The translations under genes and the position numbers were made by a program. The notes under the pieces are model-generated. The model made no database searches and was not told where the DNA came from. It worked only from the letters and a program-made list of their open reading frames with translations. From Alphaproteobacteria bacterium (GTDB taxonomy: Bacteria; Pseudomonadota; Alphaproteobacteria; CACIAM-22H2), in assembly GCA_017308135.1 (NCBI GenBank), contig JAFKFM010000009.1:434001-498000 (forward strand): a stretch of DNA of 64,000 nt, written 5' to 3'. Position 1 is the stretch's first letter. The number at the start of each line of letters is the position of its first letter. This document shows positions 1 through 64,000 of this stretch, one piece after another.

Positions 1-534
1 GGAGATCGCGCCCTGAAGGGCGAAATCGCCGTGGCGCTTGGCGAACTCGGCCAGGATCGCGGCACTGGCTTTGCGCGACGCCTCGGTCCATTCGTTCGGG
101 CAAATCGCGTGGGCGAGGCGCTCGTAAGCCGGGTTCTCGGGATAGGGGCGGATATGGTCGACGAAATTGCGGTTGAGGTCGACATTGTCCTCGTTCACCC
201 GGCGCAGCCAGGCGAAGCCGTGCGGATTGACGGCATGCAGATGAAGCTGCGCCACGTCCGGCGGAATCTCGCGCCACGCCCCTGTCGCGTACCACGCGGT
301 TTGCGCGCCCGAGCCGCAGAAACCTTCGATGCCGTGCGTGGCCGAAATCGTGACCAGCACGCGGTCGGCGACCATCGGACCCGACCACACGGCATCGCAG
401 AAAAGCTGTTCGCCCCGGGGCCCGCGCAGCGGGTTTTGGAAGGCGCGATAGCGCGTCGCATGGGGCTTGGCGGCGGCGAGGAATTTCTCCCGCGCGCCGG
501 TGTAATCCCGGGCGAAATGGCTGTCGGCGGACAT
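1..534 (-). CDS. DUF2817 / M14-like metallopeptidase family protein (3' end beyond window)
   Basis: The minus frame is open from an ATG at 534 to the window edge, giving 178 residues of an incomplete protein. The translation begins MSADSHFARDYTGARE and carries ATHGIEGFCGSG and NPHGFAWLRRVNEDNVDLNRNF. These are the hallmark segments of DUF2817 proteins, which resemble zinc carboxypeptidases of family M14: the H-G-x-E-G motif would supply metal ligands and the V-D-L-N-R-N motif the substrate-binding Asn-Arg. The substrate is unknown. The C-terminal half, with the remaining zinc ligand and the catalytic Glu, is outside the window. It diverges from the TPR gene that follows. Confidence 0.75.
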   Translation of the reverse strand, partial: MSADSHFARDYTGAREKFLAAAKPHATRYRAFQNPLRGPRGEQLFCDAVWSGPMVADRVLVTISATHGIEGFCGSGAQTAWYATGAWREIPPDVAQLHLHAVNPHGFAWLRRVNEDNVDLNRNFVDHIRPYPENPAYERLAHAICPNEWTEASRKASAAILAEFAKRHGDFALQGAIS

Positions 535-595
535 TCCCCTTGTTAGACCTTCGCCTGCCCGAAAATGCAAGTTTACAGCCGCCCGGCGGGCGCGC

Positions 596-1189
596 ATGAT
601 TTCCCCCATGCGTATTTCGGGGCGCTTGGCATCGATGCTGGACCTCGGTAGGGCGATGGCCCTCGCCGTAATGCTCGTCTTCGCCGCCGTTCCGGCCGAC
701 GCAGCGCAAGATGCCCGCCTCGACCCGCTGTTCGAAAAGCTGAAAGCCGCCGCCGACGCGCGCGAGGCGCAGATCTACGAAAACGCCATCTGGCGCGTGT
801 GGCTGGAGCCGGACGATGGTGCGATCAACTCGCTGATGCGCCTGGGGCTCGACGCGCAGAATCGCGGCGACATGTTCGGCGCCTTCGCGATCTACGACGC
901 GATCACGGGCCTGAAGCCCGATTACGCCGAAGGCTGGAACCGCCGCGCGACCGTGCTGTTCCTGCTCGACCGGCTGGAGGAGTCGCGCAAGGACGCCGAG
1001 AAGACCTTGGAGCTGGAGCCGCGCCATTTCGGCGCGCTGTCGGGCTTGGGCCTGATCGCGATGCGCCAAAACCACCCCGACAAGGCGCTGGAGGTCTTGG
1101 AAAAGGCCCTGGCGATCAACCCCCATATGGCCAATGTGCGCGGCCAGGTCGAACAGTTGCGCAAAAAAGCGCGCGACGGCGCGATCTAG
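596..1189 (+). CDS. Exported tetratricopeptide repeat protein
   Basis: A 197-residue protein with a hydrophobic N-terminal segment (LGRAMALAVMLVFAAVPADAA) that reads as a signal peptide cleaved near residue 37. The mature part is helical, with about three TPR units between residues 85 and 190. The clearest are AEGWNRRATVLFLLDRLEES and the unit ending LEKALAINPH. It is probably a periplasmic scaffold with no enzymatic motif. A second in-frame ATG at 608 gives a slightly shorter signal peptide and is an equally good start. It lies 59 bases upstream of msrP on the same strand and may share its transcript. Confidence 0.7.
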   Translation: MISPMRISGRLASMLDLGRAMALAVMLVFAAVPADAAQDARLDPLFEKLKAAADAREAQIYENAIWRVWLEPDDGAINSLMRLGLDAQNRGDMFGAFAIYDAITGLKPDYAEGWNRRATVLFLLDRLEESRKDAEKTLELEPRHFGALSGLGLIAMRQNHPDKALEVLEKALAINPHMANVRGQVEQLRKKARDGAI

Positions 1190-1248
1190 TAACTTCCGGC
1201 TTACGTAAAGCGAAACGCCGGAGACAGATTCATTCGGAGACGAAACCC

Positions 1249-2205
1249 ATGTTGATCCGTCGCCCCCGCGGCTGGGAAATTCCCGAACGCGAAACCACCC
1301 CCGAAGCCTTGTGGACGCGCCGGCGCACGCTGGGCGCAGGGCTTGGCATGATTGCCGGCGGATTGCTTGGCGGCGGGCGCAATGCGATCGCCCAGGAAGA
1401 TCCGTCGGCGGGGCTGTATCCGGCGATGCGCAACATGCGCTATCGCGTCGATCGCGAGATTTCGGCCGAGAACGACGCGACGACGTTCAACAATTTCTAT
1501 GAATTCGGCACCTCGAAAACCATCTGGCGCGCGGCCGAGAAACTGCCGATCCGCCCCTGGCAGGTGCGCATCGAGGGCATGGTCGAACAGCCGCGCACGG
1601 TGGATTTCGACGATATCCTGAAGGCGATGACGCTGGAGGAACGCGTCTATCGCTTCCGCTGCGTCGAAGCCTGGGCGATGACCGTGCCGTGGTCGGGCTT
1701 CGCGCTGAAGCAATTCGTCGAATGGTGCAAGCCGACCTCCAGCGCCAAATACGTCGTGATGCAGACGTTCCAGAACCCGTCGGTCGCCAGCGGCCAGCGC
1801 GCGACCTGGTATCCCTGGCCCTATACTGAAGGCCTGACGATCGACGAGGCGACCAACGAACTCGCCTTCATCGCGACCGGTCTTTACGGCAAGCCGATCC
1901 CGCGCCAAAACGGCGCACCCTTGCGCCTGGTCACGCCGTGGAAATACGGCTTCAAGGGCGTCAAATCGATCGTGCGCTTCAATTTCACCGACCAGCGCCC
2001 GAAGACGTTCTGGGAACAGCTTCAGGCCAGCGAATACGGGTTCTGGGCGAACGTGAACCCGCGCGTCGCCCATCCGCGCTGGAGCCAGGCGAGCGAGGAA
2101 GTGCTTGGGACCGGCAAGCGCGTGCCCACGCAGCTTTTCAACGGCTACGGCGATTACGTGGCGGACCTGTACACCAACCGCCAGGACGAACGGCTCTGGG
2201 CCTAA
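1249..2205 (+). CDS. msrP: Protein-methionine-sulfoxide reductase catalytic subunit MsrP
   Basis: 318 residues. MsrP is a periplasmic molybdopterin enzyme that repairs oxidised methionines in envelope proteins. A twin-arginine signal (WTRRRTLGAGLG, residues 22-33) precedes a hydrophobic stretch ending NAIAQE. The molybdenum-ligating cysteine is Cys138 in YRFRCVEAW, and the fold's conserved RFRCVEAWAMTVPWSGF and PWKYGFKGVKSI segments are present. The start is the ATG at 1249, because this is where the Tat signal begins; the open frame extends much further upstream without similarity. Its membrane partner MsrQ is not adjacent but lies at 14999-15811 on the other strand. Confidence 0.93.
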   Translation: MLIRRPRGWEIPERETTPEALWTRRRTLGAGLGMIAGGLLGGGRNAIAQEDPSAGLYPAMRNMRYRVDREISAENDATTFNNFYEFGTSKTIWRAAEKLPIRPWQVRIEGMVEQPRTVDFDDILKAMTLEERVYRFRCVEAWAMTVPWSGFALKQFVEWCKPTSSAKYVVMQTFQNPSVASGQRATWYPWPYTEGLTIDEATNELAFIATGLYGKPIPRQNGAPLRLVTPWKYGFKGVKSIVRFNFTDQRPKTFWEQLQASEYGFWANVNPRVAHPRWSQASEEVLGTGKRVPTQLFNGYGDYVADLYTNRQDERLWA

Positions 2206-2244
2206 CACGTTGAGAATCCGGCGGGGCGGGCGTATATCCGGGCC

Positions 2245-4170
2245 ATGCCGGACTCTTCCCCCGCCCGCCCGGAAACGGCGCGGCGCGCCCTTCCGATCGA
2301 GACCTTCGACAACCGCACGGGCGGCGACGCGCTATTCCGCGCGGTCGGCCATCCGCTGGCCGTGGAACCCGCGCGCAAACTCGCGGCCGAGTTGGCGGCG
2401 AAAGGCCCCGTCGCGATCTACGATCCGTTCGGCGCTTGGGCGGCCATATCGTCGCTGCAGGATTTCTCCGGCATTGAAATCGCCGGGCTCTACGGCCAAA
2501 ACCACGCCCATATCGGCCGCGAGATCGCGGGGCTGAAGGTCCAACCGGTTTCGCGCATCGCCGCGTCGGGCGCCAAAGCGGTTTTCGTCGCCGCGTTCGA
2601 CACCGAGCCGCTGATCGCCCAGATCAAGCCGTGGCTGCAAGACGGCGTTGCGGTCGCCACACTCGACGCGATGCGCATTCCCGACGCGCTGATCACGGAC
2701 AAGAAGCGCTATCTGTCGACCTATAACTTCGTCACGAATCTCGTGCTGTTCGTCGACGAACCCCAGCGCCATTCGCGCATGGTCAGCGCCAATTACTGGG
2801 CGGGCTATGGCGCCAAGAACGTGCGCGCCTGGTTCCGCCTGTTCGATGCCGACGGCCGGCCCCTCGCCACCTGGGACGAAACTTTGGCGCCGGGCGTATC
2901 GGCCTTCACGGTCGATAGCCGCGAGGTCCGCCAGCGTTTCGGGCTTGGCGATTTCGTCGGTCAGTTGTTCATCCACATGATCGACGTGACCGGCCACGAC
3001 GTTTTGAAATACGCGCTGGATTTCTGGGGGAAGGACGAAATCACCTGCACCCACGACGCGAACCCATGGCCCGCCGATTATTACGCCGGGATTCCCGCCC
3101 CCCGCACGGGCGAACGCGTGCGCGTATGGGTGCAGAACGCGCATTCCTGCCCGATCCCCGCCGACGGCGTGAAATTCGCGCGCATGGGGACCGACGCATG
3201 GGTGCCGATGAAAGCACCGATCCCCGGCTTCGGCATGCGCGCGGTCGATATGGGCGAGTTGCTGCCGTCTTTGTCCTGGCCGCAGCAGATCGAGATGGAT
3301 GCGGGCAAATTCGTCGTGCGCCCGCGCTACGAGGTCGAGATTGCGGGCAAGCGCCACGTCGCGCACGCCAATGTCGAGCGCAGCGATCTGAAGCCCGATG
3401 CGGATATCGCGAAACTGGGGGCGGATTTCGGCAAGGGCTTCATCCTGCCCGCCCCGATCCTGCCGCTCGCCGATTTCACCGGCGTGGCGCTGCCCACGCC
3501 GATGGCGCGCGGCCAAGCGACGCTGCCGCTGATCGCGCGCTTCTACGACAAGGACGGCGCGCTGGCGCGCGAGGAGTTCCTCGGCAATCTCGCGCGCGAC
3601 CATGCGCATGAAGTGCCCCTCACCGCCGATCTCGCCGGCGGCTACGGCCATGTCGAACTGTCCTACGATTTCCGCGACGGCGGCGGCGGCGATGGCTGGA
3701 TCCACGCGTTGTTCCGCTACGCGCGCAAAGCCGGCGCCGCGCATGCCGCCGAGACGAGCTTCGGCAGCCATATCTTCAACACCGCCCTCGTGTTCAAGAA
3801 CGAGCCGCAATCCTATATCGGCCGTCCGCCGGGTCTGACGACGCGGCTGTTCCTCAGCCTCGGCGTCGACGCGCAAGACGCGTTCTGCCATTTGATCTAT
3901 CCCGCCTCCACGCCGTGGCGGAAGACATCCGAGACCGTGCTGGAACTGCACGACGCCACCGGCACCAAGTTCGCCGAATCGTCGCTCGCGATCCCGTGCT
4001 CGGGCTCGCGGCTGTGGCGCGTGTCGGAGCATTTCGCCAAGGCGGATATCGCGAAAGCGGCCGGCGGCGGCTATGTGCTGATCCGCGATCGGACCTGCCG
4101 CCTGTTCGGCTATCACGGGCTCGCCGAACCCGATGGGCGCTTCAGCCTCGACCACATGTTCGGCTTCTAG
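2245..4170 (+). CDS. Unrecognised 641-residue protein coupled to a glycosyltransferase
   Basis: I do not recognise a family. There is no signal peptide or membrane span. Residues about 55-140 look like a small Rossmann-type fold (GPVAIYDPFGAWAAISSL, then GAKAVFVAAFDTE), reminiscent of the nucleotide-binding parts of sugar-modifying enzymes. Residues about 170-640 are rich in short beta-type segments with Trp, Tyr and His (TCTHDANPWPADYYAG, YGHVELSYDFRDGG). The stop at 4168-4170 overlaps the GTG start of the downstream GT4 glycosyltransferase by one base, so the two are probably translationally coupled and act in the same cell-surface or glycan process. The role is inferred from context only. 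Confidence 0.6.
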   Translation: MPDSSPARPETARRALPIETFDNRTGGDALFRAVGHPLAVEPARKLAAELAAKGPVAIYDPFGAWAAISSLQDFSGIEIAGLYGQNHAHIGREIAGLKVQPVSRIAASGAKAVFVAAFDTEPLIAQIKPWLQDGVAVATLDAMRIPDALITDKKRYLSTYNFVTNLVLFVDEPQRHSRMVSANYWAGYGAKNVRAWFRLFDADGRPLATWDETLAPGVSAFTVDSREVRQRFGLGDFVGQLFIHMIDVTGHDVLKYALDFWGKDEITCTHDANPWPADYYAGIPAPRTGERVRVWVQNAHSCPIPADGVKFARMGTDAWVPMKAPIPGFGMRAVDMGELLPSLSWPQQIEMDAGKFVVRPRYEVEIAGKRHVAHANVERSDLKPDADIAKLGADFGKGFILPAPILPLADFTGVALPTPMARGQATLPLIARFYDKDGALAREEFLGNLARDHAHEVPLTADLAGGYGHVELSYDFRDGGGGDGWIHALFRYARKAGAAHAAETSFGSHIFNTALVFKNEPQSYIGRPPGLTTRLFLSLGVDAQDAFCHLIYPASTPWRKTSETVLELHDATGTKFAESSLAIPCSGSRLWRVSEHFAKADIAKAAGGGYVLIRDRTCRLFGYHGLAEPDGRFSLDHMFGF

Positions 4171-5285
4171 TGAAGCTTCTCTTCCTCTCGCACCAAGGCG
4201 ATCTGGGCGGGGCGACCTCGGCGATGGTCGAGGGGATCGAAGCGCTGATCGCGCGCGGCCATAGCGCCGAAGTGTGGATGCCCGATGCGGGCAGCATGAT
4301 CGCGCGATTGGAAAAACTCGGCGTCAAACATCGCATCGTCGATCTGCCGCTTTGGGCCAGCACCAAAGGCCGCAAAGCGTGGCGCCTGCGCTGGCGCACG
4401 TGGCGCGCCATCGCCGCCTTGGCCGCGCTGTTGCGCGACGCGCAACCCGATCTCGTCGTCACCAACACGATGGTGCTGGGTGTCGGCGCGCTTGCCGCCG
4501 AGCGCGCGGGGCTCAAACACGTCTGGTGGATCCACGAATTCGGCCGCGAGGATCATGGTCTGGAATTCGCGGGCGGCGACGCGTGGGCGGCCGCGATCAT
4601 GCGCCGCACGACGTCGCTCGCGATCGTCAATTCCGACGCCGTCGCGGCGAAATACGCGAATTTCCTGCCGCGCGGGAAAATCGCGCGCGTCTATTACCGC
4701 ATCGATCCGACACCGGCGGCGAACGTTCCCGATTACGAGCCCTCGGGCGCGTTCCATCTCGCCTTGCCGGGCTCGCTCAACCCGCAAAAGGGCCAAGCCG
4801 ATGCGATCGCCGCGTTGACGATCCTGGCGCGCGGGAATAAGCGCCCGCATCTGCATTTCTTCGGCGAAGGGGCCGAAGGCTACACCACGCGTTTGCGCGA
4901 TGCGGCGCGCGACGGCGGCGTGGACGCGCAAACACATTTCCACGGCCATGTGCGCGATCTGGGGGCAAAGCTTGCGAAAGCCAACGCCGTGCTGGTCACG
5001 TCGCGCAACGAAGCCTTCGGCCGCGTGACGGTCGAAGCGTTACGCGCGAACGTGCCGGTGATCGCGAGCGATGCGGGCGGTACGCGCGAATTGATCGACG
5101 ACGGCACGACCGGCTTGCTCTATCCGCCGGGTGATGGCGCGGCCCTCGCGCGCCAGATCGCGCGCGTGATGGACGATCCCAAGTTCGCGCAAAGCCTCGC
5201 AGCTGCGGGCGCCGCTTGGGCGGGACCGCGCTTCGGCGCCGCCGAGTTCGCCGACAATCTCGAAGCGGCGCTCAAGCGCGCTTAG
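4170..5285 (+). CDS. GT4-family glycosyltransferase
   Basis: 371 residues from a GTG at 4170 that overlaps the preceding stop by one base. The N-terminal Rossmann domain starts KLLFLSHQGDLGGATSAMVEG, typical of GT-B enzymes. The C-terminal domain has LALPGSLNPQKGQADAI, HFFGEG and the donor-binding E-x7-E region SRNEAFGRVTVEALRANVPV followed by ASDAGGTRELI. It should transfer a sugar from a nucleotide-sugar donor in the cytoplasm; the acceptor is unknown. It converges on the GNAT gene, and their stop codons overlap at 5282-5285. Confidence 0.88.
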   Translation: MKLLFLSHQGDLGGATSAMVEGIEALIARGHSAEVWMPDAGSMIARLEKLGVKHRIVDLPLWASTKGRKAWRLRWRTWRAIAALAALLRDAQPDLVVTNTMVLGVGALAAERAGLKHVWWIHEFGREDHGLEFAGGDAWAAAIMRRTTSLAIVNSDAVAAKYANFLPRGKIARVYYRIDPTPAANVPDYEPSGAFHLALPGSLNPQKGQADAIAALTILARGNKRPHLHFFGEGAEGYTTRLRDAARDGGVDAQTHFHGHVRDLGAKLAKANAVLVTSRNEAFGRVTVEALRANVPVIASDAGGTRELIDDGTTGLLYPPGDGAALARQIARVMDDPKFAQSLAAAGAAWAGPRFGAAEFADNLEAALKRA

Positions 5286-5833
5286 ACGGGTGCCAGCCCG
5301 TGCCGCGTTTGCATCGCGGCGGCGAGGCCGAAGCCCTCCTCGTAGGCTTCGCTGGCGAGCGAGAGCGGGTCGGGGAACGGCAAGCGCAGATCGGCCCAGG
5401 CTTGGCCATCGGTGATGTCGAGCTCGCCGCCGAATTTGCGCGCGATGCGGCGCATCGGCCCGTTGTCGAGTAGACACACCATCCGCAAACGCCGCAGCAT
5501 GCGATTGCGCGCGAGCACGATCACGCGGCGCAGAAATTCGCTGCCCAAGCCTTCGTCGCGCCGCCCGGGCGCCACCGCGACGGCGAATTCGCCCTCGCGC
5601 GACAAATCGCCAGCGGCCGGCAAATGCAATTCCGCCGTGCCGATCAGATTGGCGCCGTCGAAGCAACCGACGATGGCCGCACGACGCCAATCGATCCCCG
5701 CGACATAGGCGCGGATCGCTTGGTCCGAGACCGGGGCGGAAAACCGAGAACGCCGGTCGCGCGAATCCAGCGCGACCAGATGTGCTGTCAGCGCCTCGGC
5801 ATCGAAGGAATGTAAACGTCGGAAGTAACGCAT
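5282..5833 (-). CDS. GNAT-family N-acetyltransferase
   Basis: 183 residues if started at the ATG at 5833 (MRYFRRLHSFDAEAL). A longer frame to 5941 adds a low-quality Arg/His-rich extension, so I prefer the internal start. The acetyl-CoA core is visible as GEFAVAVAPGRRDEGLGSEF, where the R-R-D-E-G-L-G segment is the pyrophosphate-binding R/Q-x-x-G-x-G/A variant. VCLLDNGPMRRIARKFGGEL is the usual late helix-strand of the fold. The acceptor substrate cannot be read from sequence. The gene stands alone between a glycosyltransferase and the dioxygenase pair. Confidence 0.78.
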   Translation of the reverse strand: MRYFRRLHSFDAEALTAHLVALDSRDRRSRFSAPVSDQAIRAYVAGIDWRRAAIVGCFDGANLIGTAELHLPAAGDLSREGEFAVAVAPGRRDEGLGSEFLRRVIVLARNRMLRRLRMVCLLDNGPMRRIARKFGGELDITDGQAWADLRLPFPDPLSLASEAYEEGFGLAAAMQTRHGLAPV

Positions 5834-6010
5834 TTCGCCCGGCTCCCTCGCCAAACAATGGGAATCGGACGTTTCGCTCCACCGGCGGGGATGACCGGGG
5901 CGCCCATGTTCGAAGACGGGTCGCCCGACGCGGTCACGCATCCGGTGTCGGCACTATCCCCCTACCCCAGGCGGGGGTCAAATGACTTTTGTGCAATGCA
6001 GCAAAGATCG

Positions 6011-6676
6011 CTAATTCGGGAATAGAACCGGGGCGTTGGCAAACGCCAGCTCGTGGCGCGAGCGCCATTCCGGCTTCACGTAATTGACGATGATCGACTT
6101 GCGCACGCCGTCGATCTTGCGCTTTTCGAAGCCGTGCCACGTGTCGTCGCCGGGCACGAAAATCAGCCCGCGCCCGAAGCCGAACGGGGCGGCACCGAGA
6201 TGGCGTTTCTCGGCATCGTAGATATCCGTGCCCATCGCCGGATCGTCGCCGAGATAGACCAGCATGGTGAAAAGTTTGGCGCCGATATCGGTGTGCGGCT
6301 CCAGCCAGAACCCGTCGCGATCCTGGCAATATTCGATGCGCAGGCTTGCCCCTTCCAAGGGCGCACCGGTCGCGTCGGCCAGCATTGCCACCGTTTCGGG
6401 CGCTTGGAAAGTCTGCGCGACCGCTTGGCAGGTGCCGTCCCACAAATCGCCGGGGGCGAAAAAGCGGCGGCTCGAGTTATGCGTCTCGCGCCGCCCTTGC
6501 GTGTCGCCGATCTCGGCCGGCGGCGCGGGCAGTTCGGCGAGCGCGGTCAGCGTTTCGTCGGGTAACGCGTCGGTCAGCAGCCAATGGCGGAACGGCGTTT
6601 CGCGGATGCGCGCCGAGGCGAGGCTGGCGGCGAAAGCATCGGCGATCTTCACGGCGCAGATATCGACGATTTGCAT
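6011..6676 (-). CDS. 2OG-Fe(II) oxygenase family protein (second of tandem pair)
   Basis: 221 residues. The iron-binding facial triad is visible as His128-x-Asp130 in LEPHTDIGAKL and a distal His181 in DDTWHGFEKRK, with Arg192 (DGVRKSIIVNYV) placed to bind 2-oxoglutarate. This is the usual double-stranded beta-helix layout. The ATG at 6676 follows a GGAGG about ten bases upstream and sits just after the stop of the preceding dioxygenase gene, so the two form a coupled operon. A GTG six bases upstream is the alternative start. The substrate is unknown; relatives hydroxylate small molecules or protein side chains. Confidence 0.8.
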   Translation of the reverse strand: MQIVDICAVKIADAFAASLASARIRETPFRHWLLTDALPDETLTALAELPAPPAEIGDTQGRRETHNSSRRFFAPGDLWDGTCQAVAQTFQAPETVAMLADATGAPLEGASLRIEYCQDRDGFWLEPHTDIGAKLFTMLVYLGDDPAMGTDIYDAEKRHLGAAPFGFGRGLIFVPGDDTWHGFEKRKIDGVRKSIIVNYVKPEWRSRHELAFANAPVLFPN

Positions 6677-6678
6677 GA

Positions 6679-7314
6679 TCACGCGGCCTCCTCGCCGCCG
6701 GAGAGAAGACGCTTGGCGAAGGCCGAAGCGCGATGGCGCGCGATTTCCCACGCGGCGATCGCGCGGCCGGTCATCCAGTTGAACATCACGTAGCGCCGCT
6801 CGCCTTCGAAGGGCTTGTGGCCGTGCCAGGAGTTTTCGGTGCGGCGGAAGGCGACGAGCGTGCCCGCATCGGGCGGCACTTCGGCGATGTAGTCGTCGAT
6901 GTCGCCGGGCCCGCGCAGGAAGCGCAAACGCCCGCCCGCATTCGCCCACGGCCGATTGAGATAGAGCAGCGACGTGACGAATTTCGCGGTGGAATCGACA
7001 TGGATCTTGCCGTCGCTCGCGCGCGCCCTTGCGCGCACCGTGACCATCAAGGGCCGCCCGTCGAGGTCGACGCCGAACTTCGCGGCGTAAGCCGCCCGCA
7101 ACGCGGGGCTTTGGATTTCATCGATCAGCGCGCGAAAGGCGGGACCGCCGCCAGCTTCGTCGGCGGGATAAAGCCCCGCCCCGGACAGCTTGGGAAAGTC
7201 GCGCTCGATCTCTTCCGCAGCCCCTTCGCGCAAGATGCCGCTGGCCAGGAAATGGTCGAAGGGCTCGCGGCGCAACGGGGCGGCACGCAACGCGTCGAGA
7301 TCGATAAACGCCAT
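6679..7314 (-). CDS. 2OG-Fe(II) oxygenase family protein (first of tandem pair)
   Basis: 211 residues beginning MAFIDLDALRAAPLRREPF. The metal triad is His105-x-Asp107 (GKIHVDSTAKF) and His164 (NSWHGHKPFEGERR), with Arg173/174 for 2-oxoglutarate. It is clearly related in architecture to the next gene but not a recent duplicate: the catalytic neighbourhoods differ (IHVDSTAKFVTSLLYLN against EPHTDIGAKLFTMLVYLG). The stop codon is two bases from the start of that gene. The pair may act successively on one substrate, or on related ones, but this is inference. Confidence 0.8.
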   Translation of the reverse strand: MAFIDLDALRAAPLRREPFDHFLASGILREGAAEEIERDFPKLSGAGLYPADEAGGGPAFRALIDEIQSPALRAAYAAKFGVDLDGRPLMVTVRARARASDGKIHVDSTAKFVTSLLYLNRPWANAGGRLRFLRGPGDIDDYIAEVPPDAGTLVAFRRTENSWHGHKPFEGERRYVMFNWMTGRAIAAWEIARHRASAFAKRLLSGGEEAA

Positions 7315-7561
7315 AGGAACGATAGCCTCGCGGGGTTGACCGGGGCTTCATGCCCGTCCCCACCCCCCGGCGGCCTTGATCCAGCGCAATTGCGAGGTAC
7401 GGCGCGACGCTACGTCGCAGATCGGATAGATCGCAAAACAATTAAGCCCGAGATTACGATTATTATTGGAATAGATTTGTTTTATCTTGACTCAATCTAT
7501 GAAAAATAATCAACATTTTACAAAATGATGGATTGTCGCTCAAAACAATAGGGGAAGCTCG
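7315..7561. other. AT-rich intergenic segment upstream of unknown membrane protein
   Basis: Composition drops sharply after about 7435. The stretch from there to 7545 is rich in A/T runs (for example attattattgg and gaaaaataatcaacattt), unlike any other intergenic region here. It probably holds the promoter of the 7562 gene. I could not fix a single -35/-10 pair because several AT-rich hexamers fit. Confidence 0.4.
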
Positions 7562-8509
7562 GTGTCTGATTTGTCCGGCGCTATTGCTGTACTTGGAAAG
7601 CCATACAAAATAACTCGATCGAGACTAGGGGCGATAACGAAGGTATTCACCGAACAATTCCTTTGCGATGTCACCGCCCTTCAAGAACTATTTCAGAGTG
7701 TAAGTGAAAAACTAGCATCGGCGCCGGCAACCGAAACCCCAACCTTTTCATTTCTAATTTCATTCTCAGATCAGACACATCATGACGGAGTTACCTCCGA
7801 CCTAACTCAAATGACGACCATCCCAATTGGCAAACAAACCGAACGAATTGTAGCTCGGTGGGGAATCGCACAAACTATCGATGAAGTCAGAAACGAATTG
7901 ACAATTACCGTCAGGATATCAAATCCGATTAATCCTTTAGTATTCCTTCAAGCAGCGCTCTCAAAATCGCCAAGTGATCTTGATAACTTTCAATTTGAGA
8001 TGGGATCGACTTGTGTAACAGTTGATGGAGCGACCCAGAACTTTTCTGATGAAGTCTTCTTGCGCATTCAGAATTGGATTGAAGCCCGAAACAAGCCTCA
8101 TTCCTTTCTGAATATTCATGGCTTCTATTTAAAATATGAATTTTATCTAGATAAACTCGGCCTCGCTCTCCTTCCTTTTCTAACTGCAACCCTGGCTTCC
8201 CTTTGGGCTGCGCGGCTTCCAGACATCAGGGATCAATTGACAGCAGCGCCAATGATCTTCGGCTTATTCTTAATTATTCACGGGTTTTGCCATGATCTCA
8301 CTATAAAGATGTCTCGATGGGCAAACCGATCGAGACATATAAGCTTGTTCCAAATCACCAATGGCGACCTTGATGCGTTGAATAAATTAGCCGCAAAAGC
8401 GAATAATAGTGCGCTTAAGCTAATTGCGTCGCTTGTTTTGCAATTTTTGCTCAACATCGCAGCCGGTATTGCATGTTGGTGGATGACCCTACCTTCTGCC
8501 GCAACGTGA
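7562..8509 (+). CDS. Unknown membrane protein in an AT-rich island
   Basis: 315 residues from a GTG at 7562, preceded by AGGGGAAGC. Base composition is far more AT-rich than all neighbours (one 60-base line I counted was about 47% GC), and codon use favours AAT, AAA, TTT and ATA, which the flanking genes avoid. Residues 1-190 look soluble and mixed alpha/beta. Three hydrophobic segments follow: LGLALLPFLTATLASLW (near 204), MIFGLFLIIHGFCHDL (near 235) and the C-terminal LIASLVLQFLLNIAAGIA. I recognise no family. The composition suggests acquisition by horizontal transfer; the function is unknown. Confidence 0.65.
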   Translation: MSDLSGAIAVLGKPYKITRSRLGAITKVFTEQFLCDVTALQELFQSVSEKLASAPATETPTFSFLISFSDQTHHDGVTSDLTQMTTIPIGKQTERIVARWGIAQTIDEVRNELTITVRISNPINPLVFLQAALSKSPSDLDNFQFEMGSTCVTVDGATQNFSDEVFLRIQNWIEARNKPHSFLNIHGFYLKYEFYLDKLGLALLPFLTATLASLWAARLPDIRDQLTAAPMIFGLFLIIHGFCHDLTIKMSRWANRSRHISLFQITNGDLDALNKLAAKANNSALKLIASLVLQFLLNIAAGIACWWMTLPSAAT

Positions 8510-8616
8510 CTTAAACAGCACAGCTGTCAAACTCTGCAATGCTGCGTGCCAAGGCCAAAATATCGCCCCAGGCGAGCTTTGCACTTAAGTCGGAACTGCT
8601 CCGCTCCCTATCGGGA

Positions 8617-8651
8617 AAATAAAAAAAACGCCCGGTGCAATGCACCGGGCG
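8617..8651 (-). terminator. Strong rho-independent terminator
   Basis: The minus strand reads CGCCCGGTGCA, T, TGCACCGGGCG (8651 to 8629). This gives a near-perfect GC-rich stem of about ten pairs, followed immediately by eight T and then ATTTT. It is the clearest intrinsic terminator in the window and terminates minus-strand transcription from the candidate sRNA and/or the LysR gene. Confidence 0.85.
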
Positions 8652-8800
8652 AGTTGAACAGGGAGGCTTCACGTCTGGGAGACGTAGGGTTCAGAGAACC
8701 CCGCCCGCTCCGAAGAGAGGGCCCTTCGGCAAGGGCGCTAGGTGCGCCGCAAAACCGACAAGACAAACATAGGGACTAAACTGCTTGAAAAAATGGCAAA
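8652..8800 (-). ncRNA. Candidate structured small RNA with tandem hairpins
   Basis: Read on the minus strand, four small hairpins follow each other and end in a terminator. They are 8721-8736 (gccctt/aagggc), 8709-8718 (ctc ttcg gag type), 8687-8701 (gggttc-tct-gaaccc) and 8671-8685 (acgtct-ccc-agacgt). The loop of the last one and the following single strand each carry CUCCC, complementary to Shine-Dalgarno sequences, which recalls alphaproteobacterial sRNAs with anti-SD loops. The 5' end is uncertain and no promoter was fixed. The 6S RNA family was considered but not supported. It could instead be a long 3' UTR of the LysR gene. Confidence 0.4.
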
Positions 8801-8945
8801 AATGGCATGGAAGGCTTGCGCCCTTCGCATGCCCACCTAAACCTTTCGTAGAAAAGGCGTTTTTGTCGTTTTTAGCGCTACGAACCACGTCGATTTTCGC
8901 CGCAGCGCACAACGAACAACCCGCTACCGCCTAGGCGGTAACCGA

Positions 8946-9836
8946 TTAGAACTGAGATTCGGCAACCTTTTGGACAAGGTAGTCGCGGAACACCGCGATG
9001 CGCTTGGAGCTGCGCAGTTCTTCCGGATAGACGAAATAGGCCTCGTAGGTCGGGCCTTCGAGTTCGGGCAGGATGCGAACCGCCTTCTCCGATTGATTGG
9101 CCATGTAATCGGGGAAGCCGGCGATGCCGATGCCGCTTTCGACCGCGCGCAACAGGCCGTAGACGTTGTTCACGCGCAAGGTCGGCTTGCGCTTGCGCCC
9201 GCCGGTCGTGCCCGCCTCCAACAGCCAATTCACGTTCGGGAACGGCGGATTGGGATCGTCGCCATAGACGATCAGCTTGTGCTTATCGAGATCGGTCGCC
9301 GTCTTGGGCATGCCATGACGGTCGATATAGGCTTGGCTCGCGTAAGCATGCACATGCACCGACAGAAGATGGCGCTGGATGAGATCGCCCTGGCGGGGCG
9401 GATGCATGCGGATCGCGCAATCGGCCTCGCGCATGCCAAGATCGAGTTCGCGATCGTCGAGCTTCATCTCGACCTGCACGTCCTTGTACTGGTCGAGGAA
9501 CTCGCCCAAGCGCGGGGCGAGCCACACCGAGCCGAAGGCCACGGTCGCGGTAACGCGCAACAAGCCCGTCGGCTTTTCCTTCGTCTCGGCGAGCTGGGTT
9601 TCGACCATCGCGAGCTTGGCGAAAACCTCGCGCACGGCGTTGTACAGCAGCTCGCCCTGCTCGGTGAGGATGAGGCCGCGCGCATGGCGGTGGAACAGCG
9701 GCGCCGACACCGAGTCTTCCAGACCCGAAATCTGCCGGCTGACCGCCGATTGCGACAGGTTCAGCTTGTCGCCGGCATGGGTGAAGGACCCCGCCTCGGC
9801 GACCGCGTGAAACACCCTTAGTTTGTCCCAGTCCAT
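8946..9836 (-). CDS. LysR-family transcriptional regulator (GcvA-like)
   Basis: 296 residues. The N-terminal winged helix-turn-helix spans residues 1-60, with GSFTHAGDKLNLSQSAVSRQ as the recognition region. A periplasmic-binding-protein-like effector domain follows from about residue 92 (GLLRVTATVAFGSVWLAPRL). The spacing and the WLAPRLGEF and DLGMREADCAIRM segments are like GcvA-type regulators. It lies 27 bases downstream of trxB on the same strand. A LysR gene next to trxB recurs in alphaproteobacteria, so a redox-related regulon is plausible. The effector is unknown. Confidence 0.88.
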   Translation of the reverse strand: MDWDKLRVFHAVAEAGSFTHAGDKLNLSQSAVSRQISGLEDSVSAPLFHRHARGLILTEQGELLYNAVREVFAKLAMVETQLAETKEKPTGLLRVTATVAFGSVWLAPRLGEFLDQYKDVQVEMKLDDRELDLGMREADCAIRMHPPRQGDLIQRHLLSVHVHAYASQAYIDRHGMPKTATDLDKHKLIVYGDDPNPPFPNVNWLLEAGTTGGRKRKPTLRVNNVYGLLRAVESGIGIAGFPDYMANQSEKAVRILPELEGPTYEAYFVYPEELRSSKRIAVFRDYLVQKVAESQF

Positions 9837-9863
9837 CGGAACGTCGCTCCCTGCCCTTCCGCC

Positions 9864-10847
9864 TTATTGCGCGGCCGCGAGATGGGCGCTTTCCTCGTGG
9901 GCGAGGAATTTCTCGGCCTCCAAGGCCGCCATGCACCCCATCCCCGCGGCGGTCACCGCCTGGCGGAAGATTTTATCCTTCACGTCGCCCGCCGCGAATA
10001 CGCCGGGCACGTCGGTCGCGGTGGAATCGGGCTTGGTCAGCAGATAGCCCTCCGCATCCATCGCGAGCTTGCCTTTGAACAGCGACGTCGCCGGCACATG
10101 GCCGATCGCCACGAACAGCCCGTCGACCGCGATCGACGATGCCGCACCCGTCACGGTGTCCTTCAGCTTCAAACCTGTTACGGTCGCGGCACCGCCGGGG
10201 ATCGGCGAATCCTCGCCCACGATCTCCTCGACCACCGCGTTCCAGATAATCTCGATCTTCGGATTCTTCAGCAGGCGCGCCTGCATCATCTTTTCCGCGC
10301 GCAAGGAATCGCGGCGATGGATCAGCGTCACCTTGCTGGCGTGATTGGTGAGGTAGAGCGCTTCTTCGGCGGCCGTGTTGCCCCCGCCGACGACCGCGAC
10401 CTTCTTGCCGCGGAAAAAGAAGCCGTCGCAAGTGGCGCAAGCCGAAACGCCGCCGCCGCGGAATTTGTCCTCGCTCGCGATGCCGAGCCAGCGCGCTTGC
10501 GCCCCCGTGCAGATCACGACCGTGTCGGCGATGTAGCTATCGCCCGAATCGCCCTTCGCCACGAACGGGCGCTTCGAAAGATCGATATCGACGATCAGGT
10601 CTTCGAGGATCAGCGTACCGATATGCTCGCACTGCTTGTACATCTGCTCCATCAGCCACGGGCCTTGGATGGCCTTTTCGAAGCCGGGGAAATTCTCGAC
10701 ATCGGTGGTGATCGAAAGCTGGCCGCCCGGCTGCATGCCGCGCACCAGAATCGGCGACAAATTGGCGCGGGTCGCATAGATCGCGGCGGTGTAACCGGCG
10801 GGCCCCGACCCGATGATGAGAACCTTGGTGCGATGGGTCTGGGGCAT
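9864..10847 (-). CDS. trxB: Thioredoxin-disulfide reductase
   Basis: 327 residues, the usual length. The enzyme uses NADPH to reduce thioredoxin in the cytoplasm. The FAD-binding GSGPAGYTAAIYATRA (residues 13-28), the redox disulfide Cys137-Ala-Thr-Cys140 (SACATCDGFFF), the NADPH-binding VVGGGNTAAEEALYL and the C-terminal FAAGDVKDKIFRQAVTAAGMG are all intact. It is transcribed with the downstream LysR gene, and the start is the only suitable ATG. Confidence 0.97.
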   Translation of the reverse strand: MPQTHRTKVLIIGSGPAGYTAAIYATRANLSPILVRGMQPGGQLSITTDVENFPGFEKAIQGPWLMEQMYKQCEHIGTLILEDLIVDIDLSKRPFVAKGDSGDSYIADTVVICTGAQARWLGIASEDKFRGGGVSACATCDGFFFRGKKVAVVGGGNTAAEEALYLTNHASKVTLIHRRDSLRAEKMMQARLLKNPKIEIIWNAVVEEIVGEDSPIPGGAATVTGLKLKDTVTGAASSIAVDGLFVAIGHVPATSLFKGKLAMDAEGYLLTKPDSTATDVPGVFAAGDVKDKIFRQAVTAAGMGCMAALEAEKFLAHEESAHLAAAQ

Positions 10848-10931
10848 GGAATCGGACTCCGCTATGCGTACAGCGCAAACCTATCAGGCATGTTTGCGCA
10901 CGCCTAGCGGGTCCAAAAAAATTTTGAATTC

Positions 10932-11906
10932 TTATCCCCAGCCAAATCGGCGTTTGATTTCAAGGGCCGCGCGTTCGGTATCCCGGGGCGGATCGTAGGT
11001 CCAAGTATCCAGTCGCCCTTCGAAGGCGCGGGTCCGGCCTTGGCGGCGCATTTCCGCCTGGAAGGCGGCAATGCGCCCGGATTTGCCGTCCAAATCGGCG
11101 ACCAGGACCGGTTTTCCGGTCGAGAGCGCCTCGCTGGTCATCGATACCGAATCCTCGGTCACGATCAGCGCATCGGCCAGCGCCAGAATGCCGAGATAGG
11201 GATTGGGGCCCCCTTCTTCGGTGTCGTAGGCGAAGCCGCCGAGGTCGCGCACAGTGCGCACGAGTTTCGCGCGCGCATTCGCATCGGTGCGGCGCGAGGT
11301 CGTCAGCGCCAAGCCCACGCCCGACGCGGCGAGCTTACGTATGTTGTCGTCGATGCGCGCCACGGCTTCGTCGGAGAAGCGATAGCGCCGCATTCCGTTC
11401 GACCCGCCGAGGATGATTCCGGCGAGCGGGCGCTTGATCGGTGCGAAGGTCGCGCGCCATTCCTCGGCGCCCTGGCTGAGTTTTGCCGCCGTCACGTAAT
11501 GCAGCGCGGCCTCGGTTTCGATGACGTTGGCGCCCTTCAAACCGTCATGCCAAGGTGAGATGACGGCATCGAGCCATTCGGGCGGCACAGCCGGTTTCTG
11601 CACATGGATGGCGACGACCTTGCCGCCCGAGCGGCGTTTCATCGCCACCCCGATCGGCGCACAGCGCGATCCCAGCGTAATCGCCACATCGGGCCAGGGC
11701 GGATCGACGCGCGGGCTATCGGCTTCCAGCATGTCGAACGGATTGCCGGTCAGCAGCCGTTCCGGCAGCCAGCGATAGGGCCAGCGGAATTTCACGTCTT
11801 TGAATTCGTAGGTCAGGTCCAGCGCCTCGGCGAGGCCCCGGCATTGGGCCTTCATGCCGACTTGGCCGGGGCTGATGATCCAGGCGGTACGCGGGCGGTT
11901 CGTCAT
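10932..11906 (-). CDS. Mitochondrial fission ELM1 family protein
   Basis: 324 residues. Family features are the opening AWIISPGQVGMKAQCRGLAEAL, then ITLGSRCAPIGVAMKRR, VAIHVQKP and the C-terminal VTEDSVSMTSEALSTGKPV, which resembles the donor-binding part of GT-B glycosyltransferases. ELM1-family proteins are common in alphaproteobacteria and plants; the bacterial function is not established. It diverges from the Lrp-type regulator across a 117-base promoter region. Confidence 0.85.
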   Translation of the reverse strand: MTNRPRTAWIISPGQVGMKAQCRGLAEALDLTYEFKDVKFRWPYRWLPERLLTGNPFDMLEADSPRVDPPWPDVAITLGSRCAPIGVAMKRRSGGKVVAIHVQKPAVPPEWLDAVISPWHDGLKGANVIETEAALHYVTAAKLSQGAEEWRATFAPIKRPLAGIILGGSNGMRRYRFSDEAVARIDDNIRKLAASGVGLALTTSRRTDANARAKLVRTVRDLGGFAYDTEEGGPNPYLGILALADALIVTEDSVSMTSEALSTGKPVLVADLDGKSGRIAAFQAEMRRQGRTRAFEGRLDTWTYDPPRDTERAALEIKRRFGWG

Positions 11907-12023
11907 GGCGTGCGGTCCCTACCCCCCGCTTGGGTTTCGCGCAATTTTTTTACACAGGGCTAGGCGCGTGGCCCGGCGATTGCTAACATTATTTCAATTC
12001 ACCCAGGTTACCGGACAGTAATT

Positions 12024-12509
12024 ATGCGCGGCCACAAGCTCGACGACGTCGACCACCAGATCCTCCACGACCTTCAGGCGGATGGGCGGATGACCAATGT
12101 CGATCTCGCCAAGCGGGCCGGCATATCCGCCCCGCCCTGCCTGCGCCGCGTGCGCGTGCTGGAGGAAGCCAAGATCATCCGCGGCTACCACGCGGAGATC
12201 GACCCCCATGCGCTGGGATATGGCGTGACGGTGTTCGCTTCGGTGTCGCTCAAAAGCCAGGCGGAAGTCGACCTCCGGGCCTTTCATGAACTCATCGATT
12301 CCTGGCCGATGGTCCGCGAGTGCCACATGCTGACCGGCGAGACCGACTTCCTGCTGAAAGTCGTCGCGGCCGATTGGGACGCCTACGAGAAATTCCTGAC
12401 CACGCAGTTGACGGCCGCGCCGAACGTCTCGACCGTCAAATCGGCGCTGACGATCAAGACGACCAAGCACATGCCCGGCGTGCCGATCGAGGTCAAAGCG
12501 AAGCGCTAA
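12024..12509 (+). CDS. Lrp/AsnC-family transcriptional regulator
   Basis: 161 residues. An N-terminal helix-turn-helix (LDDVDHQILHDLQADGRMTN, then AKRAGISAPPCLRRVRVLEE) is joined to an RAM ligand-binding domain (residues about 75-150, with VRECHMLTGETDFLLKVVA). The S-A-P-P-C-L-R-R recognition helix matches the subgroup that often accompanies trxB in this class of bacteria. It is likely to sense an amino acid. It is divergent from the ELM1 gene. Confidence 0.93.
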   Translation: MRGHKLDDVDHQILHDLQADGRMTNVDLAKRAGISAPPCLRRVRVLEEAKIIRGYHAEIDPHALGYGVTVFASVSLKSQAEVDLRAFHELIDSWPMVRECHMLTGETDFLLKVVAADWDAYEKFLTTQLTAAPNVSTVKSALTIKTTKHMPGVPIEVKAKR

Positions 12510-12515
12510 TACGCC

Positions 12516-12995
12516 TCAGGCGTTGCGGCGAACCCAAGGAATACGCGCGACCGGCACGCCTTCTTCGGCGAGTTCCTGCGCCTGTTCGTCGCTTGTCTCG
12601 CCGTAGATGTTCTTATGCGCGCGCTCGCCATAGTGCATCGCGCGCGCCTGTTCGGCGAAATCCGCGCCGACATTTTCGAAGTTCTTCTCGACATGCTCGC
12701 GCAATTTGGCGAGTTCCTTGTGCAGTTCCGCCGCCTTCGCCGTCGCCGGATCGGGGCCGGCGGCAACTTGCGTGGAGGCTTCGTTCGCGACCGCCTCGGC
12801 GGGCAGGGGCAAGCGCTTGCGGGACTTCTTGGTCCCGGCCAAACGCGGCGCCATCAGCGCCTTTTCGATTTTCACGTCGCCGCAAACGGGGCATTCGACC
12901 AGGCCGCGCTTGGCCTGGCGGTCGAACGACGCGCCGTCCTTGAACCAGCTTTGAAACCGGTGTTTCTTGCGGCACTGCAAGTCGAACACGATCAT
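12516..12995 (-). CDS. DUF1178 family protein
   Basis: 159 residues from the ATG at 12995 (MIVFDLQCRKKHRFQSWF). The N-terminal zinc-ribbon-like module has Cys8 and later VECPVCGDVKIEKALMAPRL. The C-terminal third is a charged helical segment, including AKLREHVEKNFENVGADFAE. This pattern is characteristic of DUF1178, whose function is unknown. It converges with the Lrp gene and diverges from the methyltransferase-like gene, with 45 bases between starts. Confidence 0.9.
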   Translation of the reverse strand: MIVFDLQCRKKHRFQSWFKDGASFDRQAKRGLVECPVCGDVKIEKALMAPRLAGTKKSRKRLPLPAEAVANEASTQVAAGPDPATAKAAELHKELAKLREHVEKNFENVGADFAEQARAMHYGERAHKNIYGETSDEQAQELAEEGVPVARIPWVRRNA

Positions 12996-13040
12996 GATCG
13001 CTATTTGGCGCCCGCACGCCGGAAATGCAAGAGAGGGAAA

Positions 13041-13559
13041 ATGAACCCCCACCACGCTTTGCAGCAGGTTTCGCCCTGGGTGGAGGCCCATGCCGGGCTC
13101 GTCGCCCCAAGCGGCACGGTCCTCGACCTCGCCGCCGGCGGCGGGCGGCACTCGCGCTATTTCGCCTGGCACGGGCGCAAGGTCGTGGCGGTCGACAAGG
13201 ACGTCTCGGCACTCGCCCATCTGCCCGGCGTGACGGCGATCCAGGCCGATCTCGAGGACGGTTCGCCCTGGCCGCTCCAGGGGCAGGTCTTCGACGCGGC
13301 GGTGGTGACCAATTATCTCCACCGGCCGCTCTTCCCGGATCTGTTTGCCGCGATCCGCAGCGGCGGCATTCTGATCTACGAGACCTTCGCGCGCGGCAAC
13401 GAAGCCTATGGCAAGCCCGACAATCCGGATTTTCTGCTCGACCCTAACGAATTGGTCGCGCGCACGCTGAACCAATTCGTGATCGTCGCGTTCGAGGATC
13501 GCTATATCGACGCGCCGAAGCCGGCGATCGTTCAGCGCATCGCGGCGATGAAGATTTAG
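13041..13559 (+). CDS. Class I SAM-dependent methyltransferase-like protein
   Basis: 172 residues from the ATG at 13041, preceded by GAGAGGGAAA. The SAM-binding motif I is VLDLAAGGGRHSRYFAWHG (residues about 27-45), followed by the acidic end of strand 2 (VVAVDKD) and motif II-like AAVVTNYLHRPLFPDLFAAI. It is shorter than most methyltransferases and ends soon after the fold's strand 5. It resembles the tellurite-resistance/TehB-like group. The substrate is unknown. Confidence 0.78.
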   Translation: MNPHHALQQVSPWVEAHAGLVAPSGTVLDLAAGGGRHSRYFAWHGRKVVAVDKDVSALAHLPGVTAIQADLEDGSPWPLQGQVFDAAVVTNYLHRPLFPDLFAAIRSGGILIYETFARGNEAYGKPDNPDFLLDPNELVARTLNQFVIVAFEDRYIDAPKPAIVQRIAAMKI

Positions 13560-13563
13560 AGTC

Positions 13564-14001
13564 TTACGGGGGCGGAGCGCCGGCCGCGACCATCACGCGG
13601 TTCCAGGCGTTGATCAGGCCGATCGCGAAGCTGAGCTGCGCGATCTCCGTCTCGTTGAACGCTTCGCGCACGGCCTTATAGGCCTCGTCCGGCACGCCGC
13701 CATGCGAGATATGCGTCAGCGTTTCCGACCACGCGATCGCCGCGCGTTCGCGCGCGTCGAATTCGGGCGTGTCGCGCCAAGCGGCGATCAGGTCGAGCTT
13801 GCGCTGCGAAACCCCGGCTTTACGCGCGTTGGCGAGATGCAGGATGAGGCAATAGGCGCAGCCGTTGATCTGCGACGCGCGCACTTGCGCGAGCTCGATC
13901 AGCGCGAGATCGAGACCGCTTGTCTTGACCGCCATGCCGAGCTTGATTTGCGCGTCGTAGATCGCGGGCGCGAGCGTTTTGGGGTCGAAGCGCTTTTCCA
14001 T
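13564..14001 (-). CDS. Carboxymuconolactone decarboxylase / AhpD-like protein
   Basis: 145 residues. The AhpD core signature is intact: Cys48-x-x-Cys51 and His55 in INGCAYCLILHLANARKAG, inside the all-helical CMD fold. Such proteins are peroxidase-type or disulfide-reducing antioxidant enzymes. The ATG at 14001 (MEKRFDPKTLAP) is preferred over an ATG four codons upstream, because the longer form overlaps the end of the epimerase gene. It follows the epimerase on the same strand. Confidence 0.88.
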   Translation of the reverse strand: MEKRFDPKTLAPAIYDAQIKLGMAVKTSGLDLALIELAQVRASQINGCAYCLILHLANARKAGVSQRKLDLIAAWRDTPEFDARERAAIAWSETLTHISHGGVPDEAYKAVREAFNETEIAQLSFAIGLINAWNRVMVAAGAPPP

Positions 14002-14009
14002 GATCGCCC

Positions 14010-14987
14010 TCAAATGCCGTTATAGGCGCGGAACCAATCGACGAAGCGCGGCACGCCCACGTCGATGGTCGTCTTCGGATCGAAGCCCAGATCGCGGCGC
14101 GAGGCTTCGATATCCGCGAAACTTTCGCGAACGTCGCCGGGCTGCATCGGCTGCTTGTCGAGGATCGCCTTGTGATTGGTCGCGCGCTCGATCAATTCGA
14201 CGAAACGCATCAGCGGTTCGGAGCGGTGATTGCCGAGATTATAGACGCGATGCGCCGCCTGTCTGTCGCCCGCGACCGGCGGGCGATCCAGGGCCGCAAT
14301 CACGCCCGCGACGATGTCGTCGACATAGGTGAAATCGCGCCGCATCTCGCCGCCGTTGAACAGCGGGATGGGTTTGCCTTCCAAAATCGCCTTGGTGAAA
14401 ATCCATAGCGACATGTCCGGCCGGCCCCAGGGGCCGTAGACGGTGAAGAAGCGCAAGCCCGTCGCCGGCACGGCGAAGAGATGCGAATAGGCATGGCTGA
14501 CCAGTTCGTTCGCGGCCTTGGTGGCGGCATAGAGCGACACGGGCTTGTCGATCTTGTCGTCGACCGAGAACGGCAGCTTTTCGTTCCCGCCATAAACCGA
14601 CGAGGACGAGGCGTAGACGAGATGCTTGATGTCGCCGCGCTGGCGGCACGCCTCGATCACGTTGAAATGACCGATGATGTTGGTCCGGATATAGACCTCC
14701 GGATGCGACAGCGAGTAGCGCACACCCGCCTGGGCGGCCAAATGCACGACGCGGTCGATCGATTTGTCGGCGAGCGCCGCAGCGAAGGCGCCGTCGGCGG
14801 CCAATTCGCCGCGCACCATGCGGAAGTTCTTATTCTTCCCAAGCTCGGCCGCGCGCGCCTCTTTCAGGCGCACGTCGTAATAAGGATCGAAATTGTCGAA
14901 GCCCACCACGTCTTCGCCGCGCGCCATCAGCGCTTTGGACAGGTGGAAGCCGATGAACCCGGCGGCTCCGGTCACGAGAACGGTCAT
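14010..14987 (-). CDS. NAD-dependent epimerase, UDP-glucuronate 4-epimerase type
   Basis: 325 residues, an extended short-chain dehydrogenase. The NAD motif is TGAAGFIGFHLSKAL at residues 6-20. The catalytic Tyr-x3-Lys is YAATKAANE, with upstream SSSSVYGG supplying the Ser. RRDFTYVDDIVAGV and the C-terminal QPGDVRESFADIEA match nucleotide-sugar epimerases acting on UDP-glucuronate or UDP-galacturonate. It is cytoplasmic and likely feeds surface polysaccharide synthesis. It is 11 bases downstream of msrQ on the same strand. Confidence 0.88.
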   Translation of the reverse strand: MTVLVTGAAGFIGFHLSKALMARGEDVVGFDNFDPYYDVRLKEARAAELGKNKNFRMVRGELAADGAFAAALADKSIDRVVHLAAQAGVRYSLSHPEVYIRTNIIGHFNVIEACRQRGDIKHLVYASSSSVYGGNEKLPFSVDDKIDKPVSLYAATKAANELVSHAYSHLFAVPATGLRFFTVYGPWGRPDMSLWIFTKAILEGKPIPLFNGGEMRRDFTYVDDIVAGVIAALDRPPVAGDRQAAHRVYNLGNHRSEPLMRFVELIERATNHKAILDKQPMQPGDVRESFADIEASRRDLGFDPKTTIDVGVPRFVDWFRAYNGI

Positions 14988-14998
14988 GGGCCCGTTTT

Positions 14999-15811
14999 CT
15001 ATGGCCTCGCGCGCGCGAAAGCAACGGCGCAAACCGCACCCACGAAGCCCAAAATCACATGGGCCGGGCGCGGCGCCAATTCGGGGTCGAAATTGGCCGC
15101 GAACACCATCCAGAACGGCGCGCCGAGCTTGACGGCGATGAACCCCGCCTCGGCCGCCGGGACCAGCAACGTGGCGGCGAGTCCCAGCGCCAGCGTGACC
15201 GCCCAGCCCGCTTGGCCCCGGGCTTTCGCGGCGCGCCACGCCATCGCCCACACGAACAATCCCGCCGTGACCTGCGTCTCGATCGCGTCAAGGCGCGCTT
15301 GCAGAAAGAAATGCACGATCGCCAGCACGCCCAGCGGATAGGCGAGCTTGTGCAAGCGGCGCCAATTCTTGCCGCCCAGGCGCTTGATCATCCCGTCGGT
15401 CGAGGTCGCCGCCAGCGCCGCGAAGCCCAGCAAAGCCACGAAACCGATCGTAAGGTAAATGCGCAGCGCGATTTCCGACGCGACGGTCGAAAGGACGAAG
15501 CCCTGGCTCGCGACATACATCGTGAAATGCGAAGCGAGATAAGCGAAGGCGCCCACGCCCAGCATGCGGCGCACCAGCATCGCCGTCGGCCAATGCCACA
15601 GCGAGCGCAACGGCGACACGGCCAGCGACAGCATAAAGATGCGCAAGCCCCAGGACCCCAGCTCGCGCGTCGCCGCCTTCAAGGGCTGCGCGCCGAGTTG
15701 GCCGGTCGCCAGCGCATAGGCGACCCACAAACCCGGCACAAATAGCGCCAGGAAAACGATCAGTTTCAGCGGGACGGTTCTTTCCGTCCGGTCGGCCCAA
15801 GGGAATCGCAC
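14999..15811 (-). CDS. msrQ: Protein-methionine-sulfoxide reductase heme-binding subunit MsrQ
   Basis: 270 residues, mostly hydrophobic, with about six to eight membrane spans (first VPLKLIVFLALFVPGLWVAY). The ferric-reductase-like core includes ATRELGSWGLRIFMLSLAVSPLR and the heme-ligand regions LASHFTMYV and KLAYPLGVLAIVHFFLQ. MsrQ passes electrons from the quinone pool or flavin to periplasmic MsrP. Here it is 13 kb from msrP and carries a long C-terminal extension of hydrophobic segments after the usual domain (from about residue 190). Confidence 0.9.
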   Translation of the reverse strand: MRFPWADRTERTVPLKLIVFLALFVPGLWVAYALATGQLGAQPLKAATRELGSWGLRIFMLSLAVSPLRSLWHWPTAMLVRRMLGVGAFAYLASHFTMYVASQGFVLSTVASEIALRIYLTIGFVALLGFAALAATSTDGMIKRLGGKNWRRLHKLAYPLGVLAIVHFFLQARLDAIETQVTAGLFVWAMAWRAAKARGQAGWAVTLALGLAATLLVPAAEAGFIAVKLGAPFWMVFAANFDPELAPRPAHVILGFVGAVCAVAFARARP

Positions 15812-15821
15812 GAAGGCAAGC

Positions 15822-16430
15822 TTAGCCCGGATCGACGCCCGCTTGCCGCAACCGCGTTTCGAGATCGGCGACGCGCGCGCGCAGGCCCGTCACCAGCTCG
15901 GCCACGTCCTCCGCCGGCAGCAATTGGGGGATATGCTGCGGGCAGTTCGTGTCCCACGCCTCGATCTCGATCACGATCGCGCGCTGCGGGGCGGCCGGAT
16001 AATTCGGGTCCGTCAGCCGATCCAGCAGCGCTGGGTCGTCCGACACGATCCGCGCCCGGCCCCAGATTTTCACCCGGCGGCGATGGGCGTAATCGGGCAC
16101 GAAAATCAGCACGCGGTCGTTCTCGGCGAAGTTCCCTTGCGAGATGAATTGCCGATTGCCCGAGAACTCGGCGAAGCCAAGGTGCTTTTCGTCGAGCGGC
16201 TTCAGGAACCCCGCCGGGCCGCCGCGATGCTGCATATAGGGCCGCCCGTCGGCGGAAGCCGAGGCGAGGTAGAACGACCGCGTCTGCGCCAGGTACGCCG
16301 CCAGATCGGGCGTCACCGTGTCGCGCCCGCCCTTCGCCTGCTGACGGGCGTAGGATTCGGCCGACCCGTCTTCCGCCTGGAAGCGCCGGACCGAGTCCGT
16401 GAACGCGAGTTCGCCGTAATGCCGTCCCAT
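15822..16430 (-). CDS. FMN-binding pyridoxamine 5'-phosphate oxidase-like protein
   Basis: 202 residues from the ATG at 16430, chosen because GGAG lies six bases upstream; an ATG four codons earlier is possible. The split-barrel flavin fold is indicated by SFYLASASADGRPYMQHRGG and DEKHLGFAEFSGNRQFISQGN, a pattern seen in general-stress flavoproteins. The C-terminal 30 residues form a short coiled coil (LVTGLRARVADLETRLRQ). It is divergent from a LysR gene, the typical arrangement for a regulator and its target. Confidence 0.82.
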   Translation of the reverse strand: MGRHYGELAFTDSVRRFQAEDGSAESYARQQAKGGRDTVTPDLAAYLAQTRSFYLASASADGRPYMQHRGGPAGFLKPLDEKHLGFAEFSGNRQFISQGNFAENDRVLIFVPDYAHRRRVKIWGRARIVSDDPALLDRLTDPNYPAAPQRAIVIEIEAWDTNCPQHIPQLLPAEDVAELVTGLRARVADLETRLRQAGVDPG

Positions 16431-16539
16431 TGCCGTCTCCATCCTCGGCGGCCGAATGCCGCCGCACCGCAAACATGGGCCTGTCGCGGCTAATCCAAAA
16501 TCGATAATATCGTGTTTCATTCTTTCGATTTGGACACGA
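16431..16539. promoter_or_regulatory. Divergent promoter region with a palindrome, candidate LysR operator
   Basis: The 109-base region between the flavoprotein and LysR genes contains the perfect dyad CGATA-A-TATCG at 16502-16512. It is embedded in an AT-rich patch, and the T-N11-A form expected for LysR regulators can be drawn across it. Binding by the adjacent regulator is inferred. Confidence 0.45.
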
Positions 16540-17472
16540 ATGTCCGACCGCCTCGCCGAACTCGAACTCTTCGTCGCCCTCGCCGCGCGCGGCGCGCTGG
16601 CCCAAGCCGCCCGCGAATTGGGCCTGGGGCCCGCGCGCGCCAGCCGCTTGCTGGCGACGTTGGAAGCGCGTCTGGGCACGCGGCTCGCGCGACGGACCAC
16701 GCGCGCCTTGTCGCTGACCGAGGCGGGGCAGCGTTATCTTCCGCACGCGCAACGCGCTTTGGGCCAGTTGGCGCAAGCGCGCGCGGCGTTGAAGGGCACG
16801 CAAGCGGGGCCCGCCGGTACGCTGCGTTTGACCGCCCCCACGCAATTCGGCGCGGTCCATGTGGCGCCGCTCGCCGCCGAATTGATCGCGGCATACCCCG
16901 CCTTGTCGGTCGATTTGACGCTGGACGATCATGCCGTCGATCCGATCGCCGGCGGGTTCGATGCGAGCTTGCGCATCGGCACGCCGCCGCCCGGCACGCT
17001 GATCGCGCGGCGTATCGGCGAAACGCGGATCGTCACCGTCGCGGCACCCGACTATCTCGCGCGCACGAAACCGCCGCGCGTTCCCGAAGATCTCGACGGC
17101 CACGAATGTTTGATCTGGCGCGGATCGGGCCGCGCGGTCGCCTGGCGCTTTCGCCGGAACGGCAAAGTACGCGAGCGCGTGGTGACGGGGCGCTTCGTCG
17201 CGGACTCGCCCGCCGCGATCCTCTCGGCGGCGATTGCGGGTGCCGGCATCGCGCGCTTGCCGGAATATCAAGCGCGGGCCGCATTGGCGGCGGGAATGCT
17301 CGTCGAGATCTTGGCCGAATACGCGCCACCGCCCGCCCCGATCAGCGTGTTGTACCCGCCGCCGGGTGCGGGTTTGCAAATCCCCGCCAAGCTGCGTGTT
17401 TTCATCGATCTCGCGACCGCGCATTTCGCCGCGCCAAAACCCGCGCTGGACAGGCGCGCCAAGGACCGCTAG
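16540..17472 (+). CDS. LysR-family transcriptional regulator
   Basis: 310 residues from the ATG at 16540 (MSDRLAELELFVALAARG). The helix-turn-helix is ALAQAARELGLGPARASRLL, and the linker and effector domain start near residue 85 (GTLRLTAPTQFGAVHVAPL). It belongs to the large CrgA/DsdC-like group that autoregulates and controls a divergent gene. The likely target is the flavoprotein at 15822-16430. The unusual feature is a very Ala/Arg-rich recognition helix. Confidence 0.88.
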   Translation: MSDRLAELELFVALAARGALAQAARELGLGPARASRLLATLEARLGTRLARRTTRALSLTEAGQRYLPHAQRALGQLAQARAALKGTQAGPAGTLRLTAPTQFGAVHVAPLAAELIAAYPALSVDLTLDDHAVDPIAGGFDASLRIGTPPPGTLIARRIGETRIVTVAAPDYLARTKPPRVPEDLDGHECLIWRGSGRAVAWRFRRNGKVRERVVTGRFVADSPAAILSAAIAGAGIARLPEYQARAALAAGMLVEILAEYAPPPAPISVLYPPPGAGLQIPAKLRVFIDLATAHFAAPKPALDRRAKDR

Positions 17473-17508
17473 CGTAGCTTCCTTCATAAGGGGAGTTCCC
17501 GAAAGGTC

Positions 17509-17559
17509 ATGCAACCGCGCGCGATCCGTATCGTCCGCTGGTCCCGTTGGTGGCGCTGA
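17509..17559 (+). CDS. trpL: trp operon leader peptide
   Basis: A 16-codon frame, MQPRAIRIVRWSRWWR then TGA, with three tryptophans among its last six residues. AAAGG precedes the ATG. It lies 105 bases upstream of the TrpE-TrpG fusion. Trp-rich leader peptides of this kind control trpE(G) by attenuation in rhizobia and related bacteria: ribosome stalling at the Trp codons when charged tRNA-Trp is scarce prevents terminator formation. It is too short for automatic gene finding. Confidence 0.85.
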   Translation: MQPRAIRIVRWSRWWR

Positions 17560-17663
17560 GCGCCAGCCAACCCTTTCCCCTTTTCTCCGCCCGTATTGGC
17601 CGTTTTGCGCATCCCCGTTAGCGGGATTCCGTCCGGTCGCCCCGTTTCCAAGGAACTCCCGCG
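17550..17663 (+). promoter_or_regulatory. Candidate transcription attenuator of trpE(G)
   Basis: Between the leader peptide and the structural gene several stems can form. TGGCGC-TGA-GCGCCA (17551-17565) spans the leader stop codon. GCCAA (17566-17570) can pair with TTGGC (17596-17600). CCCG-TTAG-CGGG lies near 17614-17625, and a CGGG/CCCG stem after it is followed by TTTCC. The arrangement fits pause, antiterminator and terminator stems, but no long T-run is present, so which stem terminates is uncertain. Confidence 0.5.
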
Positions 17664-19859
17664 ATGCGTTACGATTTCACCACGCCCACCGGCCTGACGC
17701 TGACCCGACAGCGCCGCACGCTGGCCTACGACACCGCCCTCGACGGTTTCGCCGAAAAACTCGACCGCACGCGCGGCGGCTTGTTCTCCTCCGGCGTCGA
17801 TTATCCCGGCCGCTATTCGCGCTGGGAGTTCGGCTTCGCCGATCCGCCGGTCGAGATCGTCGGCGGCGGCAACAAGCTGGAACTGAAAGCGCTGAACGAG
17901 CGCGGGATCGTGCTGATCGATCTGCTCGATCCGATCTTCGAGGACATGGCCGAAGCGCGCATCGTCGCGCGCGATCCCGGCTATCGCCGGATCGAGACCA
18001 TCGCCGCCGCCGGCCCGTTCCCGGAAGAAAAGCGCAGTCAGCAACCGTCGCTGTTCTCGCCGCTGCGCCGCTTGGTCGCCGAGTTCAAGGGCATCGCCGA
18101 CGGGTTCATCGGGCTCTACGGCGCGTTCGGCTACGATCTGCTGTTCCAGTTCGAGCCGATCAAGCTTTCCCAAAATCGCCCGGCCGAAACGCGCGATTTG
18201 CATCTGTTCATTCCCGACCGGATGCTGATCGTCGACCGGCGCAAGGAAACCGCCTTCCGCTACGATTACGATTTCGCGCGCGCGCGCGTATCGACCGAGG
18301 GAAAATCGCGCGTTTGCATGGCGCCCGTCGCGCGCCGGCGCTACGCCGAGCCGAAAGCGAAGCCGGAGATCACGTCGGATCTGACGGCCGAGCAATACGC
18401 CGCGATGGTCGATGTGGCGCGCGAGCGCATGCGCGTGGGCGACATCTTCGAAGTCGTGCTGTCGCGCCGCTTCGAAGCGCTTTACCAAGCCTCCCCTTCG
18501 TCGCTGTTCGCCAAGTTGAAGAAGGTCAACCCGAGCCCGTTCGAGTTCTATCTCCAACTCGGGCCCGATCGCCTGGTCGGCACCAGCCCCGAAATGTATG
18601 TGCGCGTCGAAGGCGACCGGGTGGAAAGCTGCCCGATCTCCGGCACCGCAAGGCGCGGGCGCAACGCGATGGAGGATGCCGAGCGCTTGAAGGCGCTGAT
18701 CAACTCGGAGAAAGACGAAGTCGAGTTGACGATGTGCACCGATGTCGACCGCAACGACAAATCGCGCATTTGCGTGCCGGGCACGGTCAAGCTGCTCGGG
18801 CGGCGTCAGATCGAGGCCTATCAGGGCCTGTTCCACACGGTCGACCATGTCGAAGGCCGGTTGCGACCCGACGTCACGGGCCTGGACGCGTTCATCTCGC
18901 ATATGTGGGCGGTGACGCTGACCGGTGCCCCGAAGAAATGGGCGGTCGAAATCGTCGAGGCGATGGAGACGAGCCCGCGCGGCTGGTATGGCGGCGCCGT
19001 CGGTGCCTTGCAGTTCAACGGCGACGTCAACACCGGCATCACCATTCGCACCGTCCATCTGACCGAAGACGAAAAGAAGAAGCAGGTCGCGCGCTATCGC
19101 GTCGGCGCCACGTTGGTGTGGGATTCGATCGGGATGGAGGAAAACGAGGAAACCTTCGTCAAGGCGAGCGCCTTGTTCCGCGTGCTCGCCCCGCCGGCCG
19201 CGAATGCCGGCGAAGCTGCGAAACCGCTGCCCGGCAAGGGCAAGCGGATCGTGCTGATCGACAACGAAGACAGCTTCGTCCACACCCTGGCGGATTATTT
19301 CCGCCAGACCGGCGCCGACGTGTCGACCTATCGCCACGGCTTGACGCCCGACGCGATCGTGGCGTTGAAACCCGATCTGGTCGTGCATTCGCCGGGGCCG
19401 GGCACGCCCGCGCAGTTCGGCGTGCCGGCTCTCGTGCGTGCGCTGGCCGAACGCGGCCTCGCGCAATTCGGCGTGTGCTTGGGCCTGCAAGGCACGGTCG
19501 AAGCCTTCGGCGGCGCGCTGGACGTGCTGCCCGAGCCGCGCCATGGCAAGCGCTGGGATATCGAGCATGACGGCGCGGGCTTGTTCGCAGGGCTTCCCAG
19601 CCCGTGTGCCGTCGGCGCCTATCACTCGCTGCATGCGCGCGCGTCTTCGTTCCCGCACGGGGAACTCGATATCGTCGCGCGCACGCAAGCTGGGCTGATC
19701 ATGGCCGTGCGCCACAAGCGCTTGCCGATCGCCGCGGTGCAATTCCATCCCGAATCGATCCTGTCGATGGGCCGCACCGAAGCGGGCGAGATCGGCCATT
19801 TGCTGATCGCCAACGTGATCGCGGAGTTGATCGCCAAACGCGCGGCGAAGGCGGCGTAA
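17664..19859 (+). CDS. trpE(G): Anthranilate synthase, fused TrpE-TrpG
   Basis: 731 residues. The first enzyme of tryptophan synthesis converts chorismate and glutamine to anthranilate. The TrpE part (residues about 1-500) has the chorismate-binding signatures GTSPEMYVRVEGDRVESCPI, GTARRG and LTMCTDVDRNDKSRICVPG. A linker leads to the glutamine amidotransferase part (about 525-731) with nucleophile Cys in FGVCLGLQG and the His-Glu pair in AVQFHPESIL. The fusion order is the one seen in rhizobia and Azospirillum. A leader peptide and attenuator lie upstream. No other trp gene follows. Confidence 0.97.
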   Translation: MRYDFTTPTGLTLTRQRRTLAYDTALDGFAEKLDRTRGGLFSSGVDYPGRYSRWEFGFADPPVEIVGGGNKLELKALNERGIVLIDLLDPIFEDMAEARIVARDPGYRRIETIAAAGPFPEEKRSQQPSLFSPLRRLVAEFKGIADGFIGLYGAFGYDLLFQFEPIKLSQNRPAETRDLHLFIPDRMLIVDRRKETAFRYDYDFARARVSTEGKSRVCMAPVARRRYAEPKAKPEITSDLTAEQYAAMVDVARERMRVGDIFEVVLSRRFEALYQASPSSLFAKLKKVNPSPFEFYLQLGPDRLVGTSPEMYVRVEGDRVESCPISGTARRGRNAMEDAERLKALINSEKDEVELTMCTDVDRNDKSRICVPGTVKLLGRRQIEAYQGLFHTVDHVEGRLRPDVTGLDAFISHMWAVTLTGAPKKWAVEIVEAMETSPRGWYGGAVGALQFNGDVNTGITIRTVHLTEDEKKKQVARYRVGATLVWDSIGMEENEETFVKASALFRVLAPPAANAGEAAKPLPGKGKRIVLIDNEDSFVHTLADYFRQTGADVSTYRHGLTPDAIVALKPDLVVHSPGPGTPAQFGVPALVRALAERGLAQFGVCLGLQGTVEAFGGALDVLPEPRHGKRWDIEHDGAGLFAGLPSPCAVGAYHSLHARASSFPHGELDIVARTQAGLIMAVRHKRLPIAAVQFHPESILSMGRTEAGEIGHLLIANVIAELIAKRAAKAA

Positions 19860-19863
19860 GAAG

Positions 19864-19895
19864 GTTGCGCCGCCCCCGTGCGGGGCGGCAACAAC
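19864..19895. terminator. GC-rich hairpin after trpE(G)
   Basis: GCCGCCCC (19869-19876) pairs with GGGGCGGC (19882-19889) around a five-base loop, four bases after the flanking GTTG and ten bases beyond the trpE(G) stop. There is no T-run after it, so it may need Rho or act as an RNA 3'-end stabiliser. Confidence 0.45.
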
Positions 19896-19913
19896 CGGAA
19901 CCTCTTCGCAGTT

Positions 19914-19942
19914 GCACCAGGAAGCTTCTTGCTTTCTGGTGC
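19914..19942. repeat. Long inverted repeat between trpE(G) and the oxidoreductase gene
   Basis: GCACCAGGAAGC and GCTTTCTGGTGC form a 12-pair stem with one G-U pair and a TTCTT loop. It is the second strong hairpin in this 173-base gap. It could be part of a terminator pair, an RNA processing site, or a DNA operator for the downstream gene. Confidence 0.5.
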
Positions 19943-20032
19943 GGCGACACGGGCGGACGTTGAGACGGCGTGCGCGACCCGCTACGCTTTCCTCCGACGC
20001 GGGGGAACTACCCCGCGCGATCCAGGGATGGA

Positions 20033-23000
20033 ATGGCGATGGCTCTCCCCGCGCGCCCGCTGCTCGACGTCACACTCGACGACAAATACGTCGCCCAATC
20101 GGGGCGCGTCTATCTCACGGGCACGCAAGCGCTGGTGCGCCTCGCCTTCATGCAGCGCCGCCGCGATTTGGCCGCCGGGCTCAACACCGCGGGATTCGTC
20201 TCGGGCTATCGCGGCTCGCCGCTGGGCGGGCTCGACCAAGCGATGTGGCAGGCGCGCCGCCACATGAAGGATCACCACATCCATTTCACGCCCGGTGTGA
20301 ACGAGGAATTGGCCGCCGCCGCCGTGTGGGGCACGCAGCAGGTCAACATGTACGACGGCGCCAAATACGACGGCGTGTTCGGCATGTGGTACGGCAAGGG
20401 CCCGGGCGTGGATCGCTGCGGCGACGTATTCAAACACGCCAACGCCGCCGGCACCTCGCCCAATGGCGGCGTGCTCGTCTTGGCGGGCGACGACCACGCG
20501 GCGAAATCCTCGACGCTGGCGCATCAATCCGAACACGAATTCGTCTCCGCGATGATGCCCGTGCTGAACCCCTCGGGTGTGCAGGAATTCCTCGATCTCG
20601 GCCTTTATGGCTGGGCGATGAGCCGCTATTCGGGCTGCTGGGTCGCGTTCAAATGCACGGGCGAGACGACGGATTCCTCCGCCTCCGTGCTGATCGATCC
20701 GCATCGCCTGAACATGGTGACGCCGACGGATTTCGAAATGCCGCCGGGCGGCCTGCATATCCGCTGGCCCGATCATTGGATCGAGCAGGAACACCGCCTG
20801 CAGAAATACAAAGTCTACGCCGCACTCGCTTTCGCGCGCGCCAACAAGCTCGACAAGATCGTCATCGACAGTCCGAAGCCCCGTTTCGGCATCGTGACGA
20901 CGGGCAAGAGCTATCTCGACGTGCGCCAAGCACTCGACGATTTGGGTATCGACGACGCCCTCGCCGCCCATATCGGCTTGCGGCTTTACAAGGTCGCGAT
21001 GCCCTGGCCGTTGGAGCGCGAGGGAGCGCGACATTTCGCCGAGGGCCTCGACGAAGTTCTGGTCGTCGAGGAGAAGCGCGCGCTGATCGAGAACCAGCTC
21101 AAAGAACAGCTTTACAATTGGCGCGCCGATGTGCGCCCGCGCGTCGTCGGCAAATTCGACGAAAAGGGCAAATGGATCCTGCCCTCGGCCGGCGAATTGA
21201 CGCCGGCGATGGTCGCCAAAGTGATCGCGGAGCGCCTGAAGCCCTTCTACGATTCGCCGCGCATGCGCGAGCGCGTCGCCTTCCTCGAACGCCAGGAACA
21301 AGTGCCCGAAGGGCATGCGTTCAAGCGCGTGCCCTATTTCTGCTCCGGCTGCCCGCATAACACGTCGACCAAAGTGCCCGAGGGCAGCCGCGCGATGGCC
21401 GGCATCGGCTGCCATTTCATGGCGCTGTGGATGGATCGCGAGACGACGACCTTCACCAATATGGGCTGCGAGGGTGCGCCCTGGATCGGCCAGTCGCCCT
21501 TCACCGACACGAAACACGTGTTCCAGAACCTGGGCGACGGCACGTATTTCCATTCGGGCTCGCTGGCGATCCGCGCCGCCTTGGCCGCCAAGGTGAACGT
21601 CACCTATAAGCTGCTGTTCAACGACGCGGTCGCGATGACCGGCGGCCAGCCGCATGACGGCCAGTTGACCGTGCCGCGCATCACCCAGATGGTCGCGGCC
21701 GAGGGCGTGAAGCGCATCGTCGTGACCAGCGACGATCCCGACAAATACGGGTCCGCCGATTTCGCGCCCGGCGTGGAGATTCGCCATCGCGACGAGCTCG
21801 ATGCCGTGCAGAAGGAATTGCGCGATACGCCGGGCGTGACCGTGCTGGTCCACGACCAGACTTGTGCCGCCGAGAAACGCCGCCGGCGCAAGCGCGGCAC
21901 CTATCCCGATCCGGCCAAGCGCATCTTCATCAACGACGCGGTGTGCGAAGGCTGCGGCGATTGCTCGGTGCAGTCGAACTGCCTGTCGGTCGTGCCGGTC
22001 GAAACCGAGTTCGGCCGCAAGCGCGCGATCGACCAATCGAGCTGCAACAAGGATTTCTCCTGCGTCAAAGGCTTCTGCCCGTCCTTCGTCAACTTGCTGG
22101 GTGGCAAAGTGCGCAAGCCGCGCAGCAAGGCGCTTGAATCCGGCGCCGACCCGTTCGCGGCGTTGCCCGCCCCCGCTTTGCCGAGCAGTGCGTCGCCTTA
22201 CGGCATTCTCGTGACCGGTGTCGGCGGAACCGGTGTCGTCACTATTGGCGCGTTGATCGGCATGGCGGCGCATCTGGAAGGCAAAGGCGTGTCGGTGCTC
22301 GACATGGCGGGCCTTGCCCAGAAGGGCGGTGCGGTGCTGTCGCATATCCGGATCGCCGACGATCCGAACGATCTGCACGCCGTGCGCATCGCGGCGGGCG
22401 AGGCGAAGCTGCTGCTCGGCTGCGATATGGTCGTCGCGGCCGGCGCCGAAACGCTGGATCGCGTGCGCGTGGGCGAGACCCGCGCGGTGATCAACACGCA
22501 CGAATCGCCGACCGGCGATTTCACCCGCAATCCCGACCTCGCCTTCCCCGCCGACGGCATGAAGGCAGCGATTTCCCATGCGCTGGGCCAGGGGGCCGCC
22601 GAATTCATCGAGGCGAGCGAGTTGGCGACCGCGCTGATGGGCGATTCGATCGCGACCAACCCGTTCATGCTGGGCTATGCGTGGCAGAAGGGCGCGATCC
22701 CGCTCGGCCTCGACTCGCTGATGCGCGCGATCGAGCTCAACCAAGTCGCGGTCGACGCCAACAAGCGCGCCTTCAATTGGGGCCGCCTCGCCGCCGTCGA
22801 AATCGACAAGGTGCGCGACGCCGCCAAGCCCACGCTGCCGCCGGAACGCAAACTCGCGCGCACGCTGGACGAGGTGATCGCCGCGCGCCTGCCCTATCTC
22901 GCCGCCTATCAGGACGAGACGCTCGCGCGCAAATACGAGAAGCTCGTCCGCGACGTCGCCGCCGCCGAAGTCGCGAAAACGCCCGGCCGCGAGGGTCTCG

Positions 23001-23521
23001 CGCTGGCCGTCGCGCGCTATTACGCCAAGCTGCTCGCCTATAAGGACGAGTACGAAGTCGCGCGCCTCTACAGCGACGGGACGTTCCGCAAGGCCTTGGC
23101 GCGGCAATTCGAGGGCGATTACAAGATCGAACTCAATCTCGCCCCGCCGATGTTGAGCGAGATCGACGCGACGACCGGCCGCCCGCGCAAGAAGACCTTC
23201 GGCCCGTGGATGCTGTCGGCGCTGGGCGTGCTGGCGAAATTCAAATTCCTGCGCGGCACGGCGTTCGACCCGTTCGGCCGCACGATTGAGCGCAAAACCG
23301 AGCGCCGCCTGATCGCCGACTACGAAGCGACGATCGCGGAAATCCTCGAGCGTCTCACGCCCGCCACACACGAAGCCGCCGTGGGCCTCGCTTCGATCCC
23401 CGAAGAAATTCGCGGCTACGGCCCCGTGAAAGACGCGCATATCGCCAAGGCCGAAGCGCATAAGGCGGCGCTGCTCGCCCGCCTGCGCGATCCGGCGTCG
23501 GCCCTCGTCGCGGCGGAATAG
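20033..23521 (+). CDS. Indolepyruvate ferredoxin oxidoreductase family protein (fused, with DUF6537-type C-terminus)
   Basis: 1162 residues from the ATG at 20033. It is a very long 2-oxoacid:acceptor oxidoreductase that decarboxylates aryl pyruvates to acyl-CoA with thiamine diphosphate. Segments in order: pyrimidine-binding N-terminus (FVSGYRGSPLGGLDQAM); TPP-binding region (PYFCSGCPHNTSTKVPEGSR, GIGCHFMALWMDRETTTFTN); a cysteine cluster (CEGCGDCSVQSNCLSV and FSCVKGFCPSF) likely holding an Fe-S centre; gamma-type domain (GILVTGVGGTGVVTIGALIG); and a long C-terminal domain. A few codons upstream are open, but the start chosen has a GGGATGGA signal. It lies next to trpE(G), consistent with aromatic amino acid metabolism. 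Confidence 0.9.
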   Translation: MAMALPARPLLDVTLDDKYVAQSGRVYLTGTQALVRLAFMQRRRDLAAGLNTAGFVSGYRGSPLGGLDQAMWQARRHMKDHHIHFTPGVNEELAAAAVWGTQQVNMYDGAKYDGVFGMWYGKGPGVDRCGDVFKHANAAGTSPNGGVLVLAGDDHAAKSSTLAHQSEHEFVSAMMPVLNPSGVQEFLDLGLYGWAMSRYSGCWVAFKCTGETTDSSASVLIDPHRLNMVTPTDFEMPPGGLHIRWPDHWIEQEHRLQKYKVYAALAFARANKLDKIVIDSPKPRFGIVTTGKSYLDVRQALDDLGIDDALAAHIGLRLYKVAMPWPLEREGARHFAEGLDEVLVVEEKRALIENQLKEQLYNWRADVRPRVVGKFDEKGKWILPSAGELTPAMVAKVIAERLKPFYDSPRMRERVAFLERQEQVPEGHAFKRVPYFCSGCPHNTSTKVPEGSRAMAGIGCHFMALWMDRETTTFTNMGCEGAPWIGQSPFTDTKHVFQNLGDGTYFHSGSLAIRAALAAKVNVTYKLLFNDAVAMTGGQPHDGQLTVPRITQMVAAEGVKRIVVTSDDPDKYGSADFAPGVEIRHRDELDAVQKELRDTPGVTVLVHDQTCAAEKRRRRKRGTYPDPAKRIFINDAVCEGCGDCSVQSNCLSVVPVETEFGRKRAIDQSSCNKDFSCVKGFCPSFVNLLGGKVRKPRSKALESGADPFAALPAPALPSSASPYGILVTGVGGTGVVTIGALIGMAAHLEGKGVSVLDMAGLAQKGGAVLSHIRIADDPNDLHAVRIAAGEAKLLLGCDMVVAAGAETLDRVRVGETRAVINTHESPTGDFTRNPDLAFPADGMKAAISHALGQGAAEFIEASELATALMGDSIATNPFMLGYAWQKGAIPLGLDSLMRAIELNQVAVDANKRAFNWGRLAAVEIDKVRDAAKPTLPPERKLARTLDEVIAARLPYLAAYQDETLARKYEKLVRDVAAAEVAKTPGREGLALAVARYYAKLLAYKDEYEVARLYSDGTFRKALARQFEGDYKIELNLAPPMLSEIDATTGRPRKKTFGPWMLSALGVLAKFKFLRGTAFDPFGRTIERKTERRLIADYEATIAEILERLTPATHEAAVGLASIPEEIRGYGPVKDAHIAKAEAHKAALLARLRDPASALVAAE

Positions 23522-23523
23522 AT

Positions 23524-24228
23524 TTGTTCGTCGCCGGGGTCGATGGCTGCAAAGGCGGCTGGGTCGCCGTGTTCCGTCACGCGAAGACGGGGCGCGGCTT
23601 CGCGCGCTTCGCCGAAACAATCGCCGAAATCGTCGATGCGCCCGAGCGCCCCGCCTGGGTCGCGATCGATATGCCGATGGGCTTCGCCGACGACGCGCCG
23701 AAAGGCGGGCGCGATTGCGAGAAGGCCACGCGCGCGATATTGGGTCCGGCGGGCCGCGCATCTTGCGTGTTCTCGGCCCCGTGCCGAGGTGCCCTCGCCG
23801 CCAAAGACTATCCCGCCGCCAACGCGCGCAACCGCAAGGCCCATGGCGTGGGCCTGTCGAAACAGGCTTGGAATTTGTTTCCCAAGATGCGCGAACTTGA
23901 CGCGCTGCTGCGCGCGAGGCCCGATGCGCCGATTTTCGAATCGCACCCGGAACTCTGCTTCGGCCGCTTGGCGGGCGCACCCTTGCGCGCGGCGAAGAAA
24001 ACGGCGGAAGGCCGGGCGCAACGCCTCGCCCTTTTGGCGAAGGAAGGCTTCGGCGAATTGCCCGCGTGGCTCGACCTGTTCCCGCGCAAGCACGTCGCGC
24101 CGGACGATGTGATCGACGCGGCGGTCGTGTGCCTGACCGCCTTACGCCGCGCGAAAGGCATGGCCGAACGCCTGCCCGTGCAGGCGCCGAAGGATCGTTA
24201 CGGAATCGAAATGGCGATCTGGCGCTGA
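23524..24228 (+). CDS. DUF429 domain-containing protein
   Basis: 234 residues from a TTG at 23524, two bases after the preceding stop. The family hallmarks are present: GVDGCKGGWVAV at the start, AIDMPMGFADDAPKGGRDCEKATR, FSAPCRGAL, FESHPELCFGRLAG and DDVIDAAVVCLTALR. The fold is RNase H/actin-like with conserved acidic residues, suggesting a phosphoryl-transfer or nuclease activity that has not been established. It is likely co-transcribed with the oxidoreductase gene. Confidence 0.88.
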   Translation: MFVAGVDGCKGGWVAVFRHAKTGRGFARFAETIAEIVDAPERPAWVAIDMPMGFADDAPKGGRDCEKATRAILGPAGRASCVFSAPCRGALAAKDYPAANARNRKAHGVGLSKQAWNLFPKMRELDALLRARPDAPIFESHPELCFGRLAGAPLRAAKKTAEGRAQRLALLAKEGFGELPAWLDLFPRKHVAPDDVIDAAVVCLTALRRAKGMAERLPVQAPKDRYGIEMAIWR

Positions 24229-24238
24229 CGCGCGACGA

Positions 24239-24490
24239 TCAGACTTCCAGCGCGCGGCGGTAGAGGTCGAGCAGCTCGTCCTGCTCCTTGCGGTCGGGCT
24301 CTTCCATTTTGCGCAGCTTGATCACCTGGCGCATGATCTTGGTGTCGAAGCCGTTGCCCTTGGCTTCGGCATAGACCTCGCGGATATCGGCGCCGAGATC
24401 GGCCTTTTCGGTTTCCAGCCGCTCGATGCGCTCGACGAAAGAACGCAGTTTCGCCGCCGCAATGCCGCCCGTATCGCCACCGTCCGCCAT
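24239..24490 (-). CDS. gapR: Nucleoid-associated protein GapR (DUF2312)
   Basis: 83 residues. The entire conserved core is present: LRSFVERIERLETEKADLGA, DIREVYAEAKGNGFDTKIMR and QVIKLRKMEEPDR. GapR binds over-twisted AT-rich DNA ahead of replication and transcription complexes and is essential for chromosome maintenance in Caulobacter. It converges on the DUF429 gene. The length is normal. Confidence 0.95.
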   Translation of the reverse strand: MADGGDTGGIAAAKLRSFVERIERLETEKADLGADIREVYAEAKGNGFDTKIMRQVIKLRKMEEPDRKEQDELLDLYRRALEV

Positions 24491-24592
24491 GTGCTTCGCT
24501 CCGAATCCGGAAAGTCAGTCGCGAGGATGTAGCGGAACCCGCCCCCTCGGCGCCAGAGGCTTGAACCTGTGGATAACGGGGATAGCGGTAGC

Positions 24593-25642
24593 TTATGCGA
24601 CCGGCGGGGGCGTGTAATCGCGCACGATCGGCGGAATCCGGCCTTCTTCGATCCCGTGGCAGGCGACCATCGTGCCGGTCGGCGACGGCTTCGAGACCGG
24701 CCGTTCGGCGGCGCAACGCTCGTTCGCGAAGGGGCAGCGCGGATGGAAGGCGCAGCCCGTGGGCGGGTTGATCGGGTTGGGCACCTCGCCCGCCACCGGC
24801 GTGCGCGGGCGGCCCGACATGTCGAGATCGGGGATCGCGTCGAGCAGCATGCGCGTATAGGGATGCTGCGGGCGGTTGAAGATCGCCTTCTTGTCGCCGA
24901 TCTCGACCAAGCGGCCGAGATACATCACGCCCACGCGGTCGGAGATGTAATAGACAACCGCGAGATTGTGGCTGATGAACAGATAAGTGAGCCCCAGATC
25001 GCGCTGGAGCTGCTTCATCAGATTCAGAATCTGCGCCTGCACCGACACGTCGAGCGCCGACGTGGGCTCGTCGCACACCAAAAATTCCGGATTCGACGAC
25101 AAGGCGCGCGCGATGGAAATGCGCTGGCGCTGGCCGCCTGAAAATTCATGCGGGAATTTTTCCGCATCGGCCGGCGACAAGCCCACTTGGCGCAGCAACT
25201 CGCCCACGCGGGTTTTGATCTGCACGGGGTCGGACATCAGCCCGTGCACGGTGATCGGCTCGGCGATGATCTTGCCCACGCGCCAGCGCGGATTGAGGCT
25301 GGCGTAAGGGTCCTGGAAGATCATCTGGAAGCGCTTGCGGATACGCGCCCCCTCGGCGGCCGACGGAATCGTCGCCATGTTCTGGCCGTCGAATTCGATC
25401 GAACCCGCACTGGGCCCGTAGAGCCCGACGACGAGGCGCGCGACCGTCGATTTGCCGCAGCCGGATTCGCCGACGAAGCTGAGCGTTTCGCCGCGCGCGA
25501 TATCGAAATCGAGCCCGTCGACGGCGCGCAGGATCTGGCGGCCCGAACGTTCGATCAAACGGTTCAGCAGCGGTTTGGAGACATCGAAATGGCGCGCGAG
25601 ATTTTTCGCAACGACCAGGGGCTTGGGCGATTCGGCGTTCAT
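24593..25642 (-). CDS. Dipeptide/oligopeptide ABC transporter, ATP-binding subunit (DppF/OppF type)
   Basis: 349 residues. Walker A is GESGCGKSTVAR, the ABC signature is EFSGGQRQRISIARAL and Walker B is FLVCDEPTSALD. The C-terminal peptide-transporter extension has the conserved Cys cluster GCAFHPRCPFANERC, which can bind an Fe-S cluster in DppD/F-type ATPases. The start ATG at 25642 overlaps the stop of the preceding ATPase gene by four bases (ATGA), so the two subunits are translationally coupled. It is the last gene of the five-gene operon. Confidence 0.93.
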   Translation of the reverse strand: MNAESPKPLVVAKNLARHFDVSKPLLNRLIERSGRQILRAVDGLDFDIARGETLSFVGESGCGKSTVARLVVGLYGPSAGSIEFDGQNMATIPSAAEGARIRKRFQMIFQDPYASLNPRWRVGKIIAEPITVHGLMSDPVQIKTRVGELLRQVGLSPADAEKFPHEFSGGQRQRISIARALSSNPEFLVCDEPTSALDVSVQAQILNLMKQLQRDLGLTYLFISHNLAVVYYISDRVGVMYLGRLVEIGDKKAIFNRPQHPYTRMLLDAIPDLDMSGRPRTPVAGEVPNPINPPTGCAFHPRCPFANERCAAERPVSKPSPTGTMVACHGIEEGRIPPIVRDYTPPPVA

Positions 25643-26625
25643 TCGGCGGCCGCCTTGTGCGCATCGTCGTAAAGCCAGCAGGCGACTTTGGTGTCGCCCA
25701 CCGCGATGGGTTCGGGGCGTTCCTCGCGGCAACGGCCGAACACTTTGGGGCAGCGCGGATTGAAGGCGCAGCCCTTGGGGATCGCGGTCAAACGCGGCAT
25801 CGATCCGTCGATCTGGGCGAGGCTGCGTTCGTCGCCGCCGAGCTTGGGGATCGAGCCCATCAGCCCTTCGGTGTAGGGATGTTTGGCGCGCTTGATGACG
25901 TCGCGCACCGGCCCGATCTCCGCCACGCGGCCCGCATACATGACCGCGACGCGATCGGCGGTTTCGGCAATCACGCCCATATCGTGCGTGACCAGCATGA
26001 CGGCCGCACCATGATCGCGGCACAGGCGCTTCAGCAGCGTGATGATCTGCGCCTGGATCGACACGTCCAACGCCGTCGTCGGCTCGTCCGCCACGATCAA
26101 ACGCGGATTGGCGCACAGGGCCAACGCGATCACCACGCGCTGGCGCATGCCGCCGGAGAATTGATGCGGATAATGGTCGATGCGCCGCTCCGCCGCCGGA
26201 ATGCCGACTTCCTGCAACAGCTTGATCGCGCGATCGCGGGCTTCGCTCTCGGATACGTCCAGATGCGTCAGGATCGTTTCGGTAAGCTGGCGGCCGATCG
26301 TGTAGAGCGGGTTGAGCGAGGTCAGCGGGTCCTGGAAGATCGCGCCGATTTCCTTACCCCGGATGCGGCGCATCTTCTCGTAGGGCAGATTGTCGATGCG
26401 CTGGCCGCCGAGGCGAATCTCGCCGCCTGCCACGCGGCCCGGCGGTTCCAACAGGCCGATGATCGCCGCACCCGTCAGCGATTTGCCGGCCCCGGATTCG
26501 CCCACCACGCCCAGCACTTCGCCGGGCGCGATGGCGAACGACACGTCGTCCACCGCGACCAGCGTGCCGCGCCGCGTCGGAAACTCGACCCGCAGATTTT
26601 CGACTTCGAGCAAATTCTGGGTCAT
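25639..26625 (-). CDS. Dipeptide/oligopeptide ABC transporter, ATP-binding subunit (DppD/OppD type)
   Basis: 328 residues. Walker [15 protein letters not shown], signature [16 protein letters not shown] and Walker [13 protein letters not shown] are intact, as is the D/E-x-L-V-T-H-D switch region ([12 protein letters not shown]). The C-terminal cysteine cluster [15 protein letters not shown] is typical of peptide importers. It partners with the downstream ATPase to power import at the inner membrane. Confidence 0.93.
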
Positions 26626-26629
26626 GGCG

Positions 26630-27541
26630 TCAACGCAGCTTCGGGTTAAGGGCGTCGCGCAGCCAATCGCCCAGCAGATTGACGGCGAGCACCATGATCA
26701 CGAGGGCCGCCCCGGGGAAGACGGTGATCCACCATTCGCCCGAGAACAGGAAATTGTTGCCGATGCGGATCAGCGTGCCGAGCGACGGCTCTGTCGGCGG
26801 CACGCCCACGCCCAGGAACGAGAGCGTCGCCTCGGTGATGATCGCCAGAGCGAGATGGATCGTCGCGATCACCAGCACCGGGCCCATCACGTTGGGCAGC
26901 ACGTGCTGGAACATGATCGCGGCGGGATGGCGGCCGATGACCCGCGCGGCCTGGACGTATTCCTTGCTTTTCTCCACGAGGCACGAGCCGCGCACCGTGC
27001 GCGCGTATTGCACCCAGCCCGAGAAGCCGATCGCCAGGATCAGCACGTAGATCGCGATTTCGTGGTGCAGTTCGCGCGGGATGACGATGCGCGCGACACC
27101 GTCGATCAGCAGTGCGATCAGGATCGCCGGGAAGGAAAGCTGCACGTCGGCGACGCGCATGATGATCGCGTCGACCGTGCCGCCCATGTATCCGGCGACG
27201 AGGCCCAGGCCCACGCCCAACACCATCGCGAACACGACCGACAGGAAGCCGACGAGCAGCGACACGCGCGACCCGAACAAAATGGTCGAGAACACATCGC
27301 GGCCTTGCGTATCCGTACCCAGCGGATATTCGGGCATGCCGTCGGGCAGCCACATCGGCGGCAGCGAGGCGTCCATCAGATTGAGCTGGCGCAGATCGAA
27401 CGGGTTCTGCGGCGCGATCCAGGGCGCGAACACCGCACCGGCGAAAAACGCGACGGTCACGATCGCGGCGACAACCACCACGGGCGAGCGGCGGAAGCTG
27501 TAGAAAATATCGGAGTCGAGGGCGCGGCGGACGATATCCAT
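26630..27541 (-). CDS. Dipeptide/oligopeptide ABC transporter permease (DppC type)
   Basis: 303 residues from the ATG at 27541. An N-terminal span (VVVVAAIVTVAFFAGAVFAP) is followed by the DppC hallmark LGTDTQGRDVFSTILFGSRVSL and the EAA-loop VIGRHPAAIMFQHVLPNVMGP that contacts the ATPase. About six membrane spans in total. A longer upstream frame has no family similarity. It lies seven bases after the DppB-type permease gene. Confidence 0.93.
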   Translation of the reverse strand: MDIVRRALDSDIFYSFRRSPVVVVAAIVTVAFFAGAVFAPWIAPQNPFDLRQLNLMDASLPPMWLPDGMPEYPLGTDTQGRDVFSTILFGSRVSLLVGFLSVVFAMVLGVGLGLVAGYMGGTVDAIIMRVADVQLSFPAILIALLIDGVARIVIPRELHHEIAIYVLILAIGFSGWVQYARTVRGSCLVEKSKEYVQAARVIGRHPAAIMFQHVLPNVMGPVLVIATIHLALAIITEATLSFLGVGVPPTEPSLGTLIRIGNNFLFSGEWWITVFPGAALVIMVLAVNLLGDWLRDALNPKLR

Positions 27542-27548
27542 GTTTGCC

Positions 27549-28544
27549 TCAATGCCCGCCATGACCGCCGGCAGCACCCTTGTCGATGCGCAAGCGCGGA
27601 TCGACAAGGTAGTACAGCAGGTCGACGACCAGATTGATCAGCACGAAGAAGAACGCGATCAGCATCAGATAGGCGGCCATCACCGGCACGTCGGCGGCCT
27701 GGACCGATTGGATGAACAGGAAGCCCATGCCGGGCCATTGGAACACCGTTTCGGTCACGATCGCGAAGGCGATGATGCCGCCCAGCTGCAAGCCGGTGAT
27801 CGTGATGACGGGGACGAGCGTGTTCTTGAGCGCGTGGCCGAAATTGATCGCGCGGTTGCGCAAGCCCCGCGCGCGCGCGAATTTGATGTAATCGGTGCGC
27901 AAGACTTCCAGCATTTCCGAGCGCACGAGGCGCATGATGAGGGTGAGCTGGAACAAGGCGAGCGTGATCGACGGCAGGATCAACGCGCGCAAACCCGTCG
28001 GCGTCAGGAAGCCCGTCGACCAGCCGCCGAGCTGCACGACGTCGCCGCGCCCGAAGGACGGCAGCCAGCCCAGGATGACCGAGAAGAACAGAATCAGCAG
28101 AATGCCGATCAGGAAGGTCGGCAGCGACACGCCGATCAGCGACACGCTGAGCAGCAATCGCGCGAGCCAGCCGTCGCGGTGGAGGCCGCAATAGACGCCG
28201 AGCGGCACGCCGGCGGCCAGCGCCAGCACCGCCGCGCAGAACGACAGTTCCAGCGTCGCGGGCAGGCGTTCGAGCAGCAATTCCGAGACGGGCCGCGCGA
28301 GGCGGTAGGAAATGCCGAACTCGCCCTGCGCCGCACCCGCGATGAAACGCGCGTATTGGACGAAGAAGGGCTGATCGAGGCCGAGATCCTGGATCAAACG
28401 CTGACGGGCTTCCTGCGTGTAATCCTGCCCCAGCATGATGGAGACGGGATCGCCGACATAGGCGAACAGAGAGAAACCCACGAAGCCGACGGCCAGCATG
28501 ACGAGCACGGCCTGGAGCAGTCGGCGGATGACGAAAGCGATCAT
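27549..28544 (-). CDS. Dipeptide/oligopeptide ABC transporter permease (DppB type)
   Basis: 331 residues starting MIAFVIRRLLQAVLVMLAVG, the usual N-terminal span of DppB permeases. The next segment, DPVSIMLGQDYTQEARQRLI, is the family's periplasmic entry loop. The EAA loop reads YIKFARARGLRNRAINFGHA, and the late span is preceded by TETVFQWPGMGFLF. Five to six spans. It is followed by the second permease and preceded by the binding protein with 64 bases between. Confidence 0.93.
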   Translation of the reverse strand: MIAFVIRRLLQAVLVMLAVGFVGFSLFAYVGDPVSIMLGQDYTQEARQRLIQDLGLDQPFFVQYARFIAGAAQGEFGISYRLARPVSELLLERLPATLELSFCAAVLALAAGVPLGVYCGLHRDGWLARLLLSVSLIGVSLPTFLIGILLILFFSVILGWLPSFGRGDVVQLGGWSTGFLTPTGLRALILPSITLALFQLTLIMRLVRSEMLEVLRTDYIKFARARGLRNRAINFGHALKNTLVPVITITGLQLGGIIAFAIVTETVFQWPGMGFLFIQSVQAADVPVMAAYLMLIAFFFVLINLVVDLLYYLVDPRLRIDKGAAGGHGGH

Positions 28545-28608
28545 GATGTTTGTGCTGGTGCCCGAATTCCCCGGCGGCGGGATCGCCGCCGGGGCTTCCG
28601 GCGAAGGC

Positions 28609-30213
28609 TCAGTTGACCTTCACCCACTTCACTTCGAGCTGATTGTCCGCGCGATGCACGACGTCGATGTTGGAACGCATCGCCCAGGGGATCACCTGAT
28701 GGTGCAGCGGAATATGCGGAATGCGATCGTGATAGAGCTTGTTGACCTGCGCGATCAACGCCCGGCGCGCATCCGCGTTGACCTCGAGCTTGACCTTATC
28801 GATCAGCGCGTCGAAATCGGGATCCGAGAAGCGGCCGTGGTTCCACGTGCCGTTGCCCGGCTGGCCGTCCTTGGTGCGCAGCAGCGCCTGCAAGGAATAG
28901 AGCGCATCGTAGGTCGGCACGCCCCAGCCCAGCAGATAGAGCGACGTGTCGTCGCGCTGCACCTTGGGGAAGTAGGTCGCGAGCGGCTGGGCGAGGAGAT
29001 TCGCCTTGATGCCGATCTGCGACCACATCGCGACCAGCGCCTGGCAGATCGCTTCGTCGTTGATGTAGCGGTTGTTCGGGCAGTCGAGCGTGACTTCGAA
29101 CCCGTCGGCGTAGCCCGCTTCGCGCATCAAGCGGCGCGCGGCGTTAAGGTCGAAGGGATAGCGCTTGTCGTCGGCCTTCGAATAGCCGTTGACCGCGTCG
29201 GGATAGAGCGAGCCGGTGTTGACCGACTGGCCGCGCATCACGCGGGTGTGGATCGCGTCGATGTTGATCGCCTGATACATCGCCGTGCGCACGCGGATGT
29301 CCTTGAAGGGGTTGCGCCCCTTCACCGACGAATAGAGCAATTCGTCGCGGCTGGTGTCGAACGCCATGAAGATCGTGCGCACTTCGGGCCCGATCACGAC
29401 CTTGAGGCCTTGGGCGTTCTGCAATTGCGGCACGTCCTGCACCGGCGGATCGAGGATGAAGTCGATCTCGCCCGAGCGCAAAGCGGCGGTGCGCGTCGCG
29501 GCCGAAGCGATCGGCTGGAACACGATTTCCGTCACGTTCGATTCGCGCGCGGCGTTGTTCCACCAATTCGGGTTCTGGGCCAGCACCGTGCGCACGTCCG
29601 GCTCGCGGCTGCGCACGACGAACGGGCCCGTCCCCATCGCGTTGCGGCCGGTGAACGATTCCTCGCGGCCGCGCACGTTCTGCGGGCGCGTGGCGTTGTT
29701 CGCCTGCGACCATTCCAGATCCATCATGTAGACCTGGGTCAGCTTGTCGATCAGCACGGGATCGGGAATCTTGGTGATGATGTCGACGGTCAGATCGTTG
29801 ACCTTGACCGCTTCGCCGATCGTGTCGGTGAAGATGCCGTATTGCGAAAATTCGTGCAGCGAACGCTGGATCGAATAGACGACGTCGTCGGCGTTGAACG
29901 CATTGCCGTTCGAGAACTTCACGTTCGGGCGCAGCGTGAAGCGCCAGCGCGTCGGCTCCATTTGCTGCCACGACACGGCGAGGCCGGGTTCGATTTCCAG
30001 TTTCTTGCCGCGGAACACCAGCGGCTCGTAGATCTGGCGCAGCAGCAGCGTCACGTTGCCGGCGTTCTGCGAATGCGGGTCCATCGTGTTCGCATCGCCC
30101 GACACGGACATGCGGAAGGGGCGCGCATCGGCGGGGATGGCGGCGGCACTCAGCAGCGCGACGGCGCCCGCGGCGAACGCGAGACGGGCCATACGGCCCA
30201 ATTTGGTGGCCAT
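28609..30213 (-). CDS. Peptide ABC transporter substrate-binding protein (family 5)
   Basis: 534 residues from the ATG at 30213, which has GAGGAGACAG upstream; a longer frame to 30360 runs through the leader and is not supported. The signal peptide is MATKLGRMARLAFAAGAVAL with cleavage near ADA-RP. The mature part has SGDANTMDPHSQNAGNVTLL, RFTLRPNVKFSNGNAFNADD and NPFKDIRVRTAMYQAINID, as in DppA/OppA-like proteins. It captures peptides or similar solutes in the periplasm for the four downstream subunits. Confidence 0.92.
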   Translation of the reverse strand: MATKLGRMARLAFAAGAVALLSAAAIPADARPFRMSVSGDANTMDPHSQNAGNVTLLLRQIYEPLVFRGKKLEIEPGLAVSWQQMEPTRWRFTLRPNVKFSNGNAFNADDVVYSIQRSLHEFSQYGIFTDTIGEAVKVNDLTVDIITKIPDPVLIDKLTQVYMMDLEWSQANNATRPQNVRGREESFTGRNAMGTGPFVVRSREPDVRTVLAQNPNWWNNAARESNVTEIVFQPIASAATRTAALRSGEIDFILDPPVQDVPQLQNAQGLKVVIGPEVRTIFMAFDTSRDELLYSSVKGRNPFKDIRVRTAMYQAINIDAIHTRVMRGQSVNTGSLYPDAVNGYSKADDKRYPFDLNAARRLMREAGYADGFEVTLDCPNNRYINDEAICQALVAMWSQIGIKANLLAQPLATYFPKVQRDDTSLYLLGWGVPTYDALYSLQALLRTKDGQPGNGTWNHGRFSDPDFDALIDKVKLEVNADARRALIAQVNKLYHDRIPHIPLHHQVIPWAMRSNIDVVHRADNQLEVKWVKVN

Positions 30214-30517
30214 TTCTGTCTCCTCAGTTGTGGACGCCGTCCTGTTCAGCCGGCGTCCAGGATCGGGGGCTCCCGGAAGCGTCCGGATCGCGAACCCGGC
30301 GTGGCTGGCAACTTCCTTGCCAGATTTTTGTGCCACAACCGGGCCGCAGCCCGAATGCACATTTGTTAGCGCGTCCGTCAGGGAAATGAAACCGATCTTG
30401 GCGCGCGGCGACGTGCCGCATGGCGTTAACCTTAAGCGGCTGCGAACGTCCCCGGAACGCGCGACAAAGCCCGGTGTCCTGCGCTAAGCTTTCCCCCTTA
30501 CTCGGGAGCCTTGTTCG
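30214..30517. promoter_or_regulatory. Divergent control region with hairpins in the peptide-transporter leader
   Basis: This 304-base gap separates the peptide transporter (minus) from the aminotransferase (plus). TGGACGCC (30231-30238) pairs with GGCGTCCA (30252-30259). CTGGCAA-CTTCC-TTGCCAG (30305-30323), followed on the plus strand by ATTTTTG, lies inside an outer GTGGC/GCCAC pair (30301-30336). The first could structure the transporter mRNA leader. The second looks like an intrinsic terminator in the plus direction, or an RNA element in the minus direction. No clear promoter hexamers. Confidence 0.45.
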
Positions 30518-31915
30518 ATGAACGACCAACGCCCGCGCGGCAACTCGCTGGCTGCGCGCGATATTGCCGCCCTCGTCCACCCCTACACCAATCTGCGCGC
30601 CTTCCAGACGGATGGCCCGCTGGTGATGGCGAAGGGGCGCGGCGTGTTCGTCGCCGACGACACCGGCAAGGAATATCTGGAAGGAATGGCGGGTCTGTGG
30701 TGCGCGTCGCTGGGCTTCGACGAGAAGCGCTTGGCCGACGCCGCCGCCAAGCAGATGCGCGAGCTGCCTTATTACCATATTTTTGCCGGTAAATCGCACG
30801 AGCCGGGCATCGTGCTGGCCGAGATGCTGAAGGAGATCAGCCCGGTCCCGATGTCGAAAGTGCTGTTCGCGGGCTCCGGCTCCGAAGCCAACGACACGGC
30901 GATCAAGCTCGTCTGGTACGTGTCGAACGCGCGGGGCAAGCCGAAGAAGAAAAAAATCCTGTCGCGCGACAAGGCCTATCATGGCGTGACCATCGCGTCG
31001 GCCTCGCTCACGCGCCTGCCCGCCAATCAGCGCGATTTCGATTTGCCGATCTTCCCGGTCGCCTACGCGCAAACGCCGCATCACTATAAGCATGCGCTGC
31101 CCGGCGAAAGCGAAGAGGCGTTCGCCACGCGCCTCGCCGACGATCTGGAAAAGCTGATCCTGGCCGAAGATCCCGAAACGATCGCCGCGATGTTCGCCGA
31201 GCCGATCATGGGGGCCGGCGGCGTGATCGTGCCGCCCAAGGGTTACTTCCCCAAGATCCAGGCGGTGCTGAAGAAATACGACATTCTGCTGGTCGCCGAC
31301 GAAGTGATCTGCGGCTTCGGCCGCACGGGCAATATGTGGGGCACGCAATCGTTCGATATTCGTCCGGACATCATCACATGTGCAAAAGCGCTGTCGTCGG
31401 CCTATCTGCCGATTTCGGCGGTGATGATCTCCGAGCCGATCTGGGATCTGATGGTCAAACAATCCGACAAGATCGGCACGTTCGGCCATGGCTACACCTA
31501 TACGGCGCATCCCGTCCCCGCCGCCGTCGCCATCGAAACGCTGAAGATCTATGCCGAGCGCGACATCGTCGGCCATGTCCGTGAAGTGGGGCCCCGGCTG
31601 CAAAAGGGCCTCCAAGCGCTCGGGGCGCATAAGCTCGTCGGCGAGGTGCAGGGCATGGGCCTGATCGGCGGGCTGCAATTGGTGAAGGACAAGGCGTCGA
31701 AGACCTTCTTCGAACCCGGCCAGCCGGCCGCCGCCTTGGTCGGCAAGGCGTGCGAAAACGCCGGGCTGATCGTCCGGCCGCTGTTCGACAATCGCGTGGC
31801 CGTGTGCCCGCCGTTGATCATCACCGAAGCGGAAATCGACGAATTGCTCGCCCGCTTCAAGCGCGGACTGGACGACGGTTTGGCCGCGATCGAAGCCAAG
31901 GGCCTGTTGACGTGA
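30518..31915 (+). CDS. Class III PLP-dependent aminotransferase (omega/putrescine-pyruvate type)
   Basis: 465 residues. The PLP lysine is Lys290 in [16 protein letters not shown], with the upstream Asp261 in [14 protein letters not shown] that contacts the pyridine nitrogen, and [20 protein letters not shown] for the phosphate. Length and the [11 protein letters not shown] and [16 protein letters not shown] segments match omega-aminotransferases using pyruvate as acceptor on putrescine, beta-alanine or related amines. The downstream ligase and dehydrogenases support an amine-degrading role, but substrate choice is inference. Confidence 0.88.
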
Positions 31916-32000
31916 ATCAAAGCGGGCGGCACGGATATTAAGGGATTATCCGGCCCATTCCGGTGTGAACCTGGGAAGGCCGGCGGGAGCAAGCAGCAAG

Positions 32001-33236
32001 ATGCGTCGCGACTATGACGGGGCGTTCGCCCAATCGATCGACAAGCTGAAGGCCGAAGGGCGCTATCGCGTCTTCGCGGATCTGGAGCGTATTTGCGGCG
32101 AATTTCCGCGCGCCTCGTGGCACTCGCCCGAAGGCATGCGCGAAGTCATCGTGTGGTGCTCCAACGATTATCTCGGCATGGGCCAGCACCCCAAAGTGAT
32201 CGCCGCGATGAAGGCGACGGTCGAGGCGAACGGCGCCGGTGCGGGCGGGACGCGCAACATCTCCGGCACCAATCACCAGCATATCCTGCTGGAACGCGAG
32301 CTCGCCGATCTGCACGCCAAGCCCGCCGCCCTCATCTTCACCTCGGGCTACAACGCCAACGAAGCGACGCTGTCGTCCTTCGGCAAGCTGCTGCCCGGCC
32401 TCGTCATCCTGTCGGACGAGCTCAACCACGCCTCGATGATCGAGGGCATCAAGCATTCCGGTGCGGAGAAGCGCATCTTCAAGCACAACGACGCGGACGA
32501 TCTGGAACGCCAGCTGGCGGCAATCGAGCCTTCGCGTCCCAAGCTGATCGCCTTCGAAAGCGTCTATTCGATGGATGGCGACGTAGCGCCGATCCACCGC
32601 TTCTGCGATCTGGCCGAGCAATACGACGCGATGACCTATCTCGACGAGGTCCACGCGGTCGGACTTTACGGACCGCGCGGGGCGGGTGTTGCCGAACGCG
32701 AAAACGCCATGCAGCGCCTGGACGTGATCCAAGGCACGCTCGCCAAGGGTTTCGGCGTGGTCGGTGGCTATATCGCCGCGAGTGTGGCGCTGTGCGACGC
32801 CGTGCGCAGCCACGCGCCCGGCTTCATCTTCTCGAGCTCGATGCCGCCGGTGATCGCCGCGGGGGCGCGCGCCGCGATCGCGCATCTCAAAACCTCGACC
32901 GTCGAGCGCGAACAACTCGCCGAGCGCGCCGCGCGGCTCAAAGCGAAATTCGCCGAAGCCAATCTGCCGGTCATGCCGTCGGCCACGCATATCGTGCCGC
33001 TGATGGTGGGCGACGCGCGCGCCTGCAAACAAGCGTCCGACGAATTGCTCACCCGCCACGGCATCTATGTCCAGCCGATCAATTTCCCGACCGTGCCGCG
33101 CGGCACGGAGCGTCTGCGCTTTACGGCGACGCCGTTTCACGACGACGGCCTGATGGACGCGCTGGTCGTGGCGGTGGACGAGGTTTGGACACGCCTCCAG
33201 CTGCGCCGCCAATACCGCCCGCTGGCGGCGGAGTAG
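32001..33236 (+). CDS. hemA: 5-aminolevulinate synthase
   Basis: 411 residues from the ATG at 32001. It condenses glycine with succinyl-CoA, the first step of haem synthesis by the C4 route used by alphaproteobacteria. Diagnostic segments are [51 protein letters not shown] and the PLP Lys249 in [15 protein letters not shown]. In the well-known enzymes the residue after the lysine is Ala (GTLAKAFG); here it is Gly. A GTG start 12 codons upstream is possible but adds nothing conserved. Its position inside an amine-catabolic cluster is unusual. Confidence 0.93.
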
Positions 33237-33266
33237 GAATCGTTACCGTTTCGTGACGGCACCCCT

Positions 33267-33286
33267 CGACCGGCGGCGGCCGGTCG
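33267..33286. terminator. Perfect 8-bp GC hairpin after hemA
   Basis: CGACCGGC (33267-33274), a GGCG loop and GCCGGTCG (33279-33286) form a perfect stem 30 bases beyond the hemA stop. There is no T-run, so termination would be partial or Rho-assisted. Confidence 0.4.
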
Positions 33287-33343
33287 GGCATTCTCCCGTC
33301 CCAGGGCGCCGATCGAAACAGGCGCCGGGGAGTCTTCCGTTCC

Positions 33344-34711
33344 ATGCAAACACGCACCGTCAAAACCGCCGAAGACGCGGCCGAACTGATCGCCGAACGC
33401 GCGATCGACAACGTGAAGGTCGGCGTTTTCGACGTCGACGGGATCATGCGCGGCAAGTACATGTCGCGCGAGAAATTCCTCTCGGCGCTCAAATCCGGGT
33501 TCGGGTTCTGCGACGTGGTGCTGGGCTGGGATTCGAACGACCAGCTTTACGACAACGTCAAATACACGGGCTGGCACACGGCCTATCCCGATGCGCCCGT
33601 GCGCTTGGTACCCGACACCTGTCGCGAATTGCCGCTGGAACCGTCGACCGTGCTGTTCCTGGGCGAATTCGCGCAGAAGGCCGAAGGCGTATGCCCGCGT
33701 GGCGCCTTGCGCCGCGTGCTGAAGCGCGCGTCCGACATGGGCTATTCGGTCATGTCGGCGGCGGAATTCGAATTTTTCGTGTTCGACGAAACGCCGTTCT
33801 CGGTGCGCGAGAAGCACTACAAGAATCTGCGCACCATCACGCCGGGCTTCTACGGCTACTCCGTTTTGCGCAGCTCCGTGCACGCCGAGTTCTATCACGG
33901 CCTGCTCGACACGATGCGCAAGATGGACGTGGCGCTCGAAGGCCTGCACACCGAAACCGGTGCGGGCGTATTGGAAGCCGCGATCACGGTCGACGAGGCG
34001 CTCGCCTCGGCCGACAAGGCGGCGTTGTTCAAGACCTTCACCAAGATCTACGCCGAACGTCAGAACAAGATGGTGACGTTCATGGCGAAATGGTCGCATG
34101 ACTGGCCCGGCCAGTCGGGCCATTTGCACGTGTCGCTGAAGGACAAGAACGGCGACCCGGTGTTCCACGACGCCAAGAAGCCGCATTCGATGTCCGACAC
34201 GATGCGCTGGTTCGTCGGCGGGCAGCAGCGTTTGATGCCCGAATTGCTGGCGATGGTCGCGTGCACGGTGAACAGCTATACGCGCCTGATTCCCGGCTTC
34301 TGGGCGCCGACCGCGTCGATGTGGGGGGTCGAGAACCGCACCACGGCGCTGCGCGTGATCCCGGGCAGCCCGAAATCGCAGCGCGTCGAATATCGCGTGG
34401 CCGCCGCCGACATCAATCCCTATATCGCCTTCGCTGCGGCGATCGGCTCGGGGCTATGGGGCATCGAGAACAAGATCGAACCGCCGCCGCCGGTCGAAGG
34501 CAACGCCTACGCGGTCGAGCCCAACCCCAAGGATAACCTTCCGCGCAGCCTGGGCGATGCGGCAGCGCGCCTCGCCGCCAGCAAGGTCGCGCGCGATCTG
34601 TTCGGCGACGAATTCGTCGAGCATTACGCCGCGACCCGCGATTGGGAGCAGCGCGAATACAACAAGGCGATCACCGACTGGCAGCACGCCCGTTATTTCG
34701 AGATCATCTGA
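33344..34711 (+). CDS. Glutamine synthetase family protein, gamma-glutamylpolyamine synthetase-like
   Basis: 455 residues. The glutamine-synthetase catalytic fold is clear: SAAEFEFFVFD, HTETGAGVLEAAITV, SGHLHVSLKDKNGDPVFHD and RTTALRVIPGSPKSQRVEYR. The region that carries the adenylylated tyrosine in GlnA (NLYDLPPEE) instead reads NAYAVEPNPKDNLP, so this is probably not the ammonia-assimilating enzyme. Family members in such clusters ligate glutamate to putrescine or another amine. It begins the GS-ALDH-ADH run, one base before the dehydrogenase. Confidence 0.85.
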   Translation: MQTRTVKTAEDAAELIAERAIDNVKVGVFDVDGIMRGKYMSREKFLSALKSGFGFCDVVLGWDSNDQLYDNVKYTGWHTAYPDAPVRLVPDTCRELPLEPSTVLFLGEFAQKAEGVCPRGALRRVLKRASDMGYSVMSAAEFEFFVFDETPFSVREKHYKNLRTITPGFYGYSVLRSSVHAEFYHGLLDTMRKMDVALEGLHTETGAGVLEAAITVDEALASADKAALFKTFTKIYAERQNKMVTFMAKWSHDWPGQSGHLHVSLKDKNGDPVFHDAKKPHSMSDTMRWFVGGQQRLMPELLAMVACTVNSYTRLIPGFWAPTASMWGVENRTTALRVIPGSPKSQRVEYRVAAADINPYIAFAAAIGSGLWGIENKIEPPPPVEGNAYAVEPNPKDNLPRSLGDAAARLAASKVARDLFGDEFVEHYAATRDWEQREYNKAITDWQHARYFEII

Positions 34712-34712
34712 C

Positions 34713-36104
34713 ATGACCAAAGAATTCACGATCGTCAGCCCGGTCGACGGGAAGCCCTATCGCACGCTCGCTTTGGCCGACGGCACGGCGATCGAAGCCG
34801 CACTTGCGGCCGCACAAGCCGCCAAGAAAGCCTGGGCCCAAACGCCACTGGCGCAGCGCATCGCCGCCGTGACCAAGCTGGTCGAGGCGGTGCTGGCGAC
34901 CAAGGACGCGAACGCCGAGGAAATCACCCGCCAGATGGGCCGCCCGATCGGCCAGACGCCGGGCGAAATGCGCGGCTTCGAAGATCGCGCGCGCCATATG
35001 CTGGCGATCGCGCCGCAAGCGCTGGCCGATGTGAAGCCCGAGGCGAAGGACGGCTTCACGCGCTTCATCAGCCGCGATCCGCTCGGCCTCGTGTTCGTGA
35101 TCGCCCCGTGGAATTATCCGTGGCTCACCTCGGTCAACGCGATCGTCCCCGCTTTGGTCGCGGGCAACGTCGTGCTGCTCAAGCATTCGCACCAGACGCC
35201 GCTGGTCGCCGAACGCTACGCGGCGGCGGCGAAGGCGGCGGGGTTGCCGGCCGGCGTGTTCCAGATCCTGCACACTGACCATGCCGATTCCGCCAAGATC
35301 ATCGGCGATGCGCGCGTCGATCATGTGTGCTTCACCGGCTCGGTCGATGGCGGCAAGGCGGTGCAGCGCGCGATCGGCGAGCGCTTTATCGGGGCGGGGC
35401 TGGAACTCGGCGGCAAGGACCCCGCTTATGTCCGCGCCGACGCCAATCTCGCCCATGCGGTCGAGAATCTCGTCGACGGCGCGTTCTTCAATTCGGGCCA
35501 GTCCTGCTGCGGGATCGAGCGCATCTATGTGCACGAAAGCCTCTACGACAAATTCGTCGATGGCTTCGTCGACCTGACCAAGGCCTACAAGCTCGGCAAC
35601 CCGACCGACAAGGCGACGAATCTAGGCCCGATGGTCCGCACCTCGGCCGCCGAATTCGTGCGCGGCCAGATCGCGGAAGCCGTGAAGCAGGGTGCCAAAT
35701 CGCTGGTCGATCCCAAGCACTTCGCCGCCGACAAACCGGGCACGCCCTATCTCGCCCCGCATGTGCTGGTCGATGTGACGCACAAGATGCGCGTGATGAA
35801 CGAGGAAAGCTTCGGCCCCGTCATCGGCATCATGAAGGTGAAGTCGGACGACGAAGCCGTGACGCTGATGAACGACAGCGATCTCGGCCTCACCGCCGCG
35901 ATCTGGACGTCGGACGAATCCGCCGCCGCGCGCATCGGCCGCCAAATCGAAACCGGCACGGTGTTCATGAATCGCTGCGACTATCTCGACCCGGCCCTCG
36001 CCTGGACCGGCGTCAAGAACACCGGACGCGGCGTGACGCTCTCCACGCTCGGCTACGATCACCTGACCCGCGCGAAATCCTTCCATCTCCGCACCAAAAT
36101 CTAG
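34713..36104 (+). CDS. Aldehyde dehydrogenase family protein
   Basis: 463 residues from the ATG at 34713, one base after the preceding stop. The NAD-binding PWNYPWLTSVNAIVPALVAG, the general-base Glu in GLELGGKDPAYV and the nucleophilic Cys in FNSGQSCCGIERIYVHE are intact. The substrate aldehyde is probably produced by the aminotransferase or from the gamma-glutamyl intermediate, oxidised to the acid in the cytoplasm. The NDSDLGLTAAIWTSD and later segments are ordinary for the family. Confidence 0.92.
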   Translation: MTKEFTIVSPVDGKPYRTLALADGTAIEAALAAAQAAKKAWAQTPLAQRIAAVTKLVEAVLATKDANAEEITRQMGRPIGQTPGEMRGFEDRARHMLAIAPQALADVKPEAKDGFTRFISRDPLGLVFVIAPWNYPWLTSVNAIVPALVAGNVVLLKHSHQTPLVAERYAAAAKAAGLPAGVFQILHTDHADSAKIIGDARVDHVCFTGSVDGGKAVQRAIGERFIGAGLELGGKDPAYVRADANLAHAVENLVDGAFFNSGQSCCGIERIYVHESLYDKFVDGFVDLTKAYKLGNPTDKATNLGPMVRTSAAEFVRGQIAEAVKQGAKSLVDPKHFAADKPGTPYLAPHVLVDVTHKMRVMNEESFGPVIGIMKVKSDDEAVTLMNDSDLGLTAAIWTSDESAAARIGRQIETGTVFMNRCDYLDPALAWTGVKNTGRGVTLSTLGYDHLTRAKSFHLRTKI

Positions 36105-36112
36105 GCTCGAAC

Positions 36113-37258
36113 ATGACCGTCAAAGGCAATTGGAACTATCCGACCACCGTTTGGGCGGGGCCGGGCCGCATCGCCGAATTGCCCGCCGCATTGGCGCGCC
36201 TGGGCATCAAGAAGCCGCTGCTCGTCACCGACGAAGGCTTGGCGAATGCGCCGATGGTGAAGAACGCGTTGGCGATCTCGGGCGCTGCGCTCTTCGCCAA
36301 GGTCAAGGGCAACCCGACCGGCCGCAATGTCGAGGACGGGCTCGCGGCGCTGAAGGCCGGCGGCCATGACGGCGTCATCGCCTTCGGCGGCGGATCGGCG
36401 CTGGACGCCGCCAAGGCGATCGCGCTGATGTGGAAGCAGACGCGTCCCTTGTGGGATTTCGAGGATATCGGCGATTGGTTCAAGCGCGTCGATCCCGACG
36501 GCATGCTGCCGGTCGTGGCCGTGCCGACGACGTCGGGCACGGGATCGGAAGTGGGCCGCGCCTCGGTCATCACCGACGAGGCCACGCATGTGAAGAAGAT
36601 CATCTTCCATCCGAAGATGATGCCGGGGATCGTGATCTCCGATCCCGAATTGACGGTCGGCTTGCCGCCGCATGTGACCGCCGCGACCGGCATCGACGCC
36701 TATGTGCACAGCTTCGAAGCCTATTGCGCGCCCGGCTTCCATCCGATGGCCGAAGGCATCGCGCTGGAAGGCATGCGGCTGGTGAAGGAATATCTGCCGC
36801 GCGCCTTCAAGGACGGGAAGGACATCGAAGCGCGCGGGCAAATGCTCGCCGCCGCGTCGATGGGCGCGGCCGCGTTCCAAAAGGGGCTGGGCGGCGTGCA
36901 TGCGCTCGCCCATCCGATCGGCGCCGTCTACGACACGCATCACGGGCTGACCAACGCCGTGCTGCTGCCTTACGTGATGGTCCACAACAAGGCGGCGATC
37001 GCGGACCGCATGAACCTGCTCGCCCGCGTGCTCGACTTGCCCGGCGGCGGCTTCGACGCCGTGCTGAAATGGACGCTCGATTTCCGCGCGGCGCTCAAAA
37101 TTCCGCACACGCTGAAGGAAATCGGCGTGGACGATGCGCGTGCCGCCGAGATCGGTACAATGGCGGAGAAAGATCCCTCGGCCGGCGGCAATCCCTGCCC
37201 CGTCACCGCCAAGGATCTCGAAGCCGTGTTCCGCGCCGCCGTGGCCGGGAAGATTTAA
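36113..37258 (+). CDS. Iron-containing alcohol dehydrogenase
   Basis: 381 residues. The NAD-binding GGGSALDAAKAIALMW and GTGSEVGRASVI segments are present. The Fe ligands appear in TGIDAYVHSFEAYCAPGFHP (Asp and His) and GVHALAHPIGAVYDTHHGL (two His). It could reduce or oxidise the aldehyde intermediate of the operon. It begins eight bases after the ALDH gene and converges with iolC at 37255-37258 with overlapping stops. Confidence 0.93.
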   Translation: MTVKGNWNYPTTVWAGPGRIAELPAALARLGIKKPLLVTDEGLANAPMVKNALAISGAALFAKVKGNPTGRNVEDGLAALKAGGHDGVIAFGGGSALDAAKAIALMWKQTRPLWDFEDIGDWFKRVDPDGMLPVVAVPTTSGTGSEVGRASVITDEATHVKKIIFHPKMMPGIVISDPELTVGLPPHVTAATGIDAYVHSFEAYCAPGFHPMAEGIALEGMRLVKEYLPRAFKDGKDIEARGQMLAAASMGAAAFQKGLGGVHALAHPIGAVYDTHHGLTNAVLLPYVMVHNKAAIADRMNLLARVLDLPGGGFDAVLKWTLDFRAALKIPHTLKEIGVDDARAAEIGTMAEKDPSAGGNPCPVTAKDLEAVFRAAVAGKI

Positions 37259-39165
37259 CTCTTCCAGGCGGCGATCAGGCGGCGATAGGCGCCTTCGACA
37301 TCGCGGATCAGCGCCGAATCGTCGAGTTTGCCTTCAAGCCAGGCTTGCGCCGACTTGGCGAAGGCCGTGCGGCCCACCGCGAAACCCTTCGCCCATTTGC
37401 GCCCGCGCGCGGTCTTGAACCCGGCGGCGACTTCCGCCTCCGGCGCATCGAGGCCGAGCAGCACGATGCCCCGGCACAGCGGATCGCGCCGGTCGATGAT
37501 CGCTTCGACCCGATCCCAATCCGCGTCGGTCGGCGGCGGCGGCAGCTTCCACCAATCGGGGTCGAGCCCCAGATCGTAGAAGCGTTCCATCGCCACGGGC
37601 ACGGCTTCGGGATACGACTTCCGGCCGCGCGAGGCGATCACCTCGATCAGCATGTCGAGGCCATAAGCGTGCGCCGCGCGCACCACGCGGGCGAGCGTCT
37701 TTTCCTGCGCGTCGCGTTCCTCGGCCGGATCGTCGGGATGCCAGAAGATCAGGCATTTGACGATATGTTCCTCGGGCCACGATTTCAGCGCCAAGGCCGG
37801 ATCGGGCCCGTGCTGCAGATCGAGCGGGAACGTGCCGGGCATCTCGACCGGACGGCCGATCCATAGACCCTTGCCGGTCATGCGCCACAAGGCGGATTCG
37901 CCCCAGCGATCGTCGCAGAGCACGCCCGCCCCGGGCGTTTCCTTCGCCACGGCAAGGGCCGCGTCGGCGAGCAGTTCCTTGAGCTTGAACAAACGATCGC
38001 GCGGCGCCTTCGCGGCGTCGGCCATCGTTTCCAACTGGATGCGATGGTCGAAGGCGAGCGCCATCACTTCCGGCCAATGGCGGCGGCGCGTCATCTTGCG
38101 ATGGCGCGTTTCGAAGTCCGCGTCCGAATGCAGGCGGAACACGCCCGTCTTCTCGGCGAAATAAATCTCGAGCTCGGCGCGCGTCGGGCAGGCGGGCGCG
38201 CAGCCGTGGCGCGACACGACAATGGCGCCGCACGCATTGCCGCGCTTGGCGGCATCGACCCACGACAACCCATCGAGCCAGCCGGACATCAGCCCGGCCA
38301 TGAACGCGTCGCCCGCCCCCAGCGTGTTGAAGGTTTCGACCGGCACGCCTTGGGCGAAATCGCCGTCGTCGAGTTTCGAAGGGATATCGCCTTCGAAAAT
38401 CATCGCGCCCTTGGGGCCGAGCTTCAGCACCAGCGTGGCCGTCGGGTTCAGCGCGCGGATCGCGCGCAACGCCGCCAGCGTGTCGGTCGCGCCGCCGCAG
38501 ATATGGATTTCCTCCTCGGTACCGACGATCACGTCGAACAGCGGCACCAGCGCCTTTAAATGCGCGGAGACGGCGTCGGAGCGCACGAAGCGATCTTCGC
38601 CGCGCCCCTTGCCCGCGAGGCCCCACAGCACCGGCCGGTAATCGACGTCGAACACGGTTTTGGTGCCGGCTTTGCGCGCATAGGCGATCGCGGTTTTGAC
38701 CGCTTCGGCCGTGGACGGGGCCGAGAAATGCGTGCCGTTGGTCAGGAACACGCGCGCCGACGCGATATAGTCGGCGTCGAAATCGTCGGCCGACACGGCC
38801 ATGTCGGCGCAGTTCTCGCGATAGAAGATCAGCGGGAACGTCTCGCGATCCTTCACGCCCAGGATGACGAGGCCGGTCAGCCGGTCCTTGTCGGTGCGCA
38901 CATGCGAAACATCGACGCCCGCATCGGCCAGCGTCTCGCGCACGAAGCGGCCCATATGCTCGTCGCCCACGCGCACGAGCATCGACGGTTTATGGCCGAG
39001 GCGTGCGAGGCCATAGGCGGTGTTCGCCGCCGAGCCGCCGAGATATTTGGCGAAGCTCGACATATCCTCGAGCCGCCCGCCGATTTGCGCGCCGTAGAAA
39101 TCCACGGCCGCGCGGCCCATCGCGATCAGATCGAAGCGGCGTCCCGCCGGCGGGACGTTCTTCAT
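37255..39165 (-). CDS. iolC: Bifunctional 5-dehydro-2-deoxygluconokinase / phosphogluconate aldolase (IolC-IolJ fusion)
   Basis: 636 residues. The N-terminal pfkB sugar-kinase domain (residues about 1-330) has GGSAANTAYGLARLG and the catalytic NTLGAGDAFMAGLMSGW. The C-terminal DUF2090 domain (about 340-636; ALAFDHRIQLETMADAAK, IEVIASRGRKSYPEA, WAKGFAVGRTAF) is an aldolase of the IolJ type. Together they phosphorylate and cleave the 5-dehydro-2-deoxygluconate intermediate to DHAP and malonate semialdehyde. The start ATG at 39165 overlaps the iolB stop (ATGA); an ATG three codons upstream is also possible. Confidence 0.94.
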   Translation of the reverse strand: MKNVPPAGRRFDLIAMGRAAVDFYGAQIGGRLEDMSSFAKYLGGSAANTAYGLARLGHKPSMLVRVGDEHMGRFVRETLADAGVDVSHVRTDKDRLTGLVILGVKDRETFPLIFYRENCADMAVSADDFDADYIASARVFLTNGTHFSAPSTAEAVKTAIAYARKAGTKTVFDVDYRPVLWGLAGKGRGEDRFVRSDAVSAHLKALVPLFDVIVGTEEEIHICGGATDTLAALRAIRALNPTATLVLKLGPKGAMIFEGDIPSKLDDGDFAQGVPVETFNTLGAGDAFMAGLMSGWLDGLSWVDAAKRGNACGAIVVSRHGCAPACPTRAELEIYFAEKTGVFRLHSDADFETRHRKMTRRRHWPEVMALAFDHRIQLETMADAAKAPRDRLFKLKELLADAALAVAKETPGAGVLCDDRWGESALWRMTGKGLWIGRPVEMPGTFPLDLQHGPDPALALKSWPEEHIVKCLIFWHPDDPAEERDAQEKTLARVVRAAHAYGLDMLIEVIASRGRKSYPEAVPVAMERFYDLGLDPDWWKLPPPPTDADWDRVEAIIDRRDPLCRGIVLLGLDAPEAEVAAGFKTARGRKWAKGFAVGRTAFAKSAQAWLEGKLDDSALIRDVEGAYRRLIAAWKS

Positions 39166-39968
39166 CGCGACCATTCGGGCCGCCAGAACTTGGCGTCCTT
39201 CGCCATCGTCCAGCGATGCTCCTCGGTGAATTCCGGCACGCCGTAGGGATTGTTCGGCAGATGCCGGATGACCCAGGCGTAATACATGCCGTAGCCGGGT
39301 GCGGCCGCTTGGGCGTGGTCCTGGCCGTCGGCGATTTTCACCGTGTCGCCGTCGCGCACCTTCAGCACCGTCTCGCCGAGTTCGGCATGGCCGTAGCCCT
39401 GCTTCTCGGTGAAGCGATAGTGATAGATCTCCGGCTGCGGATGGTGATGCGGCGGGTAGGACGACCAGCGGCCGGGCAGCGTGACGACTTCGCCCAGCAC
39501 CAGTTCGGCGTCCTTCGGCGAATTCGCCGCGTCGAAGATCGTGCGCACATTGCGCAGGCATTGATCGCCGACCTGGCCCTTGCCGCGATATTCGTCGGGC
39601 ACGTCCGACGGGCGGAAATAACGCGCTTGCAGCGACTTGGCGTTGGCGCAGCGATAGAGCGTGAATTCCGCGTCGGTTTTGGCGACAAGCGCCACGCGCT
39701 CGCCCTTGCCGACATGCAGGCAAGTGGGGCCGACATCGAACAACGACGCGCGCGACGCGGGCTCGGCGCGATTGGCGAAGCGGAATTCCGCCTCGCCCGC
39801 CATCAGCAGATAGGCGCTTTCGCACGCGGCGGTTTCTTCGAACGTCTCGCCGGCCTTGAGCTTCAGCACCGCGAAATCGATGCCGAACCCGTCATTGGTT
39901 TCCTTCGTGGCGACCGATGTGAGCCCGGCGGGAAACCCGCCTTTGGGCGCTTTCGAATGCGCGGTCAT
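39162..39968 (-). CDS. iolB: 5-deoxy-glucuronate isomerase
   Basis: 268 residues. It isomerises 5-deoxy-glucuronate in the inositol pathway. The cupin metal site shows in SSYPPHHHPQPEIYHYRF, a cluster of His and Glu, and the family's C-terminal MYYAWVIRHLPNNPYGVPEF and the closing FWRPEW are present. Its start overlaps the stop of the upstream SDR by one base, and its stop overlaps iolC, so the whole set is tightly coupled. Confidence 0.94.
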   Translation of the reverse strand: MTAHSKAPKGGFPAGLTSVATKETNDGFGIDFAVLKLKAGETFEETAACESAYLLMAGEAEFRFANRAEPASRASLFDVGPTCLHVGKGERVALVAKTDAEFTLYRCANAKSLQARYFRPSDVPDEYRGKGQVGDQCLRNVRTIFDAANSPKDAELVLGEVVTLPGRWSSYPPHHHPQPEIYHYRFTEKQGYGHAELGETVLKVRDGDTVKIADGQDHAQAAAPGYGMYYAWVIRHLPNNPYGVPEFTEEHRWTMAKDAKFWRPEWSR

Positions 39969-40747
39969 CAGTCGTAGCCTCCCATCACGTTCTGGTCGAA
40001 ATCGATCACGGAGCCGGTCATCATGTCGCTGGCGTCCGACAGCAGATAGAGCGCCAACGTCGACACGTCGTCGACCGACAGGATGCGCCCGAAGGGCTGG
40101 TTGGGCGACGCCTTCTCCAGCCAATCGGGCGGATTGCCGTCGCGCGCCTGGATCGCGTGCTCGCCCGGCGTTTCCATCCAGCCGATATTGACGCCGTTGA
40201 CGCGGATCTTGTCGAATCGCACCGCGTTGGCGACGTTCTTGGTCAGCGTGGCGAGGGCGCCCTTGGACGACGAATACGCCGTCAGGAAGGGCTGCCCGCC
40301 ATGCGCCGAGCGCGTGATGATGTTGACGATCGAGCCGCCGGCCTTGCGCGCTTTCGCCCGGCGCACGAATTCCTGCGTCAGGATGAAGGGCGCGCGCACG
40401 TTCACGGCGTAGAGACGGTCCCACAATTCGACCGTCGTGTTCTCGATCGTGCCGCGATCGGTCAGCGCGCCGGAATTCACCAGCCCGTCGATCCGGCCGA
40501 ACTTCGCTTCGGCTTTTTCCATCACCGCGCGGACCTGTTTTTCGTCGGCGAGTTCCGCTTGGACGAAAAGACAGGGCGCGGTTTTGGAAATATCGGCCGC
40601 GACCGCTTCGCCGCGCTTGGCGTTGCGCCCCGTCACGACGATGCCGGCCGCACCCACCGCGGCGGCATCGCGCGCGATACGCTCGCCCAGGCCTTGCGTG
40701 GAACCGGTGACGACGACGATCTTGCTGTCCAGACGCTGGCTCCTCAC
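39968..40747 (-). CDS. Short-chain dehydrogenase/reductase in the inositol operon
   Basis: 259 residues, a classical SDR. NAD(P)-binding TGSTQGLGERIARDAAA, structural NSGALTDRG (here NSGA in place of the usual NNAG), and catalytic Ser with Tyr-x3-Lys in YSSSKGALATL are intact. The C-terminal TGSVIDFDQNVMGGYD is typical of sugar or polyol dehydrogenases. It overlaps iolB at one end and iolG by four bases at the other. It may oxidise an inositol isomer or derived sugar, but this is inferred from context. Confidence 0.88.
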   Translation of the reverse strand: MRSQRLDSKIVVVTGSTQGLGERIARDAAAVGAAGIVVTGRNAKRGEAVAADISKTAPCLFVQAELADEKQVRAVMEKAEAKFGRIDGLVNSGALTDRGTIENTTVELWDRLYAVNVRAPFILTQEFVRRAKARKAGGSIVNIITRSAHGGQPFLTAYSSSKGALATLTKNVANAVRFDKIRVNGVNIGWMETPGEHAIQARDGNPPDWLEKASPNQPFGRILSVDDVSTLALYLLSDASDMMTGSVIDFDQNVMGGYD

Positions 40748-41736
40748 AGGCTCACCTTCACCGGCTTGCCGGTCTTCGACGATTTGAGCGCCGCTTCCGC
40801 CAGAACCAGCGCCTTGCGGCCGTCATCGGCCCCGACCGGCATCTTCTTCTTGGTCGTCAGCGCCGTCAGGAACGCGTCCATCTCGGCGCGATAGGCGGCG
40901 GCGTAACGCTCCAGGAAGAAATAGAGCGGCTTGTCGGTCGACACGGACAACGCATCGGCCTTCTCGACCGTCGTCGGCGTGTGGTTGCCCGCCATCAATC
41001 GGCCCTTGGAGCCGTGCACTTCGATACGTTGATCGTAGCCGTAGCTCGCCCGGCGCGAATTGTTGATATGCGCCATTTTGCCGCTCTTCGTGCGCAGCAG
41101 CACCATCGCGCTGTCGATATCGCCGGCCTTCGCCACGCGCGGATCGACCAGCGCCGAGCCGAAGGCGAAGACTTCGTTGGGTTCTTCGCCCAGCAGCCAG
41201 CGCGCCATATCGAAATCGTGGATCGTCATGTCGCGGAACTGCCCGCCCGAGACCTTCAGGTATTCGAAGGGCGGCAGGCCGGGATCGCGGCTCGACACGA
41301 TGACTTGTTCCACGTCGCCGATTTCGCCGGCGCGCAGGCGCGCGTGCAGCGACGCGAAGCTCGGGTCGAAGCGGCGGTTGAAACCCACCAGCATCGGCAC
41401 TTTGGCGGCCTTGACGACCTTCAAGCACGCGTCGACGCGCGCCAGCGACAGATCGATCGGCTTTTCGCAGAAAATCGCCTTGCCGGCCTTGGCGGCGGCG
41501 ATCGTCAAATCGGCATGCGTGTCGGTCGACGACGCGATCAGCACCGCGCCGACCTTCGGGTCGGCCATCGCGGTCTTGGTATCGACGGCCTTTGCGCCGT
41601 AGGATGCGGCCAACTCGGCGGCCGCCTTCGCGTTGACGTCGACGACATAGCGCAACCGCGCTTTGCCCGAAGCGGCGATGGCGGCGGCATGGATACGGCC
41701 GATGCGACCGGCACCGAACTGAGCGAACTCGATCAT
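40744..41736 (-). CDS. iolG: Inositol 2-dehydrogenase (Gfo/Idh/MocA family)
   Basis: 330 residues. The Rossmann GAGRIGRIHAAAIAASG, the catalytic Lys in FCEKPIDLSLARVDACLK, and the D-x3-H pair in TIHDFDMARWLLGEEPNEV are all present. In this operon it should perform the first NAD-dependent oxidation of myo-inositol to scyllo-inosose. It is the first gene of the minus-strand operon and diverges from iolD across a short control region. Confidence 0.93.
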   Translation of the reverse strand: MIEFAQFGAGRIGRIHAAAIAASGKARLRYVVDVNAKAAAELAASYGAKAVDTKTAMADPKVGAVLIASSTDTHADLTIAAAKAGKAIFCEKPIDLSLARVDACLKVVKAAKVPMLVGFNRRFDPSFASLHARLRAGEIGDVEQVIVSSRDPGLPPFEYLKVSGGQFRDMTIHDFDMARWLLGEEPNEVFAFGSALVDPRVAKAGDIDSAMVLLRTKSGKMAHINNSRRASYGYDQRIEVHGSKGRLMAGNHTPTTVEKADALSVSTDKPLYFFLERYAAAYRAEMDAFLTALTTKKKMPVGADDGRKALVLAEAALKSSKTGKPVKVSL

Positions 41737-41832
41737 GTTTCTCCCTCTTGATCTTTGGCCGGAAATAAGCGCGCAATGTCACAAAACCGCAACAACAATC
41801 GTCTGTAACAATCGTCGCTGGGGATGAACCGG
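41737..41832. promoter_or_regulatory. iolG-iolD divergent control region with a direct repeat
   Basis: The 10-base sequence AACAATCGTC occurs at 41794-41803 and again at 41807-41816, thirteen bases apart start to start. The region carries both divergent promoters. Such a repeat is a good candidate operator for an inositol-responsive regulator, though no such regulator is encoded within the window. Confidence 0.5.
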
Positions 41833-43659
41833 ATGGGTGTGCGTCTTACCACGGCCGAGGCGCTTGTGCGCTTCCTGGCCGCGCAAAAAATCGTCGACAC
41901 GAAGGGCAAGACCGTCCCGCTTTTCGGCGGGGTGTTCGCGATTTTCGGCCACGGCAATGTCGCCGGGCTGGGGCCGGCTTTGCACGCCCATCGCAATGTT
42001 TTGCCGACTTTGCGCGCCCATAACGAACAGGCGATGGCCCTGGCGGCGGTCGCCTATGCCAAGACCCATGCGCGCAACCGGATGATGGCCTGCACGACCT
42101 CGATCGGGCCGGGGGCCACGAATATGGTGACGGCCGCCGCCGTCGCGCATGTGAACCGCCTGCCGGTTCTGCTGCTGCCCGGCGACGTGTTCGCCGACCG
42201 CCGCCCGGACCCCGTACTCCAACAGATCGAGAATTTCGGCGACGCGGCCGTTTCGGCCAACGACGCGTTCCGCCCCGTCTCGCGGTATTGGGATCGCATC
42301 ACGCGACCCGAACAAATTCTGGTCTCCGCCCCCGCCGCGTTGCGCGTGCTGCTCGACCCGGCCGATTGCGGGCCCGCCGTGATCTGCCTGCCGCAAGATG
42401 TGCAGGCCGAGGCGTTCGACTGCCCGCCCGAATTCTTCGCCGAGCGGGTTCATCGCATTCGCCGCCCGCAACCGGATATCGACGAATTGGCCCAAACGGC
42501 GGCCGCGTTGAAGGCTGCCAAGAAGCCGATGATCCTGGTCGGCGGCGGCGTGAAATTCTCCGGTGCCGAACGCGTGCTGGGCGATTTCGCGGTCAAGCAC
42601 GGCATCCCCACGGCCGACACGCAGGCCGGCAAAGGTGCCCTCGCCTGGGACCATCCGGCCAATGCCGGGGCGCTGGGCGTGACGGGCACGGGGGCGGCCA
42701 ATGCGCTGGCGGCGGAAGCCGATGTGGTGCTGGCGGTGGGCACGCGCCTGGCCGATTTCCCGACCGCGTCGCGCACCGTGTTCCGCAATCCGAAGCTGAA
42801 GCTGATCCAGTTGAATGTCGGCGCGTTTGACGCCGCCAAGCACGGCGCGATGCCCTTCGTCGCCGATGCGCGCGAAGGCGTGAAGGCGCTCGACGCCAAG
42901 CTCGGCCGCTGGAAGGCGCCCGATGCCTGGACGGCGAAAGCCGCGCGGTCGGTGCGCGCTTGGAACCGCGTCGCCGCCAAGGCGATCGCGCCGCAGCCGG
43001 GCCTTCCCAGCGATGCCGCCGTGCTCGGCGTCGTCAATCGCGTCGCGATGGATCATCCGCATGTGATGATCTGCGCGGCGGGCGGCTTGCCGGGCGAACT
43101 CCACAAGCTGTGGCGCGCCAAGGATTCGGCCAGCTACCACCTCGAATACGGCTTCTCGTGCATGGGCTACGAGATCGCGGGCGGTCTGGGCGCCAAGCTG
43201 GCGGCGCCCGAGCGCGAGGTCTATGTGCTCGTGGGCGATGGCTCGTATCTGATGATGAATTCCGAAATCGCGACATCGGTGGCGTTGGGGGCGAAGCTCA
43301 CCATCGTCGTGCTCGACAATCGCGGCTTCGGCTGTATCGCGCGCCTTCAGGCCGCGACCGGCGGCGCGCCGTTCAACAACCGCCTGTCGGACGACCATCC
43401 GCCGGTCGATTTCGCCGTCCATGCGCTGGCGCTGGGTGCGGAAGCCACCAAGGTCGACGATCTTGCGGGTCTGGAAGACGCCTTGCGCGCCGCCAAGCGC
43501 GCCAAGACGACGCAGGTGATCGTCATCGACACCGACGCCAAGCACAGCACGGGCGAAGGCGGGGCATGGTGGGACGTGGCCGTCCCCGATGCGCCGCGCA
43601 CGCGCCGCCACCGTCAAACCTATCTCAACAAGCGGCGCGCCCAGCGCCGGGGAGCCTAA
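41833..43659 (+). CDS. iolD: 3D-(3,5/4)-trihydroxycyclohexane-1,2-dione acylhydrolase
   Basis: 608 residues from the ATG at 41833, chosen because GGGGA is suitably spaced upstream; an ATG three codons earlier has none. It is a thiamine diphosphate enzyme that hydrolyses the cyclic diketone of the inositol pathway. PYR domain: PLFGGVFAIFGHGNVAGLG and HNEQAMALAAVAYAKTHARN. TPP/metal site: GDGSYLMMNSEIATSV with LDNRGFG. The family-specific LEYGFSCMGYEIAGGLGAKL is present. iolE follows within five bases. Confidence 0.95.
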   Translation: MGVRLTTAEALVRFLAAQKIVDTKGKTVPLFGGVFAIFGHGNVAGLGPALHAHRNVLPTLRAHNEQAMALAAVAYAKTHARNRMMACTTSIGPGATNMVTAAAVAHVNRLPVLLLPGDVFADRRPDPVLQQIENFGDAAVSANDAFRPVSRYWDRITRPEQILVSAPAALRVLLDPADCGPAVICLPQDVQAEAFDCPPEFFAERVHRIRRPQPDIDELAQTAAALKAAKKPMILVGGGVKFSGAERVLGDFAVKHGIPTADTQAGKGALAWDHPANAGALGVTGTGAANALAAEADVVLAVGTRLADFPTASRTVFRNPKLKLIQLNVGAFDAAKHGAMPFVADAREGVKALDAKLGRWKAPDAWTAKAARSVRAWNRVAAKAIAPQPGLPSDAAVLGVVNRVAMDHPHVMICAAGGLPGELHKLWRAKDSASYHLEYGFSCMGYEIAGGLGAKLAAPEREVYVLVGDGSYLMMNSEIATSVALGAKLTIVVLDNRGFGCIARLQAATGGAPFNNRLSDDHPPVDFAVHALALGAEATKVDDLAGLEDALRAAKRAKTTQVIVIDTDAKHSTGEGGAWWDVAVPDAPRTRRHRQTYLNKRRAQRRGA

Positions 43660-43664
43660 ACCCC

Positions 43665-44552
43665 ATGTCGTGCCCGATCGGAATCAACCCGCTGACCTGG
43701 ACCAACGACGACATGCCGTCGCTGGGCGGCGATACGCCGTTGGAAACCTGCCTGACGGAAGCCAAGGAAGCCGGCTATGACGGCGTCGAGCTGGGGAACA
43801 AATTCCCGCGCCAGGCGGCGAAGCTCGCCCCCATCATGGCCAAGCACAAGCTCAAGATCGTCTCGGGCTGGTATTCCTCGCGCCTGCTGGAACGCGACGT
43901 CGACGCCGAAATGGCGGCGATGGACGATCATCTGACGCTGCTCAAAGCCATGGGCAGCCCCGTGATGGTCTATGCCGAAGTCACCGGCTGCGTGCATGGC
44001 GACAAGACCGCGTCGCTCGACAGCCGCCGCCGCTTGACCGATTCGGAAATGGATTTGCTGGCAAGCCGCATGACCGAAGTGGGCAAGCGCCTGCGCGCGC
44101 AGGGCATCCGCCTTGCCTATCACCACCACATGGGCACGGTGATCGAAACGGAAAGCGAGATCGACGCGCTGATGGCCAAGGCGGGCCCGGAGGTGGAACT
44201 GCTGCTCGACACCGGCCATTTCACCTATGCCGGCGGCGATCCGTTGAAGCTGGCGCGCAAATACGCCAAGCGCGTCGCGCACGTCCATTGCAAGGACATC
44301 CGCGCGGCCGTGCTAGCGGAAGCCAAGCGCAACAAGCGCTCGTTCCTCGACAGCGTGCTGGACGGCGTGTTCACCGTGCCGGGCGATGGGTCGGTCGATT
44401 ATCCGCCGATTTTCGCCGAGCTGAAGCGCGCGGGCTATGCGGGCTGGCTGGTCGTCGAGGCGGAGCAGGATCCGGCGAAGGCCCACCCGCTGACATATGC
44501 GCGGATGGGCCGCCGGTATTTGAGCGAAACGGCGCGGGCGGCCGGTCTCTGA
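43665..44552 (+). CDS. iolE: Inosose dehydratase
   Basis: 295 residues. It dehydrates scyllo-inosose in the cytoplasm. The family start IGINPLTWTNDDMPSLGGD, then AGYDGVELGNKFP, the metal-binding YHHHMGTVIETESEIDALM and the late LLDTGHFTYAGGDPLKLARK and VHCKDIR are present. It forms a two-gene operon with iolD and ends in a perfect hairpin. Confidence 0.95.
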   Translation: MSCPIGINPLTWTNDDMPSLGGDTPLETCLTEAKEAGYDGVELGNKFPRQAAKLAPIMAKHKLKIVSGWYSSRLLERDVDAEMAAMDDHLTLLKAMGSPVMVYAEVTGCVHGDKTASLDSRRRLTDSEMDLLASRMTEVGKRLRAQGIRLAYHHHMGTVIETESEIDALMAKAGPEVELLLDTGHFTYAGGDPLKLARKYAKRVAHVHCKDIRAAVLAEAKRNKRSFLDSVLDGVFTVPGDGSVDYPPIFAELKRAGYAGWLVVEAEQDPAKAHPLTYARMGRRYLSETARAAGL

Positions 44553-44560
44553 CCGGCCGC
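44538..44560. terminator. Perfect 10-bp hairpin at the end of iolE
   Basis: GCGGCCGGTC (44538-44547), loop TCT, and GACCGGCCGC (44551-44560) overlap the iolE stop codon. It lies between convergent genes and could stop both, but no T-run follows in either direction. Confidence 0.55.
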
Positions 44561-44577
44561 GCCGCCCACCGCCGGGC

Positions 44578-45606
44578 TTAGGAGCCCGAGCGGATTTCCT
44601 TCGTCCAACGCTGCAGCAGGCGGTCGCGTTCCGCGGCCGAGCCGTAGCGCACGAAGTCGTACTCGATCAACAGGATGTCCGACATGCGCGGGGCCTGCGG
44701 CGGGATGACCGAGTTCTTGTTCGACGGCAGCTGGAACGAGTTCGCCGCCGCACCCAGCGCCTGGGCCGCGGGCGACAGCGCCCAGTCGTAGAACTTTTTG
44801 GCGTTCGCCATGTTGCGCGTGCCCTTGATGATCGACATCGAGCCGATCTCGAAGCCCGTGCCCTCGCACGGCGCCACGATCTTCACCGGGGCGCCCGCGA
44901 CGACCTGCGTCACCGCGTCGTGCAGGAAGGTGATGCCGATCAGCGATTCGCCGGTCGCGGCGGCGCGCGCGGGAGCGGCACCCGAACGCGTGTACTGGTT
45001 CACGTTCGCGTGCATGCGGCGCATCACGTCGAACGCGGGTTCTTCGCCGAACAACTGCACGAGCGACGCCAGCATCGTATAGGCCGTGCCCGACGAGTTC
45101 GGGTCCGCGACCTGGATTTCGCCCTTGTATTCGGGGCGGGCGAGATCGCGCCAGCACTTGGGTTCGGGCAGGTTCTTCTGGGCGAGCGTGCGGGTGTTGA
45201 AGGAATAACCCAGCGCGCCCGAATAGATACCGACCGTGCGGTACTTCGAAATCTCGGCCTGGCGCACCGCCCAATCATGCAGGTCCTTCAAGACCGGCGA
45301 GCGGTATTCGGCCAGCAGGCCTTCTTCGGCCGCCTGAAGATGCGGGTCGCCCGTGCCGCCCCACCACACGTCGCCGCGCGGGTTGCGCGATTCGGCCTTC
45401 ACCTGGGCGTAGGTTTCGCCCGAGGATTTGCGGGTCATATTGACCTTAATGCCGGTCTCGCGCTCGAAATTGGCCGCCATCGGGCGGCACCATTCTTCTT
45501 GCACCGAGCAATAAAGCGTCAGCGAGCCTTGGGCTTGGGCGGCACCGGCGAATAGCGGAAATGCGGCGACGATTGCCGCTGAAGCGGCGTAACGAAGGGC
45601 GTTCAT
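44578..45606 (-). CDS. ABC transporter substrate-binding protein (Fe3+/AfuA-like), orphan
   Basis: 342 residues from the ATG at 45606, with GGGAGAG upstream. The signal peptide MNALRYAASAAIVAAFPLFA ends near AQA-QG. The mature protein is a family-1 type binding protein: LTLYCSVQEEWCRPMAANFE, RKSSGETYAQVKAESRNPRG, DVWWGGTGDPHLQAAEEGLL and VADPNSSGTAYTMLASLVQL. The ligand may be iron, an organophosphate or a sugar. No permease or ATPase gene lies near it. Confidence 0.9.
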   Translation of the reverse strand: MNALRYAASAAIVAAFPLFAGAAQAQGSLTLYCSVQEEWCRPMAANFERETGIKVNMTRKSSGETYAQVKAESRNPRGDVWWGGTGDPHLQAAEEGLLAEYRSPVLKDLHDWAVRQAEISKYRTVGIYSGALGYSFNTRTLAQKNLPEPKCWRDLARPEYKGEIQVADPNSSGTAYTMLASLVQLFGEEPAFDVMRRMHANVNQYTRSGAAPARAAATGESLIGITFLHDAVTQVVAGAPVKIVAPCEGTGFEIGSMSIIKGTRNMANAKKFYDWALSPAAQALGAAANSFQLPSNKNSVIPPQAPRMSDILLIEYDFVRYGSAAERDRLLQRWTKEIRSGS

Positions 45607-45926
45607 CTCTCTCTCCCTGAAGGACGCGGGGGCGGATCCCCCATATCGCGACTTATGGTTACGATTTGATGACATTCCGGCCGCGCGCGCAAGTGCAAGG
45701 CGCAGGCTGAAGGCCCGCATATCGCGGTGCGAAATGTGACCGGCGCTGGGCCTCGCACGATCCGAAAACGGCTGCGAGGCTTCTTCATCGACCTGAAGAT
45801 TCTCTTAACCGGGCCATGCGTTTAATAGGGGACTGGAAGCGCCGTCCAAGCCCCGGACGGCGCATCCGGCGCGACCGGATTTCGCTATAATTCGGCCGCA
45901 CCGAACCTCCTGCCAGGCCATCCGCC
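45607..45926. promoter_or_regulatory. Divergent control region with tandem hairpins
   Basis: 320 bases between the binding-protein gene and the CheZ-like gene. GCGCCGTCC (45839-45847) pairs with GGACGGCGC (45855-45863). It is followed directly by ATCCGG-CGCGA-CCGGAT (45864-45880) and then TATAAT at 45886-45891, a candidate -10 box for the CheZ operon. A G5/C5 hairpin lies near 45628-45642, next to the binding-protein gene. Functions are inferred. Confidence 0.45.
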
Positions 45927-46808
45927 ATGCCGAAAAACCAGCTTTCCGACGACGACTATTTCGCGATCGAGGACGCGCTGCAAAACAGCGCGCGCGGCCG
46001 CGCCTTCCTGCGTATGCGCGACCAGCGCCAGCGCTTGGTGGCGGTGGACGAGGCCCGGCGCATCGCGTCGTCGTTGCGCGAATGGACCTTGCGCCAGTTC
46101 GAGGTGCAGAAGGAAGCGACCAGCCTGGAAGTGCTGCGCGCCGAGCTGCAAAGCATGGCCGCCCATATCCAGACCGCGAAACAGGAAATCGCCGCCCTGC
46201 ACGAGAAAGATCACAAGATCGAATCCTCGGCGAACCGGATCGTTACCGCGACCAGCGAGCTCGACCAGATCGTCCAGGCGACCGAGCGCGCGACGTCGGA
46301 CATCCTGAACGCCGCCGAGCGCGTGATGGAAATCGCCGGTGCCCTGCCCGCCGACCTTGCCGAGCAAGGCCAGATCCTGACCGATCAGGCGACCGAGATC
46401 TTCACCGCCTGCTCGTTCCAGGACATCACCGGCCAGCGCATCTCGAAGGTCGTCAACACGCTGCGCTATATCGACCAGCGCGTCGCCGCGATGGTCGAGA
46501 TTTGGGGGGCCGACGCGCTATCGGGCGTCAAACCCGCCGCCGCCCCGGCCGCCGACAGCCGCGCCGACAGCCATCTGCTAAACGGCCCGTCGCTGCCCGG
46601 CCAAGGCCGCACCCAGGACGAGATCGACGCGCTGCTGAACGGTGCCATGGCCGATACGCCCGACGCCGAACCGATGCCGGAACCCGCCCCCGTATCGCCG
46701 CCCCCGGCCCCCAATGCCGCCCCGCCGGCCGCGAAGGCCCCGGCGCCCGAACCCGCCGCGGCCGGTGCGACGTCTTCGCAAGCCGATATCGACAAATTGT
46801 TCGGATGA
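45927..46808 (+). CDS. CheZ-like protein phosphatase with two CheY-binding-type motifs
   Basis: 293 residues. A long helical hairpin (about 45-195) carries the CheZ catalytic motif Asp166-Ile-Thr-Gly-Gln170 (ACSFQDITGQRISKVV). In CheZ the equivalent Asp and Gln act on phospho-CheY. A disordered Ala/Pro-rich tail then holds TQDEIDALLNG (229-239), nearly identical to the FliM N-terminal CheY-binding peptide, and a C-terminal SQADIDKLFG (284-293), resembling the CheZ C-terminal CheY-binding peptide. It is followed by an unknown gene 82 bases away and is part of the chemotaxis neighbourhood. Confidence 0.85.
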   Translation: MPKNQLSDDDYFAIEDALQNSARGRAFLRMRDQRQRLVAVDEARRIASSLREWTLRQFEVQKEATSLEVLRAELQSMAAHIQTAKQEIAALHEKDHKIESSANRIVTATSELDQIVQATERATSDILNAAERVMEIAGALPADLAEQGQILTDQATEIFTACSFQDITGQRISKVVNTLRYIDQRVAAMVEIWGADALSGVKPAAAPAADSRADSHLLNGPSLPGQGRTQDEIDALLNGAMADTPDAEPMPEPAPVSPPPAPNAAPPAAKAPAPEPAAAGATSSQADIDKLFG

Positions 46809-46890
46809 GCTTGATGTCCGATCCGGAGCGCTACCGGGTGCGGTCAAGTGTCTGTGGAAACTTCGCCGCCGGACCGTTAAACATTCTTAT

Positions 46891-48015
46891 ATGACACCGT
46901 CTGACCCAGCCCACCCCAGCGCCGCCGAAGCGCCCAAAGCGCCCCCCGCGGGCGCTTCGACGCCGGCCGAACCGGCCGCCGCCGGCGCGGCGGGCGGCGA
47001 GGAGGAATTCGACGCCGAAAGTCAGGACGCGCTCCATATCCTGCCGCTGCGCATCATCCCGCTGGAAACGCCCGGCCTGCGCCGCCTGCGCCTGATCAAG
47101 AACGTGCGTCTCGATACGGTGATCGAGCTCTACAAGGACCAAAGCCACAAATCGGCCCAGGTCCCGCTGGAGACGCTGCACTCGGTCTTCCAAAGCTACG
47201 GCGAACAGCTGCGCAAGGACATGCCGATCCTGCAGAACCTGGCGACCGTGCCGTCGTTCGACGTGTACACGCTGCGCCTCGCCATGCGGCAATTGAAACT
47301 GCCGGTCGACGAGAAAAAGGACCTGCAGCTTTCCGAGGGCAAGCGCCGCGAACTGACCGAGCATATGAAGGCGTTCACCCACCCGCTGATCCAGCAGATC
47401 TATGGCGGGACCGAGATCGAGGTGAACGACGTTTCCGACATTCTGCGCCTGATCGCCAATCCCAACCGGGAAGACGCGCTCAAGAATCTGCGCGCGATGT
47501 CGCAGAAGCTGAACGTGCCGCTGACCGAGATTCCGCGCTTCCTGGAGGATTACGGCGACACGTATTTGTCGCTCGCCTATTTCAAATCCTGCCTCGACAC
47601 GGTCGTGCCGCAGGTCCAGGGCTTCCTCGACTGGATCAAGCCGCTCGAAGAAAACCAGATGATCAAGCACGACCGCCTGTCGAAGCAGATGCTCGACAAG
47701 GTGAAGGATTCGCTGTCGGGCGTGATCATCTCGCTGACCGGCCGTTTCGAATCCTTCAATCGCAAGAGCAGCGATTTCTGGAAGGACATCAACGCCAATT
47801 CCTTCGCGCAGATGAAGGATCTGGTGTTCTCCAACCACCGCTCGATGGGCGGCGTGTTGTGCGGCCTCGCGGTCAAGATGCAGCTGTGGCGCGAACGCTT
47901 CCCCACCGCGGGCGGCGGGCCCAACAAGCGCCTGGAATTCGTGCGCTCGGAAATCGTGCCCGGCATGCAGCTGATCGACGAGCTGGAAGCCGCCGCGCGG
48001 AAAATGAATATCTAA
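46891..48015 (+). CDS. Unrecognised conserved-looking protein beside chemotaxis genes
   Basis: 374 residues from the ATG at 46891. There is no good Shine-Dalgarno, so the start is uncertain. After a Pro/Ala-rich acidic N-terminus (residues 1-45) the protein is mostly alpha-helical, with LHILPLRIIPLETPGLRRLR, LTEHMKAFTHPLIQQIYGGT and DYGDTYLSLAYFKSCLD. There is no signal peptide or membrane span. It sits downstream of the CheZ-like gene and converges with a PAS-like gene; a role in motility or chemotaxis is guessed from position only. Confidence 0.6.
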   Translation: MTPSDPAHPSAAEAPKAPPAGASTPAEPAAAGAAGGEEEFDAESQDALHILPLRIIPLETPGLRRLRLIKNVRLDTVIELYKDQSHKSAQVPLETLHSVFQSYGEQLRKDMPILQNLATVPSFDVYTLRLAMRQLKLPVDEKKDLQLSEGKRRELTEHMKAFTHPLIQQIYGGTEIEVNDVSDILRLIANPNREDALKNLRAMSQKLNVPLTEIPRFLEDYGDTYLSLAYFKSCLDTVVPQVQGFLDWIKPLEENQMIKHDRLSKQMLDKVKDSLSGVIISLTGRFESFNRKSSDFWKDINANSFAQMKDLVFSNHRSMGGVLCGLAVKMQLWRERFPTAGGGPNKRLEFVRSEIVPGMQLIDELEAAARKMNI

Positions 48016-48704
48016 ATCGCGCGGGCGAGGCAGATCATCGCGGCCGCACGGCGGCGGAACGCGACGCGTTTGGCCGACACCATCACCGGCGTCACCATCC
48101 CTTCCAGCGTTTTGAGCGCGGTCGGGAACGGCGCGCAAGGAACCAGCGGCCCGGTCGCAGCCATCAATATCGTGAACGTGCCCGGCAGCGCGAAATGTGC
48201 GCCCAATGCCGTGCCGATCAAGTCGAAATCCGATCCCGCCATCAATTGGCGGAAGGTTTCGTTCATCCACAGAATTTCGCCCGGCGTTTCGCCGTCGGCC
48301 GCACAGATCGAAAGCGCGATCGGCAGCCCGTCCAGCGCTTCGGCGATCTGCGCTTCGATCGCATCGGCCAGCGCGTTGCTGGCGAAAGGAAAGCTCAGCA
48401 AGAAGGTCGACGGCCCGGTGCGCACCGCGCGCAGGATGCCCACGACATCGCGCCCGAACAGCCAATCGCCTTCGCAAGCGATGGCGGCCGTGGCACCCAA
48501 CGCCAACGGGTTCAAAGCGGCGGCGAATTTGGCGCGGGCGATTTCGTCGTCGCCCAAGCCGCCGCCGGTCGCCCCTTGCGCTTCGGGAAATTCGGCGTGG
48601 AACAGCGCGTCGCCCCACACGAGGCGCGCCTTGCCGGCGTCGCCGCCCGGCAATTCGACGATCGCGATCCCGCCGTTGGTCTCGAAATTCTCGACGCTGG
48701 CCAT
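48012..48704 (-). CDS. PAS-like domain protein of unknown function
   Basis: 230 residues. The C-terminal half (LPIALSICAADGETPGEILW and MNETFRQLMAGSDFDLIGTA) has the rhythm of a PAS sensor domain, while the N-terminal half is unassigned. No kinase or output domain follows. It overlaps the stop of the preceding convergent gene by four bases and lies in the cheW-cheA group, so it may sense a signal for that pathway. The start ATG at 48704 is followed closely by good coding; an RBS-occluding hairpin lies upstream. Confidence 0.6.
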   Translation of the reverse strand: MASVENFETNGGIAIVELPGGDAGKARLVWGDALFHAEFPEAQGATGGGLGDDEIARAKFAAALNPLALGATAAIACEGDWLFGRDVVGILRAVRTGPSTFLLSFPFASNALADAIEAQIAEALDGLPIALSICAADGETPGEILWMNETFRQLMAGSDFDLIGTALGAHFALPGTFTILMAATGPLVPCAPFPTALKTLEGMVTPVMVSAKRVAFRRRAAAMICLARAI

Positions 48705-48709
48705 GCCCG

Positions 48710-48729
48710 TTCTCCCCGTCGGGGGAGAA
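48710..48729 (-). promoter_or_regulatory. Hairpin enclosing the ribosome binding site of the PAS-like gene
   Basis: On the minus strand TTCTCCCC pairs with GGGGAGAA around a four-base loop, and the GGGGAG is the Shine-Dalgarno sequence, five bases from the ATG. It lies 22 bases after the CheW stop. It may lower translation or work as a weak terminator. Confidence 0.5.
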
Positions 48730-48751
48730 TAGGCATTAGATCAAGTGGGGC

Positions 48752-49264
48752 TCAAGCCGCTTCCGCGCCGCGCTTCACTTTAAGATCGAGCAGGCGGGCC
48801 ACTTCCAGCACGACCAGAAGCTTGCCTTTGAGGCGATAGATGCCGGCCGAGACGTCGCGCCAGCGCGGGTCGAGCGTGGCGGGATTGCGTTCGTAGGAAT
48901 CGGCCGACAGCGACAGAACCTCGCCCACATTGTCGACCATCAGGGCGTAAAGCTCGCCCTTGAAATCGACGACGACGTTCATGCCCGCGGCATTGCCCTC
49001 GCGCTTGGGCAGCCCCAGGCGGCGGCGCACGTCGATCGCGGTCACGATGCGCCCGCGCAAGTTCAAGGCGCCCGCGACTTCCGGCGGCGCCATGGGAACG
49101 CGCGTGATGCGCTGGGGGCCCAGCACGTCCTGCACGGTCAAAACGGGAATGCCAAACAGCTGGTCGGCGACCGTCATGGTGACGAAATCGCTGCCGGCGG
49201 TGGCGCCGAACGCGGCGGTTTCGACGGCGCCGGGCTTATTGGCGATGGCGGGAAGATTGGACAT
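48752..49264 (-). CDS. cheW: Chemotaxis coupling protein CheW
   Basis: 170 residues. The SH3-like CheW fold is seen in VTMTVADQLFGIPVLTVQDV, APPEVAGALNLRGRIVTAID, YALMVDNVGEVLSLSAD and GIYRLKGKLLVVLEVARLL. An N-terminal 25-residue extension is present. It bridges receptors and CheA at the inner membrane. It lies 17 bases downstream of the hybrid cheA gene. Confidence 0.93.
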   Translation of the reverse strand: MSNLPAIANKPGAVETAAFGATAGSDFVTMTVADQLFGIPVLTVQDVLGPQRITRVPMAPPEVAGALNLRGRIVTAIDVRRRLGLPKREGNAAGMNVVVDFKGELYALMVDNVGEVLSLSADSYERNPATLDPRWRDVSAGIYRLKGKLLVVLEVARLLDLKVKRGAEAA

Positions 49265-49281
49265 GGATGTCTATCCTTCGA

Positions 49282-52008
49282 TCACTCGGCCGCCGAACGG
49301 CCGCCCAATTCGGACAGCGAGGCGAGCAGGCCTTCGCGATCCAGCTTGGGAATGAAATCGGTGAAGCCCACGCGGCGCGCGCGGTCGATATCGGCCGGAT
49401 GCGTGTGCGAGGACAAGGCCAGGATCGGCGTTTCTCGGAACTTCTCGGACCGGCGCAGCGTCTCGGCGAAATCGAAGCCGGACATGCCGGGCATTTCGAT
49501 GTCGGAAACGATGACGTCGAACTCGCGCCCGCTTTCGCACAGCGTCAACGCCTGGGCGGCCGTATCGGCCGTCGTCACGTCGTAGCCGGCGACTTGCAGG
49601 ATCGGCTGGAGCAGGTTGCGGAAGAACGGGCTGTCGTCGACCAGCAGCAGGCGGCGCGCCTGCGTCTGGGCGCCGAACGGCTGATCCGACTTGCCGAACC
49701 AATCGCCGAAGGCCTGCGCCAGATAATGCGCGGTGTCGATCACGTCGGTCGCCTTGCCCGAGATGATCGCCGACCCGACCATGCCGGGGCGCGCGTTGTT
49801 CATCTCGATCGACAGGCGTTCCTCGACGATATCGACGATCTCGTCGACCAGCAGACCCATATTCCGGTTGCGATCGGCGAAGACCAGGATCGGCTGACGG
49901 CCTTCCGAACGGATGCCGTAGTTCGGATCGATCGTCACCAGCGGCATCAGCTTGCCGCGATACTGCAGCACCGGCTTGCCGTCGGAATACTCGATCTGCG
50001 CGGCGTCGGTTTCCTCCAAACGCGCGATCAGCGACAGCGGCACCGCCTTGGGCGCTTGACCGCCCGCGCGGAAGACGAGAAGCGCCACACGCTCGCCTTC
50101 GCTGCGCGCGACTTCGGTCACGGCTTGGTCGGCCTGGGCTTCCGACATCGTCGCCGCCGAAGCGCCCGTGCCCGCTGCGATCCCGTTGGGATCGAGGATC
50201 ATGATGACCGAGCCGTCGCCCAGGATCGTGTTGCCCGAGAACATCGGAATGTCGCGCAGGATCGGCGCCACCGGCTTGACCACGATTTCTTCGGTGTCGA
50301 ACACGCGGTCGACCATAATGCCGAAGGTGTAGTTGCCGACTTGCGTGACGACGATGAAGCTCTTGTCGTCGTCCATGGCGCGCGTTTCGCCCAGGCGCAG
50401 CGTGTCGTGCAGCGACACCAGCGGCAGCAGGCGGTTGCGCAAGCGCAGGAAAGGCGCGTCGTTGACGCGCTCGACCGTCGTTTCCGAATTGCCGTGCGCG
50501 CGCACGAGTTCGAGCACGCTGATCTGCGGGATCGCGAAACGCTCGCCCGAGCATTCGACGATCAGCGCCGACACGATGGCGAGGGTCAGCGGAATCTTGA
50601 TGACGAAGGCGGTACCCTTGCCGCGCTGGAATTTGAGCTCGACCGTGCCGCCGATCTTTTCGATGTTGGTGCGCACGACGTCCATGCCCACGCCGCGGCC
50701 CGAGACCGAGGTGACCTGGGCGGCCGTCGAGAAGCCGGCGGCGAAGATGAATTGCGCGGCCTGCTGATCGGACATGGCGGCGATTTCGGCTTCGCTCGCC
50801 ACGCCGTTCTGCACGGCCTTCTGCTTGATGCGGTCGATGTTGAGACCGCGGCCGTCGTCCTTGATCTCGATGATGATATGGCCGCCTTCGTGGAAGGCGT
50901 TCAAAATCACCTTGCCCGTTTCGGGCTTGCCGGCGGCGCGGCGCTCGTCCGGCGGTTCCAGCCCGTGATCGGCGCAGTTGCGCACGAGATGGGTCAGCGG
51001 ATCCTTGATGAGCTCCAGAACCTGGCGATCAAGCTCGGTCTCCTGACCGTGCATCAGCAGGTCGATCTTCTTGCCGAGTTCGTGGCTGAGATCGCGGATC
51101 AAGCGCGGCAGCTTCGACCAGGCGTTGCCGATCGGCTGCATGCGCGTCTTCATGACGCCTTCCTGCAACTCCGACGTCACGTGGTTGAGGCGCTGCAAGG
51201 GCGCGGCGAACTCGCTGTCCTTCTGCGAGCGCAGAATTTGGAGCAGCTGGTTGCGGGTCAGCACGAGCTCGGAAACCATCGTCATCAGGTTTTCGAGCAC
51301 GTCGACATTGACGCGGATCGACGAGGCGGCGATGGCGGATTCGGCCGTTTCCGCCTTGGCGGGCGGGGGTGCGGCGGAAGCCGCGACCGGCGGCTTGGCG
51401 GCCGCGGCGACGGGTGCCGGGGCCGGCGCGGCGGCGACGGGAACCGGCGGCGGCGCTGCGGGCGTCGCACCGCCCTTCTCGGCGGCGATGGCGTCGGCGA
51501 CGGCGGCGGTTTTGTGCGCAGGCACCGGCACGAAACCATGCTCGTCGGGTTCGGGTTCGGCCGGCGTCGAGGCGAGCGCTTGCAACGGCACGGGCGAAGC
51601 CGGTGCGGCGGCGGCGGGCGCGGCCGCCCCCTTGCCGGCGGCGAAATCGTTCAGGCGTTGGATCAGATCGGAATCTTCGCCCTCGGGCTCGGCTTCCGTC
51701 TGCTCGAGCACCGACAACAGGCTTTTAATGCGATCGATCGATTCCAAGATCAGCGAGACCGCCGTGGTGTCGGCGACCAGTTCCTTGTCGCGGATCTTGT
51801 CGAGCAGGTTCTCGCCGGCATGCGCGACCTTTTCCAGGCGCGGCAGGCCCAAGAAACCGCACGTGCCCTTGATCGTGTGCATCATGCGGAAAATGCTGGA
51901 AACCAGACCCGGATCGTTCGGGTTCTGCTCGAGCTTCACGAGCTCGGTATCGAGCATGCCGAGATTTTCGTTGGTCTCGGTCAGGAAGTCCCGCAGCAGA
52001 TCGTCCAT
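49282..52008 (-). CDS. cheA: Hybrid chemotaxis histidine kinase CheA with C-terminal receiver
   Basis: 908 residues from the ATG at 52008 (MDDLLRDFLTETNENL), which has GGAG well placed upstream; an ATG nine codons earlier is less likely. In order: Hpt domain with His44 (RMMHTIKGTCGFLG), Ala/Pro-rich linker (about 120-235), dimerisation and ATPase domains (VLTRNQLLQILR, LTHLVRNCADHGLE, DDGRGLN, GRGVGMDVVRTNIEK), two CheW-like segments, then a receiver with the phospho-Asp in VIVSDIEMPGMSGFDF. The receiver may compete with CheY as phosphate sink. No CheY, CheR, CheB or receptor gene is nearby. Confidence 0.94.
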   Translation of the reverse strand: MDDLLRDFLTETNENLGMLDTELVKLEQNPNDPGLVSSIFRMMHTIKGTCGFLGLPRLEKVAHAGENLLDKIRDKELVADTTAVSLILESIDRIKSLLSVLEQTEAEPEGEDSDLIQRLNDFAAGKGAAAPAAAAPASPVPLQALASTPAEPEPDEHGFVPVPAHKTAAVADAIAAEKGGATPAAPPPVPVAAAPAPAPVAAAAKPPVAASAAPPPAKAETAESAIAASSIRVNVDVLENLMTMVSELVLTRNQLLQILRSQKDSEFAAPLQRLNHVTSELQEGVMKTRMQPIGNAWSKLPRLIRDLSHELGKKIDLLMHGQETELDRQVLELIKDPLTHLVRNCADHGLEPPDERRAAGKPETGKVILNAFHEGGHIIIEIKDDGRGLNIDRIKQKAVQNGVASEAEIAAMSDQQAAQFIFAAGFSTAAQVTSVSGRGVGMDVVRTNIEKIGGTVELKFQRGKGTAFVIKIPLTLAIVSALIVECSGERFAIPQISVLELVRAHGNSETTVERVNDAPFLRLRNRLLPLVSLHDTLRLGETRAMDDDKSFIVVTQVGNYTFGIMVDRVFDTEEIVVKPVAPILRDIPMFSGNTILGDGSVIMILDPNGIAAGTGASAATMSEAQADQAVTEVARSEGERVALLVFRAGGQAPKAVPLSLIARLEETDAAQIEYSDGKPVLQYRGKLMPLVTIDPNYGIRSEGRQPILVFADRNRNMGLLVDEIVDIVEERLSIEMNNARPGMVGSAIISGKATDVIDTAHYLAQAFGDWFGKSDQPFGAQTQARRLLLVDDSPFFRNLLQPILQVAGYDVTTADTAAQALTLCESGREFDVIVSDIEMPGMSGFDFAETLRRSEKFRETPILALSSHTHPADIDRARRVGFTDFIPKLDREGLLASLSELGGRSAAE

Positions 52009-52164
52009 CTTCGACTCCGTGGTCGCGAGGGCCATAAACGGGCCCGGCCATGCGTTTTCTTCGCGTATTTAAGGGCGAGACGCTTACCTGGAGCTTAATG
52101 CCGAACGCTTTATCGGACGAATCCCGCCGTTCTCCATCAAGTCTTTGATTCTGAAGGAATAGAC

Positions 52165-53487
52165 TTACTGGTCGCCCGCGACTTTTTCGCGCACGAAGCG
52201 CACATGCATGCGCAATTGATACAACGCGTCGTCGTAGGAATGCGGCAACTTCAACGATTCGACCGCTTTTTCGATGGACGACAACTCGGCACGGCAGGAT
52301 TCCCTGGCCGTCGGATCGGATTCGTTCAGCAGTCGTACCTCGATCGTCCGCAAGCGCTTGTACCAGCGATTGATCTTGCCGCGGATCTGCCAGCGATAGA
52401 TCGGCGGCGCCAAGCGCATCAGCGGGATCATCAGCGTGATCAGCGGGATCAGCATGACCAGCGTGCGCTCGATCAGCACGGCGAGCCAGAACGGCAGATA
52501 GGCGACGAGCACGCCGGGTCCGCGCCGCACCAGGCGCTCGCTATCCTCGTGTTCGGGGAAATCGAGATAGTCGAGCGAGGGGAACATGCCCGGCGGCGCG
52601 AACAACTGCCGCGGGCTATGCACTTCCTTCGCCGCCTTGAACAGCAATTGCACAAGGGCGGGATGCAGATCTTCGCGCACCGCGAGCTGCGCCACCGGGG
52701 CGAGCAGCACGAGGTCTTCGTTCGGTACGTCGCGCGCGAGATCGAGCGAGCCGCCCGGCAGCACGACCGAAGCGAGGAACGGGAAATTGTGCTTATAGGC
52801 TTCGTGGCGCGGGAAGCCGATCAGGCGCGCGCGCCCGCTTGCCAGCATATCGGCGAGGCCTTCGGGCGGGCGCGCCGACACGGCGAAGGCCGCGTCGATC
52901 CGCCGCTCGCGCAGCGCCACCAGCGCATCGCCCGTGCCCATCGCGACGGCTTGCACGTCGCTCGCCATATCGAAGCCGTTGGCGCGCAGCAATTGTCGCG
53001 CGAGGATTTGCGTGCCCGAGCCTTCCGGGCCGATCGCGATGCGCCGGCCGCGCATATCGGCGAGCTTGGTCACGCGCAAATCGGCGCGCACCATTAGCCA
53101 AACGGGCTCGTGAAAGACGGTCGCGAGCACGGCCACGCCCGGCGAGCCTTCCTCAGAGCCCACGCCGCCTTGCACGAAGCCGGCATCAGCGCGGTTCTCC
53201 CCGCCGCTCAACATATGCAGATTTTCAAGCGCGCCGGCGGTGCGCAGGATCTCGAGCTTCACCCCGTCGCGCGCCAAAATCTGCGCGTAGCGTTCGGCGA
53301 AGGCGGCATAGGACCCGCCTTCCGCCCCGGCGGCGAAGCGCAACGTGTCGGGCGGCGGCGGCGCCACGAACCGGAACGCGACATAGAACCCCGCCGCGAT
53401 CAGCAGCGCGATCGGTCCGTAGACCTTCGCCACCGCCGCCGCCAGCGTGCCCCAATCGCGCAGCCGCGCGCGCCACTTCCAATTCAT
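52165..53487 (-). CDS. Membrane-anchored TAXI-family TRAP solute-binding protein
   Basis: 440 residues. An N-terminal membrane span (YGPIALLIAAGFYVAFRFV) leads into a TAXI-type binding domain (DTLRFAAGAEGGSYAAFAER, ADAGFVQGGVG, RGRRIAIGPEGSGTQILARQ). A second hydrophobic segment (LIERTLVMLIPLITLMIPLM) precedes a cytoplasmic-looking helical tail rich in charged residues. The domain resembles TRAP binding proteins, but no TRAP permease genes are adjacent. It is the last gene of the protease-cyclase cluster, 63 bases after the cyclase. Confidence 0.85.
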   Translation of the reverse strand: MNWKWRARLRDWGTLAAAVAKVYGPIALLIAAGFYVAFRFVAPPPPDTLRFAAGAEGGSYAAFAERYAQILARDGVKLEILRTAGALENLHMLSGGENRADAGFVQGGVGSEEGSPGVAVLATVFHEPVWLMVRADLRVTKLADMRGRRIAIGPEGSGTQILARQLLRANGFDMASDVQAVAMGTGDALVALRERRIDAAFAVSARPPEGLADMLASGRARLIGFPRHEAYKHNFPFLASVVLPGGSLDLARDVPNEDLVLLAPVAQLAVREDLHPALVQLLFKAAKEVHSPRQLFAPPGMFPSLDYLDFPEHEDSERLVRRGPGVLVAYLPFWLAVLIERTLVMLIPLITLMIPLMRLAPPIYRWQIRGKINRWYKRLRTIEVRLLNESDPTARESCRAELSSIEKAVESLKLPHSYDDALYQLRMHVRFVREKVAGDQ

Positions 53488-53550
53488 TTGCGCCCTCGAT
53501 CCTCGCCGAACGAGGGGCCAGTCTAAGCGGCATGTTGGCCGCTTGGCGAC

Positions 53551-55635
53551 TCACTTCCCGTCGAGGGTCGTGACCGCATCCCAATCGGCGCCCGGCGGAT
53601 CGGCTAACGTTTCGTCGATGCGCGTCAGGAACGATGCGGCCGCCTTGTCGCGCGTCGCGAGCGGCGACAAAACCGACTTGGCGCCGGTGAAATCGCGCGC
53701 GCGATAAAGCGCCAAAGCGCGCGCGTAGGGTGCGGCGAATTCGCTTTGCGTTGGCGCCAAGGGCTCGTGGATCGCGACGGGAGCGGCGCGCCCCTTCACG
53801 CGAACGCGATCGAGTTCGCGCCAGACGATACCGGCGTCGCCGCACGCGGCGCGCGTGGCATCCGACACCATGATCGCGGAGCCGAAATACTTGTTCGCCC
53901 CTTCCAAGCGCGAGGCAAGATTCACCGTGTCGCCCATCACGGTGTAGTTGAAGCGCCGTGTCGAACCGATATTGCCGACCAGCGCCGTGCCGGTATTGAC
54001 GCCGATGCGCGCCCCCAGGCGCTTGCCCTTGAAGGGCTGGGCCGGATCGGCGTTCAACGCGGCGAGCCTCGCCTGGCATTGCAGGGCGGCCGTCACGGCA
54101 TTACGCGCATGCTGCGGATCGTCGAGCGGCGCGCCGAACACCGCGACGATGGCGTCGCCGATATATTTGTCGACGAAGCCGCCATTGGCTTCGACGATCT
54201 CCGTCATCGCCGACAAATAGACATTCATCGTCGCGACGAGTTCGGCGGGCGTCAGGCCTTCCGACAGCGCGGTGAAGCCCGCGACGTCGGAAAAGAGCAC
54301 GCTCACTTCGCGCTCCTCGCCGCCCAATTGCGGCGGCGTGTCGCCCGCGACCAGCTTGTCGATCACGGCCGGCGCGAGATAAAGCGCGAAGCTGCGGCGC
54401 AGAAAGCGCTTATCCTTATCGGCGACGGCGAAGCGATAGCCCGCGAGCAGCGCCGCCGCCGCGAACGCGGCCGCCAAGCCATCGAGCCAGGGCAGCACGA
54501 AGCCGCCTTGCAGTGCGACCGTCGCCAGTGCCGTCCAGGTCGCCGCGATACCCAACAAGGCGAGACCCGCCAGCGATGCCGGCAATGCCAGCGCCGCGAA
54601 AGCCGCGAGCATTACGCCGGGCACGACGGCCAGCGCGCGCTTTGGCGGCGACAAATCGGCAAGCCCGCGCCCGCGCAAAAAATTCTCGATCGCGGCGGCG
54701 TGGATCAACACGCCGGGGATCGCTTCGCGCGTGAAATCCGCCTTCACCAAATCGGCGCGTGGCGCCAGCGCACAGCGTGGGCCCGCACCTGCACCCTCGG
54801 GCCCCGCGATAAAGCGTTTGGACGTGATCTTGCGATCCTCGACATCCAACACCGCGCCGATCAACACGGCCTTGTCCTTGAAATGCCGTGCGAAGAATTC
54901 CGCGTCGCCCTTCGCCGCGCAGGCGCGCAAATCGGCGAGCGAGAAGATCGGTACGTCGCGCCCGCCGCCGGTGAAGTCGATCGTCATCGCGCCGTCGCGC
55001 ACGCCCGCGACATCCGGCGTTTTCCCGGCGAGGCGCGACGCGATTTCGAACGCGAAGCTCGTCTCGCGACGCGTGCCGCCGCTCGCTTCTTCCGCCTCCA
55101 AGTGCAAGGGCACGCGGCGGATCGAATCGTCGGCATCGGCGATCAGATTGACCGCGCGGATATTCGCGGCATTGCCGACCGCGAAGCTCTGGCCCGGAAA
55201 GGGGCGGATCGGCTGGGTTTGATGCTGCACCTTGCCGAGCAGCACGCGGCCCTCGCGCGAGCCCGCGCGCAAGGCGCGCAGGAATTCGCGCTCGAAGCCG
55301 GGCACGAGACGTTCGACGGAGGTCGGAAAGATCACGTCGAAGCCGACGATCTTCGCGTTGGCGTCGAGCACGGCGTTCAACACCGGCGCCAATTCCGGCG
55401 TCCACATCGCCTGCGGCAGATCGGCGAAAGGCGGTGTGCGATGCGTTTCCTCGTCGATCGCGATCACCGCGACTCGCGAATCCTCGGGCCCGCGCGCGGC
55501 CCCGAAGACGGCGTGGCGCAGCGCGAATGCGGCATCGAGCGACAGGCCCGCGACGCGTTCGCCCCACGGTGTCAGCGGGAAAAACGAAACGGCCGCGACC
55601 AGAAGCGCGGCGGCGGCCAGATCGCGGCGTTTCAT
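53551..55635 (-). CDS. CHASE2-domain adenylate cyclase
   Basis: 694 residues. Domains: membrane span near the N-terminus, CHASE2 periplasmic sensor (about 35-310, with RVAVIAIDEETHRTPPFADL and KIVGFDVIFPTS), two to three spans around 335-410, then a class III cyclase (about 440-630). The catalytic set is complete: metal Asp in VLFSDVAGFT and in DKYIGDAIVAVFG, the adenine-selecting Lys and Asp (VDKYIGD, TVMGD), and Asn/Arg in VNLASRLEG. It should make cAMP in response to a periplasmic cue. It starts three bases after the preceding exported protein gene. Confidence 0.9.
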   Translation of the reverse strand: MKRRDLAAAALLVAAVSFFPLTPWGERVAGLSLDAAFALRHAVFGAARGPEDSRVAVIAIDEETHRTPPFADLPQAMWTPELAPVLNAVLDANAKIVGFDVIFPTSVERLVPGFEREFLRALRAGSREGRVLLGKVQHQTQPIRPFPGQSFAVGNAANIRAVNLIADADDSIRRVPLHLEAEEASGGTRRETSFAFEIASRLAGKTPDVAGVRDGAMTIDFTGGGRDVPIFSLADLRACAAKGDAEFFARHFKDKAVLIGAVLDVEDRKITSKRFIAGPEGAGAGPRCALAPRADLVKADFTREAIPGVLIHAAAIENFLRGRGLADLSPPKRALAVVPGVMLAAFAALALPASLAGLALLGIAATWTALATVALQGGFVLPWLDGLAAAFAAAALLAGYRFAVADKDKRFLRRSFALYLAPAVIDKLVAGDTPPQLGGEEREVSVLFSDVAGFTALSEGLTPAELVATMNVYLSAMTEIVEANGGFVDKYIGDAIVAVFGAPLDDPQHARNAVTAALQCQARLAALNADPAQPFKGKRLGARIGVNTGTALVGNIGSTRRFNYTVMGDTVNLASRLEGANKYFGSAIMVSDATRAACGDAGIVWRELDRVRVKGRAAPVAIHEPLAPTQSEFAAPYARALALYRARDFTGAKSVLSPLATRDKAAASFLTRIDETLADPPGADWDAVTTLDGK

Positions 55636-55638
55636 TTC

Positions 55639-56301
55639 CTAAAGACGCAAGAGGCGCGAGATGACCGGCGCTTGGCCGGGCTTGGCCTCGGGATCGACCT
55701 TGAACACGATTTCGCGCCCCGGCCCGGCCGAGGCGCGATAGACGCCGCCCGCAACCAGCGTTTGGCCCGCCTTGGCGAGATCGTGGAACGCGCCGCGCTG
55801 CAATTGCTGGGCGGCGACTTGGACGGTGAGTTTCTCGCCCGGCGCATCGATGCGCTCGATCGTGACGGTGCCCCCGCCCTTCACGTCGAGGACGGGCGAC
55901 AAACCGTAGAGCGTGGCTTGCGGTGCCGCGGCGCCTTGCGCGGGACGCGGCGGGGCGCGGAAGACCATCACGCCGGCTTGGCCCGATTGCGCCTGGGTCA
56001 AGCGCATCTTGCCGCCGTCGCATTCGACCTTTTCGCGGCGCACGGTTCCGCCCGCGACGGTCGATTGCTCGGCGCCCACCGTCACGGTGCCGCCCTTGAT
56101 CGTCTCGCGCCAGCAGGAGCGCAGATAGCCGAGCACCAGCTCGTCGCCCGGCGCCAATTTGATGACGCGTCCGGCATCGACGTAATCCATGAAATCGACG
56201 TCGAGATTCTTGCCCTTCGCATCCTCGACCAGCGCCGCCTGCTGTGCGATGGCGGGCGCGGCGCAAACGAGAACGGCAAGGCAAACGGCACGTACGATCA
56301 T
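55639..56301 (-). CDS. Exported protein of unknown family in the caspase-CHAT cluster
   Basis: 220 residues with a clear signal peptide (MIVRAVCLAVLVCAAPAIAQ). The mature part is rich in beta-type segments and Gly, with two cysteines (RSCWRETIKGG and EKVECDGGKMRLT) that could form a disulfide. No protease, lectin or pore motif is recognisable. Its start overlaps the end of the caspase gene by four bases, and it ends three bases before the cyclase, so it is surely in the same operon. It may be a regulator or substrate of the neighbouring proteases, but this is speculation. Confidence 0.7.
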   Translation of the reverse strand: MIVRAVCLAVLVCAAPAIAQQAALVEDAKGKNLDVDFMDYVDAGRVIKLAPGDELVLGYLRSCWRETIKGGTVTVGAEQSTVAGGTVRREKVECDGGKMRLTQAQSGQAGVMVFRAPPRPAQGAAAPQATLYGLSPVLDVKGGGTVTIERIDAPGEKLTVQVAAQQLQRGAFHDLAKAGQTLVAGGVYRASAGPGREIVFKVDPEAKPGQAPVISRLLRL

Positions 56302-57587
56302 TTGTATACGACCTCGGTGGTCCGGCCGCGAATACTATTGAATGTTATATGAGCGGTAAACCGCCCGTTCGATTCCTCCAGATGGCCGGTGACGCTGTGC
56401 GTCTCCCGGCCGAAATAGCTTTCGCAGTCGAGCGCCAGCGGCGGGACCCGCAAATCGGCATCGACCTTGCCGACGCCGAGACAGCGGAACACCCCCGTGA
56501 TCGAATTGCTTTGATGGTTCGACAGCGTCAATCGAACCACGTTGTTCTCGATCGTGATATGCGACGTACCCGCGGTCAGAATCACGACACCGGCATCGAC
56601 ATTCGCCATCAACGTGGTCGTGATCGAGCGCGCGATCCGCGGCACGGCCGCGACCTGTCCGCGCGGCGCGCTGTCGTTCGCGGCGCTCAACGCCGCCATA
56701 CGCTCGCGCGCGATCGACGCGAAAGTGCCGGCCGGATAGGCGTCGAGATAGGCGCGCATCTCGGCCGGGTTGTTCGATGTTCTGATCGAGTCCCAGAACA
56801 GCGTTTCGCGATCCACCGGGGCCGCCGGCGCCGCACCGGCCTGCGGCGGCTGGAAGAAGAAATCGCCGGTCAACGACGATGCTTCCCATGGCACCTGGGC
56901 GCCGCCGGACGCGCGGGCGACGTCGATACGCACCTGCTTGAAGACTTCCTCGACCTTCAAGCCGGGTTCGTTCAACGCGCGCAGCAGCGCTTGGGTATAA
57001 AGCCCGTTGCTGCCCTCGCCATCCGCCGCCACTTTGCCCGGTGCCGTCGCATAGGCGATCAGCGTGCCTTCAGGCGCGTTGATTTGGGCAAGTCCCCCGC
57101 CGGTCGACCGGAAGCGCCGCTCGAACGGATTGTTGCGGCAGGCGTCCAGAATCACCATCGACACGCGCGCCTTGGCCGCCGCCATCTGATCGAGCACGGC
57201 TTCGACGTCCAGCGTTTCCAAGCGCACGCGCTGCTCGGACGTGATACGCGCATCGACGGGAACCAGATAGTTGCGGCCCTGCACCTGCATCCCGTGACCG
57301 GCATAGAAGAACAGCGCCGTATCGCCCTCGGCCAGTTTCTCGCCGAAATCGGCGACCGCGTCGCTGAACTGGGCCTTCGTCACGTTCTCCTTCAGCAGAA
57401 CGTCAAAGCCGCGCGCGCGCAACGATTTCGCCATTTCCCGCGCGTCGTTGGCCGGGTTGCGCAGCGGCGCGTCGGCATAGTTCGAATTGCCGATCACCAG
57501 CGCCACTTTTTTCGACGCGAATGCCGGGGCCGCCGCCAGCAAGGCGCCCAAAGCCGCCGCCAAAACGATGCCCGCCAAACGGTTCAT
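56298..57587 (-). CDS. Exported caspase-family (C14) cysteine protease
   Basis: 429 residues. A signal peptide (MNRLAGIVLAAALGALLAAA, cleavage near AFA-SK) is followed by the caspase p20-like domain: ALVIGNSNYADAPLRNPANDAR, His98 in FFYAGHGMQVQGRNYLVPVD and Cys150 in VILDACRNNPFERRF, the catalytic dyad. YATAPGKVAADGEGSNGLYT and TGDFFF are further family marks. A C-terminal beta-rich domain (about 300-429) is unassigned. The protein is exported, so it acts in the periplasm. It is coupled to the next gene by a four-base overlap. Confidence 0.9.
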   Translation of the reverse strand: MNRLAGIVLAAALGALLAAAPAFASKKVALVIGNSNYADAPLRNPANDAREMAKSLRARGFDVLLKENVTKAQFSDAVADFGEKLAEGDTALFFYAGHGMQVQGRNYLVPVDARITSEQRVRLETLDVEAVLDQMAAAKARVSMVILDACRNNPFERRFRSTGGGLAQINAPEGTLIAYATAPGKVAADGEGSNGLYTQALLRALNEPGLKVEEVFKQVRIDVARASGGAQVPWEASSLTGDFFFQPPQAGAAPAAPVDRETLFWDSIRTSNNPAEMRAYLDAYPAGTFASIARERMAALSAANDSAPRGQVAAVPRIARSITTTLMANVDAGVVILTAGTSHITIENNVVRLTLSNHQSNSITGVFRCLGVGKVDADLRVPPLALDCESYFGRETHSVTGHLEESNGRFTAHITFNSIRGRTTEVVYK

Positions 57588-57669
57588 GGCTCGCGTCCAA
57601 AAGAGAAATTTACGCTGTCGAGGGTAGCATAGTCCGGCGGCCGCACAAGTCAGTGACCGCCGTCACAGG

Positions 57670-60600
57670 TTACGGGACCGCCGCTTGCTGGCGCGCCGTG
57701 CCGCCGCCATCGCCCACCAGGGTGAAGGGCGCCCAAAAAATGGGATGGGCATAGGCGAAAACGGTCGCATTGGACGCCGGATCGACCAGCCCCCTCCCGT
57801 CGATCAATCCGGCCATCGCCTGACGCAGGGCTTCGGCGCGGGCGAGGTTCGCGTCGCGCGCCTGGCGGGCGAACAAATCGGTCGTCAGGGCCCGCGCCGA
57901 TGTCGTTTCGACCGGCCAGTTCGACACCAGCAAGGCGCGCGTGCCGGCATAGAAAAAGGCGCGGCCCAGGCCCGACACGGCTTCCGCCCCCGCCCCGTCG
58001 CCCGTCGCGGTGTTGCACGCGGAGAGGACGACCCAATCGGCGTTGAGACGCAAGGCGAGCACTTCGTCCAGCGTCAGCAGCCCGTCGCCGTCGGCATCGG
58101 CGACATTGGGCGCGGACAGCGCCAAGGCGGGCTGCGTCAGGCCGTTCAAATCGCCGGGGATCAAGCCATGCGTCGCGAACATCACGACGCGACGATCGGA
58201 TAGATCCATCGCCTTGACCGTCTTTTCGTTAGCGGCGGCGCCCAGGATCACGTCGGACGCGTCGGCGTTGAGCGCCATCGCGATGCCGCGCACTTCGTCG
58301 GCCGTGTCGGGCAGACGCGGCAGCAAGCCAAGCTCGGCGCTGTCCACCCCTTGCGTGGCGGGCGCGTTGCGGCGCACGAGCTTCAGCCCGCGCGTTTGAA
58401 GCCCGCGCGTCGTGAGTTGTGCGGTTTGCGTCACCTGTTCGGCCTTGGCTTCCGCCGCCTGGTCGGCGTTGAACCACGGATCGCCGAACCCGACGAACGC
58501 CTTGCGGTTCGCGGGCGGCACCGGCAGCCCGCGCAACGTGGCCAGCGACGCGACCGACGGCAATTGCGTGATCGCCGCCTTGCGGATCAGGAACGGCACT
58601 TGTCTATAATTGGCGAACAGCGCGTCGTTGGCGCGCTCGGGCGCCAGCGTCGTCGCTTGCGTGACCAGCACGCCGAACGGCAATTGCCCCAGCGCGTCGT
58701 GCGGCACAACCAGCAGCGAATTGGCGTTCGCGAAGCCCGCTTCGACGGGCTTGAGAAGATCGTTATAGAGCGACGCGGCCAGTCCCACGTCGAAGGCCGG
58801 AATATCGCCCAAGGTCGCGGCGTTGGGGTCCAGCGCCTTGCGCAGATTCGTAACCGCTTCGGCGATTTGCGCGCGGCCCTTGCCCACGGCGGCGAAAGCC
58901 GGAGCGCCCGAAACCGGCACGGCCCAAACGAAGCTTTGCTGGCGCCCGACATAGGTCGCGATCAGGGCTTCGCCCGGCCGCAACGCCTTGCGCGTATCTT
59001 CGATCGTCGCGGGGCGCGGATCGATCAATTGCGCGTAGCTGGGGAAGCGGCGCTCGATCTCCTGGCGGATCGCCGCGCGCGCGGAACGCAGCGTATCGAT
59101 CTGCGTGCGCAAAGCGCGCAGCGCATTCTCGTCGCGCTCGGCGGCGGCCAGCACGTTGGTCAGCAAGCCTTGCAGCGCGCCGATCTGCTTTTGCGTGTCC
59201 TGTTCGCGGCGCGCCAGATCGGCCAAAGCCGGATCGGCGGCGGCCGCACGCGCCGAGGATTGCGCCAAGGCGCGCTGCACGCCCGCCCCGCGCACCGCGT
59301 CGGCCAAGCGGAACGATTCCTCCGCGGCGCCCGCACGGCCCGACCGCGCGAGCGCGCCCATCGCCGCTTCGAACACCATCTTCATCTGCGTTTCGCGCGC
59401 GACGGAGCCGGTCTCCTCGTCGTCGGATTGGCGGGAGGATTGCAGCAGGATCGGCAGCGCCGCGTCGAACTCGGCCAATGCCGCATTCGCGTCGCCCTGC
59501 GCCAAAATCGCCGCGCCCAGCATGCCGCGCGCCATGCCCGTGTCCCAATGACGCGGGCCCAGCACGCTCGCATGGCGTTCGACCACTGCGGTCAGCACGC
59601 GGCGCGCTTCGGCCGAATCGCCGTTGCGCAACGCGACCATCGCCCAGTTCGGATTGGCATCGAAGGTCCCGCGCATCAGATCGGAGTTGTTCGCTGCACG
59701 CTGGCGGATTTCGGCGTAGCTGCGCGCCGCCCCTTGCCAATCCTCGCGCTGGCTTTGCGCGCGCGCAACGACGCGCAAGGCGCGCACCGGCCCCGGCGAA
59801 GCCGGATCGAATTTCATCGTGTCGAAACTTTCGAGCGCCACGCGGCCCAAACGCTCGGCCTCGGCGGCGCGACCTTGTTCCAGCAGAATGTCGGCGAAGG
59901 CCGCGAGCGTGGACAGCGTTTCGGGCGAATAGCGGCCGAAACGCTCCAGCCGCGACAGCAGCGCGCGGCGGATTTCGACCTCGGCCTCCATCAACCTGCC
60001 TTGGCGCATCAACGCGCGCGCCAACTCGCCGCGCATATTCTGTTGCAGATTGGCGAAGGTGCCGGCGGGCGGCCCGCCTTGGGCGGCGATGCGCGGCTCG
60101 TCCGCGATCAATCTTTCATTACCGGTCAAGGCGAAGCGCAATTGCGTCTCCGCGTCGGCGAAGCGGCCCTCCTCCATCGCCAGCGACGCGCGCGCGCGGG
60201 CAAGCAGCACTTGGCTGTTCTCCACCACGAAGATCGGCGAGCGCGGATTGGCGCGGATCTCTGCGAGAGTCGATTCCATCCGCGTCAACGCCGTGCGCGC
60301 CTCCGCCAGATCGCCCAGCATCGGCGCCCAGTTGACGACGTTCATCAGCGCGCTCATCCGGTTGCCCGGATTGGGCGCGCCCGCGATGCGCTGGCGCGCG
60401 GTCTCCAGCGCGGCACGCGGGTTACCGCCGAAAATCTCGGCGAAGGTCATTTGCTGCTGGATTTGGGTCAGGCGCCCGCTCGGCATCCCGTTTTGCGTGG
60501 CCAAGCCAACCGCCTCGCGCAGATCGGCCAGGCGCTGGGCGTTGCGGCCCAACTCGCCCGCCGCCATGCCGCGAACCATCAGGAATTCCGCCAGCGCCAA

Positions 60601-60852
60601 ACCGCTGGCCCCGGATGGCGGTTGCGCGTCGGCCTGCGCCACCAAGGTCGCGACCTTCGCGGGATCGGGCCGCTGCTGATCGAGAACCGCCGCGATATCC
60701 GAAATCGTGCGCGGCGGCGGCTGGAAACCTTGGCCCTGGAAATTCGCCGTGATCTGGCGCGCCTGATCGAGGCTGACCACCGGGCGCTGACCATCTTGCT
60801 GGCAACCCAGCAAAGCGGCGCAAGTGACGGCGATCGCGGCGACGCGCTTCAT
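57670..60852 (-). CDS. CHAT-domain lipoprotein with TPR repeats
   Basis: 1060 residues from the ATG at 60852 (GGGAGATTCCG upstream). A lipobox (VTCAALLGC, Cys18) predicts anchoring in the envelope. Residues about 40-560 are helical repeats of TPR type. A coiled stretch near 570-650 leads to the C-terminal CHAT protease domain, with His895 in MFATHGLIPGD and Cys946 in VVLSACNTATGDG, the separase/caspase-like dyad. Between them, residues 919-930 read DADGDGLLTLDE, matching an EF-hand calcium loop. It is the first gene of the cluster, diverging from a uronate dehydrogenase gene. Confidence 0.9.
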   Translation of the reverse strand: MKRVAAIAVTCAALLGCQQDGQRPVVSLDQARQITANFQGQGFQPPPRTISDIAAVLDQQRPDPAKVATLVAQADAQPPSGASGLALAEFLMVRGMAAGELGRNAQRLADLREAVGLATQNGMPSGRLTQIQQQMTFAEIFGGNPRAALETARQRIAGAPNPGNRMSALMNVVNWAPMLGDLAEARTALTRMESTLAEIRANPRSPIFVVENSQVLLARARASLAMEEGRFADAETQLRFALTGNERLIADEPRIAAQGGPPAGTFANLQQNMRGELARALMRQGRLMEAEVEIRRALLSRLERFGRYSPETLSTLAAFADILLEQGRAAEAERLGRVALESFDTMKFDPASPGPVRALRVVARAQSQREDWQGAARSYAEIRQRAANNSDLMRGTFDANPNWAMVALRNGDSAEARRVLTAVVERHASVLGPRHWDTGMARGMLGAAILAQGDANAALAEFDAALPILLQSSRQSDDEETGSVARETQMKMVFEAAMGALARSGRAGAAEESFRLADAVRGAGVQRALAQSSARAAAADPALADLARREQDTQKQIGALQGLLTNVLAAAERDENALRALRTQIDTLRSARAAIRQEIERRFPSYAQLIDPRPATIEDTRKALRPGEALIATYVGRQQSFVWAVPVSGAPAFAAVGKGRAQIAEAVTNLRKALDPNAATLGDIPAFDVGLAASLYNDLLKPVEAGFANANSLLVVPHDALGQLPFGVLVTQATTLAPERANDALFANYRQVPFLIRKAAITQLPSVASLATLRGLPVPPANRKAFVGFGDPWFNADQAAEAKAEQVTQTAQLTTRGLQTRGLKLVRRNAPATQGVDSAELGLLPRLPDTADEVRGIAMALNADASDVILGAAANEKTVKAMDLSDRRVVMFATHGLIPGDLNGLTQPALALSAPNVADADGDGLLTLDEVLALRLNADWVVLSACNTATGDGAGAEAVSGLGRAFFYAGTRALLVSNWPVETTSARALTTDLFARQARDANLARAEALRQAMAGLIDGRGLVDPASNATVFAYAHPIFWAPFTLVGDGGGTARQQAAVP

Positions 60853-60957
60853 CGGAATCTCCCATGTTTGCTTGGCCAAGAATCTACACGTCAGATATGG
60901 CCCATTCAATGCGCGTCAGTGTATGTTCGCCGTCACATAGGGGAGGAAGTGCCGAAT

Positions 60958-61773
60958 ATGTCCGACGAACGTCCTATTTTGATCACCGGTGCGGCCGGCG
61001 CTCTGGGCCAAGTGCTGACCCAGGGCCTGACCGAGCGCGGTTATAAAGTCCGCGCGAGCGACAAGCTGGCTTACAAAGGCGCGTTGCCGAAGGGCGTGTC
61101 GTTCGATTTGCTCGACGTCGCCGATTTCGACAAGGTCAAGACCCTCGCCAAGGGCGTGAAGGCGATCGTGCATTTCGGCGCGATCCCGACCGAGCAGGGC
61201 TTCGACGATATCGCGCACGCCAATCTGCGCGGCACGAACCACATCTTCGAAGCCGCGAAGGCCGAGGGCGCGCGCGTCGTGGTCGCGAGTTCGAATCACA
61301 CCGTGGGCTTCACCGAACGCACCAAGCGCATCGACGAAGACGCGCCCCACCGCCCCGACGGCTATTACGGCGTGTCGAAATGCTACGGCGAAATGCTGGG
61401 CCGCATGATGTTCGACAAGCACGGCGTCGAAAGCGCGCATTTGCGCATCGGTTCGTGCCTGCCAAAGCCCCTCAACAAGCGGAACCTGCCGCTGTGGCTG
61501 TCCTATCCCGATCTGCTGCGCCTGACCGTCGCGTGCCTGGAAACCAAGAATCTGGGGTTCCGCGCGGTGTGGGGCATTTCGGCCAATACCCAAGCGTGGT
61601 GGAAATCCAAGCACTGGGACGCGATCGGCTACAAGCCGCAGGACAATTCCGAGATCTACGCCAAGGATGTCGACATGGCGGATACCGGCCCGGTCGCCGA
61701 ACGTTTCCAGGGCGGCACGTTCTGCTCGGAAGGCTACACGCGCAAAGCGCCGGGTCCGGCGGAGCTGCCGTAA
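60958..61773 (+). CDS. udh: NAD-dependent epimerase/dehydratase, uronate dehydrogenase-like
   Basis: 271 residues. NAD-binding TGAAGALGQVLTQGLTERG, catalytic VASSNHTVGFTER and YGVSKCYGEMLGRMM (Tyr-x3-Lys) are those of uronate dehydrogenases, which oxidise glucuronate or galacturonate to the lactone. The length is close to the family's usual size, near 265. It is cytoplasmic, preceded by GGGGAGGAAG, and stands between the protease cluster and the multicopper oxidase. The symbol is tentative. Confidence 0.82.
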   Translation: MSDERPILITGAAGALGQVLTQGLTERGYKVRASDKLAYKGALPKGVSFDLLDVADFDKVKTLAKGVKAIVHFGAIPTEQGFDDIAHANLRGTNHIFEAAKAEGARVVVASSNHTVGFTERTKRIDEDAPHRPDGYYGVSKCYGEMLGRMMFDKHGVESAHLRIGSCLPKPLNKRNLPLWLSYPDLLRLTVACLETKNLGFRAVWGISANTQAWWKSKHWDAIGYKPQDNSEIYAKDVDMADTGPVAERFQGGTFCSEGYTRKAPGPAELP

Positions 61774-61783
61774 CGCCGGCCTC

Positions 61784-61832
61784 TTGACCTTCCAGCGACG
61801 GGCAACCCTACCTCCTGTCGCTGGAGGAAAAG
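61784..61832 (+). promoter_or_regulatory. MerR-type promoter candidate and SD-pairing hairpins before the multicopper oxidase
   Basis: TTGACC (61784-61789) and TACCTC (61809-61814) are separated by 19 bases, the long spacer typical of MerR-family (CueR/HmrR) metal promoters, and the -35 is followed by TTCCAG as in copper operators. The right half of the expected dyad is poor. Independently, TCCAGCGAC (61791-61799) and GTCGCTGGA (61817-61825) are perfect complements, and CCTCC (61811-61815) can pair with the SD GGAGG (61823-61827). The last two could only matter in read-through mRNA from the upstream gene. Confidence 0.5.
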
Positions 61833-63290
61833 ATGAAACGACGCGAATTCCTGATCGCCACCGCCGCGGCGGGTGCCCTGCCGACGCTTCCGGTTTTCGC
61901 GCAAGCCCCGCGCCGCCTGATCGCCGCCAAACGGCAGATCGACGTGCGCGGGCGCGCGGCCAGCGTCTATGGCCTGACCGACGCGAACGGCAAGCCCGGC
62001 ATCTTCGCCAATGAAGGCGAGCGCTTCACGGTCGCGGTCGAGAACCGCATCGACGACGGCTTGATCCTGCATTGGCACGGCCAGACCAAGGCGGACGCGA
62101 CGCAAGATCGCGCGCGGCCCGACGGCGGCGCGCTTCAGCCCGGCGGCATCGACCGTCACGATTTCGAACTCACACCCGGCTCGCATTGGATGCACGCGCA
62201 CACGCTGCACGAGCAATTGCTGCTCGCCGCCCCGATGATCGCGCGCGAGAAGGATGCGGGCGACGTGCAAGACGTGGTCGTGATGCTGCACGATTTCAGC
62301 TTCAAATCGCCCGACGAAATCCTGATGGGCCTGACCGGCGGGACCGGCGGCGCGCATGGCGGTCACGGCGCGCATGGCGCCACGGGCGGCAACGCGCCGG
62401 GCATGATGGCGCGGCTGCGCGGCATGATGGGCGGTATGATAGGCGGCGGCCATGCGGGTCACGGTAGCGGCGGCATGTCGATGGCGCCGCACGCCAACGA
62501 CGTCGCCTACGACGCGTTCCTCGCCAACGACCGCACGTTGGACGATCCGGAGATCGTGCGCGTCGAACGAAAGGGCCGCGCGCGCTTGCGCGTTATCAAC
62601 GGCGGCACGGCGACGGCGTTCTTCGTCGATACCGGCGCGCTGCAAGCGAGCTGCATCGCCGTCGACGGCACGCCGTGTCTGCCTTATGCGGGCACGCGCT
62701 TTCCGATCGCGCAGGGTCAGCGTTTGGATCTGCTGGTCGAAATCCCGGCGGGCGGCGGCGCCTTCCCGATCTTCGCCCAGGTCGAGGCCGCGAAGATGCG
62801 CACCGGCATCGTGTTGGCGACATCGGGCGCGGTGATCGCGAAGCTCGACGGCGAAGCGGCAACAGCCGCCGCACATACCGATCTTTCGCTCGACGCGGCC
62901 TTGCGCGCGCGAGATCCGTTGTCCGACAGGAAGGCCGATCGCGTGCTGCCGATGGTGCTGGGCGAAGGCGCGAATTACCGCTGGACGATCAACGACCGCA
63001 TCCATGGCGAAGCCGCACCCATTCCGGTCAAGCGCGGCGAGCGGATCGAATTCCGCTTCATGAATCCGACGACGATGATGCACCCCATGCATCTGCATGG
63101 GCATCATTTCCAAATCGTCGAAATCGCGGGCAAGCGCCTATCGGGGCCGATGCGCGATACGGTGATCGTGCCGCCGCATGTGTCCGTCGCCGTTGCCGTC
63201 GAATTCGACAAGCAAGGCGATTGGTACATGCACTGCCATCACCTTTATCATATGGCGACGGGCATGATGACGGCCGTGGCCGTATCCTAG
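61833..63290 (+). CDS. Tat-exported multicopper oxidase with Met/His-rich loop
   Basis: 485 residues. The Tat-type signal starts MKRREFLIATAAAGALPTL. The four copper-ligand motifs are LHWHGQ, HWMHAHTLHEQ, MHPMHLHGHHFQ and WYMHCHHLYHMATGMM, giving the type 1 and trinuclear sites. A Gly/His/Met-rich insertion (about residues 171-215, with MMGGMIGGGHAGHG) lies between the first and second cupredoxin domains. It resembles CopA/CueO copper-detoxifying oxidases that oxidise Cu(I) in the periplasm. The promoter region above supports metal control. It converges with the DUF1194 gene. Confidence 0.92.
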   Translation: MKRREFLIATAAAGALPTLPVFAQAPRRLIAAKRQIDVRGRAASVYGLTDANGKPGIFANEGERFTVAVENRIDDGLILHWHGQTKADATQDRARPDGGALQPGGIDRHDFELTPGSHWMHAHTLHEQLLLAAPMIAREKDAGDVQDVVVMLHDFSFKSPDEILMGLTGGTGGAHGGHGAHGATGGNAPGMMARLRGMMGGMIGGGHAGHGSGGMSMAPHANDVAYDAFLANDRTLDDPEIVRVERKGRARLRVINGGTATAFFVDTGALQASCIAVDGTPCLPYAGTRFPIAQGQRLDLLVEIPAGGGAFPIFAQVEAAKMRTGIVLATSGAVIAKLDGEAATAAAHTDLSLDAALRARDPLSDRKADRVLPMVLGEGANYRWTINDRIHGEAAPIPVKRGERIEFRFMNPTTMMHPMHLHGHHFQIVEIAGKRLSGPMRDTVIVPPHVSVAVAVEFDKQGDWYMHCHHLYHMATGMMTAVAVS

Positions 63291-63997
63291 GAAATCTCGC
63301 GGATCAATTTGTTGAAGATCGCGTAGGCGAAATCCTGGCGGTCTTTCGCCGTCGCGACGAACGCGCCGGGCCCGCCGATCACGTTGGCTTCGTAGAAATC
63401 GCGCAATGGCCCGGTGCGCATCGCCTGGCCCGAGCCTTCGGCCTGGATCGCCAGCGCGTTGATGGTGATGCCCAACGCCACCGCGCGGTCGCGCGCGACG
63501 GAAGCGGGCGTGTGGCTGCGCATATCGGGCCCGTCGCCCGCGAGGTCGATCGTCGCGCGTTGCGCGCGGAACGGGGCGACGCGGATCAGATCGGTTGCCA
63601 TCGTCAGCGCGTCGCCGATCGCGTTGTAGGATTGGAATTCGCGCGGGGCCGCAACCAGCCGGTCGGCGAATTCCTCGGCGTCCGCCGCCGACGCAATACG
63701 CGTCCACGGCAATATCAGCTTCGGGGCACCCGGCGATCCCCATTCGCCATAGGCAACCGCGATCGCGCCCAGCCGCATGCCCAGGATCGATTGCACGACA
63801 CGCGGATGTTCGATGGCGGCGGCGGTGCCCTCGCGCTGGAGCTTGTATTCCTCCGGATCGATCGAGCCCGAGCCGTCATTGAGCAGTACCAGCAGCAATT
63901 CGACGTCGTTCGATTGTGCGCGGGCCGATTGCGCCAAAGCGGGCGCCGAAACCGCGCCCAAAACACCCATTCCGAAAGCCCGTCGCGTCAACGCCAT
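63287..63997 (-). CDS. DUF1194 family protein, vWA-like, Tat-exported
   Basis: 236 residues with a twin-arginine signal (TRRAFGMGVLGAVSAPAL, cleavage near ARAQS). The metal-ion-dependent adhesion site D-x-S-x-S is visible as Asp41-Gly-Ser-Gly-Ser45 (LLNDGSGSIDPEE), followed by IDLAGDGPDMRSHTPASVAR as a second MIDAS-like loop. DUF1194 proteins are exported vWA-like domains common in alphaproteobacteria; ligand and function are not established. Its ATG lies at the window edge, and its stop overlaps the multicopper oxidase stop by four bases. Confidence 0.9.
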   Translation of the reverse strand: MALTRRAFGMGVLGAVSAPALAQSARAQSNDVELLLVLLNDGSGSIDPEEYKLQREGTAAAIEHPRVVQSILGMRLGAIAVAYGEWGSPGAPKLILPWTRIASAADAEEFADRLVAAPREFQSYNAIGDALTMATDLIRVAPFRAQRATIDLAGDGPDMRSHTPASVARDRAVALGITINALAIQAEGSGQAMRTGPLRDFYEANVIGGPGAFVATAKDRQDFAYAIFNKLIREIS

Positions 63998-64000
63998 CGA

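Follow-up and report, generated by a model that had tools for sequence, protein, structure and literature searches.

Receptor adenylate cyclases with a CHASE2 sensor domain control, for instance, rhizobial infection, and, to our knowledge, few of the signals that it reads have been identified. Among Alphaproteobacteria, exported caspases are widespread; we know of no pathway that has been assigned to them. Regarding CHASE2 receptors, the gene for CyaD1 in Sinorhizobium meliloti adjoins clr and the genes for the extracytoplasmic proteins SMc02177, which has a FecR domain, and SMc02178; smc02177, smc02178, and smb20495 are dispensable for signal perception (PMC5498481). The scattered distribution of exported caspase homologues has already been reported, and a caspase-CHASE2 fusion from Trichodesmium is on record (PMC3501461). 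Taken individually, none of the three protein types is new: CHASE2 cyclases, exported caspases, and TPR-CHAT proteases have all been described. In the present study, we analyzed a locus at which genes of all three kinds lie side by side, in a window (the whole stretch of DNA analyzed) of 64,000 nucleotides (C9:434001-498000) from a 5.2-Mb genome, the nearest named relative of which is a Tagaea sp. record (L052). The locus resembles the CyaD1/CyaD2/CyaK-Clr system (smc02175-smc02178) in that a CHASE2 receptor cyclase is encoded next to extracytoplasmic partner proteins and, as a candidate likeness, in a CRP-family regulator with palindromic boxes upstream of these partners (PMC5498481, PMC13001267).

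The five minus-strand open reading frames that a first-pass annotation had described were all present with the domains ascribed to them (Table 1), and its further details were borne out, namely both catalytic dyads, the lipobox and signal-like leaders, the overlap at ATGA, and the completeness of the CHASE2 cyclase. The CHAT gene product combines TPR with a CHAT domain (PF12770, E 2e-49), an exact His895/Cys946 dyad in ATHG/SACNT, and a lipobox, LLGC, at Cys17. The caspase matched Peptidase_C14 (PF00656, E 1e-47), carries the exact dyad His98/Cys150 in GHG/DACR, has MALT1 as its closest solved relative, and shares an ATGA at its end with the start of P3 (56298-56301). The dyads of both proteases are conserved in the alignment of homologues. 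In the cyclase, which has hydrophobic segments at residues 6-24, 334-352, and 379-397, CHASE2 (E 1e-23) lies between transmembrane segments and is followed by Guanylate_cyc (E 7e-25), both over the cut-off. D450 and D494 (metal), K490 (ATP), and N572 and R576 (transition state) are all present, and the catalytic residues are the same in nearly all P3-linked homologues; the product of the window cyclase would be cAMP. The fifth product has NMT1_3/TRAP_TAXI domains. In the whole genome, there are four proteins with CHAT, a single match to the caspase, and two matches to CHASE2.

Table 1. Coordinates of the genes and sites discussed in the text; positions are those of the window unless a locus is named.
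Feature	Coordinates	Strand	Remarks
TPR-CHAT protease lipoprotein	57670..60852	-	1060 aa; ATG at 60852; core member
Exported paracaspase-like caspase	56298..57587	-	429 aa; optional, variable slot
P3, exported beta protein of two domains without a Pfam family	55639..56301	-	core member
CHASE2 receptor with class III adenylate cyclase domain	53551..55635	-	694 aa; core member
Membrane-anchored TAXI-type binding protein	52165..53487	-	neighbour, judged outside the unit
CRP-type palindrome TGTGACGGCGGTCACT	57652..57667	.	9/10 half-site bases; ~80 bp upstream of caspase start
Weaker similar site TGTGACGGCGAACATA	60922..60937	.	8/10; upstream of CHAT; may be chance
Sister operon	L028:3873-13118 (G000:C6, about 832-841 kb)		CHAT L001, exported protein, and CHASE2 cyclase

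The location of these products in the envelope, as proposed from the window alone, gains strength from the homologues. The lipobox cysteine is kept in all CHAT homologues with an N terminus aligned there, with an ordinary signal peptide taking the place of the lipobox in L072; caspases in P3 clusters start with signal-like segments, one of them, next to P3 in L078, bears a peptidoglycan-binding domain, and P3 homologues begin with a hydrophobic leader and share a pair of invariant cysteines (Cys63/Cys94). These export calls are based on hydrophobicity, the lipobox pattern, and conservation rather than on a trained predictor.

P3 was sought in 61 relatives and then by alignment in 84,980 species genomes, which yielded 37 further loci, mostly from metagenome assemblies. 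A CHASE2 cyclase lies directly downstream of P3 in 34 of the 37, while a CHAT homologue is immediately upstream in 16 of the 30 loci with a readable upstream gene. When 72,556 plasmids were searched, P3 and the CHASE2 half picked out the same four Azospirillum records; the order on Azospirillum plasmids is P3, cyclase, ShlB. A TAXI gene in the vicinity of the cluster is confined to the window, L052, L053, and L054; it is an immediate neighbour in no more than the window and one close relative, and is separated from the cluster by opposite-strand genes in L052 and L054; it was rejected as a fifth member because its adjacency is not conserved beyond the closest loci. Regarding the five-gene module originally proposed, four of the five genes are adjacent to one another in other genomes and the core of CHAT, P3, and cyclase stands, whereas the caspase is patchy and TAXI extraneous. 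The unit consists of P3 and the cyclase, usually with CHAT in the window's clade, and the caspase is an optional member.

Several individual loci deserve mention. Apparent long reading frames suggestive of a CHAT-P3 fusion in L038 and L040 were dismissed as frame coincidences after their coordinates had been checked by hand. The CHAT gene of L057:6785-9920 (an Asaia bogorensis MAG record) is divided by a frame change into two pieces that meet at residue 967, which may reflect a broken gene or an assembly error. A contig titled Candidatus Rokuibacteriota (L064), with a 71% identical P3 and the end of a CHAT gene, is probably mis-binned. Divergent genes of one cluster precede P3-cyclase in L070, L080, L081, L084, and L086 (about 8.1-9.9 kb; Bradyrhizobium, Rhodoplanes, and Rubrivivax), and that in L081 encodes polyphosphate kinase 2.

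A second, divergent arrangement was found in the sister operon of the same genome, the order of which is an exported protein of 168+ aa, a cNMP-binding protein, a CHAT lipoprotein, an exported protein of 234 aa (P3b), and a CHASE2 cyclase, with ShlB and TPS-domain (two-partner-secretion) genes divergent from it. The place of the cNMP protein is taken in G026 by a channel of the MscS type that carries a cNMP domain, with a TPS protein adjacent, and a Sphingobium plasmid has the order CHAT, CHASE2 cyclase, P3b homologue (30% identity, E 3e-16), ShlB. Kinship between P3 and P3b was not demonstrable by hhalign (probabilities of 22% and 2.4%). The sister cyclase (L028:3873-5873 and orthologues) has NQF for DKY, a genus-wide replacement of the ATP-specifying Lys by Gln, and its product is therefore uncertain and may not be cAMP; the sister cyclase of G026 retains DKY. 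The recurrence of CHAT, a small exported protein, and a CHASE2 cyclase in two divergent forms argues for a functional unit.

This recurrence bears on another explanation of the cluster, namely that independent exported proteases merely lie beside a P3-cyclase pair. CHAT is absent from the other 14 of the 30 readable loci and the caspase from most, two CHAT paralogues in the window genome have no adjacent cyclase, and caspases of the same family also occur away from P3 in G002, G013, and G015, all of which would fit such an explanation. However, of the 64 CHAT domains in the 61 related genomes, 28 have a CHASE2 domain within 6 kb, where well under one pair would be expected by chance according to our own estimate from gene densities. 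This linkage, which exceeds chance, extends over both module types and across families, and the sister operon is kept from the 168+ aa gene through the cyclase, with ShlB opposite, in 11/11 genomes of the genus. We regard chance neighbourhood as the least probable of the explanations considered here.

The caspase, which is present in the cluster in 8/37 P3 loci, has a variable position. In L052, L054, L058, and L063, it is flanked by CHAT and P3 or immediately precedes P3; it lies behind the cyclase in L070 and L087, and behind P3 in the place of the cyclase in L073 and L078. It is cleanly absent from L053, the P3 and cyclase of which are approximately 93% identical to those in the window, and L056, L057, and L062 lack it; the caspase in the slot requires four changes of state on the P3-cyclase tree. 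The same slot between CHAT and P3 holds a GDSL lipase in L066:666-1277 and L071:1761-2360, and an exported hydrolase-like protein that matched no Pfam family in L072:9143-9823.

Other alphaproteobacterial plasmids also have CHAT and caspase genes next to each other, with export signals on both products. Pseudosulfitobacter plasmids, among which 47 records gave a CHAT hit, carry a row of caspase, serine protease, two unknowns, and CHAT (L131:2041-10287), with signal-like leaders on the caspase and CHAT, which makes this a paired-protease cluster of a different kind. On plasmids of Azospirillum brasilense (L133:358-11838) and Sulfitobacter (L137:2266-8149), a leader-bearing caspase is divergent near CHAT genes, with no cyclase in the stretch.

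Caspase-CHAT adjacency of this type, the patchiness of the caspase, and the match of the window cyclase domain to the Pycsar cyclase (PycC) profiles of PADLOC are what would be expected of an anti-phage or programmed-death module, in which a caspase and CHAT form a killing cascade and the cyclase serves as a Pycsar-like alarm. However, Pycsar cyclase profiles can match class III cyclases generally, the proteases bear export signals, the P3-cyclase core is stable in the clade, and the genes flanking the window cluster are chemotaxis and metabolic genes. No cyclic-nucleotide-dependent (Pycsar) effector was found in the cluster or the flanking genes examined, neither Pfam nor PADLOC identified a gasdermin in the cluster, in which P3 is an exported protein modelled as all-beta and lacking a strong fold match, no gasdermin gene was seen among the flanking genes examined, and cas genes were absent from the cluster and from the scanned flanking genes (40 to 64 kb). 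A defensive role consequently appears highly improbable to us. A proteolytic cascade between CHAT and the caspase, of the type that the first-pass annotation cited for other bacteria, is not supported, while its view that the arrangement departs from the CRISPR and gasdermin types holds as far as the genes examined show.

Considering the composition of the core, i.e. a membrane-anchored and presumably periplasm-facing TPR-CHAT cysteine protease, a small periplasmic P3, and a CHASE2 receptor adenylate cyclase, we favor, with some reserve, a receptor-cyclase unit of the envelope that includes periplasmic proteases, has cAMP as its output, and is subject to feedback through CRP. P3, which accompanies CHASE2 receptors of this type almost without exception, would probably serve the receptor as a ligand or co-sensor in the periplasm, and we infer that the two are in contact. 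The CHAT lipoprotein, together with the exported caspase at loci that have one, would be hydrolases that share the compartment of P3, and they would most likely act on P3 or on the CHASE2-P3 complex, such that an event in the envelope may lead to protease action and then to a change in cAMP. That P3 is cleaved, and in which direction this would act, is a guess on our part.

The candidate cleavage site is Arg115, which is invariant in 36/36 P3 sequences and, in the AlphaFold model, sits in the low-confidence, presumably flexible linker that joins two beta domains (pLDDT 85; N-domain alone 91.5). The N-domain has no match by sequence and a lone stand-out shape match to 5ix9, a cell-surface anchoring domain (Z 6.7 over 63/76 residues; next 3.5), while the C-domain is weakly Fn3-like (best Z 6.0), both matches being below our trust level of Z 8. 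An identity of P3 with FecR proteins found no backing in Pfam, 36 P3 homologues having given zero FecR hits with E values up to 5, in which P3 differs from SMc02177; a remote similarity may nevertheless exist. Two observations count against proteolytic gating: Arg115 is also invariant at loci with no adjacent protease, and its conservation may therefore be unrelated to cleavage, and the absence of CHAT from many readable loci indicates that the protease is not needed everywhere. The dispensability of the S. meliloti partners for perception also counts against the favored receptor unit.

A palindrome of the form TGTGA-N6-TCACA recurs upstream of the caspase or P3 in several lineages, with 10/10 half-site bases in L052, L054, and L088 and 9/10 in L053, L061, L062, and L060; the site is also kept in L053, in which P3 directly follows CHAT. 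With the discovery clade excluded, at least 9/10 bases were found in 4/46 regions upstream of CHAT, caspase, or P3 versus 1/193 control upstream regions (p 0.005), the palindrome having been noticed first and tested afterwards and independent lineages being few. TGTGA was the best of 30 permuted half-sites, and a spacing of 6 stood out. Since approximately half a site is expected by chance in the window alone, the window site is at chance level, and only one perfect palindrome was present in the whole genome, so that the case for these sites rests on the comparison between loci. A global CRP regulon defined by perfect sites was rejected on the same count. No site was found in Azospirillum loci or in front of the sister module.

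In E. coli CRP, TGTGA is read by the RETVxR helix. A CRP protein in which a cNMP domain and a Crp helix-turn-helix are combined with the GELAAIDGGPRSAS cassette and a RETVxR helix is encoded in the genome, and its orthologues in G005, G007, and G011 have a CHASE2 gene within approximately 4 kb. Site and regulator are a candidate pair. If this pairing is correct, cAMP would act through the CRP-family regulator on the likely sites before the caspase/P3-cyclase part and close a feedback loop. A cyclic nucleotide as the likely output, which had been raised as a possibility from the window alone, is favored by the cNMP-binding protein of the sister operon together with these sites and the regulator.

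The same sites are the starting point for the main rival to the receptor unit, in which cAMP lies upstream: the CHASE2 cyclase would sense the envelope, and P3, CHAT, and the caspase would be envelope effectors induced by cAMP and CRP for surface or secretion maturation, including that of two-partner-secreted adhesins, similar to the targets of Clr in Sinorhizobium. The S. meliloti partners are Clr-induced as well as unneeded for perception (PMC5498481), two-partner-secretion genes occur beside both module types, and the caspase's slot may be taken by a GDSL lipase or another exported protein, all in keeping with such effectors. On the other hand, P3 and the cyclase are nearly inseparable and resemble receptor partners more than an effector and its sensor, and the cyclase itself would sit behind these CRP sites. 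Moreover, a tblastn search revealed no two-partner-secretion genes near the window cluster or near P3 loci outside Azospirillum. We consider this ordering possible, but clearly less probable than the receptor unit. Gene content, conservation, dyads, export signals, the recurrence of the trio, the sites, and the regulator can all be read from the sequences themselves.

Returning to described systems, the S. meliloti CyaD1-Clr system is described with neither CHAT nor a caspase, and the Clr box is HGTYHC, versus a TGTGA half-site here. Csx29 of the type III-E CRISPR Craspase has the same succession of TPR and CHAT, a His/Cys dyad, and a protease encoded next to its candidate substrate, whereas the protease here is an exported lipoprotein with a receptor cyclase as its partner, and no Cas7-11 was seen in the flanking genes (PMC10028731). 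The window caspase shares an N-terminal leader and an intact dyad with exported alphaproteobacterial orthocaspases and paracaspases, for which the accessible part of that report mentions no operon linkage with P3, CHAT, and a CHASE2 cyclase (PMC3501461). In the searched open literature, no paper combined "CHASE2" with "CHAT domain", and the operon linkage of a CHASE2 cyclase, an exported caspase, and a TPR-CHAT protease with P3 was not found.

The Lap system (LapA/CdrA retention module, LapG, LapD, and c-di-GMP) also joins a periplasmic cysteine protease to a second messenger, and shares two-partner-secretion genes with the sister module (PMC13090378); the resemblance of the P3 N-domain model to the anchoring domain 5ix9, at Z 6.7 below the trust level of 8, may be a further likeness. 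By contrast, the present cluster has CHAT and C14 as its proteases and a class III cyclase as its receptor, and no LapD-like receptor was seen. A cAMP counterpart of the Lap switch, in which periplasm-facing proteases of the caspase fold (the CHAT lipoprotein, with or without the exported caspase) would cut P3 at the invariant linker Arg, the cut product would be read by the CHASE2 cyclase with CRP feedback, and a sister version would govern two-partner secretion, appears unlikely in this full form. Overall, the cluster looks like an undescribed envelope-to-cAMP signaling unit and not a cell-death or CRISPR cascade. The near-obligate periplasmic partner P3 and the linked protease are concrete candidates for CHASE2 sensing, and exported caspases gain a candidate pathway at this locus that may be tested through cAMP.
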